Made by a program: the position numbers and the translations under genes. The notes beneath the pieces were generated by a model. The model ran no database searches, was not told where the DNA came from, and worked only from the letters and a program-made list of their open reading frames with translations. From Liolophura sinensis (lineage: Eukaryota > Mollusca > Polyplacophora > Chitonida > Chitonidae), in the NCBI RefSeq assembly GCF_032854445.1, contig NC_088306.1, positions 1,366,501-1,430,500 of the forward strand: a DNA stretch of 64,000 nucleotides, in the 5' to 3' direction. Shown piece by piece: positions 1 through 64,000 of the stretch (the stretch's first letter is position 1; every line of letters starts with the position of its first letter).

Positions 1-164
1 ATGGGGGGAAGTGAACTTTCTAGTAAACACAACGAGAAGTCCACGTCATATATGATCACGAGCCAAATGTTAATAAATGTATTTTCCCATGACAATGATT
101 GCACATTTCAAATTGAGGTTTAATAATGTTAAAATTTCGTGTTACCGTACTAGTAGTTCATTGA

Positions 165-262
165 TTTTTTTTTTTGATTGGTGTTTTACGCCGTACTCAA
201 GAATATTTCACTTATACGACGGCGGCCAGCATTATGGTGGGTGGAAAAGACCACAACGGAAC
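165..262 (-). repeat. SINE family A fragment
   Basis: Truncated copy of the main tRNA-derived SINE (family A). Only the conserved 3' part is present: a T-rich tail complement, then gattggtgttttacgccgta and the cttatacgacggcggccagc block. The tRNA-like head is missing. Orientation is minus because the element's A-rich tail lies at the low-coordinate end. Confidence 0.8.
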
Positions 263-886
263 CGGCGACTGCTGGTTTCGAACAAGCGCTTTATATGACT
301 AGCTGCAATCAAGCGCAACTGAGACACATATTTTATTATCGACAACTTTTTGGTATACGATACGTGGCACTGATTCAATTTATTCGCCCATAATATACCT
401 TGCGTCTTTTCAACATAACTGAAAAGTGTTCACTGTGTCTGTTTGCATGAAACCGCTTACTTCCCAACTTCTTAGTCTTCTGTGCTTTATGATTAACGTT
501 GTCTTTGGAATAGACCTTGCGATTGCTGACACAGAACATTATTGCTGATGGTATACAAATGTCTGTTTTGGCGCACAAATTCAGCTCGACCTCACTTCAC
601 ACCCTACACCCGACGATGAAACGCCCACCTTCGGTATATCCTTGGTCCACACGGACAGTTTCACAAAAATAATAGCTCTAACCTTTCCTTATAATTTGGT
701 ATGGACTTATTCCCTGAGTCATCCAAAGTCAAGTTACGCCACAGCCAACATCGCTGAACCATTATTTATAAGGAAATTAGAACATTTTAATCGAACAAAT
801 CGAACGAACGTCTGTCATGTTTTCACGTTGAACTTAAGCCATCAAGGGCAAGGTAAATGATGGCTGTTCGTTTAGTGAAAAAAAGA

Positions 887-1204
887 ACCACCCCGTTAGC
901 ACGGTTGGTAGAGCGTCCGCTTTGAGAGCGATGGATCCAGGGTCAATCCTGGGTCGAGTCACACCTAAGACTTCAAAGGGGAAGTTGTAACTTCCTCGCT
1001 TGGTGTTCAGCATGAAGGGTACAGTACAACGGCTGGTTGACTTGTATCAGTATAATGGCTCGGGTGAGGTGGGTTACTAGCTTTCGTAAGGCATCTCAGT
1101 GAAGCAGCACTAGATAAAAGCACGGTGGAAATCCGTCCTGCAACGTCGTCATATGACTGAAAAATTGTTACGTACGACGTTAAACCCCAAGCACTCAATC
1201 ACTC
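887..1204 (+). repeat. SINE family B, near full length
   Basis: tRNA-derived SINE. The head carries an A-box-like stretch (agcacggttggtagagcg) and a B-box-like stretch (gggtcgagtc). The body follows, and the tail gacgttaaaccccaagcact ends in a short CACT/CAAT repeat. Other copies are at 3716-4273 (interrupted), 6417-6781 and 43200-43511. The body shows a small deletion before the tail relative to the other copies. It is not a tRNA gene because the cloverleaf cannot be completed. Confidence 0.85.
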
Positions 1205-1511
1205 ACTGTAGTGAAAAGTTCTTGATAATTCATCTGACTTGGTTTAAACAACAATTAAAAGAAATCAAATCTGTCACACACTGGATACTGTGGAACTCGC
1301 GTTTTACGCCACATCCGGAGTTAACTACAGACAGGAACAGACACTTATTCTAACTGGACAAAATAATCTGTTCCGTCACATGACTTGTAAAAATGGAGGC
1401 GTAAGTGTAACAGCCCAACTACCGGTAGGCTGCAATCAAAGATTGCGTAAGTCTGAACAGAAATACCCTGTTTCTCGGTCAAGAGCTATGTGGCAGTACT
1501 GAGACAAATGT

Positions 1512-1513
<2 letters not shown>

Positions 1514-1589
<76 letters not shown>
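1514..1589. repeat. (TA)n microsatellite
   Basis: Uninterrupted AT dinucleotide run of about 75 bases. Two similar runs occur at 4322-4400 and 47949-48007. Confidence 0.97.
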
Positions 1590-1590
<1 letters not shown>

Positions 1591-2250
1591 CACCGGTTTT
1601 ATTAGAGCACGTATTTTAGCATACACGTTGCTGTCCTAACACTCGTGAAATACTTACGACTACAAGTTAAGCATATCGCCATCTCGATGCTTTCTAAGGA
1701 AGGATAACTCAGTGAGATTATCCATTGAATTATACCAGTGTGTTATCTTCCCTTGGGCACCACCCAGATGGCGCTATGCATATCTTGTCATGGGCCATAA
1801 CTGGCTTCACTCCACAATGGAATCTTCTGTTATTTTTAGATATATTTTCTTTTGCTCCTCCGGGCTGCTCTTTTTTTTCTGTACTTGTTGAGTGGTATCA
1901 TTTTGTAGCAAAGGCTTCAAAGTTTCATTCTTGGTTATAAATTTGTGTGTTTATTCAGAAATTGGTGGCGGATACCCACTTTGCAAAAATATGTGAGAAG
2001 TCCTGGTTCCCCGGCCTCTGCCTGAGTGGGATTGAAACCTTTCAGCTGTTTGTCAAATTTGGGAAAATTTCATCGGTCAACCCCTATCAGGAATTTGACA
2101 GGAATGAGACCCGGAGCGTTCGGGGCTCGCAGATTTAGGGACAGGGCTGTGGGACCAAACGTTAACATGTAAGTAAATGGGAAATTGATTGTAGTGTGTG
2201 GCGTACTGGGAACTGTTTCTCATTGTTACGGTCACAAAATGGCCAGGTGA
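1590..2250. other. Gene-free stretch downstream of EF-hand gene 1
   Basis: No coding signal seen. On the minus strand this is the 3' flank of the EF-hand gene. An AATAAA on the minus strand near 1951 could be its polyadenylation signal, but it lies about 300 bases past the stop and is unproven. Confidence 0.4.
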
Positions 2251-2815
2251 TTAGTTAATCTCGTACATTATCTCGTATCCAGAGTTCACGTCTTCACTGG
2301 TCCAGAAAGCCACCCCAGCTTCCACAAGTTCGCTTTTGCTCACCAGACCGTCATGGTTGACGTCCAACTTCCGGAACAGTCGATCGATGAAAGTGTCGTC
2401 TGCTTTCCCCAGTGCCTGGTAGAACGCCTTAAGCTCGTCACGTGACAGGTGTCCGTCTCTGTTGGCGTCCAGTCTGTCAAACAGTACGTTGTAGATGCCC
2501 TCACTGGCAGCGTTGACCTCATCTATCTCCCCAGTTGAGCGAAAGTGGCGAAACTTTTCCACGAAGTCATCCTCGGTGACGCCCTTCTTGCCATCTTTGG
2601 GCGGGAACACCTTGTCACACCATCGCAACCAGCACTGACGGGTATAGATGGACTCCGATTGGTTGGCGACATTCATGTGAGACATAGTATCCACACGCTT
2701 CATAAGGTCGCTACGGTGGAGAACGCCGTCGTGGTTTCGGTCTAAATAGCGGAAAAACACCCGATATTTCTTCTCAATATACTCCCCGAGGTTGGACATG
2801 ACGGCGATTGGTGAA
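2251..2815 (-). CDS. Sarcoplasmic calcium-binding protein-like EF-hand protein
   Basis: A 182-residue protein read without interruption from ATG 2797-2799 to TAA 2251-2253. Three good EF-hand loops are visible: residues 20-31 (DRNHDGVLHRSD), 111-122 (DANRDGHLSRDE) and 146-157 (DVNHDGLVSKSE). A degenerate second hand lies around 62-80. Length, and strong loops 1, 3 and 4 with a weak loop 2, fit the sarcoplasmic calcium-binding protein family, cytosolic Ca2+ buffers of invertebrate muscle and other cells. The exon starts 16 bases before the ATG at a clear acceptor (ctctttttcctttatag, minus strand), so a 5' exon must lie upstream; I could not place it. Paralogous pieces lie at 5515-5580 and 13895-14452 on the same strand with the same acceptor-then-ATG layout. 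The exact subfamily is inference. Confidence 0.88.
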
Positions 2816-2984
2816 CTATAAAGGAAAAAGAGAGGTCTGAATTACTGATTATCTCCCCATTACCCCCCACCCCCATCCAAAAAACAAACATGAATTGTTT
2901 TGTAAGCGTACGATTCCTTAGCTGCTGGTGTAAACAACATGTGTATTATACGTACACAGTTTCGTGCACACTTTAAGTGTTTAG

Positions 2985-3240
2985 GCACAAAGCATCCCCA
3001 AGGCCTGGTCCCTTTGCATTGTTCAATGCGATTACATACATATATTAGTTTACATGGCGACTCCTTTCCATGGACTGATTGATGAGATTGTACGTTCAGT
3101 GTTATTTTGAGTACTTTACAGCATTTTGAGCAAATCTAGACCAGTGACATTTAATACATTGCTATCAAACAGGCGTCGATGCTCTGGTTTTTACTCTCTA
3201 TACGTTGTAGGTCTTTAATTGCGTCTTTAAGATGTGGATT
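2985..3240 (+). repeat. Dispersed repeat family D, diverged copy
   Basis: Shares aagcatcccc, the gtgacatttaatacattgc region and gctctggtttttactctcta with copies at 11020-11560, 18240-18450, 38700-38950 (minus), 48265-48440 and 52895-53080 (minus). No family name recognised. Confidence 0.5.
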
Positions 3241-3715
3241 GCAGGGCACACATTAATTTGTGTGTGTGCTACAGTTAATTGTGTGAGTTTAAGAAACACA
3301 TGAAGTGATACCAGAGTTATGTCCCATATAAAAGTCAACATCGGTGCAGCACAAATTTGCTAATCAGTGAACCGAAAAAGCACAAGGGCGGACAACTGCA
3401 AACACCGACGAAAATGTGGAAAAAGTAAGCGGACTGTGTACAACTGCAGGTCATTTTGCACACTTTGTGCGACTTTGAGAATCCTCGGCTAAACAATAGG
3501 TGAGATATCGCTCCCCACACATTTCCCCTGAAGTATCCATGCTCCGGAAAATATGAGTTACAGACAGACAGTTTCTAAAAATATCTGAAATCTGAAAAAA
3601 GTAACCTTACAGTGCACAACTTCGGGTTATTTTGCAGACCTTACGTGAATTTGAGAATCGTATGTCAAATAGTAGCTGAGGTATGACTCGCATAAATTTG
3701 AGCAGGACGGCCGGA

Positions 3716-4273
3716 CTGAATGTAATGTGCCTCCCTGTTGCAGGACAAATTTCCACCGCTCTTTTATCTAGTGCTGCTTCACTGAGACGACTTACCGAAG
3801 GCAAATAAGCCGCCCCGCCCGAGTCATTATACTGACACGGGTCAACCAGTTGTTGCACTGTTCCCTTTAGGCTGAACGCCAAACGAGGAAGTTTAGTTAC
3901 AACTTCCTCTTTTGATTTATTTATTTATTTGATTGGTGTTTTACGCCGTACTCAAGAATATTTCACTTATACGACGGCGGCCAGCATTATGGTGGGTGGA
4001 AACCGGGCAGAGCCCGGGGAAACCCACGACCATCCGCAGGTTGCTGGCAGACCTTCCCACTTACGGCCGGAGAGGAAGCCAGCATGAGCTGGACTTGAAC
4101 TCACAGCGACCGCATTGGTGAGAGGCTCCTAGGTCATTACGCTGCGCTAGCGCGCTAACCGACTGAGCCACTCCTCTTTTGAAGTCTTAGGTGTGACTCG
4201 ACTCAGGATTGACCCTGGATCTACCCTTCCCGAAACGGACGCTCTACCAACTGTGCTATTGGGGCCGGTCGGA
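3716..4273 (-). repeat. SINE family B interrupted by SINE A
   Basis: A minus-strand family B SINE is split in two (3716-3915 and 4183-4273) by a complete family A SINE at 3916-4171. The outer element's tRNA-like head (gacgctctaccaactgtgct) is at the high-coordinate end. Its 3' tail is missing. Confidence 0.88.
3916..4171 (-). mobile_element. Full-length SINE family A with target-site duplication
   Basis: Complete tRNA-derived SINE of about 256 bp. On the minus strand it starts with an A-box-like ggctcagtcggttagcgcgc, then a B-box-like gagttcaagtcc, the conserved body, and a TAAA-repeat tail. It is flanked by perfect 11-bp copies of tcctcttttga (3905-3915 and 4172-4182), the mark of LINE-driven insertion, here into an older family B SINE. 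RNA polymerase III transcription is inferred from the boxes. Confidence 0.92.
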
Positions 4274-4318
4274 AGAAGCCATCACCACATGTCCGTTTCG
4301 GGGCTTGCGAAATAGTAA

Positions 4319-4321
<3 letters not shown>

Positions 4322-4400
<79 letters not shown>
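4322..4400. repeat. (TA)n microsatellite
   Basis: Uninterrupted TA run of about 80 bases. The long open frames through it on both strands are artefacts of the repeat. Confidence 0.97.
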
Positions 4401-4403
<3 letters not shown>

Positions 4404-4639
4404 AATAAAGCGGGTAACATGTAAGAGAGAAGCAGCCAACAGTTTTTAATGACACATGGAAGATAATGAACGATATAGGCAGTTGTCATGACATCCAGTT
4501 CAGATTTCACGTGAATAATTCCTAGGTGTACTACAGACATAGATATCTCACTCACGCTTTGATTATGGCTGTTCATAGAAGCACGAAGTTGGTATAACAA
4601 ACAATAATGCTAACACTGTACGAAGTTTGGAGGTCGTTC

Positions 4640-5370
4640 TAAATCCCAGGCACGGGACCTTAGCTTTCGACTCGATATGCCCTGATTACTCCCTAAATGC
4701 TCTATTCAGATCTAGCCAGCATGGCATGGAGAAAACAGCTTTTTATCAGCAATCCAGCCATCTGATACATTAACTTAACCTTCTTCCCTAGTATAAAAAC
4801 TCAATGTTTTTTTTTTCTTTTGTTTAAAAATCCCTTCGATTGAAAGACAGGAGACATATTCTCCGAAAACTTAGGTGGTCTTGAACAGAAGACATTGTGC
4901 CGTCAGTTACGCCACTATAACACCAGAAAGTGTAAAGGTCGCACCGTGTCTCGTTCTGCGCTTAAGCTACCGTGCGCGTTAGCTGGGCATCTACAGGGGT
5001 TCAGCTGTCTTATCTTGATGTTAGTGAATGTCTAAGTGCTGAATGCCGAGTGACAATAGCTCTCAATGATATTATCACAATTTGCACATGTGGACGTAAG
5101 CCAACCGACAGTTGTCAGATTTTACACTGAGGAATGGAATGAGTGGTTATGGATTGTTAGTCAATCGGAGCGACTCACAAATAGCGCATGCGCTAAGCAG
5201 CGAGCATTAGATCGCTGTCAGCGCTACCAGCTGTGTGTGTGTGTTTTTTAAAACTTTTTGTGAGTTTTTTTAAACAAAAGCCTTGAATCGGGCCAAGATT
5301 ACTGATGTCACAATGTAGAGTGATGAGACACATCCACTCTGTTTTGCCCTTGTTTTGATACGACAATCGC
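4640..5370 (-). repeat. Duplicated segment upstream of the EF-hand genes, copy 1
   Basis: Resembles 5765-6330 in the same order and orientation. Shared blocks include gattgaaagacaggaga, the attctccg block, a gcca..ataacacc/agc block, tgccgagtga and atagcgcatgc. Copy 1 lies upstream of EF-hand gene 1 and copy 2 upstream of the orphan EF-hand exon, so gene and flank were probably duplicated together. A palindromic gcgcatgcgc at 5184-5193 resembles an NRF-1 site and is degraded in copy 2. No function is shown. Confidence 0.6.
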
Positions 5371-5514
5371 GTAAATGGAAAACACTTGAGTTAAACAACA
5401 ATCAATATATATGATATGTAAACATTCAGTTTTATACAGTGTAAGCGCAACATTGTTTCAGGTGACATTTAAAGGATTTTTATTAAGAAGGGTTATGTTT
5501 GATTATGTTATTAC

Positions 5515-5580
5515 CGTAAGAATATCCGGTATTTCTTTTGAACATACTCGCTGAGATCAGACATGGCTGGGTTGGCTGAT
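5515..5580 (-). pseudogene. Orphan EF-hand first coding exon
   Basis: On the minus strand an acceptor (cccttaacttaacag) is followed by ATG at 5562-5564 and MSDLSEYVQKKYRIFL. This closely matches the start of EF-hand gene 1 (MSNLGEYIEKKYRVFF). The reading then meets CG|GTAATAAC at 5515/5514, which is either a splice donor or an in-frame stop. No further EF-hand sequence is visible between here and gene 1, so this is most likely a truncated tandem copy. Alternatively it is an upstream exon of gene 1: its phase-2 end joins in frame to the exon starting at 2815. Confidence 0.65.
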
Positions 5581-5764
5581 CTGTTAAGTTAAGGGAAGAT
5601 GACTGAATAAACAAAAGCATGTGGCCATTTATGCCTATACTATAACATTACAAAGGATTTTGTAGTATGAGTGAAATATTCTTGAATGCGACGTGAAACA
5701 AGATTTAAATAAATAAATAATGTGATAAACAGGGGTACTAATATTGCACGTAGAGCGAATATAT

Positions 5765-6330
5765 CCTTCTAAATCTCATGGGGTCTTGGCCTTTGACTCG
5801 ACATGAACGGGTTTTACAAGCCTTATATGCTCTATACAGAAGATTGTGGCGGAAACATCAGTCGAATGTCAGTCAAACACGCCTATTCCGCGCGATTGAA
5901 AGACAGGAGAGGTATTCTCCGTAAAATCAGACTGTTTTTAATGGAGTAGACTTCATTATTAATCACGCCAGCATAACAGCTGAAAGTATTTAGGTCACAC
6001 TGTGTCTATCGTTATGCATCAACTTACCTTACTTCTTTATTAGGTGTTTACAGCGGGACAACCGTCTTTTCCCTGTCATTGAATTAAATGCTTAATGCCG
6101 AGTGAAGAAGCTTTCGGTAATCTCGACATAGCTGCACGTAAACTGTTATAACTTGTCATTCAATAGCGCATGCCCATTAGCGCGCATAAAATCACTGTAA
6201 CGGCTAGCAAATATTTTGTTTATCACAAAAGTTGTCAACAGGCTAAGGTTACTGAGATCACAGCGATGATAAGAGAAAATTGTGAGACTTATATCCTCTC
6301 CGTTTGAACGTTTCTTTGATATAGCCATCG
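5765..6330 (-). repeat. Duplicated segment upstream of the EF-hand genes, copy 2
   Basis: Second copy of the block at 4640-5370, more diverged and slightly shorter, lying upstream of the orphan EF-hand exon. A short SINE A tail (gagtgaaatattcttgaatg...) at 5668-5721 separates it from that exon. Confidence 0.6.
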
Positions 6331-6416
6331 CGTTAGGGCCCTGGGCTGCTTAAAGGAGACACTATCGTGATATGATGACCGAAATAATGTTGAAAAGGAT
6401 GTTCAATCTCTTAAAG

Positions 6417-6781
6417 TGAGTGAGTGAGTGCTTGGGGTTTAACGTCGTACTCAACAATTTTTCAGTCATATGACGACGAAGGAATCATTAGGGTGCATGT
6501 ACGTGTAATGTGCCTCCTTGATGCAGGACGGATTTCCACCGCTCTTTTATTTAGTGCTGCTTCACTGAGACGACTTACCGAAGGCAAGTAAGCGGCCCCG
6601 CCCGAGCCATTATACTGATACGGGTCAACCAGTCGTTGCACTATCCCCTTCATGCTGAACGCCAAGCGAGGAAGTTACAACTTCCTCCTTTTAAAGTCTT
6701 AGGTGTGACTCGATCAAGGATTGATCCTTGATCTACCGGTCCCGAAGCGGACGCTCTACCAACTGTGCTATCCGGGCCGGT
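6417..6781 (-). repeat. SINE family B, full length
   Basis: The most complete family B copy here. It reads on the minus strand from the tRNA-like head (gatagcacagttggtagagc) to the tail (gacgttaaaccccaagcact, then CACT repeats). The body includes atggctcgggcggggccgct and gtcgtctcagtgaagcagca. Confidence 0.9.
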
Positions 6782-6899
6782 GTCTCTTAAAGAAAGAAAG
6801 AAACAAACAAACAAATGCCATAAATGAAAGAAATGTCTGTGGCGAGTAAATACCTTACTGATTTTGATTTGTTTATTCTCCATTTACATGTAAATAAGT

Positions 6900-7896
6900 C
6901 TATATAAAAAAGTGAAGTACCAAAACTGCTGCAAAAAACGGACTATGAATAGAATTAAATTGCATTAAAATGTAACTGGCGGGAATAGTATTTCACTCCT
7001 AGGATCGACAAACCTGTTTCTTCGTTTTAGATACGTCACTTTTTTCTCATTTTCCCGAAATAAAGTGATCCACACACTTTAAGCCTCGCTAAGTTGTTAG
7101 TGTATACAGTATATTGTATGTGTACTAACATTGTCGAAGTCTGTCTGTTCGCACGTATTGCTATGGGTGCTCTGACGGTTGAATTATAGCTCTCTTGTTT
7201 ACTTGAAGGAAAATGTATGCGCTTTGCCGCGAAACTAAGCTAGATACAGACTATACGTTATGAAGTAAATAAGATGGAGCATTTTACCCAGGTTGATTGG
7301 GGGGGGGGGGGGGAGATTGGAAGCACTTTTGTATTCATAGGCACGTGTTAACAACACGATCGTTATATATTGTAACGTGTTTTCTATTGACGCGGTCTTC
7401 TTGGAAGACATGGAAACTTGCATGTGAAAGATTCCCTCCAGGCTCAAGCTGTTTCAGCAGCAACATGATAAACATTTCAACTCTGTGTCACGAATGAAAT
7501 GCACGGAAATAAAAAAGAGGTCGAATTTGGAAGCACAGCTGACGTCAAATACGACATTATTATTTGATTTATGTATAATTTCTGTACCATTTAGAATGCA
7601 AAATGTGGTCAAAAAAATGGACATTTGGGACAGTATAATTAGTAATTTTTGTATATTTTTTACGGATGTTATCAGTTTATGATGTTCGATAAATGCAGAT
7701 TTGGTTGAACAGTCAGCTTTATCTTTGTTCACGCGACTCAAAACTGTACACACTACACTAAAGCGTGTCGTATTGTAAACCTAACGAAAAGTTGTTCGAC
7801 ATCTTTTGGAGGCGTCGATTATGACGCCAAATTCGCGGGAAGTGGTTTGACTGGATCAACGTCCGCTTCTACGACTCTCCATATCAATGAAAACAA
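6900..7896. other. Gene-free stretch with a 15-base G run
   Basis: No coding signal or recognised repeat. A run of 15 G at 7299-7313 is the only notable composition feature. Confidence 0.5.
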
Positions 7897-8177
7897 ACTT
7901 CGGTGGAGAGTCTTGGAGAAGGAGATTTGGGAAGTAAGTGTAAGCTGTCATTTTTGGTCTACTGTGATCATTTTTATGTGATATATGACAACTTCATTGA
8001 CAGCTGTCATTTCATGACAGGATTATTCATATGCCTGTTTAACTGGATGGGTCTTAGCGTAAACATACGCTTTCAATTTTGTCTATTTAATGAAGGTAGG
8101 CCTCCAGTGATAGCGTGATTTTATTATCGCTCAATTAAAACTTTGATTTTATGTTATGATGAATGTGTAATCTTGCC
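7897..8177 (+). repeat. Left 280-bp direct repeat flanking a kinase pseudogene
   Basis: Matches 9870-10145 in the same orientation. Shared blocks include agtcttggagaaggagattt, tactgtgatcatt, tgtgatatatgacaactt, gggtcttagcgtaaacatac, gaaggtaggcctccagt and taatcttgcc. No TG...CA ends, primer-binding site or retroviral coding sequence were seen, so these do not look like LTRs. A tandem duplication or gene-carrying element is more likely. Confidence 0.75.
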
Positions 8178-8474
8178 CCATTTTGTACACAGACAACCAA
8201 GGCTATCCTTGACAAACTAGCTTTTGAACTAACAACTTGTGACACAGATTAAAGCCATCACAATTTCTGACAAATGCTCAAGAGGAGATATGTATTCGCC
8301 ATATGCAAAAGCAGACCTTGTTCGTCTTTGTACAGATATAGATCCAAATAAGATGTACCATCAAGACTATCTGTTGTCTCCTTTAAATCCAGTGAAGGCG
8401 GATAGATTTCCTTCACCCTGCTTGTCTATACCTCACTATATTTTCTTATATTCTTTACAGTGAGTTCCTGATCA

Positions 8475-9862
8475 TGGATGCCTGCGATTCATCCACAGAT
8501 GTGCGCATGCGCCCGTGGATGTCTGTGGCAAAGCGAGACTGACCAAAATGACCACCTAGTTCAAGGCAATAACCAAGGCAATTATCAGGCAGAGCGAAAC
8601 AACAAGCAGCCCTCTCACAACATCACTCGAATGGCTTGTTTAAAGCTCTTACAAATGATGACTCCGTTGCCTGTATGGAGAGTGAAAGCGCCAGTAATAA
8701 CCCCCAAGATGACATCACAGACAGCGCTATGGAGGTCAGCGTCAGTTCTGTAAGGGTCAGTCTGGACACAGGACGTGCCACCGTGGAAAATGTGGAGGCA
8801 ACGATTGTCCTCCTAGTCAGCCTTGAAAGATTTAGATCCGAAAGTATCAGTGCCCTGCAAGTCAGTCAGGGCAGGCTCGGTGTCCCACACAGGATCCTGG
8901 CATCGTCTCATTCAGAGTGATCAGTGCAAACAGGGACACTGTCTTGGCTGCAAGTATCGGCCAACAAGGTAGGCAATTCTAGGAATTTGCACAACTCTTG
9001 CTGGAACAGGGAAGTAATGCAGCCGTCCTGAGTTGTTTGGGGTCGCCAGTTGAACTCCCAGAAAGATTTAATCAGAGATTGATCAGTGCAAACAGAGACA
9101 CTGTCGTGTCTGCAAGTATCCGCCAACAAGGTAGGCAATTCCGGGAATTCGCGCAACTCCTGCTGGAACAGGGAAGTAATGCAGCCGTCCTGACTTGTTT
9201 GGCGTCGTCAGTTGAACTCCCAGAAAGATTTAATGGCCCAGCCTTCAACCGGATGAAGCGGTGCTTTGCAAACTTCCCCGAAATCCCCAGTCTGTACACA
9301 GACAACCAAGGCTACACCATCCCTAATGTGAGATTGCCCGTAGTTCGAATGGAGAACATGGAATGGCAGATTGGGAACGACGGAGGGAGAGCTCAGAGGC
9401 TGGGGCGTACAACCAGTCTCCCGAGGGGCCCGTCCGGAAGTGGCCGTGAGGAAACATCTGCAGGAGGGTCTGGACGCTTTCATCCGGGAGGCTAAGATGA
9501 AGGTCTTCCTGTCAGACACGGGGTCTTCCCCAAATTTATGGGATGGTGTACAGTCAACAGGACCGCTCCCAGGTTTACCTCGTGTCTGAGCTCTTCGCCC
9601 CTGGCGAGATTCATCGGACGCCGGGCTGTCTACATACCGGCGAGGGATGAAGAGCAGTTTCACCACTGTAGACATGGGTAGATACCCAGCGCCCCAGAGG
9701 TGAAACTAGGCGTTCCATCGAGCTTCCTGTCTGATGTCTGGGGCCTCAGCCTAGTCCTGTTGGACATTTCCATAAGGAGGCTCATACCGGAGCTGGAGAG
9801 CGTGTCCATGCCCACACTGGCGTATCACCGGGGCAAAAGGGCAGGGCTGGATGACGTGCAGT
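8475..9862 (+). pseudogene. Decayed protein-kinase gene
   Basis: Coding-like sequence broken by frameshifts and stops. Kinase landmarks appear in order across frames: the beta-3 lysine strand (VAVRKHL, about 9440), helix C (DAFIREAKM, about 9472), the hinge (QVYLVSELF, about 9573), an APEV motif (9690) and SDVWGLSLVLLDI (9730). The 80 bases between hinge and APE are far too few for the catalytic loop and DFG region, so these are deleted. The N-terminal part contains a 175-base segment present twice (about 8922-9072 and 9079-9231; residues such as LLEQGSNAAVL), of unknown fold. An acceptor-like tract (ttatattctttacag) precedes an ATG at 8474, suggesting descent from an intron-containing gene rather than a processed copy. 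Kinase identity is firm from motif order; subfamily is not assigned. Confidence 0.72.
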
Positions 9863-9869
9863 GAAAAGA

Positions 9870-10145
9870 GACTTCGGAGAAGAGACAGTCTTGGAGAAGG
9901 AGATTTGGAGTTGTAGTCCTCCCGGAAATGAGCATAAACTGTCCACATTTTTGGTTTACTGTGATCATTGTTGTGTGATATATGACAACTTATTCATATG
10001 TCTGTTAAACTGTATGGGTCTTAGCGTAAACATACGCTGTTAGTTTTGGCTACTTCATGAAGGTAGGCCTCCAGTCATATTGTGATTTTGTTATCGCACA
10101 ATGGAAATTTTGACTTTATGGTATGTTGAATTTTTAATCTTGCCT
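9870..10145 (+). repeat. Right 280-bp direct repeat flanking the kinase pseudogene
   Basis: Partner of 7897-8177. Relative to the left copy it lacks about 25 bases in the acttcattgacagctgtcat region. Confidence 0.75.
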
Positions 10146-11015
10146 GGCATTGTCTTTGTCATTGTCCTGCTTTTACCGGAAAACATCTGTGAAGCTTTCA
10201 GCTGAATATTTTGGTTGCATTCTGGCTCTCTACATAAACGACTGAATAAAAAATGTATGAAGTAATCGACCATCGGTCAGTAATTGACTACCTGCTGTTT
10301 TAGCTGAGCCTGGCTCAATTAATCATAACACTACTCAGTATGTTTCTATATACATCTATTACTGATTCCCAGTTTCAAAGCTGCCACGTGATGCCACGCG
10401 TGTGTCTGGAATATCCGCTGTTTGCCCGGCATCATTGAAAACTGATGTCCACTTCTCTCTTGCGCGTTACCGGCTTTATTTCTTATTTGTACAATTTCTT
10501 ACATACCTTTGTCTTTGGGAGCCTAGTGTTAAACGTTTTTTTTGGAAATGGATCTTGCGATTATCGACTTGGAACGCCCTTTACGGACTATGAATGGTAT
10601 ATGAATGTCGGACATGACAGTTATATTCAATACATTATTGCATTCTGATACAAATCATGTGGCCATTTCACAGTTCATGACTCATACTTCATTCCTAGCC
10701 TTTTCTCTGAGAAATCTTGCCTTAACTCTTAGTTTGTGTGAAATTGTGTACTGTGCTCTACGTGAAATGTTTTGTTTTGTTACGACAATCTGGATAAGGC
10801 TTACACGGTCTGTGTGAAATTGTGTACTGTACTCTACGAGAAGTGCTTGATGTTTTGTTCTGATAAATCTGGACAGAGCTTACACAGTTTGTGTAAAAAT
10901 GTGTACTGCTTTAGTTGTACGTCAAACCATAGTTTGTTGTGAAGTATCGACCGTCTTTCAAGTGGCTATTGTATAATTTCGTCAGTATTAGTTGTAATGG
11001 AGAGCTACTGTGTGT
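10146..11015. other. Gene-free stretch with a short imperfect duplication
   Basis: No gene seen. Two imperfect copies of gtgtgaaattgtgtactgt with the following ctacgtgaaatg/ctacgagaagtg lie at about 10735-10770 and 10810-10850. Confidence 0.4.
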
Positions 11016-11019
11016 ATGA

Positions 11020-11560
11020 AGTTTGATACTTAATTCTGCTTAAGCCATGGTGCTAGGCACGTGTAGATTGCCACTACTTGTGCATTTACATGAATAGTTT
11101 AAATAAACCCTGACTGAGGTAAATTGGACAAGAGGCAGCGTCTCACCGGTTACGTGTGACCCATTTGCCAGTTATCACACTGTCGTCGCTGTATTCCTGC
11201 ATAAACCGGGATTCTACTAGTGGACTAAGCATCCCCGAGGCATGGGCTTTTTGTGTTGTTTTAATGTGATTGTATGTTAACTGTGATGACAACAGAACAT
11301 TATGAGTAATTGTAGGTCAGTGACGCCTAATATATTGCAATTAACATCACTGATTTTTACATAGTTCTCCTTAAGCCGTGGGGCTATGGGGCGTGTAATT
11401 TGCTACTATATATGCATTTACATGAACACTTAGAAGAAAACTTTAACTGAGGTAAACTGGACAAGAGGCCGTATTTCACCGGTTACGTGCGACCATTTGT
11501 CAGCTGTCACATTTTCGTCACTGCTCTGGTTTTACTCTCTATGCTGTAAGTCTTAAATTA
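11020..11560 (+). repeat. Dispersed repeat family D, two adjacent copies
   Basis: The segment from about 11025 to 11200 (taattctgcttaagccatgg ... tcaccggttacgtgtgaccc) recurs at about 11365-11560 with the same order, ending gttttactctctatgctgta. Related copies occur elsewhere in the window on both strands. No coding capacity and no tRNA head were seen. Confidence 0.7.
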
Positions 11561-11571
11561 AAGCTGATATG

Positions 11572-11840
11572 TTTATTTATTTATTTATTTGATTGGTGTT
11601 TTACGCCGTACTCAAGAATATTTCACTTATACGACGGCGGTCAGCATTATGGTAGGTGAAACCGGGCACAGCCCAGGGAAACCCACGATCATCCGCAGGT
11701 TGCTGGAAGACTTTCCCACTTACGGCCGGAGAGGAAGCCAGCATGGGCTGGACTTGAACTCACAGCGACCGCATTGGTGAGAGGCTTCTGTGTCATTACG
11801 CTGCGCTAGAGCGCTAACCGACTGAGCCACGGAGGCTCCC
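11572..11840 (-). mobile_element. Full-length SINE family A with target-site duplication
   Basis: Complete minus-strand SINE A with tRNA-like head and TAAA tail. It is flanked by 12-bp near-identical duplications, aaagctgatatg (11560-11571) and aaaactgatatg (11841-11852). Confidence 0.92.
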
Positions 11841-11944
11841 AAAACTGATATGTATATTACTTTGATATCAAATCAATATGACTAATCTGTCTCTAACTGA
11901 AACACCCACGTGGATGCCGATGGTGTTTGGTTTGTTTTGCCTGC

Positions 11945-12375
11945 AACTGTCGAATAGGATGATGTTCGCGACTGTAAACTATCTAACGTGATGATGTTCG
12001 CAACTGTAACTTTTAAATGTGATGTTAGTGACTGTAACTGTCAAATATGATGATGTTCGCGACTGTAACTGTCAAACCTGATAATGTTTGCGACTACAGC
12101 TGTCAAGTGTTATGATGTTCACAACTGTAACTGTCAAACGAGATGATTTTTCGTGACTGTAACTGTCAAACGTAATAATGTTAGCCCCTGTAACTGCCAA
12201 ACGAGGTGATGTTCGCGACTGTAACTGTCCAAACGGAATGATGTTAGCCCCTGTAACTGCCAACGAGGTGATGTTCGCGACTGTAACTGTCAAACGCAAT
12301 GATGTTAGCCCCTGTAATTGGCCAAACGAGGTGATGTTCGCGACTGTAACTGTCAAACGGAATGATGTTAGCCGC
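11945..12375 (+). repeat. Minisatellite, about 28-bp units
   Basis: Some 15 imperfect units of the type gatgttcgcgactgtaactg/tcaaacg. A variant unit (gatgttagcccctgtaactg) alternates with the ordinary one in the second half, giving a higher-order period. Open frames across it look repeat-derived. Confidence 0.85.
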
Positions 12376-12447
12376 TTGTGGCAGGACGAGTCCATGCCGC
12401 TAAACAGCTGCCGTCACTGAAATATTATGCCGAAGACACCAGACCTG

Positions 12448-12620
12448 ACTGGGTGGCCCGGTGTCAGTATATTGTGACTGGGTGGGGCGTCATATTTCCT
12501 TGCTCTAGCCCCAATCGCCATTTCTTTATGTCTGGTATTTCCAAAGCCAGGTTTAATCTCCGGTCTCCAGGCTTCGAGATCGAAGCTCTAACCATTGGGT
12601 CACCGAAGTGGTCACACATA
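12448..12620 (+). repeat. tRNA-like SINE fragment of another family
   Basis: Contains gggtggcccggtgtcagtat followed by gtgactgggtggggcgtcat, which I recall as a dispersed lophotrochozoan repeat, and a B-box-like aggcttcgagatcg tract. Boundaries are not resolved. Confidence 0.4.
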
Positions 12621-12799
12621 CGTTCTAATTGTGGAGACATTATAAGTTATAATGTTTATAATATAATAATATATTGTATAGAACTGAAAACTCTCTGCAC
12701 AAGCTTGGTACATAGTATCTGAAAGTTACCAAAGTGACAAAATACCCTTACACTAATTAAGATGGGTTGATTTGTTGATATGTTATGTAGAAGTGAAAG

Positions 12800-12915
12800 C
12801 TGCGGATGGTCGTAGGATTACCCAGGGTTCTGTCCGGTTTCCTCCCTCCGTAATTCTTTCCGCCGTTGTATGAGTGACATATTCTTGAGTACGATGTAAA
12901 ACAGTAAACAAAACA
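12800..12915 (+). repeat. SINE family A fragment
   Basis: Diverged 3' half of SINE A on the plus strand: ggatggtcgtaggattaccc through tattcttgagtacgatgtaa. Confidence 0.7.
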
Positions 12916-12959
12916 TATATATACGTTGGCCTACTTTATATATACGGTGTTTACGGCAT

Positions 12960-13175
12960 GTTGTTCTAGTTATACTAAACACTGTAAATATGTAACAAAG
13001 ATCAGACGGGACTAGGCGCCCGTTGCTCTAGTTATACTAAACACTAAATATGTAACAAAGATCAGAGAGAACCAGGCGCCCATTGTTCTAGCTATACCAA
13101 ACACTGTAAATATGTAACATAGATCAAACGGGACTAGGCGCCCGTTGTTCTAGCTATACTAAACACTGTAAATAG
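12960..13175 (+). repeat. Minisatellite, 62-bp unit
   Basis: About three and a half tandem copies of a 62-bp unit (tatactaaacactgtaaata ... actaggcgcccgttgttcta) with few differences. Confidence 0.9.
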
Positions 13176-13894
13176 TATAAATTGAGAAATTAACATTCAC
13201 AACAATGCTTGATAGATGTTTAATGACAAATTTTAAGGCTGGCCTGTATACATGGGTTTGGTGTTTCTGGATTTAATTTCATTTCACTATTACTTCGATA
13301 TCGTACTGTAGCTCCTTGATTTTATATACTGTTGTGTGGAGAACTAAGACTGAAAGCTAACGAATTTGGGCGGGTAACTAGATGTTAAGGGACAGAGGCC
13401 AATTTAGGAAAGCCATTTCTGACTTAAGTCAAAATTTAAAACCTTCAGAATGTTTTAGTTTTTTGATCCTGGGAGTTGCAATTTGGACATATTTGTCTGA
13501 AGATAACATTGGTCAGGCGGACAGAACATTAATTCCAAAACCGAATAATAAGCTTTAAGATCACATTTCAAATTTGGACTTAAGTCAGAATGGCCTTGAG
13601 GCATCGGCCCCTGATCCTTGGCTAAGCATATCAGAATAAAAGTAAAGGCGTTCTGTTCAAGAAAAACTCATGTTTCAAGAAAGCTTTGCCTTGTGAAGCC
13701 TTTCAAGGTGTAGTTAGTCACCACAGCCTCATATACGCATGCCTCATTATGGATAGTCAAATATCTGCAGGTTTCACCCAGTAGATCAGCAGTATATAAA
13801 TTAAGAGAACTACTACACGTATGCCTTGCATGAGACGACAGTACAGATTAGCTACAGCTGAGGTAATCATTTTTGTTGCTTGTCTAAATAAGAC

Positions 13895-14452
13895 TTAGTC
13901 AACGTCGTACATTATTTCGTAGCCAGAGTTCACGTCTTCGCTTAACCAGAAAGCAAGCCCTGGCTTTGACAAACTCCTCTTTGCTCACCAGACCGTCCTG
14001 GTTCTCATCCAACTTCCGGAACAGTCGATCAATAAAGCTGTCGTCTGCTTTCCCTATTGCCTGGTAGTACGCCTTCAGCTCGTCACGTGATATGTGTCCG
14101 TCTCTATTGGCGTCCAGTCGGTCAAACAACGCCTCATAGATGGCTTTGTGGTCTCGAGCATCAGACCGTTTGATCGGAAATATCGACAGATGTCGACAAA
14201 GCCGTCTTCGGTGGACGCCCTTCTGTGCGTCGATCAGAGGGAAAGCCCTGTCGCAAAATCGCATCCAGCACTGGCGGGTGTATTTCGACTCTTCCTCGTT
14301 GGCGGACATCATGGCGGCCATTTTGTCGACTCTACCCAGGATGTCTTTACGGTAGAGGATACCATCTTTGTTTCTGTCTAAGTAACGGAAAAACATCCGA
14401 TATTTCTTTTCAGGAATTCGCTGAGGTCGGCCATTATGGTATGCTGGAATGT
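13895..14452 (-). pseudogene. EF-hand paralogue with four single-base indels
   Basis: Same layout as EF-hand gene 1: acceptor (gtgttttctctacag), short leader, ATG at 14432-14434, single coding exon, TAA at 13895-13897. Loops DRNKDGILYRKD, DANRDGHISRDE and DENQDGLVSKEE are intact. The frame is broken four times relative to gene 1: a missing G near 14413 after the EFL codons, an extra C near 14213 before the TED/TEDG codons, a compensating loss about 40 bases later, and an extra T near 13950. Translating each piece in its own frame recovers the gene-1-like C-terminus (SEDVNSGYEIMYD). Either this is a young pseudogene or the assembly carries indel errors here. A strong donor (gacag|gtaagtg) at 17967 could end its 5' exon. 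Confidence 0.82.
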
Positions 14453-14827
14453 CTGTAGAGAAAACACAGAAATTAGTACACTGAATTTGTTTGAATTCGA
14501 TTCTTTTTTTTATTTATACGAAGGGATTCATGGGCGTATGAAAGTGGCGTACACTGTGGTAGTCTATGTCATCGATCTTTCCCAGTAGTTGACAAGTTGA
14601 ATATAAATATTTGAATTTTATCCATGGGTTCAGATGTGAGAACATTAGCCCGTTATACTCAAGAAACATTAGCCCGTTATACTCAAACTTCACGTCATCA
14701 CTGATCAACCTCTGGACAACTGATCTAACCTCTATCTAATTAACATACAAATGTTTTGAGTGAAGCCGAGACTATATGTCGTGATGCGTCCCTCCCATAA
14801 CTCATCAACGGAGCACTAGGTTGAATA

Positions 14828-15040
14828 CTATGGCGGCCAGCATTATGGTGGATGGAAACCGGGCAGAGCCAGGGGGAAACCCACGACCATCCGCCACAGA
14901 CCTTCCCACGTACGGCGGGAGAGGAAGTCCGCATGATCTGGACTTGAACTCACAGCCGACCTCATTGGTGAGAGGTTTCTGGGTCATTACGCTGTGCTAG
15001 TGCGCTAACCACTGAGCCACGGAGCCCCCCCCCCCCCCCC
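14828..15040 (-). repeat. SINE family A, 3'-truncated, ending in a C run
   Basis: Minus-strand SINE A with tRNA-like head (ggctcagtggttagcgcac) but without the TAAA tail. A run of 16 C at 15025-15040 abuts the head. Confidence 0.85.
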
Positions 15041-15044
15041 ACCC

Positions 15045-15230
15045 CTGCTCGAAAAATAGTCTGCTATCTGATTGATGAACAGAATGTATTCTTCTATTGT
15101 AGCATAATACTGTTTCATGTTGAACATATTCTGTTTTCTTAGTCGAATACAATTTTTGTGTTGAATTTACAAAATATGTGTGGTATATTTAACAGAATAC
15201 CATAATCAATGACGGAATACTGTAAATGCC
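15045..15230. repeat. Inverted-repeat element family 2, diverged copy
   Basis: Contains repeated aacagaatgtattct/atattctgtt motifs on both strands, as in the better copies at 17779-17924, 18628-19099 and 31968-32193. Confidence 0.45.
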
Positions 15231-15308
15231 TTTTTATTTGTGGGCATAAACTTTGCGGATTTGGTAAGAAGACAAATTCGCGGGAATCAGCTTTCGCTGA
15301 TAATAACT

Positions 15309-15595
15309 GACTTTTTGCACAACTGATCAAACTTCAATACAGAAACGTCAAGTTATAAAACAGCTCAATTTTTGCACAACTGATCAAACTTCAACACAAA
15401 AGCGTCAAGTAATAAAACAACTCAATTTTTGCACAACTGATCAAACTTCAACACAGAAACGTCAAGTAATAAAACAACTCAATTTTTGCACAACTGATCA
15501 AACATCAACACAGAAACGTCAAGCAATAAAACAACTCAATTTTTGCACAACTGATCAACTTCAATACAGAAACGTCAAGTAAAAAACAACTCAAG
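15309..15595 (+). repeat. Minisatellite, 57-bp unit
   Basis: Five tandem copies of a 57-bp unit (tttttgcacaactgatcaaa, then cttcaacacagaaacgtcaa, then gtaataaaacaactcaa). The last copy carries small deletions. Confidence 0.93.
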
Positions 15596-15599
15596 CATT

Positions 15600-16495
15600 C
15601 AAGTAACAATGTTGTCATTTAAACTTGTTTGTACCTGTAAGATGGGACAAAAAATTCTATACAATACGGTAACTTAACTAGACAAAGAAAGTCAATACTC
15701 CTAAGCTTTTAATCTTTTGAAGACTGTTAATCTTTATAAGACGATGCCATTACCTACTGTATGAGCAAATATTCGTGTCACTCACTCCGGGAGACGACGA
15801 AGGATTAAATGCATTAAAAACAAATCCCACTGTTTAGTTTTCATGTACCAGCAGTGTGTGAGTGAAACTTTAAGTAAACTGTGACAGATTTGAGTAAATT
15901 TCTCAGAAATCATCATTGTGAAAAGGAAGTTTGAAGTGCGGAAACACCCGTGCGGAAGGCAGTCTCTCTCATCGTATGTATATCACGTACACACGCCCAG
16001 TACACATTATCGATTTGTATGTCTCTAACCCCGGCAGTGAATCAACAACAATGTCGCATTGTGGCGATACTTAGACAGAGCTAAGCCTCCTTACAAAGGT
16101 TTTTGAAAAAATATTAGAACTGTAGTGCTTGATAGCAAATTTATAACTGTGACGCATGCTACATTAATAAATTACATGGGTTTATATTCGACGGCACTTA
16201 TTTTCGCGGAAATGCGTTTGTCGCGAAATCGGCGAATGTTAGTTCCACGCGAATACAAAGGCATTTACAGTATATTTTAACATCCCTCAGTCAACAGACT
16301 TACCGTTAAATTTAAGAGATTGTTGTATTGAGAGTAGAGGAAAACAAGGGGCAGGGTGGGGGGTGGGCCGGTGTTCGTAAGGGGTGGGGTGAACACTTGA
16401 CCGTAACTTCAAAGTTACCCGGCGGTTGACAGGTGAGTATAGACTTTAACATCGAGTTTATAAGATGACTGCCTCATGGAACATGACTAATAGTG
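15600..16495. other. Gene-free stretch
   Basis: No coding signal seen. Contains a G-rich tract at 16340-16392 (ggggcagggtggggggtggg). Confidence 0.4.
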
Positions 16496-16499
16496 AAAA

Positions 16500-16648
16500 T
16501 AGACGCACATGACGCCCCCTGACCCATGATGGACTGTATCCAATGTAGGCTAGACGCACATCACGCCCCTTGACCCATGATGGACTGTATCCAATGTAGG
16601 CTAGACGCACACCACGCCCCCATGATGGACTGTATCCAATGTAGGCTG
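16500..16648 (+). repeat. Minisatellite, 51-bp unit
   Basis: Three tandem copies of a unit containing tagacgcacatgacgccccc and catgatggactgtatccaat. The third copy lacks about 11 bases. Confidence 0.9.
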
Positions 16649-16975
16649 TCTACGGTAACCTGCGTACTATAGCCTATGCACTGTTACCAATGTTCCCATA
16701 CCCTCAGGTGAAATAAACATCCGATTTATGTCATTCATCGGTCACGGCTGAGTGAAGTCCATTTGAGTATACGCACAGTTTATCTAACAGACACGCATCT
16801 TAATTCTTTGTCTCGCCGAGAGTTCATAAGTTCAACCGCTAGAGTTAATATATTTGTTCATAGACGGAAAGAAAAACTCCATCCGTTCGTTTTGGAAGCG
16901 ACTGTGCAACTCTGTAATACTACTTGTGGACTACTTAAAAATGAATGAACATGGTAGTTTAATTCAGAAACGATT

Positions 16976-17502
16976 CACGCAATGGTGTTAAGCGATCTGT
17001 CCAGTGCTACAATTCACACAATGAAGTTAAGCGGTCTGTTCAGTGCTACAATTCAAACAGTGGTGTTAAGCGATCTGTGAAGTGCTACAGTTCACACAAT
17101 GGTGTTAAGCGATCTTTTCAGTGCTACAATTCACACAATGGTGTTAAGCGATCTTTTCAGTGCTACAATTCACACAATGGTGTTAAGCGGTCTGTTCGGT
17201 GCTACAATTCAAACAATGGTCTTAAGGGATCTTTTCAGTGCTACAATTCAAACAATGGTGTTAAGCTATCTGTTCAGTGCTACAATTCAAGCAATGGTGT
17301 TAAGGGATCTTTTCAGTGCTACAATTCAAACAATGGTGTTAAGCGACCTGTTCAGTGCTACAGTTCACACAATGGTGTTAAGCGACCTGTTCAGTGCTAC
17401 AATTCACACAATGGTGTTAAGCGATCTGTTCAGTGCTACAATTCAAACAATGGTGTTAAAGCGGTGTGTTCAGTGTTACAATATAACCAATGGTGTTAAT
17501 TT
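16976..17502 (+). repeat. Minisatellite, 39-bp unit
   Basis: About 13 tandem copies of a 39-bp unit (tgctacaattcacacaatgg then tgttaagcgatctgttcag). Because 39 is a multiple of three, open frames of about 140 codons run through it in two frames. There is no independent sign of coding. Confidence 0.95.
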
Positions 17503-17511
17503 ATTTATTAT

Positions 17512-17690
17512 GTAATTGTTTATTTGATTAGTATTTTTGGCCGCACTCGCCGTTGTGGGAGAAACCCACGACCACCCGCACGTCGCTGTCAGACATTTCC
17601 GCGTTCCAGCATGATCTGGACTTGAACTCACTGCGATCACATTGGAGAGAGGCTCCTGGGTCACTGGCAGGCTAACTACCCCCGCCACTA
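17512..17690 (-). repeat. SINE family A, degraded
   Basis: Old minus-strand copy: tttgattagtatttttggcc, gggagaaacccacgaccacc, atctggacttgaactcactg. Large internal gaps. Confidence 0.7.
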
Positions 17691-17778
17691 GATTATTACA
17701 GAAGAAAAGTATAGTGTAGCTTCAATAAAAGAAGACTGCTCCGTCCTTAGTAAGTCATGCATTCATTAAAAAATGATG

Positions 17779-17924
17779 TGTTTAATTTAACAGAAAGTAT
17801 GTTGTCTGAGTGGTACTAGAATGTATTCTGTTATTATAACATAATGTATGTGCCGTATTTAACAGAACAATCTGCTGCAATAACCGAATAACTTCTAGCA
17901 TCACTCGAACAACAGACTGTCAGG
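17779..17924. mobile_element. Inverted-repeat element family 2 (MITE-like)
   Basis: Short non-coding element whose ends are inverted copies. Left: tttaacagaaagtatgttgt then ctgagtggtactagaatg. The right end, reverse-complemented, reads gttgttcgagtgatgctaga. Same family as 31968-32193. Confidence 0.7.
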
Positions 17925-18239
17925 TCTGTGCAAGTAAGCTGAATGCACGTATGTCCATACACTTACCTGTCTACCTGTTTGAGAGCGATACTACACTGCA
18001 ATCTCTGCAGTCCGCTCCCGGTGAAGTCTGTTGTACACTCTAAGCTCTAGAGGCCTAGTTAGAAACGACCTCGTTGAAAAAGATACATGATTTTTTCTCC
18101 TTAATGTCATAAATTTAGATTAGTTACGCTTGACTCGATGGAGCATACAAAATTACCCGTGCTGTTGTTTTGTGGTTAATAGAGCGTGGTTGAGAGAGAA
18201 AGATTAGACGCCAGTGGCACGCCACACGAGTTTACCTTT

Positions 18240-18450
18240 AAAATAGTTTGACTTTTGAGTAATTTTGACCCCCTAAGGTCTAATAAATTGCGACTAACAT
18301 CAAGGAATATTTTTACCTAATTCTGCATGTCATGGGCGGGTAAATTGCTACTATTTATGCATTTACAAGACAGAATAAAAACCCTAACTGAGGTAAATAG
18401 ATAAGAGGCCGTACTTGAGCTGTTTTACTTTCTGTGCTGTAAGTCTTTAA
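18240..18450 (+). repeat. Dispersed repeat family D
   Basis: Contains aatttttacc-type start, gggtaaattgctactattta, ccctaactgaggtaaatag and ctgtgctgtaagtctttaa, matching 11365-11560. Confidence 0.7.
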
Positions 18451-18627
18451 TATTCTGTCATAGTCCAGTTCGTGTTGATTTTCCTTCAACATACAATCTT
18501 GTGATTGAATCTTCTTCTTTTAGAAATTGTTTGTCTGGCCGTCCATGGATGGTCGGGTGAGTGGGTGTGAAGGCTATACCAATCAACAGTTTTGCGGGTG
18601 AAAATAGATCAACACTCAAAAAAAATA

Positions 18628-19099
18628 AACCGTTAAATTTAACGGAAAGTGTTGTTTGAGTGATACTAGAAAGTATTGTTTTATTGTGGTAGATTATTCT
18701 GATTTTGTGGAAGAGAATTCTGTTACTATGGAGGAGTATTCTGTTATTGTGGAGGAGTATTCTGTTATTGTGCAAGATTATTCTGTTAAATATAGCACTC
18801 ACATTACATTAACTCAACATATAGATTGTATTATAGAAATGGGATAATGTTTATTTATTTATTTGATTGGTGTTTTGCGCCGTACTCAAGAATAGTTCAC
18901 TTATACGACACATACGGCCGGAGAGGAAGCCAGCATGAGCAGGACTTGAACTCACAGCGACCGCATTGGTGAGAGACTCCAGGGTCATTAGGCTGCGCTA
19001 GCGCGCTAACCAACTGAGAATAGGATAATGTGTTGAATATAATACAATATTATGTTGTAATAACAGAATAATTCTTTCTGTTAAAACGTTTTTAGTGTA
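18628..19099. mobile_element. Inverted-repeat element family 2 with a SINE inside
   Basis: Ends are inverted copies (gttaaatttaacggaaagtg ... tttctgttaaaacg). The interior has tandem gtattctgttattgtggagg units, and a SINE A is inserted at 18850-19018. Confidence 0.72.
18850..19018 (-). mobile_element. SINE family A, internally deleted, with target-site duplication
   Basis: Minus-strand SINE A lacking the middle (from cttatacgac directly to acatacggccggagaggaag). It is flanked by aatgggataatg (18838-18849) and aataggataatg (19019-19030), 12 bp with one mismatch. It sits inside an inverted-repeat element. Confidence 0.9.
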
Positions 19100-19350
19100 G
19101 GAAGATGAAATGTCGATCCTATCTTTATTTCAGCATCAGCAAGTCAATGTCCAACATTTTAGGTAAAGGATTTGTTCATAAATAACGTTACTAGAGACAC
19201 ATGTATGTGTGCAATGGTTGAGCGTGTGGTTGATCGAAGTTAAAGGAGATTTTAACATTTATACACTTATGATGGAACTGAGAAACACACGGTTCAAACT
19301 GTGTAGCAAAAATACAGTATAACTTAGTCTAAGACAAAGACAAAACAGGG

Positions 19351-19480
19351 GGCCTCTGTGACCGAGGTGTTAGCAATCCAGCGTGGCACAATGACCCAGA
19401 AGCCTCTTACCTAAGCGGTCGCTGTGAGTTCAGTTCAGTTCATGTTAGCTTTCTCTGCGGCGGTACGTCCGAAGGTCTTA
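19351..19480 (+). repeat. SINE family A head fragment
   Basis: Plus-strand tRNA-like half: ggcctctgtgaccgaggtgt, then aatgacccagaagcctctta and gcggtcgctgtgagttcagt, ending near gtacgtccgaagg. Confidence 0.7.
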
Positions 19481-20051
19481 ATGAAGAAGAAAACTTAAAA
19501 ACATAACACTATAGGCTGAAAAGAGCACATTTTTTTCTATCTGCTGCAAAATTTTGCGATTTTTCCTCGCCATATACGTAAAGCCTGAAAACAGCGAAGC
19601 TGGCATAAATCCCTGAATCTATCGCGTCCTACACCTTTAACACCCTGTAATTTATGCTGGGTGTGTGTTGCCTCTCAGCCAACGAGAGTCGTTAAAACTG
19701 CTGGCTTGTTCGTGTAAACTTGGAACCTACGTCCAACATTCCGGTTTCCCGATGATCAAGTGGAAAACGAACGGTACTGTTCGTTACCTTCTGGGAAGAA
19801 GAGTTCTACCGGAAATATACGAACTGTACCTCGGCGGTTTCCGACGGCAATTCTCCTCCTAACACAGAAGACTTCAGGACTAGTTCTTAAGGAAAATGGA
19901 GTCGCTCACAGCGGATTTTGGCGCTGACTTTATTTATAATTTATCAACATGAGGTACATATTAGAATTTTTTATTGCATGCACCTGCGAGGAAAAGCATA
20001 CTCTTTTCAATGGTATTTGATTTATATTTAAATTCTCTTCCCCTTTAAACA

Positions 20052-20180
20052 ACCTGGTGATGGTCGTAGGTTTCTCCCGGGCTCTGCCCCGTTTCCCTCC
20101 ACCATAATGCTGGCCACCATCGTCTAAGTGAAATATTCATGAGTATGGCGTAAAACATCAATGAAAAAATAAATGAACAA
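20052..20180 (+). repeat. SINE family A 3' fragment
   Basis: Plus-strand tail half: ctggtgatggtcgtaggttt through gagtatggcgtaaaacatca and an A-rich tail. Confidence 0.8.
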
Positions 20181-20474
20181 AAAAAGTCAAAAAAAATGAC
20201 CCCTTACGGATTGTTTTATTCGTCAACGGAGTATTATTTTGTCCTATGACTGGTACATATGGTCATTCAGCATTGCACAAGTTATAAATAATGCTGTCAC
20301 AGCATGTGCGTCATGTGAGATTTTGTAACAGAAAATACTGCTGGATTTGGGGAAAGTTCGCTGTTCATTTGTCGACTTGGACCTGAAACGACAACAACAA
20401 GCAAAATGGAAATACTAATATCATTGATTCGATTTGATTCGTGTTTAAACGTGTGCTCAAGAATTTCCACTTCT

Positions 20475-22520
20475 ATCAGTTGTATGATAGTCATAGCAAG
20501 CCAGGCCTTCTGCTCGCAATGTCACTAATAAGTTGTCTGACAGTCACAGCAAGCCAGGGCTTTAGCTGGCGAACTCACTGGTCAGTTGTCTGATAGTCAC
20601 AGCAAGCCAGAGCTTTAGCTGGCCAACTCACTTGTCAGTTGTCTGATAATCACAGCAAGCCACAACTTTAACCAGCGAACTCACTGGTCACGTCTGATAG
20701 TTACACCGAGCTAGAGCTTTAGCCGTCGAACTCACTGACCAGTTGTTTGAAAGTCACAGCAAGCCACAGTTTTAACCAGCAAACACATTGGTCAGTTGTC
20801 TGATAGTTACACCGAGCCAGGGCTTTAGCCGGTGAACTCACTGATCAGTTGTCTGATAATCACAGCAAGCCACAACCTTAACCAGTGAATACATTGGTCA
20901 GTTGTCTGATAGTTACACCGAGCTAGAGCTTTAGCTGGTGAACTCACTGATCAGTTGTCTGATAGTCACATCAAGCCAGGGCTTTAGATGGCGAACACAT
21001 TGGTCAGTTGTCTGACAGTCACAGCAAGCCAGGGCTTTAGCTGGTGAACTCACTGATCAGTTGTCTGACAGTCAGAGCAAGCCAGGGCTTTAGCTGGTGA
21101 ACTCACTGATCAGTTGTCTGATAGTTACTTCAAGCCAGGGCTTTAGCTGGTGAACTCACTGATCAGTTGTCTGATAATCACAGCAAGCCACAACCTTAAC
21201 CAGTGAACACATTGGTCAGTTGTCTGATAGTTACAGCGAGCTAGGGCATTAGCTGGTGAACTCACTGGTCAGTTGTTCTGATAGTCACAACAAGCCTCAA
21301 CTTTAACCAGCGAACACATTGGTCAGTTGTCTGATAGTCACAGCAAGCCAGGGCTTTAGCTGGTGAACTCACTGATCAGTTGTCTGATAGTTACAGCGAG
21401 CCAGGGCTTTAGCTGGTGAACTCTCTGATCAGTTGTCTGACAGTCACAGCAAGCCAAGGCTTTAGCTGGTGAACTCAGTGATCAGTTGTCTGATAATCAC
21501 AGCAAGCCACAACTTTAACCAGCGAATTCATTGGTCAGTTGCCTGATAGTTACAGCGAGCCAGGGCTTTAGTTGGTGAACTCACTGATCAGTTGTCTGAT
21601 AGTCACATCAAGTCAGGGCTTTAGATGGCGAACTCACTGATCAGTTGTCTGATAGTTACATCAATCCAGGGCTTTAACCAACGAACTCAGTGATCAGTTG
21701 TCTGATAATCACAGCAAGCCACAACTTTTACCAGCGAATTCATTGGTCAGCTGTCTGATAATTACAGCGAACTAGGGCTTTTGCCCGCCAACTCACTGAT
21801 CAGTTGTCTGATAATCACATCAAGCCAGGACTTTAGCTGGCGAACTCACTGATCAGTTGTCTGATAGTTACATCAAGCCAGGACTTTAACCAACGAACTC
21901 TCTGATCAGTTGTCTGATAGTCACATCAAGCCAAGACTTTAGCTGGTGAACTCACTGATCAGTTGTCTGATAGTTACAGCGAGCCAGGGCTTTAGCTGGT
22001 GAACTCACTGATCAGTTGTCTGATAGTTACATCAAGCCAGGGCTTTAGCCAACGAACTCTCTGATCAGTTGTCTGATAGTCACATCAAGCCAGGACTTTA
22101 GCTGGTGAACTCTCCGATCAGTTGTCTGATAGTCACATCAAGCCAGGACTTTAGCTGGCGAACTCACTGGTCAGTTGTCTGATAGTTACATCAAGCCAGG
22201 GCTTTAACCAACGAACTCTCTGATCAGTTGTCTGATAGTCACATCAAGGCAGTGCTTTAACTTACGAACTCACTGATCAGTTGTCTGATAGTCACATCAA
22301 GCCAGGACTTTAGCTGGTGAACTCACTGATCAGTTGTCTGATAGTTACAGCGAGCCAGGGCTTTAGATGGCGAACTCACTGATCAGTTGTCTGATAGTCA
22401 CATCAAGCCAGTGCTTTAACCAACGAACTCACTGATCAGTTGTCTGATAGTCACATCAAGCCAGTGGTTTAACTTACGAACTCTCTGATCAGTTGTCTGA
22501 CAGTCACAGCAAGCTAAGTC
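20475..22520 (+). repeat. Large minisatellite, 53-bp unit
   Basis: About 38 imperfect copies of a 53-bp unit: gatcagttgtctgatagtca, then catcaagccagggctttagc, then tggtgaactcact. Variant units (cagcaagccacaactttaac, cagcgagccaggg) recur in an irregular order, so the array grew by multi-unit duplications. It lies 180 bp downstream of the small secreted-protein gene B. Confidence 0.97.
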
Positions 22521-22698
22521 TTTTGCCCTCTGAGCTATAATGATACTATAACAACAGCATTAAGATTAGAGGAAAAAGAACAAAAATAGAAAAATACAAC
22601 TGATAAAAGATAATATTACTTATATTAACGAAAAAACAAAATATCGTGTTGATTTATAGTGTTGAGGGTCACCAATCTTACCTTCCAAAACTCATCCT

Positions 22699-24168
22699 TT
22701 ACATTTCTTCTTGACACATGGTGTAACCATCCGGGCAATCACAGGAACTGCTCAGGTTGTCACAGCACACGTGATCCTTCTTTTGCACAATGGCACAGGC
22801 CACGAAGGAGGCTTCTACGGGAACGATTTCAAAACGGCCTTCACTCATCTCCACCTAACGAGACAACAGGGGAAATGCAGGGATCAAAAGGGACATTCGT
22901 ATAAAAGCCGTCCAAGGTCAATAATCGTAACGCCAATTTCCAAAACAACATTCAACACAAACCACAGAAGAGCTTAGGATGCATATGAGGTTCGAAATAA
23001 ATACGGATTCACACAAAGAGAAGCAGTGAACAGTTTTCAGTGACGTTGGAAAGACGTAAGGTATGTTCCAGGATTATGAGTGAAATCAGTATTCAATATG
23101 TGTACAATAGTTCAGTTTATAAGATGGCGATAATCAAAATATGTACCTCAGCTACGCTATGATTTCAACGTGGATTGAAATACACAGGATGAACAAATGC
23201 TACAAGGTGGAATATGCTATCCACGAAGGATAACTTGCTGGGTCAAAAGTGAAAATTTTAAAGGCCCATGTAAAGATTAATATACATGCATATAAAATGT
23301 GGGAACCTGTGCTGGTGGACCGACCTGTGTCGGGGAAGACATCTTGTTTTTTACAAATGGGATCACATGTTTGTGATGTCGTAGCTGCTCTGAGCGAATC
23401 ATCAGCACACTCTTTGGTCACGTGACTAGAGAACTGGGGTCCAAACGAAGCGAACTTAACTCAGGTAAATTATAGGCTTTGAAGAAGATTTTAGTATAAA
23501 GTAATGAAAAATATAACTTTTGGCTAAGAAATCTTTTTTAGAAAGGTAATCAAAACGATAAATATAAGTGTTATAATATGCCAGGAAGCAGTTTCGACCG
23601 GTGCACTTCAGTACGACCACGCATGAGCAGAACAGCTCATACAACGGACAGATAAAAGCACATGGCGATTTAAGCACATGTTACAACGTTGAAGACTTTG
23701 GTAACAGTCCAGCCAGGATTCAGTTCAATTCTAGTTTCCTGTGTGTATTTTTTTTAAGTTTTTGATTGAAATTACGATGGAGACCGCACAGTATAGTTTG
23801 TGTCAGAAGATCAACATAAAACGCGCAAACTTTGCGGAGTTGTGTATTGTTTGCTATCACCCTCTCAGACACGGATTTGTCATGCGCAGTCAAAACCGTG
23901 GAAGCGGAAAAAGCGTGTATGGCTTAAAATAACAATCAAATAAATGACTAAATAAATAACAAAATTATTGTTACCAGATGTAATGAATGTGTCATACCTT
24001 TCTACACATGGTCTCGTAGTCATGACAACATATTTCGTTGAAGCAGCAAAAGATTTTTTTCCCGTGAATATTCATCGTCAGATGTTCACACATGTTTCTC
24101 GCCGACACGAAGGTTGTCATGGCAACGAGCACGGCACATGTAACAGCGATGACGTGGCTGGTCTTCAT
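22699..24168 (-). CDS. Small secreted 12-cysteine protein (gene B), two exons
   Basis: Exon 1 is 23998-24168 (ATG at 24166-24168, 57 codons, donor AAG|gtatga). Exon 2 is 22699-22854 (acceptor gttgtctcgttag, TAA at 22699-22701). Both junctions are phase 0. The 108-residue product starts with a hydrophobic signal peptide (HVIAVTCAVLVAMTTFVSA), then has 12 cysteines spaced C-13-CC-4-CC-6-C-21-C-9-CC-6-C-1-C-6-C. The same cysteine order occurs in gene A at 31314, with CCFNEICCH here matching CCFEKLCCH there. I do not recognise the family; it is inferred to be extracellular and disulfide-rich. Phospholipase A2 and granulin patterns do not fit. A donor-like AACCTC|gtgagt at 28196 might end a 5' exon, which would put two minisatellites in its first intron. 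Confidence 0.78.
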
Positions 24169-24617
24169 GACGGCTAATGCCTCCAGACAAAAATGAAATA
24201 GACACCTGAAGTGGTAAAAACGGGAACAGAAGCTTCACACATTTTCATATACTTACACATCCTGCAAGAAAACATGTTGCATTTTAAATACTTATCAGCA
24301 GTGTTTGAAATTATTTATGAATAAGAACTATTAATAATGCCAAGTTTTTAATTTTATAAAGCCTTTCGGGTTATTTAAAAAATATAAATGGGACTACATA
24401 ATATATGTGGGAAAAGTAGTTGTTAAATACACAAGAAATAGCATCGTAAGAAAGAATGCACCGAACCCATCACAGGGCAACTCTAAGATTTTACACGGTC
24501 ATCGATCGTAGAGACTGAACTGAACACATTGCGTGCACAGGTTGGCCATTACGAGAAAACTATCATGTAATTACAACAGTTATTGGTAAGAAAATATTTG
24601 ATGTTTGGCCCTCAATG

Positions 24618-25112
24618 GCTTTCGCCACCACAGACTGGTTTCCGTAACGACTGACTGCCTTTCCTAACCACTGACTGACTTACTTCACCACTGACTGACT
24701 TTCGTAACCACTGACTTACTTACGTAACCACTGACTGGCTTTTGTAACCACTGACTGACTTACGTAATCACTGACTGGCTTTCGTAACCACTGACTGACT
24801 TACGTAACCACTGACCCGCTTTCTTAACCACTGACTAACTTTCGTAACCACTTACTGACTTACTTTACCACTGACTGGCTTTCGAAACCACTGACTGACT
24901 TACGTAATCACTGACTGGCCTCCATTAACGACTGACTGGCTTCCGTAACAACTGACTGACTTACGTAATCACTGACTGGTTTCCGTAACCACTCACTGGC
25001 TTTCGTAATCACTGACTGACTTACGTAACCACTGACTGACTTCAGTAAACACTCACTGGCTTTCGTAACCACTGACTGACGTACGTAACCATTGACTGGC
25101 TTCGGTAACCTG
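24618..25112 (-). repeat. Minisatellite, 20-bp unit
   Basis: About 25 tandem copies of a 20-bp unit (cactgactgactttcgtaac and variants with tacgtaac, ggctttcg). Confidence 0.97.
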
Positions 25113-25429
25113 GGGTTTATGACAAATACATTAAGGAGGTGGACCATTGCCATGGCTTACAGAGAATTAGGTCAAAATAATTCAAGCATTTTGATTGAAT
25201 ACAAAATGTTACTCGGCTAGAATAGCTCAAATGCTGGGTAAGAAATTATTGGGTATCAAACATCACTTATCGCTGCTTTGCCGTGATTGACTTTGTCTAT
25301 CCGACAGCATGCGCGTGCATCCCCGAGCACCTGAACAAGTCTTTGATCATGCGCTTTGAAAGATGATTGATTGACGAAATGATTGTTGTGTAAGTACATA
25401 CTCAATAATTTCATACAGGTTAATTTTAT

Positions 25430-27588
25430 GATGGTGGCTAGTTTTAACGGATGGAGGTTAGATTTATGAAGATGGTCAGTTTCACGGATGGAGGTTAGAT
25501 TTATGGAGATGGTCAGATTCACGGATGGAGGTTAGATTTATGGAGATGGTCAGATTCACGGATGGAGGTTAGATTTATGGAGATGGTCAGATTCACGGAT
25601 GGAGGTTAGTTTTATTGAGGTGGTCTGTTTCACGAATGGAGGTTAGTTTTATTGAGGTGGTCTGTTTCACGAATGGAGGTTAGTTTGATGGAGGTGGTCA
25701 GATTCACGGATGGAGGTTAGTTTTATGGAGGTGGTTAGTTTCACGGATGGGGGTTAGATTTATGAAGATGGTCAGATTCACGGATGGAGGTTAGTTTGAT
25801 GGAGGTGGTCAGATTCACGGATGGAGGTTAGTTTTATGAAGATGGTCAGATTCACGGATGGAGGTTAGTTTGATGGAGTTGGTCAGATTCACGGATGGAG
25901 GTTAGTTTTATGGAGATGGTCAGATTCACGGATGGAGGTTAGTTTTATGGAGATGGTCAGATTCACTGATGGAGGTTAGTTTGATGGAGGTGGTCAGATT
26001 CACGGATGGAGGTGGTCAGATTCACGGATGGAGGTTAGTTTTATGGAGGTGGTTAGTTTCACGGATGGAGGTTAGTTTTATGAAGATGGTTAGATTCACG
26101 GATGGAGGTTAGTTTTATGGAGATGGTCAGTTTCACGGATGGAGGTTAGTTTGATGGAGGTGGTCAGATTCACGGATGGAGGTTAGTTTTATGGAGATGG
26201 TCAGTTTCACGGATGGAGGTTAGTTTGATGGAGGTGGTCAGATTCACGGATGGAGGTTAGTTTGATGGAGGTGGTCAGATTCACGGATGGAGGTTAGTTT
26301 GATGGAGGTGGTCAGTTTCACGGATGGAGGTTAGTTTGATGGAGGTGGTCAGATTCACGGATGGAGGTTAGTTTGATGGAGGTGGTCAGATTCACGGATG
26401 GAGGTTAGTTTGATGGAGGTGGCTAGTTTCACGGATGGAGGTTAGATTTATGAAGATGGTTAGATTCACGGATGGAGGTTAGTTTGATGGAGGTGGTCAG
26501 TTTCACAGATGGAGGTTAGTTTTATGGAGATGGTCAGATTCACGGATGGAGGTTAGTTTGATGGAGGTGGTCAGATTCACGGATGGAGGTTAGTTTTATG
26601 GAGGTGGTTAGTTTCACGGATGGAGGTTAGATTTATGAAGATGGTTAGATTCACGGATGGAGGTTAGTTTTATGGAGATGGTCAGTTTCACGGATGGAGG
26701 TTAGTTTGATGGAGGTGGTCAGATTCACAGATGGAGGTTAGTTTGATGAAGGTGGTCAGTTTCACAGATGGAGGTTAGTTTGATAGAGGTGGTCAGATTC
26801 ACGGATGGAGGTTAGTTTGATGGAGGTGGTCAGATTCACAGATGGAGGTTAGTTTGATGAAGGTGGTCAGATTCACAGATGGAGGTTAGTTTTATGGAAA
26901 TGGTCAGTTTCACGAATGGAGGTTAGTTTTATTGAGGTGGTCTGTTTCACGGATGGAGGTTAGTTTGATGGAGGTGGTCAGTTTCACGGATGGAGGTTAG
27001 TTTGATGGAGGTGGTCAGTTTCACGGATGGAGGTTAGTTTGATGGAGGTGATCAGTTTCACGGATGGAGGTTAGTTTGATGGAGGTGGTCAGATTCACAG
27101 ATGGAGGTTAGTTTTATGGAAATGGTCAGTTTCACGAATGGAGGTTAGTTTTATTGAGGTGGTCTGTTTCACGGATGGAGGTTAGTTTGATGGAGGTGGT
27201 CAGTTTCACAGATGGAGGTTAGTTTTATGGAGGTGGTCAGTTTCACGGATGGAGGTTAATTTTATGGAGGTGGTCTGTTTCACGGATGGAGGTTAGTTTT
27301 ATGGAAATGGTCAGTTTCACGAATGGAGGTTAGTTTTATTGAGGTGGTCAGTTTCACGGATGGAGGTTAGTTTGATGAAGGTAGCCAGTTTCACAGACGG
27401 AGGTTAGTTTGATGGAGGTGGTCAGATTCACGGATGGAGGTTAGTTTTTTGGAGGTGGTCAGTTTCACTGATGGAGGTTAGTTTGATGGAGGTGGTTAGT
27501 TTCACAGATGGAGGTTAGTTTGATAGGGGTGGTCAGTTTCACTGATGGAGGTTAGTTTTATGGAGGTGGTCAGTTTCACGGATGGAGG
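25430..27588 (+). repeat. Large minisatellite, 37-bp unit
   Basis: About 58 copies of a 37-bp unit (ggatggaggttagtttgatg, then gaggtggtcagattcac). Within each unit gatggaggt occurs twice, so the unit itself arose from a shorter repeat. The plus strand is almost free of C except in tcac/gtca, giving a strong G-over-C skew over 2.1 kb. Confidence 0.98.
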
Positions 27589-27971
27589 AAAACGGGGTAC
27601 CCGGTATAAACAACCTACCTTTGACAAACTACTTCACTGTGCAAAAAGCTGTAAAAGGTAAATATGTAGAGGCCAGCCAAAAGCTATACAACCTAAATTC
27701 CGGTACCGGTACTAAGCGATATTTTTCGTAGTTAGGCTCAAGCCCTCAGCAGTCAGCAAAAGTCTCCATACTCAACGTTTGTCATTCAGTTTGCTTCAAA
27801 ATGAATTTAGATCCAGACAAATAATGTTCGACCGATATCAAATTTGTGAAATACCGTTTAAACCTTGGTAAAGTTCAAAACACCTGGACAATGAAAGATA
27901 TACTTATGCATGGATAATTACAAGTGTTAAACACGTTTCGAATTTAAATTACTTGATTGTAAAAAAAATAA

Positions 27972-28110
27972 ATGCTCTGCAGCAACCTGTGGATGGTCGT
28001 GGATTTCCCCCGGCTTTGTCCAGTTTCTTCCAGTATATTGCTGGTTGCCATCGTATAAGTGAAATAGTCTTGAGTACAGTGTTAAACACCAATCGAATAA
28101 ATAAATAAAA
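27972..28110 (+). repeat. SINE family A 3' fragment
   Basis: Plus-strand tail half: gcaacctgtggatggtcgtg through cttgagtacagtgttaaaca and an AAAT-repeat tail. Confidence 0.85.
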
Positions 28111-28195
28111 CAAACTAAAGAAATGCTCGTACAAAATAAAAACACAAACAACAGAAAGCACTAAATTAATAAACGGTAAAAGATGATAAACTCAC

Positions 28196-30300
28196 GAGGT
28201 TAGGGTGATCAGCACAGGTCTGCCACTAATGGAAGTAAATTGTCGCCTGGCTAGAAACAGTCACGTGACTGACTCCATCGTCCAAGCTGCTTTATTGACC
28301 AATCAGGGTGTTTATTCTTCAACATCTGTCACGCACAAATAAGACGACTGGTCCCCTGGTTTACTTGTTTAATCAGACTAATTATAAATAATTCTACGGT
28401 TAGCCACCGACCACGTACCATTCCATAACCCAGGGTGAAATGTAAATTTTATTTGGATTACGTCGATACCATGTTCATCTCTTATCAAATCCACAGCTGT
28501 GTGTTTAAAAGATAAATTTTAATACAAATTTCAGAATTCCATCCTCCATGTAAATTTGATTTCTATGTTCTCTTGTATTCCTTCAGTTTAAATGACTTGT
28601 GTTTAAAGAATAAATTTTAAATACGAATTTCGGAATTTCTGTCGCTGTGTAAATTTTAATTCTGTTGCCCGTTGTACTTTTGTCATTATAGATGCTATAA
28701 TATTTTGTATTCCACATAAATAAAGCAGATGAATCCCAACGTCATGTAAACATGCAAAAATAAACACAATAGAAAAGTTACCAGCATTGGGATATTTTTT
28801 GTGAATGTGTCGGATTGTTATTATTTAGGAGTGATGCATGGTTAATAATAATAATAACAATGATGATGATGATGATGATGACGACGACGACGACGACGAC
28901 GATGATGATGATGATTTCAGTATTTGCTAACTCGGTGTCATTTATTTCCATGGTTGTTTAACACTTCACGAGTATTTCATTTATACGCTTGCGTTCAGTT
29001 TTAAGTTTTAATGGGTACACAAAACCAGTATGAATAAACCCTTTAAACTCTATCTGCGCTATACACATATATTTGCCATATAGTTTCAAATCCTGATCAA
29101 TTGGCATCGTACATATCTATGTAGGTTTATTTGTGAAAATAATTAAACAGTAACAGGTAACTGATCACTCAGTTTATCCTCTACATAATCTGTTACCAAT
29201 ACCATCGCTGCAGGCCCTCTTGTCTGGTATAACCAAAGGGCGATAATCCGCGCGCACCTGTTACTGGGATAACGCTGTGACGGCATGTGTAATACATACT
29301 TGTAAACACGGAGTCATTGTAAACAAACCGTTCACGCTGAGAGATTATGCCTGCCCAAAACTTCTGTCAATACTGATGTATTGTGCAGACTACCACAGAT
29401 GCTGTTAACTTTGGTCATTTATTACCGATTATCTGTCAGAATGTCATTTAATTGTCGACTAAAAATGAACCAGTATTTAGGAGAAGTTCAAAAGTTTATT
29501 CCGGTTGCCATGTTCTATATGTTTTTTATTCTAATTTCATGAACTGCTAAATTCAGAAACTGACACTTTCACAAATCTGAACACGATTGAGTTTCTAAAC
29601 TGAACGAAAGAATAATGCAACTAAATAAAGTTAGAACTCATAATGATTCTATATAAAGGCGACTATACACCTATTAGACACCCTTAATGCATCTCACCAT
29701 TTGCTGGAGATGAGTTCTTCAACAGTCTTGTTGAACACAGCTATATATATTCTCAACAAAAGAAGGCGCGGTTGGGAAGGAGTGGGAGTGGCCGAGAACT
29801 CTCAGAATCATTTAATAAGTAACCAATTTAAGAAATAACTAATTTAACAAATACATATTGTTTACCAATGACCAAATCTAATTTACTAACTCCTGGTATA
29901 ATAGCTGATACAACGCTGTAACTTCACACGCGATATTACACTCGTAATAACAAATGTCATATTATACTTGTAATAACATATTATCGTGTGAAATATCCAA
30001 CATTTTCTTGTGAACTTTCTTCTGATTCCCCTTAACATAAAGTAATTTATTTATTTATCTATTTATTTGGTCAATGTTTTGCGACTGACTCAAAGATTTT
30101 GCTAAATACTGCGGTGGTTCTGTTTATGGAAAGACGAACTTTACAGAAAGAAAAATAAAATACGATTAAAATATTTGCCATGCAATGTTGCTGAATTTAG
30201 TTTTTGTATTTATTTATTTATTAACATCTTCCTTGGGGGCGGGGGGCGTTTGGGAGTCGTGTAATTTGGAGTGCTATCCACGTTGGCTGCTATTGGTGAT
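28196..30300. other. Gene-free region between the divergent secreted-protein genes
   Basis: No coding exon seen. Holds a cacgtg-containing palindrome (agtcacgtgact, 28258-28272), a compound ATA/GAT/GAC trinucleotide tract (28846-28914), and AT-rich unique sequence. If the donor-like sites at 28196 (minus) and 30430 (plus) are real first-exon ends, the promoters of genes B and A both lie here. Confidence 0.4.
28846..28914. repeat. Compound trinucleotide repeat
   Basis: (ATA)n, then (GAT)n, (GAC)n and (GAT)n. Confidence 0.97.
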
Positions 30301-30429
30301 TGCAACTGGGAAGAACTTGTGCGCATGCTCAAGTGAAGTTTTCTCGGCAGCTGTAACCAAGTCACTCCATGTCGAACAGTCTACCTGGACTCATTAGCTA
30401 GGCAGTTGGGGAGACTTTTTCAACCAAAG
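30300..30429 (+). other. Possible 5' untranslated exon of gene A
   Basis: A strong donor (accaaag|gtgagtg) ends at 30429, and the coding exon of gene A begins with an acceptor at 31304-31305. Joining them gives a normal intron of 876 bp. The 5' boundary is unknown; this is inference from splice sites only. Confidence 0.35.
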
Positions 30430-31305
30430 GTGAGTGTTTTCATTTGTTGTAGCAGGTTAATTGTCACATCAAGATGTTAAATGATCACGTTAAACAAAAT
30501 TTTATTCAAAGGCATGACTTACGACGTTTAAAGCAAAGAAGGTAAATAAGCGCTTGTCAGTGTCCTTTGATTGATTTTAAAAATCTTTCCTTATCTCTCA
30601 TTTTCTTATCTAAATACACAATTCACACAATAATGGTAATTATATTATAATGGTTTACATAAAACGGATAAAGAAATAATATAAAAAGGCCACAGCATAA
30701 ATACATAGGCGTAAAAAGAACAGACATACTTATACCAGCCGTCAGTCAAAATAGACGTTCCAAAGAGAGTAAAAGTGATATCGGTAAACGCTAATATTTT
30801 GAGGGAAAATGTATTCCGATGAGAAGTGTTACGAAGTGGACATTTTATTTACGTGGAATCCTTGTGGTGTAATGGACAGGTCTAATGGGGTGAATGTAAC
30901 AGGGTAGAACCTACTGGACACCAACAAAGGGGCAAACTTGAATTTCCTTTGACCTACTGTCTCAGCTATGGCTGGACAGAATATTCGCATAAAGTTAAAG
31001 ATTTCGGGTGTTTTCAATGTGGAGGAAGAGGTCAGCTAAGCTTAAGTAACAACCCGTGTGTTAAAAGTATACGACAGATTGAATGAATAAATTAAGCAAT
31101 AAATAACTGAATGACTGAGTGGCAAATTGGCTGACTAGCTCAATGAACGGATTAATGAATCAATCACTAAACCAAACAATTAATCAGCAAAAACAATCCA
31201 TAAATCAATCATCAAACATTCAATCAATCAAGAAATCAACTAAAGCAAGCAAACAATTAAATCAATAAATTCACTCCATCAAAGTGAAACTGTTGACTGT
31301 TACAG

Positions 31306-31677
31306 ACGCCACCATGTCTCCAAAGCTGACCGGCCTCGCCGTGCTGCTCATTGTCTGCGCCCTGCCCACGTCTCTGTGGGCTAGCGTAACCAGTGACGAC
31401 TGTGAGTTCCTGTCCCTGGGTGCCGGCTACTACTGTTGCTTTGAGAAGCTCTGTTGTCATGCCATGGTCAACGCTCACCGCTGCAACAAGGTGTACAACG
31501 CGCAGACCAAAAAGTTCATCGTGACACCACCGGAATCCGCTGTGGAGGTGCAGTGTGAGAGGTCTTTCAAACAGGGACTGGACAGGGTGTGCTGTGTGCC
31601 TCCATTGGACGGGCCTGAACATGATCACTGTTACTGCCCCTCCCCACGGCGCTGGTGCGAGCCAGAAGAGTCCAGTG
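31306..31677 (+). CDS. Small secreted 12-cysteine protein (gene A)
   Basis: Starts at ATG 31314-31316 in a strong context (gccaccATG), eight bases after an acceptor (gttgactgttacag). The signal peptide (LAVLLIVCALPTSLWA) is followed by 12 cysteines spaced C-10-CC-4-CC-8-C-23-C-11-CC-11-C-1-C-6-C, the same order as gene B at 22699-24168. A donor (CCAGTG|gtaaga) at 31677 would send translation to an unseen last exon in phase 1. Read straight on, the frame instead stops with TAA at 31740-31742 after about 20 further residues including one more cysteine. The intron that splits gene B after AAG is absent at the matching AAG|GTG codons here (around 31490). Function unknown; extracellular and disulfide-bonded by inference. 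Lower confidence applies to the 3' end only. Confidence 0.75.
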
Positions 31678-31967
31678 GTAAGACAATTCTTATTAGGCTT
31701 CCAAGTCGAACGCCGGAAACAGGTGGTTCTTGCAGGGAATAACACAATTATTGTTTGCTGACAGTGGTTTTTGTCGTTGTCTAGAAAATTGCAAATGGCA
31801 GCAGCTTTGAAATTTGACAGCAAGAATAACACGGATATTATGTCAGCATTTTGAAGTTTGTTCTTTTAACTTTTTGTAATATAGTATCGCTAGGTATGTG
31901 CTTCCCGTGGCATTTGCATGTATTTGAACTACGGTTAATAGTTTTCTCTCTACTCTCAAACATCAAT

Positions 31968-32193
31968 CTGTTAGGTTTAACAGAATGACTGTTGTCTGAG
32001 TGATGCTATAGAATGTATTCTGTTATTTCAACACAATATTCTGTCATATTCAGCCTAATATTCTGTTCGTCTGCTGGAATCTTTATGTTGAATTAATAGA
32101 ATGTGTTGGTTATATTTAACAGAACAACCTGCTGCAAAAGAAGAACACATTCTAACATCACCCAGACAACAGAATTTCTGTTAAAACGAACAG
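31968..32193. mobile_element. Inverted-repeat element family 2 (MITE-like)
   Basis: Best copy of the family. The first 55 bases (ctgttaggtttaacagaatg, then actgttgtctgagtgatgct) match the reverse complement of the last 55 (ctgttcgttttaacagaaat, then tctgttgtctgggtgatgtt). No coding capacity. Related copies at 17779, 18628 and probably 15045. Confidence 0.85.
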
Positions 32194-32779
32194 ATTCGAT
32201 TTTGAGTCTAGAAGAATTTAAATGACATCCCCCTATTTCAGAACTGGAGCTTATTCAGGCTCATTGTCACCAATGCTTCAGAATCAATGAGAGCGAGAGA
32301 ATCTACAAATTCTTTGTCCGAGGCCGGGTTTGAACTCACACCCTATGCCAATCATATGTGGGACACAAACTACCAAAAGTAAAGCTACAAATGTGTCCAT
32401 ATTGGTCTAGCCGGCTTCAACTATATAAATGATCCATATTGGTCTAGTCGGCTTCAGCTTTACCAGTGATTCGTGTTTAAACATATACTTACTTACTTAT
32501 ATATATGGTCATCGTTTGGTTACGCCACAATCCAACATTTAAACCGAACATTTTAAGCTATACTCAGTTCACCCATGTGTTCAGAAAGAATCATTTGCAG
32601 ACTTGTCTTGGAAGACAGTATTTACTTGGTAATTAGTTCATCGTATGACTATTGTAGGTCATCGTTTGATCTCGTCACTTGATCATGTAACCTTGGTACT
32701 TGTTATGTGACCTTGGTACTTCCTCCTTTGACCTTGAGATCATATTTCTCCCTTTATGGGCATCATGCTTTTTGACTTA

Positions 32780-33260
32780 AAGGCAAAGAACACACTAACG
32801 CGAAGTATATGTCAGATGAAAGACAACCAAACGCTGACGATAAAAATAGTTCTATTTATTTTTTTTTATTTTTTCAACTAGTGAAATGCATTTGAAAGTT
32901 TGAATTCTACGCTATCCTTTTCTGACAATATTGGGATCAGTGATGTCACATGAGATTTTTGACGCTTAACACACCAAGCCCGCTACATTTCATCATTCAG
33001 TATGCACATACACACGGATCATTCGCCAAGTGGACCTTTAAACGAGCTATTTCAAGCAAAACATATGGATGTGACGTCACTGTATGGATATGACGTCATT
33101 GTTACCGTCTGATTCACTACAGACCACCCTAGAATCTGATGTTTTAAAACCATTTTACTGAGTTGGAAACACTCTAAAAAATAAATCGAACTATTTTGTC
33201 GGACATTTTTTAATGATTTTTCATCTGACATATACTTTATTTTTGGGTGTTCTTTGCCTC
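32780..33260. mobile_element. MITE family 1 with two CRE-like sites
   Basis: A 481-bp non-coding element bounded by TA dinucleotides (32778-32779, 33261-33262). It has terminal inverted repeats of about 40 bp: aaggcaaagaacacactaac, gtatatgtcagatg, and the complementary right end. TA flanks suggest mobilisation by a Tc1/mariner-type transposase. Two perfect tgacgtca octamers lie at 33072-33079 and 33091-33098. A diverged sister copy is at 59444-59916. Confidence 0.85.
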
Positions 33261-33894
33261 TAAGCATGCTAACCTACAATGATTTATCCCACCCTGCCGT
33301 AATGTAACTTCGTTACATCACAAAAGCAAGTCGTATTAAACATGTAGAATGTAGCCATTGTAAAATTATCAGTGCTGCCTTTTTTTTCTCATTGTAGAGA
33401 CGTCAAATGACTCTTAGCCCAAGAGCGAAAGTACCAGACTTCCAGATAGAATGAACAGCATTGCAGAAAGGATAAAGCAACTAAATGAGAAACATACAAC
33501 ATTGTTAAGTTTAAACTGAGTACATGGATATGGGATGAGTAATGTTAGACAATACACTGATAAAACAACAAAACGGTTACCCTTGAACATCAGGTAACAC
33601 ACTATATACAAGCACAGAGGTTATTTACATGTGTAAATCAAGCCATACTCAATCCAGATAAACATTTATCGCCTACAAACCTAGTCCAACTGTAATATTG
33701 ATTCCAATTACGCCATAGCCCATAATGATTTATTAAATTATAAAAACAAATTATTCATTTATTTTCTTTTTGACTGATTTACTTTTGTTTCACACCGTCA
33801 CCAGAATACTCCAGTTACATTGCGCCGGTTATTGTTTTTGTGCCCGTCACAAATGAACAATATGTGCTTTGTTTGTCAACGTTTGTCAACACAT

Positions 33895-34560
33895 GATTTT
33901 CTCCAGGCTTTATGTCAAGAGACTAGTCAAAGAACTGTTGGGAAAACGTGGTTTCCTCCAGGCTTTATTTCACGGGACTAGTCAAAGAACTGTTCAAAAC
34001 ACGTGGCTTTCTCCAGGCTTTACGTCTCGGGACTAGTCAAAGAACTGTTGAGAACACAGGGTTTCCTCCATGCTTTATGTCACGGGACTTGTCAAAGAAC
34101 TGTTGAGAACACGTGACTTTCTCTGGGCTTTATATTACGGGAGAAGTCAAGGAACTGTTGAGAACACGTGGTTTCCTCCAGACATTACGTCCCAGAACTA
34201 ATCAAAGAACTGTTAAGAACACGTGGTTTCCTCCAGGCTTTACGTCACGGAAATAGTCAAAGAACTGTTGAAAACACTTGGTTTCCTCCAAACTTAATGT
34301 CACAGGACCAGTCAAAGAACTGTTGAGAACCCTTGGTTTCCTCCAAACTTAATGTCACAGGACCAGTCAAAGAACTGTTGAGAACCCTTGGTTTTCTCCT
34401 GGCTTTACGTCACGGGATTATTCAAAGAACTGTTAAGAACACGTCGTTTCCTGCAGGCTTGGCGTCACAGAACTAGTCAAAGAATTATTGAGAACACGTG
34501 GTTTCCTCCAGGCTTTACGTCAAGGGACTACTCAAACAATTGTTGACAGCGTGTAGTTCC
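33895..34560 (+). repeat. Minisatellite, 55-bp unit
   Basis: Twelve tandem copies of a 55-bp unit (gtttcctccaggctttacgt, then cacgggactagtcaaagaac, then tgttgagaacacgtg). Each carries the E-box-like cacgtg where undiverged. Confidence 0.96.
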
Positions 34561-35822
34561 CTCCAAGCTTTCACGTTAAACGTTTTGTCAGATACCTGTT
34601 GGTGTCCAGAGGTTTCGTCCGCGCAAAACTGTCTCTTACCAGTCACTTTTAGTTCCACAAAACCTCGTAATGTTCTCATGTTAAGTGACGTCCAGTGGAC
34701 CGCCCTTCCACAGAGCAGACATGTTTCGCATAGATTAACAGCGTGACATGCGCTGAGACGCATTTCCAGTGTAATCAATATGGCGCACTGGGAATTAATA
34801 AACCAATCAGAGTGCACTTACGTCATCATTTTGAACCGTTGATTATCGTTGTTGTGATTGGAGCTTTGTTAAGGGTTTCGGTACAACGATGTCCGCTCAA
34901 CACGAGAAAACGCAGGACAGATGAGATTGTACGAGACTGCATGCATGTGAACTTTAAACCCAAATGACAATGGAAAAATCAGGTATCGAGGAGTGTAAAG
35001 GAAATCTAACACACACGGGTAACATTTATTAAACATTTATTTGCAAAAGTAGAAAATTAAAAAAAAAATACAAACACAAAATCATATATAAAAACGTTAT
35101 TGAAGCAAGTTTTGGACGTGAGTTTGAGCATATTTTACCATACTGATTCCGGCCCATTTTATAAAGTTACCAAAGAGACTATGTCACGGTTATGGTAAGT
35201 CGATGACATTAAGCCGGGTGAAGGATACGGATGCATGATTCAAGATGTCGTACTTAAATGAAAAGAGAGCTTAAAGTTGAAGTAAGCATCGCTAGGCATA
35301 CAGTTAAAAATTATATGTAGGAGTAGTTTTAGTCACATTTTAGGCATTTTAAACACACATGCATTCAAATATTTAAATTCGCCTTAGATTTTATTTATTT
35401 TCGCCTGTAAGCCAAGCTGTTTGTAACGGGCATCATAGAATTCAAACATTTAAATGCGTTTAGCACTCTTTAAAAAGTCGGACAAAATAAACTAAGGTTT
35501 TTTTGTACCGCATAATTTTCAGATGTCAGTCTGGTGAGCCTTTTTCAATTTTCAACCTTATTTCATGTGAAATATAAAAATGAAGAAGAACGTATCTCAT
35601 GGCACTATTTCCCCCCCAAAACATTACTGAGAAAACACGATTGAGAAAACTTTATGATTTCACTTCAGTTTTCCTCGTTTCAGACAATTTCGAACTACTG
35701 AGCACAGTGAAGATAGGATGACTCCCGTTTGAGCTATCTAGTTCCATATGTTAAAGCTACGCGTACATCCTAAACGTCAGGCACAAATGGAAAAGTTATC
35801 TCCCCTCCGACTGTCACCGTTT
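34561..35822. other. Gene-free stretch
   Basis: No coding exon recognised. Minus-strand AATAAA hexamers near 35393 could serve the metalloprotease gene if its last exon is at 35823-35983. Confidence 0.35.
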
Positions 35823-35983
35823 TTAATCTTCTTGACTGCTCGATTCCGGTTTATTCATTCTCACTGCAGGGATTGTGGGGAGATTTTCGCCACCACGATC
35901 AAGCCTCCAGAACCAATGGAAGAAGTAAAGACTGGATATCGTTCCGAAACGGGCTGCCCATCCAAAATCCGTCGATCCTGAGC
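35823..35983 (-). CDS. Metalloprotease candidate last exon
   Basis: A strong acceptor (tgtcccctttcccag) followed by an open frame of 52 codons to TAA at 35823-35825, in the phase required by exon 26. It encodes no recognised domain. The 3.3-kb intron it implies is the longest in the gene and contains SINEs. It could be coincidental. Confidence 0.4.
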
Positions 35984-38900
35984 CTGGGAAAGGGGACATA
36001 GACATGCGATAAGTATTTATATGCAATGATCAAAATTTAAATAAAAAGACTCTTTTTAAAGTGATTTCTCATCTAGCCCACCAAAATACATGTATATAGG
36101 AGTCGTGTAGAATGGCATAATAAAACTGTTAAATTAACAAAGGAATAAATAAATAAATAAACACAAAGCACATAATGCCACCAGAAACACCTTAAACTGA
36201 ACAACTTCCCCTTAAAGTCCTTTTGACGAGAGAAGTTCCAGTCTAAGACACAAACAGATGTAGTGCAATTAAACATGTTTTGACTGGTGTAAATTTATGC
36301 CACGTTTTCAATTGATTGGAGTGAATCTATACAACTGAAAGCCAAAACCAACTGTCATATTATTTATCTAACTTGAACGGTATAGAACGAAGATCTTCAG
36401 TTTCCTCAGAACTCAAGAACATTTCTGACGGCTGAGAACTGTAACGGGGGTGTACACTGAATAGTCCTAAGTGAGCTACCATCCTTGGGCAAGTATATGA
36501 CAAACGTCGCGATGCAGCAGAGCTAACGGTCCCTGGATTCGAACCTGCGACCTCACTGGTCAAGGCCGAATCGATCGGCGAGAAGAATACACCTAGGCCT
36601 ACTTTAAGCGATTTGGCCAACGAGAACCTCTTCATAACTTAAAACCAATGTAAAGACGTGAAAATGTGAAGATCAGAAATATTGTTCACTCGAAAGGTGG
36701 ATTTTATTTATTTATTGGTATTAAACGCTGTAATCAACAAATTATTACTCATGTAACGGTGATGAGGTTTATGTGTAGAGGAAATCGAAAAGCCCGGAGG
36801 ATACCGGAGTGCCCGGACGAAATCGGAGTGCCCGAGTGAAAACAATCGAACTTCACTATTGGTACTTGACAAATCTATTTACTTAAAGCTGCAGTCGTAG
36901 CTGCGAGAGCTGGATTAGATTTATTTATTTATTTATTTGTTTGGTGTTTTACGCCGTGCTCAAGAATATTTCACTTATACGACGGCGGCCAGCATTTTGA
37001 TGGAAGGAAACCGGGCAGAGCCCGTGGGAAACCCACGACCATCCGCAGGTTGCTGACAGACTTTCCCACTTACGGCCGGAGAGGAAGCCAACATGAGCTG
37101 GACTTGAACTCACAGCGACCGTATTGGTGAGAGCTGGATTAGAGCACAAGACTTCATGGTGGAAAATACATTGATTGGTTTGTCTGGGTGAGCTATATTA
37201 TGCTGATGTGCAACAATGCAAGGACAGTTATTTGTAATACAGACGTGACATTGCACTTTTACCTGAGAACTCCCCCCCCCCCCCCACCTCCCCCAAGGTT
37301 CGTGATTTGTGATAGACAGAATAACTTTGTTAATTCGTATTCATATCATGCTGACATCAGTACCGTGATGAAACACGAAGTGTATACTAAAGAAATCTTC
37401 TTTGTGCAGTGTTAAGGTTTTATGTGATGAGGCCATACTGAGTCAAATGACAAGGTGATAGAGGCTCATACTAGATCACTATATTAGTCATTTGACTCAT
37501 ATGACATCAGTGCTGGCCTAGTCCCGGTTATGAAGGGGTGATTCAGATGTCTTTGTTGTTTGCGACAAAGACCGATACAAATTAAAAACCATGCAAAAAG
37601 CCACGGTTTTGTGCAACAAGCGAAAGCATCCCCAGATAATGAAGCATAAAGCAAATACATAATTTTTGCAAAGCATGTAGAAAACACATTATCCCATATA
37701 AAGCAAAAAGCATGCTTATGCAAATTTTAACCATTTCCAATCATAGACAATGGATTTGTGGTAAGCTAAGTCATAGAAACTTTTACTTTAAAAGTAACAC
37801 CACAGACGTGACCAAAATGACACAAATTTTAAAGTCAACATTTACTCCTGTCGCATTTATATATTAAGTTTGACATCCTTATTCAGCCAGTGTCCTTTGC
37901 CAGCTTTGACAGCAGTACAGTGTCAAAAGCAAATCAACGTTTGCAGCGCAAAGCCTAAATACATACGGGGCAACCTACTGAACACTGACCAAATCAATTT
38001 GAATTTTTACGTAATTTTATTTCAGCTACAAGATGATCCAAAATTACCTTTTTAATTTTGAATCTATTGAAGGTGTTAGTGCAATAAGCATGTGGTTTTA
38101 ACTCCCAAGTCGTCACCATATTACGGCAGTTAATTCGCGTCTATCCTACTACTTGCTTGAATAAGCGAATGCTCCTCATCCGGGTACTTACGCTTTGATT
38201 CAGAGAGTACTGTACTCTCCCAAATTTTAAGACAGACAACCTATAGGAACACGATGCAGATATTTATTTATTTACTGATTGGTGTCGAACGCCGTACTGA
38301 AGATACAACGGCAGCCAGGAATATGGGTGAACCGGCGTGTTCGGAGTAAACCACGGACCTTCGACAAGTATCTGACAAACCTACTGACTTCAAGCCGAAG
38401 CCGGACGAGTGAGAGCTGGATTCCATTTCGCCTATCTCACCGAGGTCTGTTGTTGTAGTCACTCTCTATAACAACTAGTCGCTAACAAGATCTGAAAAAA
38501 TTCTATTTTCAGTGTCTGTGCAATGAAAAGATTTCTTCTGTACTTAAAGAAAGTGAAGTCGGCTGTTTCATTCATTTGTGTATTGATAGGAGGATTCTGA
38601 CTGGTACTGAGGTTTGACCTCCCCAACCAAAAGATGGCTCATCAAACGAGCTGTATACGAATTCTTGCTTTTTCTCAGATCTTGGCAGGGACAAGTCAGT
38701 TTTGAGAGTGGTTACTAGACCTGATTAGATCCGACTTTTGTGATACTGACGACAACATAAAGACTGTACAGCACTGAGAGTAAAAACAGAGCAGTGACGA
38801 CAGCGTGATAGTTGAAACATTGGCATATGCATGGTAACACTTAACCGGTGAAATTCGGCCCTTTCTCAATATACCTCAGTTAGGGTGTAAATTTTGAAAG

Positions 38901-41900
38901 TAATAGGAACTTAAACTTCCCTAACACCGGGGCATAAGCAGAATTCTCCATTCTAATAAACTATATACATAATTAGATTCTAAGAGGCATATACGCACCG
39001 ATGTAAACAGAAAAAGGTTTTTTTTTTTGCATCATATAGAGTAACGGTATAAAATGATACAGATAACCTAAGGTTGTAAGCTATTTGATCTCACTTGCGA
39101 TTTGAAGAACATTTTCGTCAAGCCAATAAACCACGACAACAAAAAAGGTGAGAACAATTAGTAAATAGTAACAAGTTACAAACGGCATGTGCTTTTTGAA
39201 ACACTGACAAATGAAAAGCCTTCACATGCGCACATCAAAGCAAACGAATGATAGACGCATATTTCTATCATAATGGAACCTAATACAGCATGAGGCTCAA
39301 GTGAGAGAAAGTAATATAAATCAGTACCTGATGATTGGTTGGGGAGGCTCGGCGCAAGTGTTGTTGGGAAGGGTTCGTCACTTCCGTCTGCGCAGTCATC
39401 GACTCCGTTATCAACCAGTCGGAGATCGACACACGAGCCGTCATCGCACGTGAACTCTGAAGGTGTGCACTGTGGGAAGACAAGGTTAGAGTTCGTGTTA
39501 AAGACAAATTTTCAAGATGGGCTTGTATATTTCGACATTTCACGTATATGACAGCAGTAAGGTTTGTGATGGAGGAAACCAGAGAGTGAACTAACTTTAT
39601 AACATTTTCTGTCAGTGTTTTTAGAATGTCAAAAATGTGGTGTCACATAGTCACTAAATGTAGCAGTTTTGTGTCCAAGTGAAAAACCCAAACAGAAAAA
39701 ATAACTGACAAATGTAACACAATTATCATCTTGTATTTACGTTAAATCAAAAACTTAAAGTTGCAGTTTATCTTTTACATATGTTGCATATGTTTGTTGA
39801 GAATGCCACCTACCGGAATGTGAAGGTAAAATGTAAAGGAATCGTAAAGCGATGTTATATATGATACAGTTAACAGTAGAATGAAGGCCAATTGAAAGTC
39901 AATACTGAAACATAAGGTTTTACCTCAGCCAATGAAATGTTTTGTGAGTTACACTGAACGGGCGGAGTGCTGCCAGTGGGGCTTGCTTCTGTAAACGAAA
40001 TGGAACACATTTCTCCTGAAGATGTTGCACGTGGTATTTCAAAAGTAAGCGAGTTAATATAATGTCAATTTAAATACTTAAATGCTTAAATATACAATAC
40101 AACTTAATAGTTAAAAAACTTAAAGGTATCCAAAATGTGAGTGTAATACCATGACAACCATGTGTGTGATACATTAAATAGTGTTTCTAATTTACTTTGT
40201 AGCCTAAATCCGTATGGCCATCTAGACAAGGTGTCAACTAGAGGTTTGAGGACAGGTCATCAGCCTGGTGAATTAACTGTCGCAGGCAAGAAAGCCTTCA
40301 AGTTCAAAGGGGAACAACAACAAAAGGAAGACTGTTACAGGAAAAAGGCAATGTTTGGAGACGTAACAAAATGGGGTTGAACAGAAAGAAGGTCTGTTTT
40401 TGGTGGCATGCAGTCATGCGCACAGCAAAGAGATTTCAAGGAAACCGTATTTACTTAAGACTTTCTTTAAGACCCCTTTAATCTTACGGCAGTAGCCACA
40501 GCTTTTGGCGCAGTTAAGTTCCATGTTGGCCGCATCACTCTCACACTTCCCGTTCGCTTTCTTTGTTGCACAGTTCGCAAGTTTGTCCTTACATAGGCCT
40601 GGGAAAAAACACAACTAATGAGTCACAACTAAACAGTCACCATTAATGAGTCACATTTATAAGTCATAACTAAACAGTCACCATTAATGAGTCACATTTA
40701 TAAGTCATAACTAAAGAGTTATGTCATGGTTATTTTTATGATAAGTTTCAACAGTTTCTTCTGAATAATTGTTCAACAATTTGGTAATTTTGAATACTTG
40801 TGCAGTGCTCGAATGAATGAAACAGATGATCGGCTCTTAAATGTATTAAAATGCACAGGAAATACATATCCATTACTATATGATTTCTCGTGATTTTCTT
40901 TCCTTTTTTTGCGAGAAAACCCGTCTCACAAAAAGCATCTGACTTACTTTCACACTGTAGTCCACCGTATCCAATTGGACATTCACACCGACACGTGGAT
41001 GTGTTCAGAGTACCGCAGTTGTGACAGGCGCTTATCTTACACGTTTGGCATTTATCTCCCTTGAATGGCAGACGACACCTACAATTGTCGCCAAATTCCC
41101 GTTCGTTGTTACACTGACATGTGTCCGTTACTGGGTCCATAAATTCCCCATTAAAACAAACTTTTCTGCTTGTCAAGCTACAATCAGAACCTGAAAGAAC
41201 AAACCATATCCAGTTTCAAATGGCAGCCAGCATTATGATAAGAGGAAGCTGGGCACAGCCTGGTGGGGTGTCAAGGTCATTATCACGTAGGATTGGAGAG
41301 GAAGCCAGCATGAGCTGGACAGTCTCATGTAACTTTTAAACTTTACAATGTAATACACTGACTTCTTCATAATTAAATAAATTTAACCCTCTGTCCACAA
41401 ATGACAGAACATTCCATTCGTTTTTGCCTTCCTCATCGTATAAACGTAGTATAGGACAACAGATTGGAAACGTAAATAACAGAGTTTTAAGTGACGTTAA
41501 TATAACAATTGCGATATTTATTTCTAAATTGTATGATAATTCAGATTATGTGTTTTTTGTGTTTGAATGGAGTGTAGGGAAATTAGGTTCCATAGGACAC
41601 TCCAAAATATAAAACAAGAAATAAGAAGTGGATTTCTTTTCCAGAGGCCACTTTCACAAAGGTGCATACTTGTACGATATCGCACATATAGGACAATGGT
41701 AAGTTAATAGCGACGTATAAAATATCGTAGGCTTATGACAAATGCTTTGTGAAAGTCGTCCCATATCTTTAGGGAAGAATTCCAAAACTGACATCTCATT
41801 AAAGTGACCAAGGAGGTGATAATACAAATACAAAACGATGAAAACCAGGTTGTGCTGGGAAAAAGTCACGGACCCAGATATGTAATTAACAAAAACGCTG

Positions 41901-44900
41901 TAATCAGCAGGTACATACCCCCAAATCCGGGAGGACACTGACATCCGCAGTTCCACCACGTGCCACCGTTTTGACAAGTTCCATTACAATGGCGATCTGA
42001 AAAAAAGACCACTTTTATATATACAAACCAGCAAAGATATACAAGAAAGTGTATAACAAATTAGAATGACATCATGTATGGCGGGCATTGAACAGTTGTC
42101 CATTAAAACACACCAGGAATGCTCTAAACCCTTAAATTTAATCATTTAATTTGCCCCTGGGAAACGCTCGACCATCCACAGGTTCGTAGTAATTTTGGGA
42201 CTTACTGCTAAGTGGCATGGAGAAATCAAACTCTATTCCATTGTTGACTGCACCTGTTGTCTGGTAAACCTGAAACAAAAGGGCACCGCTTTATAATCCC
42301 ACATACATTCAGTGCGCATGGACATGTCAACAATTTCATACAAGGCACAGTATTTGCTGCAGACAGAGTATAAAATTTGATAATATCTAAAATGAGGTGT
42401 AGTTCAAATGTGATACAAGTATAAACCTTAAAAAAAATAAAAAAATATTTACTTTATTTATTTTGAATTCATCGCTTTTTCGGTAGAGAAAATAGCACGT
42501 AAGACTGAAAAATGACCCACAATTGAGGAAAAGGGGGAGAAAACTTCACGGCAGAAGATATAACCATTAATAATTAAACACTTGAGAATTCTGAAGCAAC
42601 TCGTCAGATTCTCCGTAATACTGTTCAGGATCCTGATTCTTGCCGTGGCATTTAAGAGTTGGGAATGACGTAAAGGGAGAGATTTTTATTGATAAATCCT
42701 CATATCTATTCGCTGACGACGTTTCGATGTAAAAACTAACATCGTTGCTAAACTCTTTTTCCACAAGAAATCTTAGCCAATCGGAATTGTCGTACTATTT
42801 CAAATGCCGCCTACCTTTACAATGAGAGGCTGGTCTATTGGTCCTTTGGCCAGCAGATATTCTCGGCTGTCGTATCGCCACGCAGTGCCGCCAAAACTGA
42901 CCTCTGACGTTAGCGTGTCCGCCACGCCGCTACTCCCTGATCTTTGTGCCAAAATCGCTACGCCATCCTTCGTCCAAAGTTCTATGGGCATAATCGAACA
43001 TTGCTAAGGTATATTTTCACGTGCTTTAAGACAAAATGGAAAGAGATTTCAAGCGCGATTTGAGCCTTTTCTTTCCTAATCAAAGAATACACTGCTTTCG
43101 GAGATGACTGGTTGTTTGGGTAGCTTAAAGACAGAGATCGTTGGTTCAAATCCCCAACTGGTAAGCCCCGTCACGTTGTTAGATTTGTTTTGTTCTATTG
43201 AATGAGTGTTGGGGTTTAACGTCACGCTCAACAATTTTTCAGTCATATGACGACGAAGGAATCCTTAGGGTGTATGTAATGTACCTCCTTGTTGCAGGAC
43301 GGATTTCCACCGCTCTTTTATCTAGTGCTGCTTCACTGAGACGACTTACTGAAGGTAAGTGAGCAGCCCCGCCCGAGCCATTATACTGATATGGGTCAAC
43401 CATTCGTTGCACTAACCTCTTCATGCTAAAGTCTTAGGTGTGACGCGACCCAGGATTGAGCTTGGATCTACCGCTCCCGAAGCGGACGCTCTACCAACTA
43501 TCAGGGCCGGTCGTTTGTTCTATTGAGATTTAATGGCAATTTCAACTTTCATTTCGGTCATGGATATACCAAGACCATGTCTCATTTTCACTGTTCCACC
43601 CCAATGATTCTTGGTGCAAAGCCATGCCGAACACACTAGACATGACGCCCCAATCACGATTTCTATTCATGACTTACCCAGGTACATTCTAGGGGCCCGA
43701 GCCTTCTGTCGCTTCATCGCGATCTCGATGTCGTACGATCCGGCAGGAAGGTCGATCACAGTTATACGTTTTCCTGTAGCAGTGAAATATTTAATTTATT
43801 CAGATGATTTGTATTAAATATGGAAACACAATGGCTGTCAAGTTTATATGATGGAAGGTAAATCGGGAAGAGCGTCCCACATACGACCGGAGAGGAAACC
43901 AATATAAGCTGGATGCGATCGCATTGGTGGTTAACTACCACAAACACAAGATGTTGATTTGAAATAGAAAAAAAAACAGACATTCGTACCTGGGTCTGAG
44001 CGCACATCCACTCCGGATACAGCGTCACAGCTGAAACCATCCCCGCCACAAACTCCGCATCTGTCAAATGTTTTCCCGGGAAGTTTACCGTCACAACCAA
44101 AAGCCTTAAAATATAATTCAACAGTAATTTTGAACGAGTATATAGATGAGCATGAACTGCAAAATCGGGAATTTGAGAAACTTTTTTCAGAAGTTTGTTA
44201 ATAGTTGTAATGTAACTTGCAACATCTCTTTGACATCTCTAAAACTAGGTTCATTATTCGGTCATTGAACAAAACAGAGTTACCTACCTTACAATGACCT
44301 CTGACACAGTGACCCTTGAGCCCGGCAGCTCTGGGCCAGTCAGATCTCTCTATATTCAGATCACAGGGCACCCCGTCGTCGTAAAGCCCCCACTTCGTGT
44401 AGAGTCCGTTACTTCCGCCGTCTATACGATCACACTTTATCTCGCACTGACCGATTCCTGAGGGAGAGGTCAATTTTATGATTCACAACGACAAAAAATA
44501 ATATTCTCTTTGTAAAAAGACAATTAGACTTCCTACTGATATTAAATTTAGCTTTCAACAACTTTTAAAAAAAAACATTCCCTTGACATTCCCGCGCTTC
44601 TTCCAACTTCGATTTCTGCCAACAAAAACTGCTCTGTTTAGTAATTATAATACTATACGTGTGGTAAAAGTTCAATACAAGCAAGCCAAGAGACAGCCTC
44701 TAGTGCGCCAGGGGTTTATAAGTGGTATGCATGTGGCTGGTGTCAGAGGATTTTGCTCACTTAACGTCTTACCACAGCTGTAAGTCTGCACACTAAGCAA
44801 ATGAAGGCTAGGTGAATAGTACAGGAATGCTTGTCCCCTGCTACAAGTGTACTAATAGTGTGCCAGCAGCACACCACTACATCTCCTCTCTTTAGCCTTC

Positions 44901-47900
44901 TTCAAACTGCAATGTGTTACGTAACCCACACTACATGATAGGCCTATTATTATTTTTTGACGAAGGATATGCAAGACAAGGGAAAACAATAGCTAAAAAT
45001 AATCACATTGCTTTTTTTAGAAATTGATGCTAAATATACTAAGTTTCAGACTAAAGCTGACGACCCACACACCCTCCAACTTCTTCCAAACGGATATGTC
45101 ACTCACCAATGTCACGATAACTGGACCCTGTCGGGGCAAACATGCTGCTGTCCAGGACCCCGTTACGTAACAACTTCCGACAAACTTCTCCAGCCCGAAG
45201 CTTCCTAAGAATGGCGACGTCGTTGACGTCACCTGGACAGTCCTGCATGCAAGTAAACATGAAAATATGCATGAAATGTTGTTCACAATATTTAGCATTC
45301 CTTTTCAACGACAGAAACTCTGCATTTTACAGGGATACATAGCTAGACCCTTTATTGTCCAAACATGCTCTGACGTTAGGTTTGGCAAAAATTTTGTTCG
45401 ATAAGGTATGGCTCCAAACCAACTTAAAAGAGCGCTTCATTTAAAAGCCTTACATTGTCGGTGTGGAAGTTTGTCACAAAAAATCTACACATCAAATACA
45501 TCCCCATGTCCCGAAGTTTGCAGATACCTGTGTTCGTTATCTTTTCGTCTGTCGATTTATCTCCAGCGATTGGGCCCGACATTCCGTGGTGATTCTCAAA
45601 GTGCCCCTCTGTACTTACAGCCTAGACATATTTGATAAGCGCAGGTAACTGCATCAGGTATTTAGAGCATTCTCTGAAGTTAGTTTGAGGCCCTTCTTGC
45701 CCGAACAAACTTTTACCAAACCTAAAGTCAGAGCAATATCGGACTTTATAGCTGCTCTAGAACTACGGTACGGTGCTTTTACTGTCACAATGTTCGCAAT
45801 TAATTTCAGACGTTTTAATTTTTCAGAAACGACAGGAACGAGAGACCTGAAAAATGCAGATTAAGTGTGTATAAGTATTCATATATATCTTGTTCTTAAG
45901 TACTTCTTTGTTCGCTCGCTGACATCATCATATTTTTGGCACTGATGTTTTTTTTTCACTCTAGCCTTCCGTACCTGAGTGTTGGCGAGCTCTGCTCTGT
46001 ACTCTTCACCCTCACAGTCTGGGCTATTCAGTGGTCTGTGAGTAAAGAAACCAAACTGTCAGCTAAAAAGAGGCCAGGTAGCATTTATGACCATTATTGC
46101 TGAACGTCCCATTCATCAATATTATTACTAGAAGAAAGCTGTCGGGCTCATGGATCGAGGACATTGGTAGATCCAGGACCAAACCACCTCCTGTTGGCAG
46201 GTAGGACCACGTGACAAATCTCCAGACGTAAAGTCGCAGCTGAACCTACGGGAGATGGATTCGAACCTGCGACATCATTGCCCATGGACCAAATGGCCGT
46301 GGCGAGACCGACGCCTTAGCGAAATTTGCCAGCGAGAACCCCTATCGAAACAGTGAAGCTGTACACAAATAATAAATGTCAAGAGGACGCTGGATGGCTC
46401 AAAGGGGTTCAGCGCTGGAACACTGCCACTGTCAGGCCCTTTGCCAAAGAGGTCGTGTGGTCGAATCCAGCTCTAGCCGCTTCAGCCCCAGCTCTATGTC
46501 ACGGCGTTTGTCAGGCACATGGAAAAGGGAGGTGGTTGACCTAGATTTCTCCACCGATATACCTGGCCACCGTCATATACATACACTAAGATACATTCTT
46601 GAGTACGTCGAACAGTTAATTAATTAAATGCCAGCATTAGACATGCACCATGTAGATCAATTTTGACGACTCAAACAAGCGATAGGCAGGTTCAGTGTAG
46701 ACTCACTTGGGGTTGTCACATTTTCTGCGTGAGACTTTGGCACCTGTTCCACACGAGCGACTGGCAGGCACGAACGGCTCAAACTCGGACCATCCACCTT
46801 GCTGGATCGGAACTCGGTCAGCGGCAAGGTGCAGCTCCTCGTAAGTCAGGCATCCGCCTGCGCTGCGCAGACAAGCCTGCAGACAATGGGAACAGAATGC
46901 ATAATGACTTTCACTCTTCCAAAAGCAAACTTGTAGGCGAAACATTCTTTTATTTTGAATGTGAATCATCCATGTCGGCACCATCCCGACAATAAAACAG
47001 ACAAAAAATGAGGAATTTCGTAAGAATGGGTTATGGCATATATCTCTCTGTAGAAGAGTGTGCTTATTTATCTGAAGGGTTATTAACAAATTATTCAAGA
47101 AGATTTATCACACATGTGGCGGAAATGGATTTTACTGGAGGAGAAAACCGGAAGACCCGGAGTAAACCATCGTCAATGATTAGGTACCTTTGTACAGAAG
47201 AAGTCCGGATATCAATACTATTTGGTTGAGAACGTTATACCCTCTACGAAGAGTCGTTTTTGTTAGAAAAGAAAAGAAAATAGTTTATTAATATTTGAAT
47301 TATGAAGCTAGTTATAAGCTAAATCTTGTTTTAGACAGCTGTCTACTGAGAAGGTAACTATGGAAGCTTCACGGCCTGCTATGTCCTGCATCAATCTGTT
47401 TCGCGTATGAAGGTGACTGACCTTGCCGGGGCCACAGTACATCCCCTGGATGTTGTTCCGCCGGATCACCATCTCGCCGTAGCGTGGACCTATGTTGGTG
47501 TTCAGGCACACATGATAGGTACAGCTGTCCTGTAAATGAGAGGAACAAACATCTCCGTGTTATTCTTTCAAGGGATGTTTTAGACTAGACGATATTTAAA
47601 GAGCCATAGATTACGTTTGTCCAAACCCAATGGCAGTTGTTCACTCATAATGTGTAGCATTCTGTGACCGAACTCAGTAAAGTGAATGCAAGAAACATCA
47701 TAGCATGTATACTTAATATGCATTCTGTTGATTTTAATTTATCATCAGATAAAAAAATGTTCTTTTGGTATTCTAAAAACTATTTTGACATAAAAGTCAC
47801 GTATTTAAGAACACACAGCAGGTGAATTAGAGGCTAAAAGCTCACCAACGAAGCCAAATGAGGGAACACCCAGAACCGGAAGCCAGCACCAACTTGTCCT

Positions 47901-47946
47901 TCACATGATTCGTCTTTCGTCTCGTACATTCCTGGAAATGAAAACA

Positions 47947-48010
<64 letters not shown>

Positions 48011-51000
48011 ATGTTTAAGGTCGTTCTCGAGAATTTTTTGCTTGTATGCATGAGGGGCGAGGGGGGGACATTTTTATCATAAACCACTGACGGACTCCTC
48101 TAGGTCTGTCATAACACTGTTGTTGGTTGTGGAGCGCTGATTTCATGCAAGACCACACAAGGGAACCCTATCGTCCACTTATTGCCAACAGGACTCCGAA
48201 AACCGTAGAAGGACGGGAATCTATAGCGATTCCACGTAAGAGTATGCGACCCACGTGTTGTGCGGTTAATTACGTTTAACATTAATGCTGAATTTTTTTT
48301 TACCTAATTCTGCTTTGCCACTATTTAATCATTCACATTTACATAACAGAATAAAATCTTAAACTCACAAGAACCAGTATTTCACCCGTTACTTGTGACC
48401 ATTTGGCAACTATCACTCTACTCTGGTTTTAATTGTTGAAACGTTGAATTTTCAGATTGATTTCACAGTGCGTACTTCCGGCATCCTGTTGAATCACTCA
48501 CTTTCACGCGACCTTAAAAACCCAGAAAACTTTTACCAGCAGGTCTTCCAATGAAGAAATATATGTGGAAGTTTACTATTTACCTCTTTAACTGGTGTTA
48601 ACGCTGACCTCAGGAAGTCTTTTTTTTATGACGGCGGTGAGTTGAGTAAATCAACGCCCCTCGTCAAATGAGATACATCCTGACTTAAAGCTTCAGTCGA
48701 TGCAGAGAGAGATGGATTCGAACAATCAACCTCACTTTTCAACGACCTGCTTTACCGGGGAGGCGCTATTTACAGCAGGCGATAACAGCCATGTGACCTA
48801 ACATACCTGGCAGGAGTCCGCCTAGAACTGTGACCTCCTGACCGGGCTCAAGGACGGGCACGTTCACCTCATACAGGCACTGTCCGCCATCGGATCTGAG
48901 CAAAAACAGAAATGGTTGCAAATATCTAGTGACCCGCTATAGATCACGCACTGAGGTAAAATAAATTAAAAAGTGATTAAGAAACATTGTTGAGGTGATT
49001 ACAGCGATACTCCAACGTGTTCTGTTCATTTGAAACATTTGCGCGCACTTCGGTAGATTTATTTATTTATTTATTTGTTTGTTTAATTGGTGTTTTACGC
49101 CGTACTCAATAATATTACACTAATACGACGGCGACCAGCATAATGTGGGAGGAACCGAGCAGAGCCCGTGGGAAACCCACTAGCATCCGCAGATTGCTGG
49201 CTGGCCTTCTCTCGTAACTTCGGTAGACTGTTCTCCATAATTTCGTGGCTGCTTATATTGAGTTTGTGTTGTGATTTTTTCCCTTCGAAACCGATCTTGA
49301 TACATGTTTAAATGAAAACGTTGAGCATCTAGTGCTTTGCCAGTGGTCATGATTAACATGACCGATAAAGGCTGTATGTTTCAACTGACTAAAAGCTCTT
49401 TAGTATTTTAAAGGGACATAACCTACTGAATGAACTCGTGAGCGCTGGCCACGGAACATGGCGACCACCCGGGATTTGGACCTCCCATAATTCCCCCAAC
49501 TTCCGATCTATTGGCCAAACATGGCGTCTTGTCCGTGTGTTTCATACTGAATCTGAAAAATGAATAACAGTTTAATTGTATAGGTGGTCCACGCAAAGTG
49601 ATAAAAACAACGAGAAAATGTTGTGCCGTGAAAGGACCAAACATTCTGTCCCACCGCAGAGGCAAATATCACGCAAAATGCACCTCTGACTCCACCTTTG
49701 ATACTACATTCCCAATACTCGTTCCGATGTATTGTTGTTGGATATCATACAATGCTGTATCTGGTTACCCTCATTCCTTCCCAAGGGATAAATTAATTAC
49801 CTTTGAGATTTCAAATTTCTGTAGCGTTTTCCTCTAAGTATATACATGTACCTCCAACTCGCTGGAAGTTGCTGGCCAATGAGAATGGCAGAATTTCGCT
49901 CAAAGAGCTATACTATGGACATTTTATATCAAACAGTACTATTTATATTTATTTATTTGACTGGTGTTTACTCAAGAATATTTCACTTATACGACGGAGG
50001 CCAGTGTTATGATGGGAGGAAACTCACGACCGTCTGCAATTTGATGGCAGACCGTCCCACGAATGGCCGGAGAGGAAGCCATCATGATCTGGACAGATCT
50101 GACTTAAACTCACAACGACAGCAATGGTGAGATGCTCCTGGGCCATTTTACCACGCTGGCGTGCTATCCCCCGCGGCCACGGAGGCCCCCGTGCCATTTA
50201 TAAGACCTCATTTTGCTACAGGGTTATGATCTACTCACAAATGGCCGAGCTCGTGGGAGAGTAGAAAAGCAGCCCCCCAGTTGGGATCGGCGGTGATCCC
50301 ACAGCGTCTGTTCTGATTGCAGGCCCCGGCTATAGCTGCCCTGCCACCCACGTCAGGCTGACTTACCCTGCGGAAATAAAAGTTAATGCTTGTTTATATA
50401 TTGTTTGTTTACCGCCGTGCTCAGGACTTTTCCTCTTATATGACGGCCATCGGGTGTGTAGGTGGAGATAACTCCCGGCAAGCAAATGAATGGAACTATA
50501 AATATCTATTGTTTTATTGAATAAAAAAACAAGTTCAAGAAAGGAACTCTACAATATGAATTAGAAAAAGGGATTTTAACTGGATTTTGTCTTACAATAA
50601 CATGGACGCCCAACATATCAGTGTGTAGAGCTGGTGGTGTTATGTGTCATCAATTATATGCAATTTTAATAATTTTAGTAATGTGTATGATACCTGACAC
50701 CTGAATATGGTCCACAAATTAAAAAAAAAACAGACTAAAGCTTTGATTTACTTATTTATTTGATTTGAGTGTTACACCGTCCTCAAGAATATTTAACTTA
50801 TTCGACGGCGGCCAGCATTATGGTTGGAGAAAACCGCGGAAACCAGGCTATCCGCAGGCTTCTGACAGACCTTCCTTCGTACGACCGGAGTGGGACCAAA
50901 GCTGTATGTATGTATGTATGTATGTATGTATAGAGGCCTATTTATGTCCTTACAATAAATCATGTAGTCTTCGACATTTTTTCGCGCAAGTTCAACGTTT

Positions 51001-54000
51001 TTTGATATTTTAAAAGGATTTTTGGTGTTGGCAATTAATTTTTTTTTAAATGGCGATTTCAAAATATTTAAGAACATTCCCGAAATTTATTCTCCGAAAT
51101 TCAATAATGTGGATACATATACCACATATTTTTTGTGCGCATGCGCATGCAAAAATGTCGAAAACTTGGGGAAGCCCCCAAACAACATAGCCATACCCTG
51201 TTTGTATGAAGACGACGTCATATGGTAGACCACTTCTTTGATTCTTGCAGAAACTTTGCAACATCTTGTTGATGATTTGACTTCGTTCATACCAGACCTA
51301 GAAAGGCAAGAAAACGAGGCGTCAATGTTTGCTGATCACTGTATCAACTTTTGTGGTACATTTTTTGAGCTGAACTCAAGGGGATATAGAATCGTTTCTG
51401 ATTGACTGGTGTGGCAGATAAACCAGTCTAGGCTATGTCCAGCATAAGCGGAATTTAGGCATAGCATATTCATACAAGCTTGACCTTGAAGCTGGAAGCT
51501 TAACCCAGGAAACCCTCTCTCCCCTGTCGGCCAATCAGCGTCGCTTCTGTATCCCTTTAAAAGCAATATAATGTGGATAGCTGATACGGTGTCTAAAATT
51601 TGTGCAGACGGTCTCATGTGTATACAAACTTTCGGCTTGTCAATCATCACAAAAGCCGTATAGCTAATCGCCTTTAGTTTGTGTTGTCCTGCAAAAAAAG
51701 CAGGAAGTTTACTCAGTATGTCTCTCACAAGAGCTGTTTGTGCGACAATGCCGTCAAAATGCTTGACGTATAACATACGTTCACTGATACAGGTGAATGG
51801 CCTCCTCCTAATTTAAACTGAAGATATCTTACCGGATTTGTCTCGTAGAAATGTACCAGTTTAATTTGGATGTCAACGTTGTAGCCAAGTTCCGGTCGGT
51901 TCCAGTTATACCGCACCTGACAAAATGATGATGATGATACGTTATAATGAACTATACTTTATCGGGCAGATTTCATCCTTGGTAGTAATTCTATAACCTA
52001 ACCTGTTGGATCAGTCCTTCCACGCCAACGGTCATATCTTTACTCAGAATATAACGATAGTAGAAAAAGTTAAGACAAAAAACTACTTTGGTCTCAGAGG
52101 TTATGAGGGGAACACTACTGTCATTTAACCACAGTAACCAGCAATGCGTCCATGCTTACCCAATTCCATTTCAAAATAACGAAATCCAGCTTTTGCTGCG
52201 GCGACGTAATTCCACGTGACTTCAGCGTAGACGTGAAGTCTTCGTCCAGGTAGACGGCGACTTCAATGGTTATCTCCCTTGGTTTTTCTCCTGCCGCTTG
52301 GCGACGCATTCGTATGTGCTGCTCAATTTCTGCGTCTGTAAAGAAAACGAATAAAAATGTATATTTAATTTCTTCCCTCTGTTTTGTTTCGTTTCTATGC
52401 AAGCTCAAGAGTAAACAAATCTGAGTTACATTCTATCATAAATCAATTATACAATGAGAGTTTTGGGAACAAGAATTTTGTGACAAGTAATGCAAGCTGT
52501 GAACAACTAAAAACTGACCTTCATCATGCAATGGTATGCCTTCGAGTGGCTTCCGAGCCACAATAATGTCATATCCGCTAAAGATGGCAGACGATCGCTT
52601 CTGTCGGTCATGTGATGGTATAGATTGAACATGATACTGGTGCTCTCCAGTCACTATATTACCGACCTGAAAAGGAAGAGAAGGAACAGATCACAGCGGA
52701 CTGACCTGACTGTAATTAAGCGTGGGAGAATTTGTGGCTAAGATTTGTGCTGGTGACGAATGGGTCATAATAGATTATTTTCCGATCGAGTTAACAGTCC
52801 ACAGTTGAAACCTCTGAATTTCCAACGATCCAAGTATCAAATCTTTGATACTCGAAGGCACAAGTTTGAAACAGGACTTTGGGAAGAAATAGTAATATAA
52901 TTAAGACGTACAGCATAGAGAGTAAAACCAGAGTAACAACGACAGTGTAATAGCTGGCAAATGGTCACACATAACCGCAGTAATACGGCCTCTTGTCAAT
53001 TTACCTCTGTAAGGAATTTATTACTAAATAATAGTAGCTGAAACTCCCTAACACTACGACTCAAGTAAAATTAGGTAAAAAAAATGCATTGATGTTCATT
53101 GCAATTTATTACACCTCCCTGATCTACAACTACCAAAAATGACTAAAACCCAACACGTGGAACACTTTTTGGATTTTGATATAATAACCTGCTCAAGTGT
53201 CTTGAATCTTGAAACCACGTGGTAATCTCTATTGCTCTGTGCGCATTAAACCAAGTGGAAATCTCAAATGCTCTTTGTGCCTTAAACAGCTTTCGTTTAA
53301 ACATATGAGGTTTTTAGACAATTTTAAGACTTTATTCTAGGGCAGCAAACTGTAATATAGAAGTGTGAGTTGATGACATACCACACGACCATTCTGGCCA
53401 CATGTTGAAAAAACGGCCGAGCCCTCATGTGAAAGCACTTCCGCTACCCACTCACAGTCACGTGGTACATGAGGAAGTGACGTCACCTCATCTTCACTGC
53501 TGAACTGTACAGTGGCACTTGGATGAAGCACACTACTTGTTTTACGCAAGCGCAAAACGAAGATTTCCCCGAAAGCTGCAATTTCCACACGACTGTTGTG
53601 TTGGAAACGGCTATTTCGCTTATGCCTTTCCCTGAAATGTGCAGAAAAACAAGAAGCTCCAAATAATCAAACTAGAAAACCCTTAAAATGTAAATGACAT
53701 TCACGGCTTACTGGTAACAATTAGTTCACGTAAATTTCTTAAAACTTGTAATTTACTTACCACAACCATAAAGCACTGGCAAATTTTATTGAAATTAATT
53801 ATTAGGTCGAAAATTTTAACATAATATACATCGCTTACCTCTTTAACTGACTGTTGTGAACGAGTGTTGTGACATCGAATTCGTCAAAACTATCTGAAAT
53901 GAATAAAGATTTATTTATTTGTTTGATTGGTGTTTTAAGTCCTGCTCAAAAATATTTCACTTATAAATACGACGGCGACGATAATTATGGTGGCCTGAAT

Positions 54001-57000
54001 TATGGTGGGAGGGAACCGTTAGAGCCCGAGGGAAGCCCACGATCATCAGCAGGTTGTTGATAGGCCTTCACACCAGAGAGTAAGCAAGCGCAAAGAATAA
54101 AGACAAATTAAAAGAGAAATGCCCAAAAGTCGCTTGTCATAGCTTATATTTCCGTTATCACATCGATCATAGCTGAACACATTTACGAAGCTCGGATGAT
54201 ACTGGTAAATAGCTGTGCACTTAAATAGCCACTGAAGAAATGTATAAAAGTATTCAGAATACGACTTTTGCATATCGAGAAAGAATGAGAGTGGACAGAA
54301 CATTTGACACATTTAAATACAATCTATAGTTGGCAAAACAAATACCTTCAAGAAGGCCTGTTTGGCGCGCATGCCTACTTAGTTCTAGAGGAAGAGTGTC
54401 AGAGGTATAAAATGCCGATGTCTGAAAAAAATAACAAAATAATTATATATGCTTTACACATGTACACACCGGCACAAATATACTCTATTAAAACGCAAAT
54501 GTTAAAATGTCAAAGTTTTATAAGTGTGATGAAACATGTTTAAATGATAAATCATGTTTAAATGATACACCATGTTAATTGCTATAAAATGGAAGTGCTA
54601 AACATATCAAAACCTATTAATGTTACACAACGTAAATGATTGTTTTTAGGATGTAACAGAATCTTAGACAACACGAATTGTAACATTAATAAGGCGGAAT
54701 GGTCTTTTTTGTAAAGTGTTTAATCTCTAAACACTTTACAGCGGTCAAACCTAATACTGTAAAAGTTTTGGATTCTCAATTACCGACAAAATGTTTTATT
54801 TTATTTGATATTTACCGAGTAAAACATCCAAAAAATCATAACAATGAGCTGAGATTTTCCTCGGAATGATCACATAAAAAAATCAGTCGTACCAGTGAAA
54901 ACTTTTCTCTGTGATATATTCATTTTTGTTTTAAGTTTTTATCGGAATAAAATGCATTCAAGTATTTCAATTCTAATTTTCTTTATTTATTTAAATGGTA
55001 TATTACGCTATAGTGAAGAATGTTTTACTTATACGACGGTGGCCAGGATAGTGGTGGCAGGAAATTGGGCAGACCCAGGGGAACCCACGACCATTCGCGG
55101 GCTGCTCCAGGCCTTCTAACGTGCGGCAGGACGGGAAACCAGCAGGAGCTGAACTCACACAGCGACCGCGATTGCCACAGAGGCCAGGGAGGCCCCGCAA
55201 CATGTTTCACATTGAAGCTTAAGTATCAGCTATATTCCTATATATCGGTCTAAAAAGGCTTCCGAGACCTCAGATACAAATTAAGGATTTCTTGTTTATT
55301 GAAAAAACGAAACAAAGGGTTCTCAGATTTTTGGATTCCTCAACACTAGGAACTCAGAGTACACTGCCAAAACTGATGATGCTAACTTAGGACAAAAAAA
55401 ACTACTGGAAAGTTTGTCACTAACGCCAATATCTCTCCTTTTTTGCACTATTTTTGGCTAATATTACAGCTACTACATGAGAACTTATATAATTTACTGT
55501 CGTATGTGTTTTCACACCGTTATGCTGTGTCATGTTTTATAATGAAAACTTCATATAAAATTTACATACAACTTTAAAGAGGTATAGTATGTTCTCACAA
55601 ACCAGTCACACACCTCATGCTTTACGTTGCAAATCATGCAGACTAGAAATGGCTTACCTGTGATAATAAAAGATGAACCAAGATGGACAAAAGATTTATT
55701 GGGCGAAGTGTTGACATCCCTTTCAAAAGCTGAGTCTGGCCGACTCTCATACAAAACTGACGGAATCCTTAATCTTTTGATCTTCGAGTCTGTTGTCTGC
55801 TTTCTTTCAAAGCCAATCCACGCCGTATCTCTCGCTGTTTGTTTTGTGAACAGTGTTTGGATTTGAGGGCCGGGTTTTGTCCAACAGAGAAAATCCCGAA
55901 TTGACCGTGTATGTGATACTGTTTAAAAAGTTCTTTGTTCAGTATTCAAATCCCAGTGTGCGTCTTGCTGTGTATTGTATTGACAAGACCTGTTTGCCTG
56001 GTCTGTAAAGAATGAAAAACAGTGTTGAAAATGACAACGAAATAAATCAGCACACTTTACCAGAGGTGCAGAAGCGCCTGTGGATGATTGTCTGGTTACA
56101 AAAGCATTAAGTACGCACACCCGGGTCAGTCATCTATGACTTGGACACGGTCCGCTAACAATGAGCGCGAAAGGAGATCTAGAAGTTTTTGAAGGCTGTA
56201 GCGAGTCTTATTCAATGTACACGGTCTTTACACCAGCCTTAGAAGCAACGGATGAACGAAGTGGCACAAATAGCAGCTCTTGAAGTTGGCGCACGCCAGT
56301 AACTGGAATATCTGCCCAACAAATGAACCACGCAAGGTAGAGCGATAAAATGCCACTCTCTCTGAGCTATAGATGCAAAACTGTTCAGATTAACTGATAA
56401 GACTGATAGTTCGGTGGTTAACGCTCTGTTCAATAAATTTCATTCATATGAAGGTGGTCTAGTTTATGGGTAGAGGAAAAAGAACTTTCGGAACTGTCAA
56501 TCAAAAACACACATTTGACCAATCATAAGTAAAATCATAAGTACTGATGCAAATAGATCAACTGGATGTCCCACACATTGGTTACAAATGTTCAATCTTT
56601 CTTTGACGTCAGGACGCCACAACTGCTTTTACCGGGAATGGAACGAAAACTAATGTTGTCACGAGACGGGGTTGATCGCACATCGAATTTGTTGGATACA
56701 TCCACTGGGGTATACAGAGTGAACCACATTCTTCCGCAGGTACCCTACAAAGCACTTGAGATAAAACCAAAGGGGAAAAAAGCGAGAACTGGATTCGAAA
56801 GCTGACCTCAGTGGTCAGGGATGGTAACTGCCCACACCCAATGCTTTAATCATCTGAGCCAGCGAGACAGCCTATATAGCTGGCGAATGTGAGGTGCATG
56901 AAATATAATTTATCACGGCGCAAAACACCAATGAAAAAAACATAAATAACAAAAACAAAAAAATAACGTCATCAAATTGGAAAGAAACGCTTGATGTACT

Positions 57001-57667
57001 TGTATTTCCTTTGCTGCTCTTTCTAAACAAGAAATGGACGATTAAACTTTTAAAAAATCTGATATTTCTTTCCTTTTAATCTTGAATATTACAGGCTACA
57101 TTACCGAATGCCAAATCACGTGCCTGCCGAGGTCAATGAGTACAACTTGGAGATGCCGTGGTCTTCCTGATGCCTTCTGTTCACGAGATTAAACGCTATA
57201 GATATTTCACTTCAAGCGAGACCCTTTTTATAGTGTTATATTTTGATTCAGTTTGGGCCTGTCTGATTCTTTAGAATCCGGAACCAAATATTTCTATGAT
57301 ACTGAAGTTTCGTACACATATTGGAATGTAAATTTGACAAACGAAAATGGACTTAGTGTATTCAAGGTTAGGCAGAACACATAACTCGCACTAAGTGCTC
57401 TTGTTACATGGCTCATCTGAGCCCAATCAGACTTTCACGAATATCTTCCGCAGTGACGTCACCATCACCCGTGACGGTTAATAACAATGTGAATAGAAAG
57501 AAGAGCGGAAATGTGAAGCATATCTGGCGTTCCGTTACGATCCCTTTAAAACATAACTGATCAACAATTTCCCATTTGTGCGGATATGAATGTGGACGGG
57601 TTGACTTACCTGATATGTTTACAGAGTACAATGCCCACAGGTTATACAGGATTAAATCCTGAAACAT
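35823..57667 (-). CDS. ADAMTS-type secreted metalloprotease with EGF, ShKT and LDLa tail
   Basis: Assembled by eye from homology and splice sites; every consecutive junction agrees in phase. Minus-strand exons (high to low): 57610-57667, 55658-55834, 53839-53893, 53382-53631, 52519-52666, 52160-52335, 51833-51916, 51197-51297, 50239-50367, 49427-49552, 48807-48895, 47846-47931, 47422-47529, 46707-46876, 45975-46035, 45107-45242, 44288-44457, 43990-44104, 43678-43773, 42815-42981, 42206-42269, 41919-41996, 40948-41190, 40488-40598, 39924-39988, 39328-39469, 35823-35983. The predicted product is 1,121 residues: signal peptide, prodomain, furin site, reprolysin protease, disintegrin-like, TSP1, Cys-rich, spacer, EGF-like, ShKT and LDLa modules. 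The family cleaves extracellular-matrix proteins. Exons 3-26 are secure; exons 1, 2 and 27 are less so. An alternative in-frame start is at 57703. Confidence 0.92.
36430..36600 (-). repeat. tRNA-like SINE fragment, other family
   Basis: Carries a B-box-like ggattcgaacctgcgacctc preceded by diverged SINE body. Similar fragments, also with gattcgaac, lie near 46140-46345, 48600-48760 and 56760-56880 within introns or flanks. Confidence 0.5.
36920..37128 (-). mobile_element. SINE family A, head-truncated, with perfect target-site duplication
   Basis: Minus-strand copy with full TAAA tail but missing the tRNA head. It is flanked by a perfect 15-bp duplication, gagagctggattaga (36905-36919 and 37129-37143). 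Truncation at the 5' end with an intact duplication points to incomplete reverse transcription. Confidence 0.93.
38262..38430 (-). repeat. SINE family A, diverged variant
   Basis: Keeps attggtgtcgaacgccgtac and acaacggcagccaggaatat, then departs from the consensus. Confidence 0.65.
38700..38950 (-). repeat. Dispersed repeat family D
   Basis: Minus-strand copy: gagagtaaaaacagagcagt, ttaaccggtgaaattcggcc, atacctcagttagggtgtaa. Confidence 0.65.
39328..40598 (-). CDS. Metalloprotease exons 24-26 (ShKT and LDLa modules)
   Basis: Exon 24 (40488-40598) is a six-cysteine ShKT module (C-6-C-8-C-10-C-3-C-2-C), a fold found in many worm and mollusc extracellular proteases. Exon 25 (39924-39988) is a Ser/Thr/Pro linker. 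Exon 26 (39328-39469) is an LDL-receptor class A module (CTPSEFTCDDGSC ... DDCADGSDE) with its acidic Ca2+ site but lacking cysteines 4 and 6. An alternative end exists: if the donor at 40487 (C|gtaaga) is not used, the frame stops at 40414 after the ShKT module, a shorter isoform without LDLa. Confidence 0.87.
40948..41996 (-). CDS. Metalloprotease exons 22-23 (EGF-like modules)
   Basis: Exon 22 (41919-41996) gives a compact EGF-like module with CQNGGTWWNCGCQCPPGFGG, its sixth cysteine coming from exon 23. Exon 23 (40948-41190) adds two more cysteine-rich EGF/laminin-like stretches, the last ending CECPIGYGGLQCES. Both exons are bounded by phase-1 introns, the signature of shuffled extracellular modules. 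Most vertebrate ADAMTS proteins have no EGF repeats. Confidence 0.9.
41218..41325 (-). repeat. SINE family A fragment in intron 22
   Basis: Short piece containing ggcagccagcattatgataa and ggagaggaagccagcatgag, immediately upstream of exon 23. Confidence 0.65.
42206..45242 (-). CDS. Metalloprotease exons 16-21 (cysteine-rich and spacer)
   Basis: Exons 45107-45242, 44288-44457, 43990-44104, 43678-43773, 42815-42981 and 42206-42269. The Cys-rich region ends in the diagnostic GCDG plus RCGVCGGDG (712-731). The spacer follows, recognisable by DLPAGSYDIEIA, MYLELWTKDG and GPIDQPLIVKVYQTTGAV. Exon 20 uses the acceptor gcccatag at 42982-42983 rather than the tag 15 bases upstream, because only that keeps phase and family alignment. 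In ADAMTS enzymes this region binds matrix and substrate. Confidence 0.9.
43200..43511 (-). repeat. SINE family B in intron 19
   Basis: Minus-strand family B copy from the tail (ggggtttaacgtcacgctca) to the head (cgctctaccaactatcaggg), with a short deletion in the head. Confidence 0.88.
45975..47931 (-). CDS. Metalloprotease exons 12-15 (disintegrin-like and TSP1)
   Basis: Exons 47846-47931, 47422-47529, 46707-46876 and 45975-46035 encode the disintegrin-like/ADAM-CR module (for example MYCGPGK closing exon 13) and most of a thrombospondin type-1 repeat (GGWSEFEPFVPASRSCGTG, residues 556-574 on). The repeat normally has six cysteines; here the first (after WSxW) and the fifth (before NTQDC) are absent, leaving four. 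A long (TA)n tract ends 18 bases upstream of the exon 12 acceptor. Confidence 0.9.
46390..46628 (+). repeat. tRNA-like SINE in intron 14
   Basis: Plus-strand element with B-box-like gtggtcgaatcc at about 46458 and a tail (attcttgagtacgtcgaaca then TTAATTAA) related to family A. The head differs from families A and B. Confidence 0.6.
47949..48007. repeat. (TA)n microsatellite beside an acceptor
   Basis: AT dinucleotide run of about 60 bases. On the minus strand it ends 18 bases before the exon 12 acceptor (ctgttttcatttccag). Confidence 0.97.
48265..48440 (+). repeat. Dispersed repeat family D in intron 11
   Basis: Contains ttttttacctaattctgctt, catttacataacagaataaa, ttacttgtgaccatttggca and ctctggtttt. 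Confidence 0.65.
48807..52335 (-). CDS. Metalloprotease exons 6-11 (catalytic domain)
   Basis: Exons 52160-52335, 51833-51916, 51197-51297, 50239-50367, 49427-49552 and 48807-48895. A furin site RMRR (238-241) marks the start of the mature enzyme. The domain opens with EVAVYLDEDFTSTLKSRG and contains the zinc site HELGHLFSMKHTD (388-400): three His ligands and the catalytic Glu are present, split between exons 9 and 10. A Met-turn (GGIMGG, M415) and the ADAMTS hallmark GWSPCS follow. The usual HD after the third ligand is HTD here, so the conserved Asp is displaced by one residue. The enzyme is predicted active, substrate unknown. Confidence 0.94.
49058..49216 (-). mobile_element. SINE family A, head-truncated, with target-site duplication
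   Basis: In intron 10. Flanked by perfect 11-bp copies of acttcggtaga (49047-49057 and 49217-49227). Tail intact, head missing. Confidence 0.9.
49945..50192 (-). repeat. SINE family A, near full length
   Basis: In intron 9. Tail, body and a degenerate head (gtggccgcgg) are present, with internal deletions. Confidence 0.8.
50748..50902 (-). repeat. SINE family A, truncated
   Basis: In intron 8. Tail and body to ccttccttcgtacgaccgga; a short (GTAT)n run at 50905-50930 follows. Confidence 0.8.
52519..55834 (-). CDS. Metalloprotease exons 2-5 (prodomain)
   Basis: Exons 55658-55834, 53839-53893, 53382-53631 and 52519-52666 encode residues 20-229. The segment FGEIFVLRLRKTSSVLHP and the later GSAVFSTCGQNGRVVG are typical of the M12B propeptide that keeps ADAM/ADAMTS enzymes latent. 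A basic RQKR (201-204) in exon 5 may be a first processing site. The acceptor of exon 2 is weak (caaaacaaacag), so its 5' edge could shift; the other junctions are strong (donors gtaagc, gtaagc, gtatgt, gtcagt). Confidence 0.85.
52895..53080 (-). repeat. Dispersed repeat family D in intron 4
   Basis: Minus-strand copy: agagagtaaaaccagagtaa, ggcaaatggtcacacataac, cctcttgtcaatttacctct. Confidence 0.65.
53910..54080 (-). repeat. SINE family A, truncated
   Basis: In intron 2, just upstream of exon 3. Part of the body (aattatggtgg) is duplicated. Confidence 0.8.
54980..55197 (-). repeat. SINE family A, near full length
   Basis: In intron 2. Diverged but keeps tail, body (cttatacgacggtggccagg) and the gcgaccgcga head part. 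Confidence 0.75.
55920..57600. other. Intron 1 of the metalloprotease gene
   Basis: No exon recognised. Contains an old tRNA-like SINE around 56720-56950 (ggattcgaaagctgacctca; tail cggcgcaaaacaccaatg). Confidence 0.45.
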
Positions 57668-57703
57668 GACAAAGAAATAATTATAAAATGTAGTCGACAC
57701 CAT
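57610..57703 (-). CDS. Metalloprotease exon 1 (signal peptide)
   Basis: An ATG at 57665-57667 opens MFQDLILYNLWALYSVNIS, hydrophobic enough for a signal peptide, and ends at a consensus donor (TATCAG|gtaagt) in phase 1, which fits exon 2. Another in-frame ATG at 57701-57703 would add 12 residues. Chosen over a more hydrophobic stretch at 57413-57520 because that one lacks a start codon and a good donor. Confidence 0.5.
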
Positions 57704-59255
57704 ACCATACTTGCTTTCCATAAGCCATACAACGTAGTCAGTGCAAAATCTTTCTGTTTGATGTGAAAATAAACAGAGTAATTTATACAATCTCCGACAT
57801 ACATGTAAGTCATAATATACCGCTCCCTATAAAGAGGAAAGCGCGGGGTAGAGGAGCTATTAGTTTATCACATATCTCGAAAAGATGAACTGAACATAAG
57901 CTAACATCATGTAATGAAATTCTCTGTGATTTATGGCATGGCTTATCTCGCCCTAATTATGACGTGAAAAGTCTCGTACATAATGTCAATAAGCCAGTAT
58001 TAATAACTCGTACATTTATCACCGAAACTTAAATAGCGTTCTCTTGGGTTTATGCCAGTACATGTAAATGCATTCTTTCTGATATAATTCACACTATGTT
58101 TTAGAGATCGAATCCCGTATTTTCCGACCTTTTTTTGTACAAAATCTTTTTGTTACTTTACGTTTATGCAGGTAGGCAAAGAGTTATTTGTCTCCAGATA
58201 AGTTTCTGTCTTGATGAAGACAGGAATTTTAATGAAAGACAGAAAAAAGGCCTTGGGACAGACAGTACCCATGACGTCAATACTTATAGTGACATATTAT
58301 ATGTCTATTTGATGTCAAGTCTGTTGTCTATAAAGTAGAGTACGTTACTGTAATAACAATGCCACGAAGACATAGCACCATTGCCTCCTAAAAGTCATGA
58401 GAAGAAAACGTCATGAAATGATAAAAAAAATATTATCATTTAGTTAAGCTTAGTGGCGAACTTATAACTCCTGGATTTGAACATGCGACCCCACTTTTCA
58501 TAGCTTGGTGATCTAGATCTACAGTTAGGAAAACTGTAGTATAGGGAACAAACTAAGCACTCCACACTGTTCAACTCGGTCACAACATACGTGTGACAAA
58601 AAAATAACAAATGAAAAAAAGCAGCACGTCTAACTGCAACTGCTGCCAAATCGGTAAGACAAGTACGATAGATACAAACCTTTACCTTAAGGTTATGTGA
58701 AATACATATAGTTAATATACCGGTAAATACTCCGGTCTTCGCGTACAGTAATAAATCGACGTGTTGCTTTGCAAAATTCACAAATAAGAAACAAGAAAAT
58801 CCGTCATACCGCTTGATTTCTCCTGGACTTATATCCAGCTGCTCTGAGTGTGGTATACATATATATAATTCAAAATGTATATTTTATAGTGAGCGGTATA
58901 TCTGCGAGTTAAAAAAAACCCAGTAATTCGTTTGACTCGCCTCTGGTCACTCAGTCCCCTTAAGGGTCAAGCATTAGTCATTTTGAACGTGGCTATAAAA
59001 ATAGAATAGATCTGGACAAGATTCAGATATTCATTCATGCGTCCCTCGGAGCATCAGATGACCAGTGTGTGTTTGGATGCATGTATGTAGGGCACCCGAT
59101 CCTATATACGCAGTACACACACGGACGGCATATAAATATATATACCTGCGTATTCCATCCAGTCATGGATTAGCGGGTTTCTCTACTGTTGGAGAAAAAT
59201 GGATAGGAACTGGAGTTGAACCCCAGCTTGCAAGTACTGATGTGTCCTTCAAATT
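57704..59255. other. Gene-free upstream flank of the metalloprotease gene
   Basis: Presumed promoter side of the gene. No TATA box at a convincing position and no coding exon seen. Confidence 0.4.
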
Positions 59256-59433
59256 TATTTATTTAATTGACGTTTTGCGCATTACTCATGAATATTTTCA
59301 CTCATGCCAACATTATGGTGGAAGGAATTTGGGCGAACTCGCGATCATCCGTATGTTTCGGAAAGACCTTAACTCGCAGCCGACATGAGCCGAACATGAT
59401 CTCAAAGCGACCGCATTGAGAGGTTTCTGAGTC
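59256..59433 (-). repeat. SINE family A, diverged
   Basis: Tail, body and partial head (cgaccgcattgagaggtttc) with several deletions. It abuts the MITE at 59444. Confidence 0.75.
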
Positions 59434-59443
59434 CGACCTGTTT

Positions 59444-59916
59444 AAAAATCAAAGACAACACTATCACGAAGTATATGTTAAATGAGAGACCATGCAACAC
59501 TGTCAAATTTCAGGCTTTTCTGAATTTTTCCACATGCATTTGGAACGTTTTGAGGGCCATTCTGTGACCAGTGACGTCACAACGTTCTGACTTGTTGCCT
59601 TTTCGGGCCATACTCTGATCTGTGACGTCACAACGTTTTTTTTTTGCCACGTAATACACATGCAAAATGCATTACGTACAAATAGAGCTATGAAACCATC
59701 GAGCTGTTTTAACCATAACATATGAATCTGATATCATCGATACTTGATAACAAACTAAGGTAAAACGAGATGTTTTAAAATCATTTTACTGATTTGTAAA
59801 AATGTCAAAAAGAAAAAAACAAAACAAAAAATAATAAACGTAACTATTCTCCTGGACAGTGTTAACTATCCTTTTATCTCACATATACTTCATTTTAACG
59901 ATATTGTCTTTGCCTT
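59444..59916. mobile_element. MITE family 1, second copy with two CRE-like sites
   Basis: Diverged sister of 32780-33260. Shares the end (caaagacaacactatcacga, gtatatgttaaatga) with an inverted right end, and the interior gatgttttaaaatcatttta. Two tgacgtca octamers lie at 59572-59579 and 59623-59630. Confidence 0.75.
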
Positions 59917-60370
59917 CTGGTGGAGTTTAAGTAACTATGACAAAAGATAAGTACCGATGTTTTAAAACCTTGAAAGCAAGTTTCATTTAAAAGTACGCTC
60001 GACAAAAATAGTAGTACATTAAAAATAATATTAATTTAATAAATAGCAAAATACAGACGGTTATAAAAAGAGGACAGAATTCTCACTGTCCGCCCCGGGC
60101 GATGATGTGCGTGTCCACGTGTTATTTAAAAACTATGTTACGCCCTACAGGGCTTGAGAGAATATAATTACAATCCGATAGCCTGTGCATTTTATGATCT
60201 TCTCCCTTACTCCAGCTGCTTGTGTAGCCTTGGTGACAGTCAGCGGTCTACGATGCTCGTGTGGACGTTAGCACCGTCTAACGTTCGTTGAAAACGACGT
60301 GTTTTCCACCAACACTGGGTGCATATCTGTACGTCATGTGTGGAAAAGTTCGTCTATAACTTGCTAAAAG

Positions 60371-60812
60371 TCGTTGGTTTACGTCGGGCACTCCGGTATT
60401 CGTCTCCTGTGAAACTGAGTGCTATCGCTTGAGGGAAACAGTATGACGGTAAACAACAGATCAGTGCTTTAGCACAGACAATGCTCCAATAGTATAATAC
60501 ACAGGACAAAACTGGGCATTTAAGCTCGATAAGTCTTTTTGAATGCACCTATCCATTACTACTAATTCAATAGTCCTACAGTATAATTACGTCGTTGGTT
60601 TACGTCGGGCACTCCGGTATTCGTCTCCTGTAAAACTGAGTGCTATCGCTTGAGGGAAACAGTATGACGGTAAACAACAGATCAGTGCTTTAGCACAGAC
60701 AATGCCCCAATAGTATAATACACAGGACAAAACTGGGAATTTAAGCTCAATAAGTCTTTTTGAATGCACCTATCCATTACTACTGATTCAATAGTCCTAC
60801 AGTATAATTACG
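60371..60812 (+). repeat. Recent 221-bp tandem duplication
   Basis: 60371-60591 and 60592-60812 are the same 221-bp sequence with five substitutions that I can see. Open frames of about 60 codons occur in both copies but have no other coding support. Confidence 0.97.
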
Positions 60813-61007
60813 TCAGTGATTATTCATGCCGGCGCGTGCTGAGAAAATGTGGGTGTAAACGCGCTATTTATTTGTAATTTGGTCTGCATAACGTGCAATT
60901 TTTGGAAGCCGCTAAAATTTCGCAGTTGTCATGCACAACGTAAACTGTTCTGTAGGAGATTTTGTATCAACAACTCGAAAGACTCCTTCCCTAAGACAGC
61001 AATGAGA

Positions 61008-61464
61008 CATGAAGTGTGCTTATACAAGCGATGCCTCACTGGAATGAAGTGTGCTTATACCAGCGATGCCTCACTGGAATGAAGTGTGCTTATACCAGCG
61101 ATGCCTCACGGGAATGAAGTGAGCTTATACCAGCGATGCCTCACGGGAATGAAGTGTGCTTATAACAGCGATGCCTCAAGGGAATGAAGTGTGTTTATAC
61201 CAGCGATACCTCACTGGAATGAAGTGTGCTTATACCAGCGATGCCTCACTGGAATGAAGTGTGCTTATACCAGCGATACCTCACGGGAATGAAGTGTGCT
61301 TATACCAGCGATGCCTCACTGGAATGAAGTGTGCTTATACCAGCGATGCCTCACTGGAATGAAGTGTGCTTATACCAGCGATGCCTTATGGGAATGAAGT
61401 GTGCTTATACCAGCGATACCTCACTGGAATGAAGTGAACTTATACCAGCGATGCCTCACGGGAA
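61008..61464 (+). repeat. Minisatellite, 35-bp unit
   Basis: Thirteen nearly identical copies of a 35-bp unit (gaatgaagtgtgcttatacc, then agcgatgcctcactg). Confidence 0.97.
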
Positions 61465-64000
61465 ACAATCAATGAAATTAATCAGTTTTCGGGGTGTTTA
61501 CGATTCTCAAGGATAAGCAAGTGCTTGATTATTTTTTGTGTGTCTGGAATAGTTTCTCTTCCTCTACGAATTTTTATATCATATAACTTTATTTCCTTTA
61601 ATATAAGCTTATATACTGCGCTTTTTGAACAAATAAATACAACAAACATGAATATTTGGAACATTCTTTTTCCTGTTCAGCTTCTGTAGTTTTCTTCGGA
61701 GAAAACGTTTCCTGTATAAAAGCCACTGTTTAACTTTTTGGCAGAATGCCCGATAAGTACTGCCGTAAATTTTGCTGGAGTTCGCGACCCTCGTGCATGG
61801 CGATTCAAGATAGCATTTGTTGACCTCATTCTTTCTTTTCACAGACTGAACAATGGCCCCTAATTTGAAACTAGATTACATATTTGATAGCTTAGATGGA
61901 GTACTCACTTGTAATAAACATATCTTCAATTGGATCAATCCCAGGCTAGGTATGAAAGCAGACAGCATCGGAGTTCTGAGGTCATGTTAAGGTTCGCCTT
62001 AAGGTGATGAGTTCGACACGTGTCTACGAGTTACCGTTCTCAAATCAGAGAATGAAGGACAGGTTACATACATGCCAAGTGTTTAACGGGTTTATGAGCA
62101 CAATTCTTTTCATATATTTACTCGATTAAGGATGAATGTCGTATTCAAGAATATTTCACTTATATAAAAAAACGGTCATTATTTTATAACTTTTCCACAT
62201 TAAAACACAATTTGTTTGCAAGAAATGGTCGTGGCATTGTCGTAGCCAACCATACATTTAGGTAGAAACAAGAAATCAAATGTTTAGCTAAAAAAATATA
62301 ATCGATATATATAGAAAAGAAGGCAAAGTTTAATTCTACACACTTACAATGAACTCTTGTCAGCCTCTCCAAACAATTAAAGGAACAATACTTAGTGTAA
62401 CGAATATGAGTATAAATACCATGGAAGTAATGGCTAATTCAGGTAATGAAACACAACAGATCTAAAGGACGTTTTCCAGTACACAAGAACCATGTGAATC
62501 GTAAAACCGGAAGCTAGACTTATAACTTATCTTCAAGAAGATACTAATTCTGAAAGTGACTATGCGGAAATTTGAATAATACAAAACCATGACGACGCTC
62601 GCTGGCAAAGACGTCTAGTTTATTTATTTATTGATTTGATTGGTGTCTTACGCCGTACTCAAGAATATTTCACCTATACGATTGTTGCCAGCCTTGTTTT
62701 GAGAACAAGCCGGGCAAAGCCCAAGGGAAACCCACTGTCACGAAAGACGATTAATTCATGATTAATGGGGTCGTGAGTTCGAATCCAGTTTTCGCTGGTT
62801 CGCTTTGAGGCGGACGTTCTGAAAGTCATATCTTGGAAGATGTGGTATTCTCAGTGGGTCCCCATACACTTGCCTCATTCACGAGCTTCACGTCCGTGGT
62901 TGAAATGAATCTTTTTTTTATATAGCTTAAAAAAATTCATCTAAATAATGTTTCTACAGACCGTTTCGTGGAGCCAAGTTCGCCGACACCTTCGTAATGG
63001 TACATTGCCACTGCGGGCCACATTAAGCTAAAAAGAGTCTATAAATCAAGTCAGACTCTATTATGCCACGTGTAAACCAGCACAGACGTAATGGCACCAT
63101 GAATATATAACACGCAATAACACAGCCCCTAGGGCTGAGTGGAATTGTGTGCTTTTCTTGACGCTGAGTGGTGATTATACGCTTATAATCAATAATAGAT
63201 CAAAGGATCACGTGTTACCCTTTGGGTATCATTTATATCAAGTCAATCGTCGAAAATATGGCAAATAGGATCGCCCGCTAAATGCTCGCTGCTTCTTCTA
63301 CCCAAAGTCTCACCAGGTATACGTATATACATACATATAGACAAAGACAAATCATTGAGTATGGTGTGAAACACGAGTCAAATAAACACTTTGCAGTAAC
63401 AATCGTTATATGGTCTGGTATAGTTATATTTGAACCTGCTCTTCAGCGTCTTAATACATCAACTGCCTTAACAAGCTAAGGGGCTTGTCCTTAACTAGAT
63501 TTCCACACCTGGGTGGACTTTCTTTGTGCATAATCCTACAGAACCAGTGCGATTACACTGTGACCCCAGCAACATGTTGTCGGCGCTGGCATTTGATATG
63601 TTTTGGCTAAACGCCAAGTCACGTGTACTACGCACTTCAGGCCAAGCAAGCACACTGATTTTCTTTACTATTTTTGTAGTAAATTTTTGCCGACTACATC
63701 CCCAGAAATATATATCCCCTATAACGTTTGCGTGTTACAGCTCATACCACCTTGAGCAGTTCACATTTTTCCATACAGCATATGAAAGATTAACCAAGCA
63801 CAAAGACATTTTCTAGTTCTTATAGCTGAAATTGAAGTCATAACATCTTGTCATCTTTTTAACCTCCAGGTTAGTGGGTAGTAACAGTGGGCAAACAGTT
63901 TTTAGTTCTGATATATTTTAACTAGGTAGAAAATAGCAGCTGAGAAATGTACAGTGCTTCAGCAACTTTTTACTTTTCTAAGGCAGTGTTATCCAATCAG
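61465..64000. other. Gene-free stretch to the window end
   Basis: No gene recognised on either strand; the longest open frames (up to 96 codons) have no domain, splice or composition support. Contains one SINE A fragment at 62618-62740. Confidence 0.45.
62618..62740 (-). repeat. SINE family A, truncated
   Basis: Tail and first half of the body (ttgattggtgtcttacgccg through ccaagggaaacccactgt). Confidence 0.85.

Follow-up and report, generated by a model that had tools for sequence, protein, structure and literature searches.

Two open frames lying head to head in a 64,000-nucleotide stretch of a chiton genome (Liolophura japonica; the whole stretch is termed the window below) raise the questions of what proteins they encode, whether the two are related, and whether they belong to a family that has already been described. 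We consider it probable (roughly 0.6) that these genes, designated A and B, are a diverged duplicate pair coding for predicted secreted disulfide-rich proteins.

Gene structures and the cysteine framework

Genes A and B are divergently oriented, with an ATG-to-ATG interval of 7145 bp (Table 1). The two predicted exons of gene B, with both strands read, yield a product of 108 aa when joined in phase 0, and its stop lies 4 residues past the last cysteine. Splice sites were ranked by a generic matrix and scored against all GT/AG sites of the window; on this scale, the gene B donor and acceptor fall within the top 1.0 and 2.9%, respectively, and the candidate donor of gene A at 31678 (GTAAGA) within the top 1.1% of GT sites. 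A further candidate donor directly follows the stop codon of gene B and possibly marks an intron in its 3′ UTR. The main exon of gene A begins with the first base past a candidate 3′ splice acceptor and ends with the last base before the candidate donor; a last exon past 31677 was looked for by splice-site scoring and was not identified. Should this donor be unspliced, the frame would read through to the next in-frame stop and gain a 13th mature cysteine. At the counterpart of the gene B intron position, the frame of gene A continues without an intron. A GTAAGA donor stands shortly past the last cysteine codon in both genes, which makes it unlikely that A is a simple retrocopy. GC content at third codon positions amounts to 0.70 for A and 0.59 for B, whereas 4 kb steps along the window have overall values of 0.38-0.45.

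Table 1. Features of genes A and B, in positions of the window.
Feature	Position	Strand	Description
Gene B	22699-24168	minus	two exons, intron between
Gene B exon 1	23998..24168	minus	leader and first six cysteines; donor AAG/GTATGA
Gene B intron (predicted)	22855..23997	minus	GT-AG, phase 0
Gene B exon 2	22699..22854	minus	second six cysteines and stop
Candidate donor GT right after gene B stop	22680..22681	minus	AAG/GTAAGA, top 0.1% of window GT sites
Gene A main exon	31306..31677	plus	candidate acceptor, ATG 31314, leader, 12 cysteines, candidate donor
Gene A counterpart of gene B intron position	31491..31492	plus	AAG/GTG, weak donor, top 9.4%
Gene A read-through (alternative if 31677 is unspliced)	31678..31742	plus	in-frame stop at 31742

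Reading of both strands agrees with the original prediction that each gene encodes a leader followed by cysteines in the order C-CC-CC-C-C-CC-C-C-C. The mature parts contain 12 cysteines each in this order (13 in A with the 3′ read-through), spaced by 10,0,4,0,8,23,11,0,11,1,6 residues in A and by 13,0,4,0,6,21,9,0,6,1,6 residues in B. The claim of exactly 12 cysteines thus holds for the mature part and fails for the whole protein, since each leader adds one more (residue 15 in A and residue 11 in B). When 12 cysteines were scattered at random over the length of B 200,000 times, 163 placements showed this adjacency pattern. As for the proposed common block CCF-E-CCH, the CCF and CCH triplets are shared, while the glutamate is offset by one position (CCFEKLCCH versus CCFNEICCH). 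Both leaders look like signal peptides, as had been suggested, by hydropathy rather than by a signal-peptide predictor (best 11-residue means of 3.07 and 2.94 for the two proteins). As far as sequence can tell, the hydrophobic N-terminal leader and the even number of mature cysteines place both products in the broad class of secreted disulfide-rich proteins.

A 2.1 kb minisatellite of 37-base units (25447-27588) with strong strand asymmetry (G 0.366, C 0.079) lies between genes A and B and is adjoined by a 20-base array at 24619-25110, and a 2 kb array of 53/106-base units (20476-22514) lies just past the 3′ end of gene B. The minus strand also carries a related pair of EF-hand genes (Pfam EF-hand) at 2254-2841 and 13902-14513. 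The former is one open frame; the latter consists of homologous pieces in alternating frames and therefore represents either a decayed copy or assembly indels. No RNA gene was found in the window, with no Rfam match at the gathering threshold and no tRNA.

Relatedness of the two genes and copy number in the genome

The alignment of mature A with mature B scores 95, at 33% identity. None of 5000 full shuffles of B reached this score (maximum 67), and neither did any of 5000 shuffles with the cysteines fixed (maximum 94, one point short); the similarity therefore exceeds mere cysteine placement. Within the window, a tblastn query with B picks up A at E 3.9e-6, and the reverse query picks up exon 1 of B at E 0.007. 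Most of the similarity resides in the N-terminal halves (p 0.001 with cysteines fixed), whereas the C-terminal halves, compared by themselves, show weak similarity (p 0.0055; with cysteines fixed, 0.068). Exon 2 of gene B aligns with the C-terminal half of A, and the alignment has no gap at the predicted splice junction (K/V in both). On these grounds, A and B are homologues by sequence, and the earlier view of them as a related, divergently oriented pair is borne out, as is its observation that the cysteines are conserved more than the rest of the sequence: all 12 are kept, and the remainder has diverged.

This pattern also bears on the possibility that one or both genes are pseudogenes or unexpressed relics. 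The uncertain 3′ end of gene A and the alternating frames of the nearby EF-hand copy at 13902-14513 lend it some colour, yet neither frame is interrupted in its 108 or 121 codons although identity is down to about 33%, and all 12 cysteines are retained in both. Unconstrained sequence would hardly keep both frames at such divergence, and we regard decay or silence of either gene as improbable.

To estimate the number of family members, we searched the genome (609,464,459 bases in 632 contigs). The signature CCF-x2-[FILMV]-CCH occurs at 5 places in the 609 Mb genome and at none in the reversed control; of the five, A and B alone show an open frame that fits. The other three places were rejected as a simple repeat (on C2) and as short frames of 16 and 30 residues (on C7 and C8, respectively). 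The looser pattern CCF-x3-CC is found at 324 places versus 157 in the reversed control; 30 of the 324 were read as loci, and in all 30 the open frame at the match is without the 12-cysteine arrangement, A and B being among the remaining 294. Genome-wide tblastn with B recovered, apart from its own locus, A (E 0.004) and two weak matches interrupted by stops (C7, E 0.05; C1, E 4.8); reading of both loci revealed no comparable frame. With A as the query, the only match besides its own locus was a weak one containing a stop (C5, E 1.0). Neither search returned a further convincing copy. Since the search with A at E≤10 did not recover B, and since copies with an altered signature could escape the pattern search, two members is a lower bound. 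A profile built from A and B was run against 212,346 bases comprising the window plus the full set of 44 loci, in which A and B themselves recur, and only A and B exceeded the inclusion threshold; the best remaining match is the 30-residue frame on C8 (E 0.098), a place picked by the pattern itself and too short to judge. Flanking sequence was examined up to 10 kb beyond each end of the window.

Comparison with known families

Neither A nor B matched any of 24736 Pfam models at E≤10, a setting at which the HMMER filters drop most matches above about 0.1; the profiles covered include those of granulin, neuroparsin, EGF, WAP, and VWC. Extension of A by its read-through gave no Pfam match at E≤0.01. 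Among PDB sequences, nothing matched A or the A/B profile at E≤10, and the matches of B to a cyclin (E 0.18) and a haemoglobin chain (E 0.38) were set aside as unrelated and at chance level. The string CC-CC-C-C-CC and the cysteine blocks of A and B do not occur in the open-access library searched, and the open-access text examined yielded no matching family. The original prediction had recognized no known family either, and across Pfam, the PDB, and this literature none was encountered. AlphaFold modeling of mature A from the single sequence gave a mean pLDDT of 41.5, which is unusable.

Granulins and neuroparsins are also secreted proteins with 12 cysteines, and their cysteine order differs from that of A and B. 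Chitons are not known to have venom. Con-ikot-ikot and other cone-snail superfamilies are secreted molluscan proteins classed by cysteine framework, as A and B can be (PMC6471451). In the part of that source covered here, one con-ikot-ikot is listed with 12 cysteines; unlike A and B, however, the con-ikot-ikot frameworks listed begin with CC-C-C-C, and neither A nor B shows the framework CC-C-C-C-(C)-CC-... (PMC6471451). The remaining cone-snail frameworks, as given in the portions of PMC6471451 and PMC6891753 used, have at most 10 cysteines versus 12 in A and B. Glycoprotein hormone beta subunits are another secreted group with 12 cysteines (PMC4772807).

Mytimycins, the antifungal peptides of mussels, resemble A and B in being secreted, molluscan, and cysteine-rich; in the variant studied most closely, a leader of 23 residues is combined with 12 cysteines (PMC8004829). 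Mytimycin arrays I, III, and V contain three CC pairs, a further likeness to A and B (PMC8004829). The type III array (12 cysteines) nevertheless reads CC-C-C-CC-C-CC-C-C-C versus C-CC-CC-C-C-CC-C-C-C in A and B, and none of the arrays of types I-V in Table 1 of PMC8004829 is that of A or B. The length of the mature mytimycin, 54 residues, is a further difference (PMC8004829). The same source describes a mytimycin with a C-terminal EF-hand extension after a dibasic site (PMC8004829), whereas B has no such extension.

Some cysteine-rich families of molluscs are restricted to certain taxa, and mytimycins have been suggested as one case, confined to Mytilida (PMC8004829). A and B could be divergent members of a described molluscan cysteine-rich family (whether of antimicrobial peptides, prohormones, or shell-matrix proteins) that is missing from Pfam and the PDB or from which the pair has diverged too far to be recognized, and the family search covered Pfam, the PDB, and open-access text only. 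Against this stand the lack of any Pfam match, a cysteine order unlike the mytimycin arrays and cone-snail frameworks in the source portions compared (PMC8004829, PMC6471451, PMC6891753), and the acidity of both mature proteins (pI 5.47 and 5.02), a property at odds with the cationic character typical of antimicrobial peptides. We hold membership in a described family to be possible, though doubtful; an orphan pair of secreted disulfide-rich proteins is a plausible description of A and B.

Possible two-module layout and role

The intron of gene B divides the 12 cysteines into two six-cysteine halves with like spacing. The half spacings are 13,0,4,0,6 and 9,0,6,1,6 in B and 10,0,4,0,8 and 11,0,11,1,6 in A, and by gap permutation the likeness of the halves within a protein has p 0.004 for A and 0.0007 for B, values obtained post hoc from two proteins that are not independent. 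Within A, the residues of the two halves show no significant similarity (p 0.72); within B, similarity is marginal (p 0.03; with cysteines fixed, 0.09), and the cross pairs display none (p 0.38 for the first half of A with the second of B, and p 0.58 for the first half of B with the second of A). A protein built of two six-cysteine modules is therefore only suggested as a lead, because the layout was spotted post hoc in two related proteins whose halves share little residue similarity. Among the cone-snail frameworks listed in PMC6471451, one set of six cysteines ordered C-CC-C-C-C has one entry, from C. quercinus.

A secreted, disulfide-braced product is favoured because a leader is combined with an even set of conserved cysteines and with free variation elsewhere. 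According to the reading of A and B as a diverged pair, the two divergently oriented genes would have arisen by duplication and then diverged. Each product would be small (85-98 residues when mature), would enter the secretory pathway, and would be locked by up to six disulfide bonds, probably as two six-cysteine lobes with the arrangement C-CC-C-C-C, one per exon in B; the intron between the lobes would have been either lost by A or gained by B. The disulfide scaffold of such a soluble extracellular protein may present variable loops to a partner, and any one role among ligand, inhibitor, and matrix component can be proposed tentatively.

Chitons are an early branch among molluscs, and few families of secreted proteins have been described from them. 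Conceivably, though we would not assume it, A and B represent a family specific to chitons or aculiferans, with an undescribed framework and a fold of its own derived from a duplicated single-exon module of six cysteines. Should the pair prove to be expressed and to occur across chitons, it would provide a named framework for following the emergence of new disulfide-rich extracellular proteins out of modules the size of a small exon; at present, it adds another orphan pair of cysteine-rich genes to the molluscan record.

Elsewhere in the window, on the minus strand at 39179-44197, exon-like pieces at 39179-39511 and 43934-44197 match, respectively, an LDL-receptor class A domain and an ADAMTS cysteine-rich domain, and perhaps belong to one ADAMTS-like gene.
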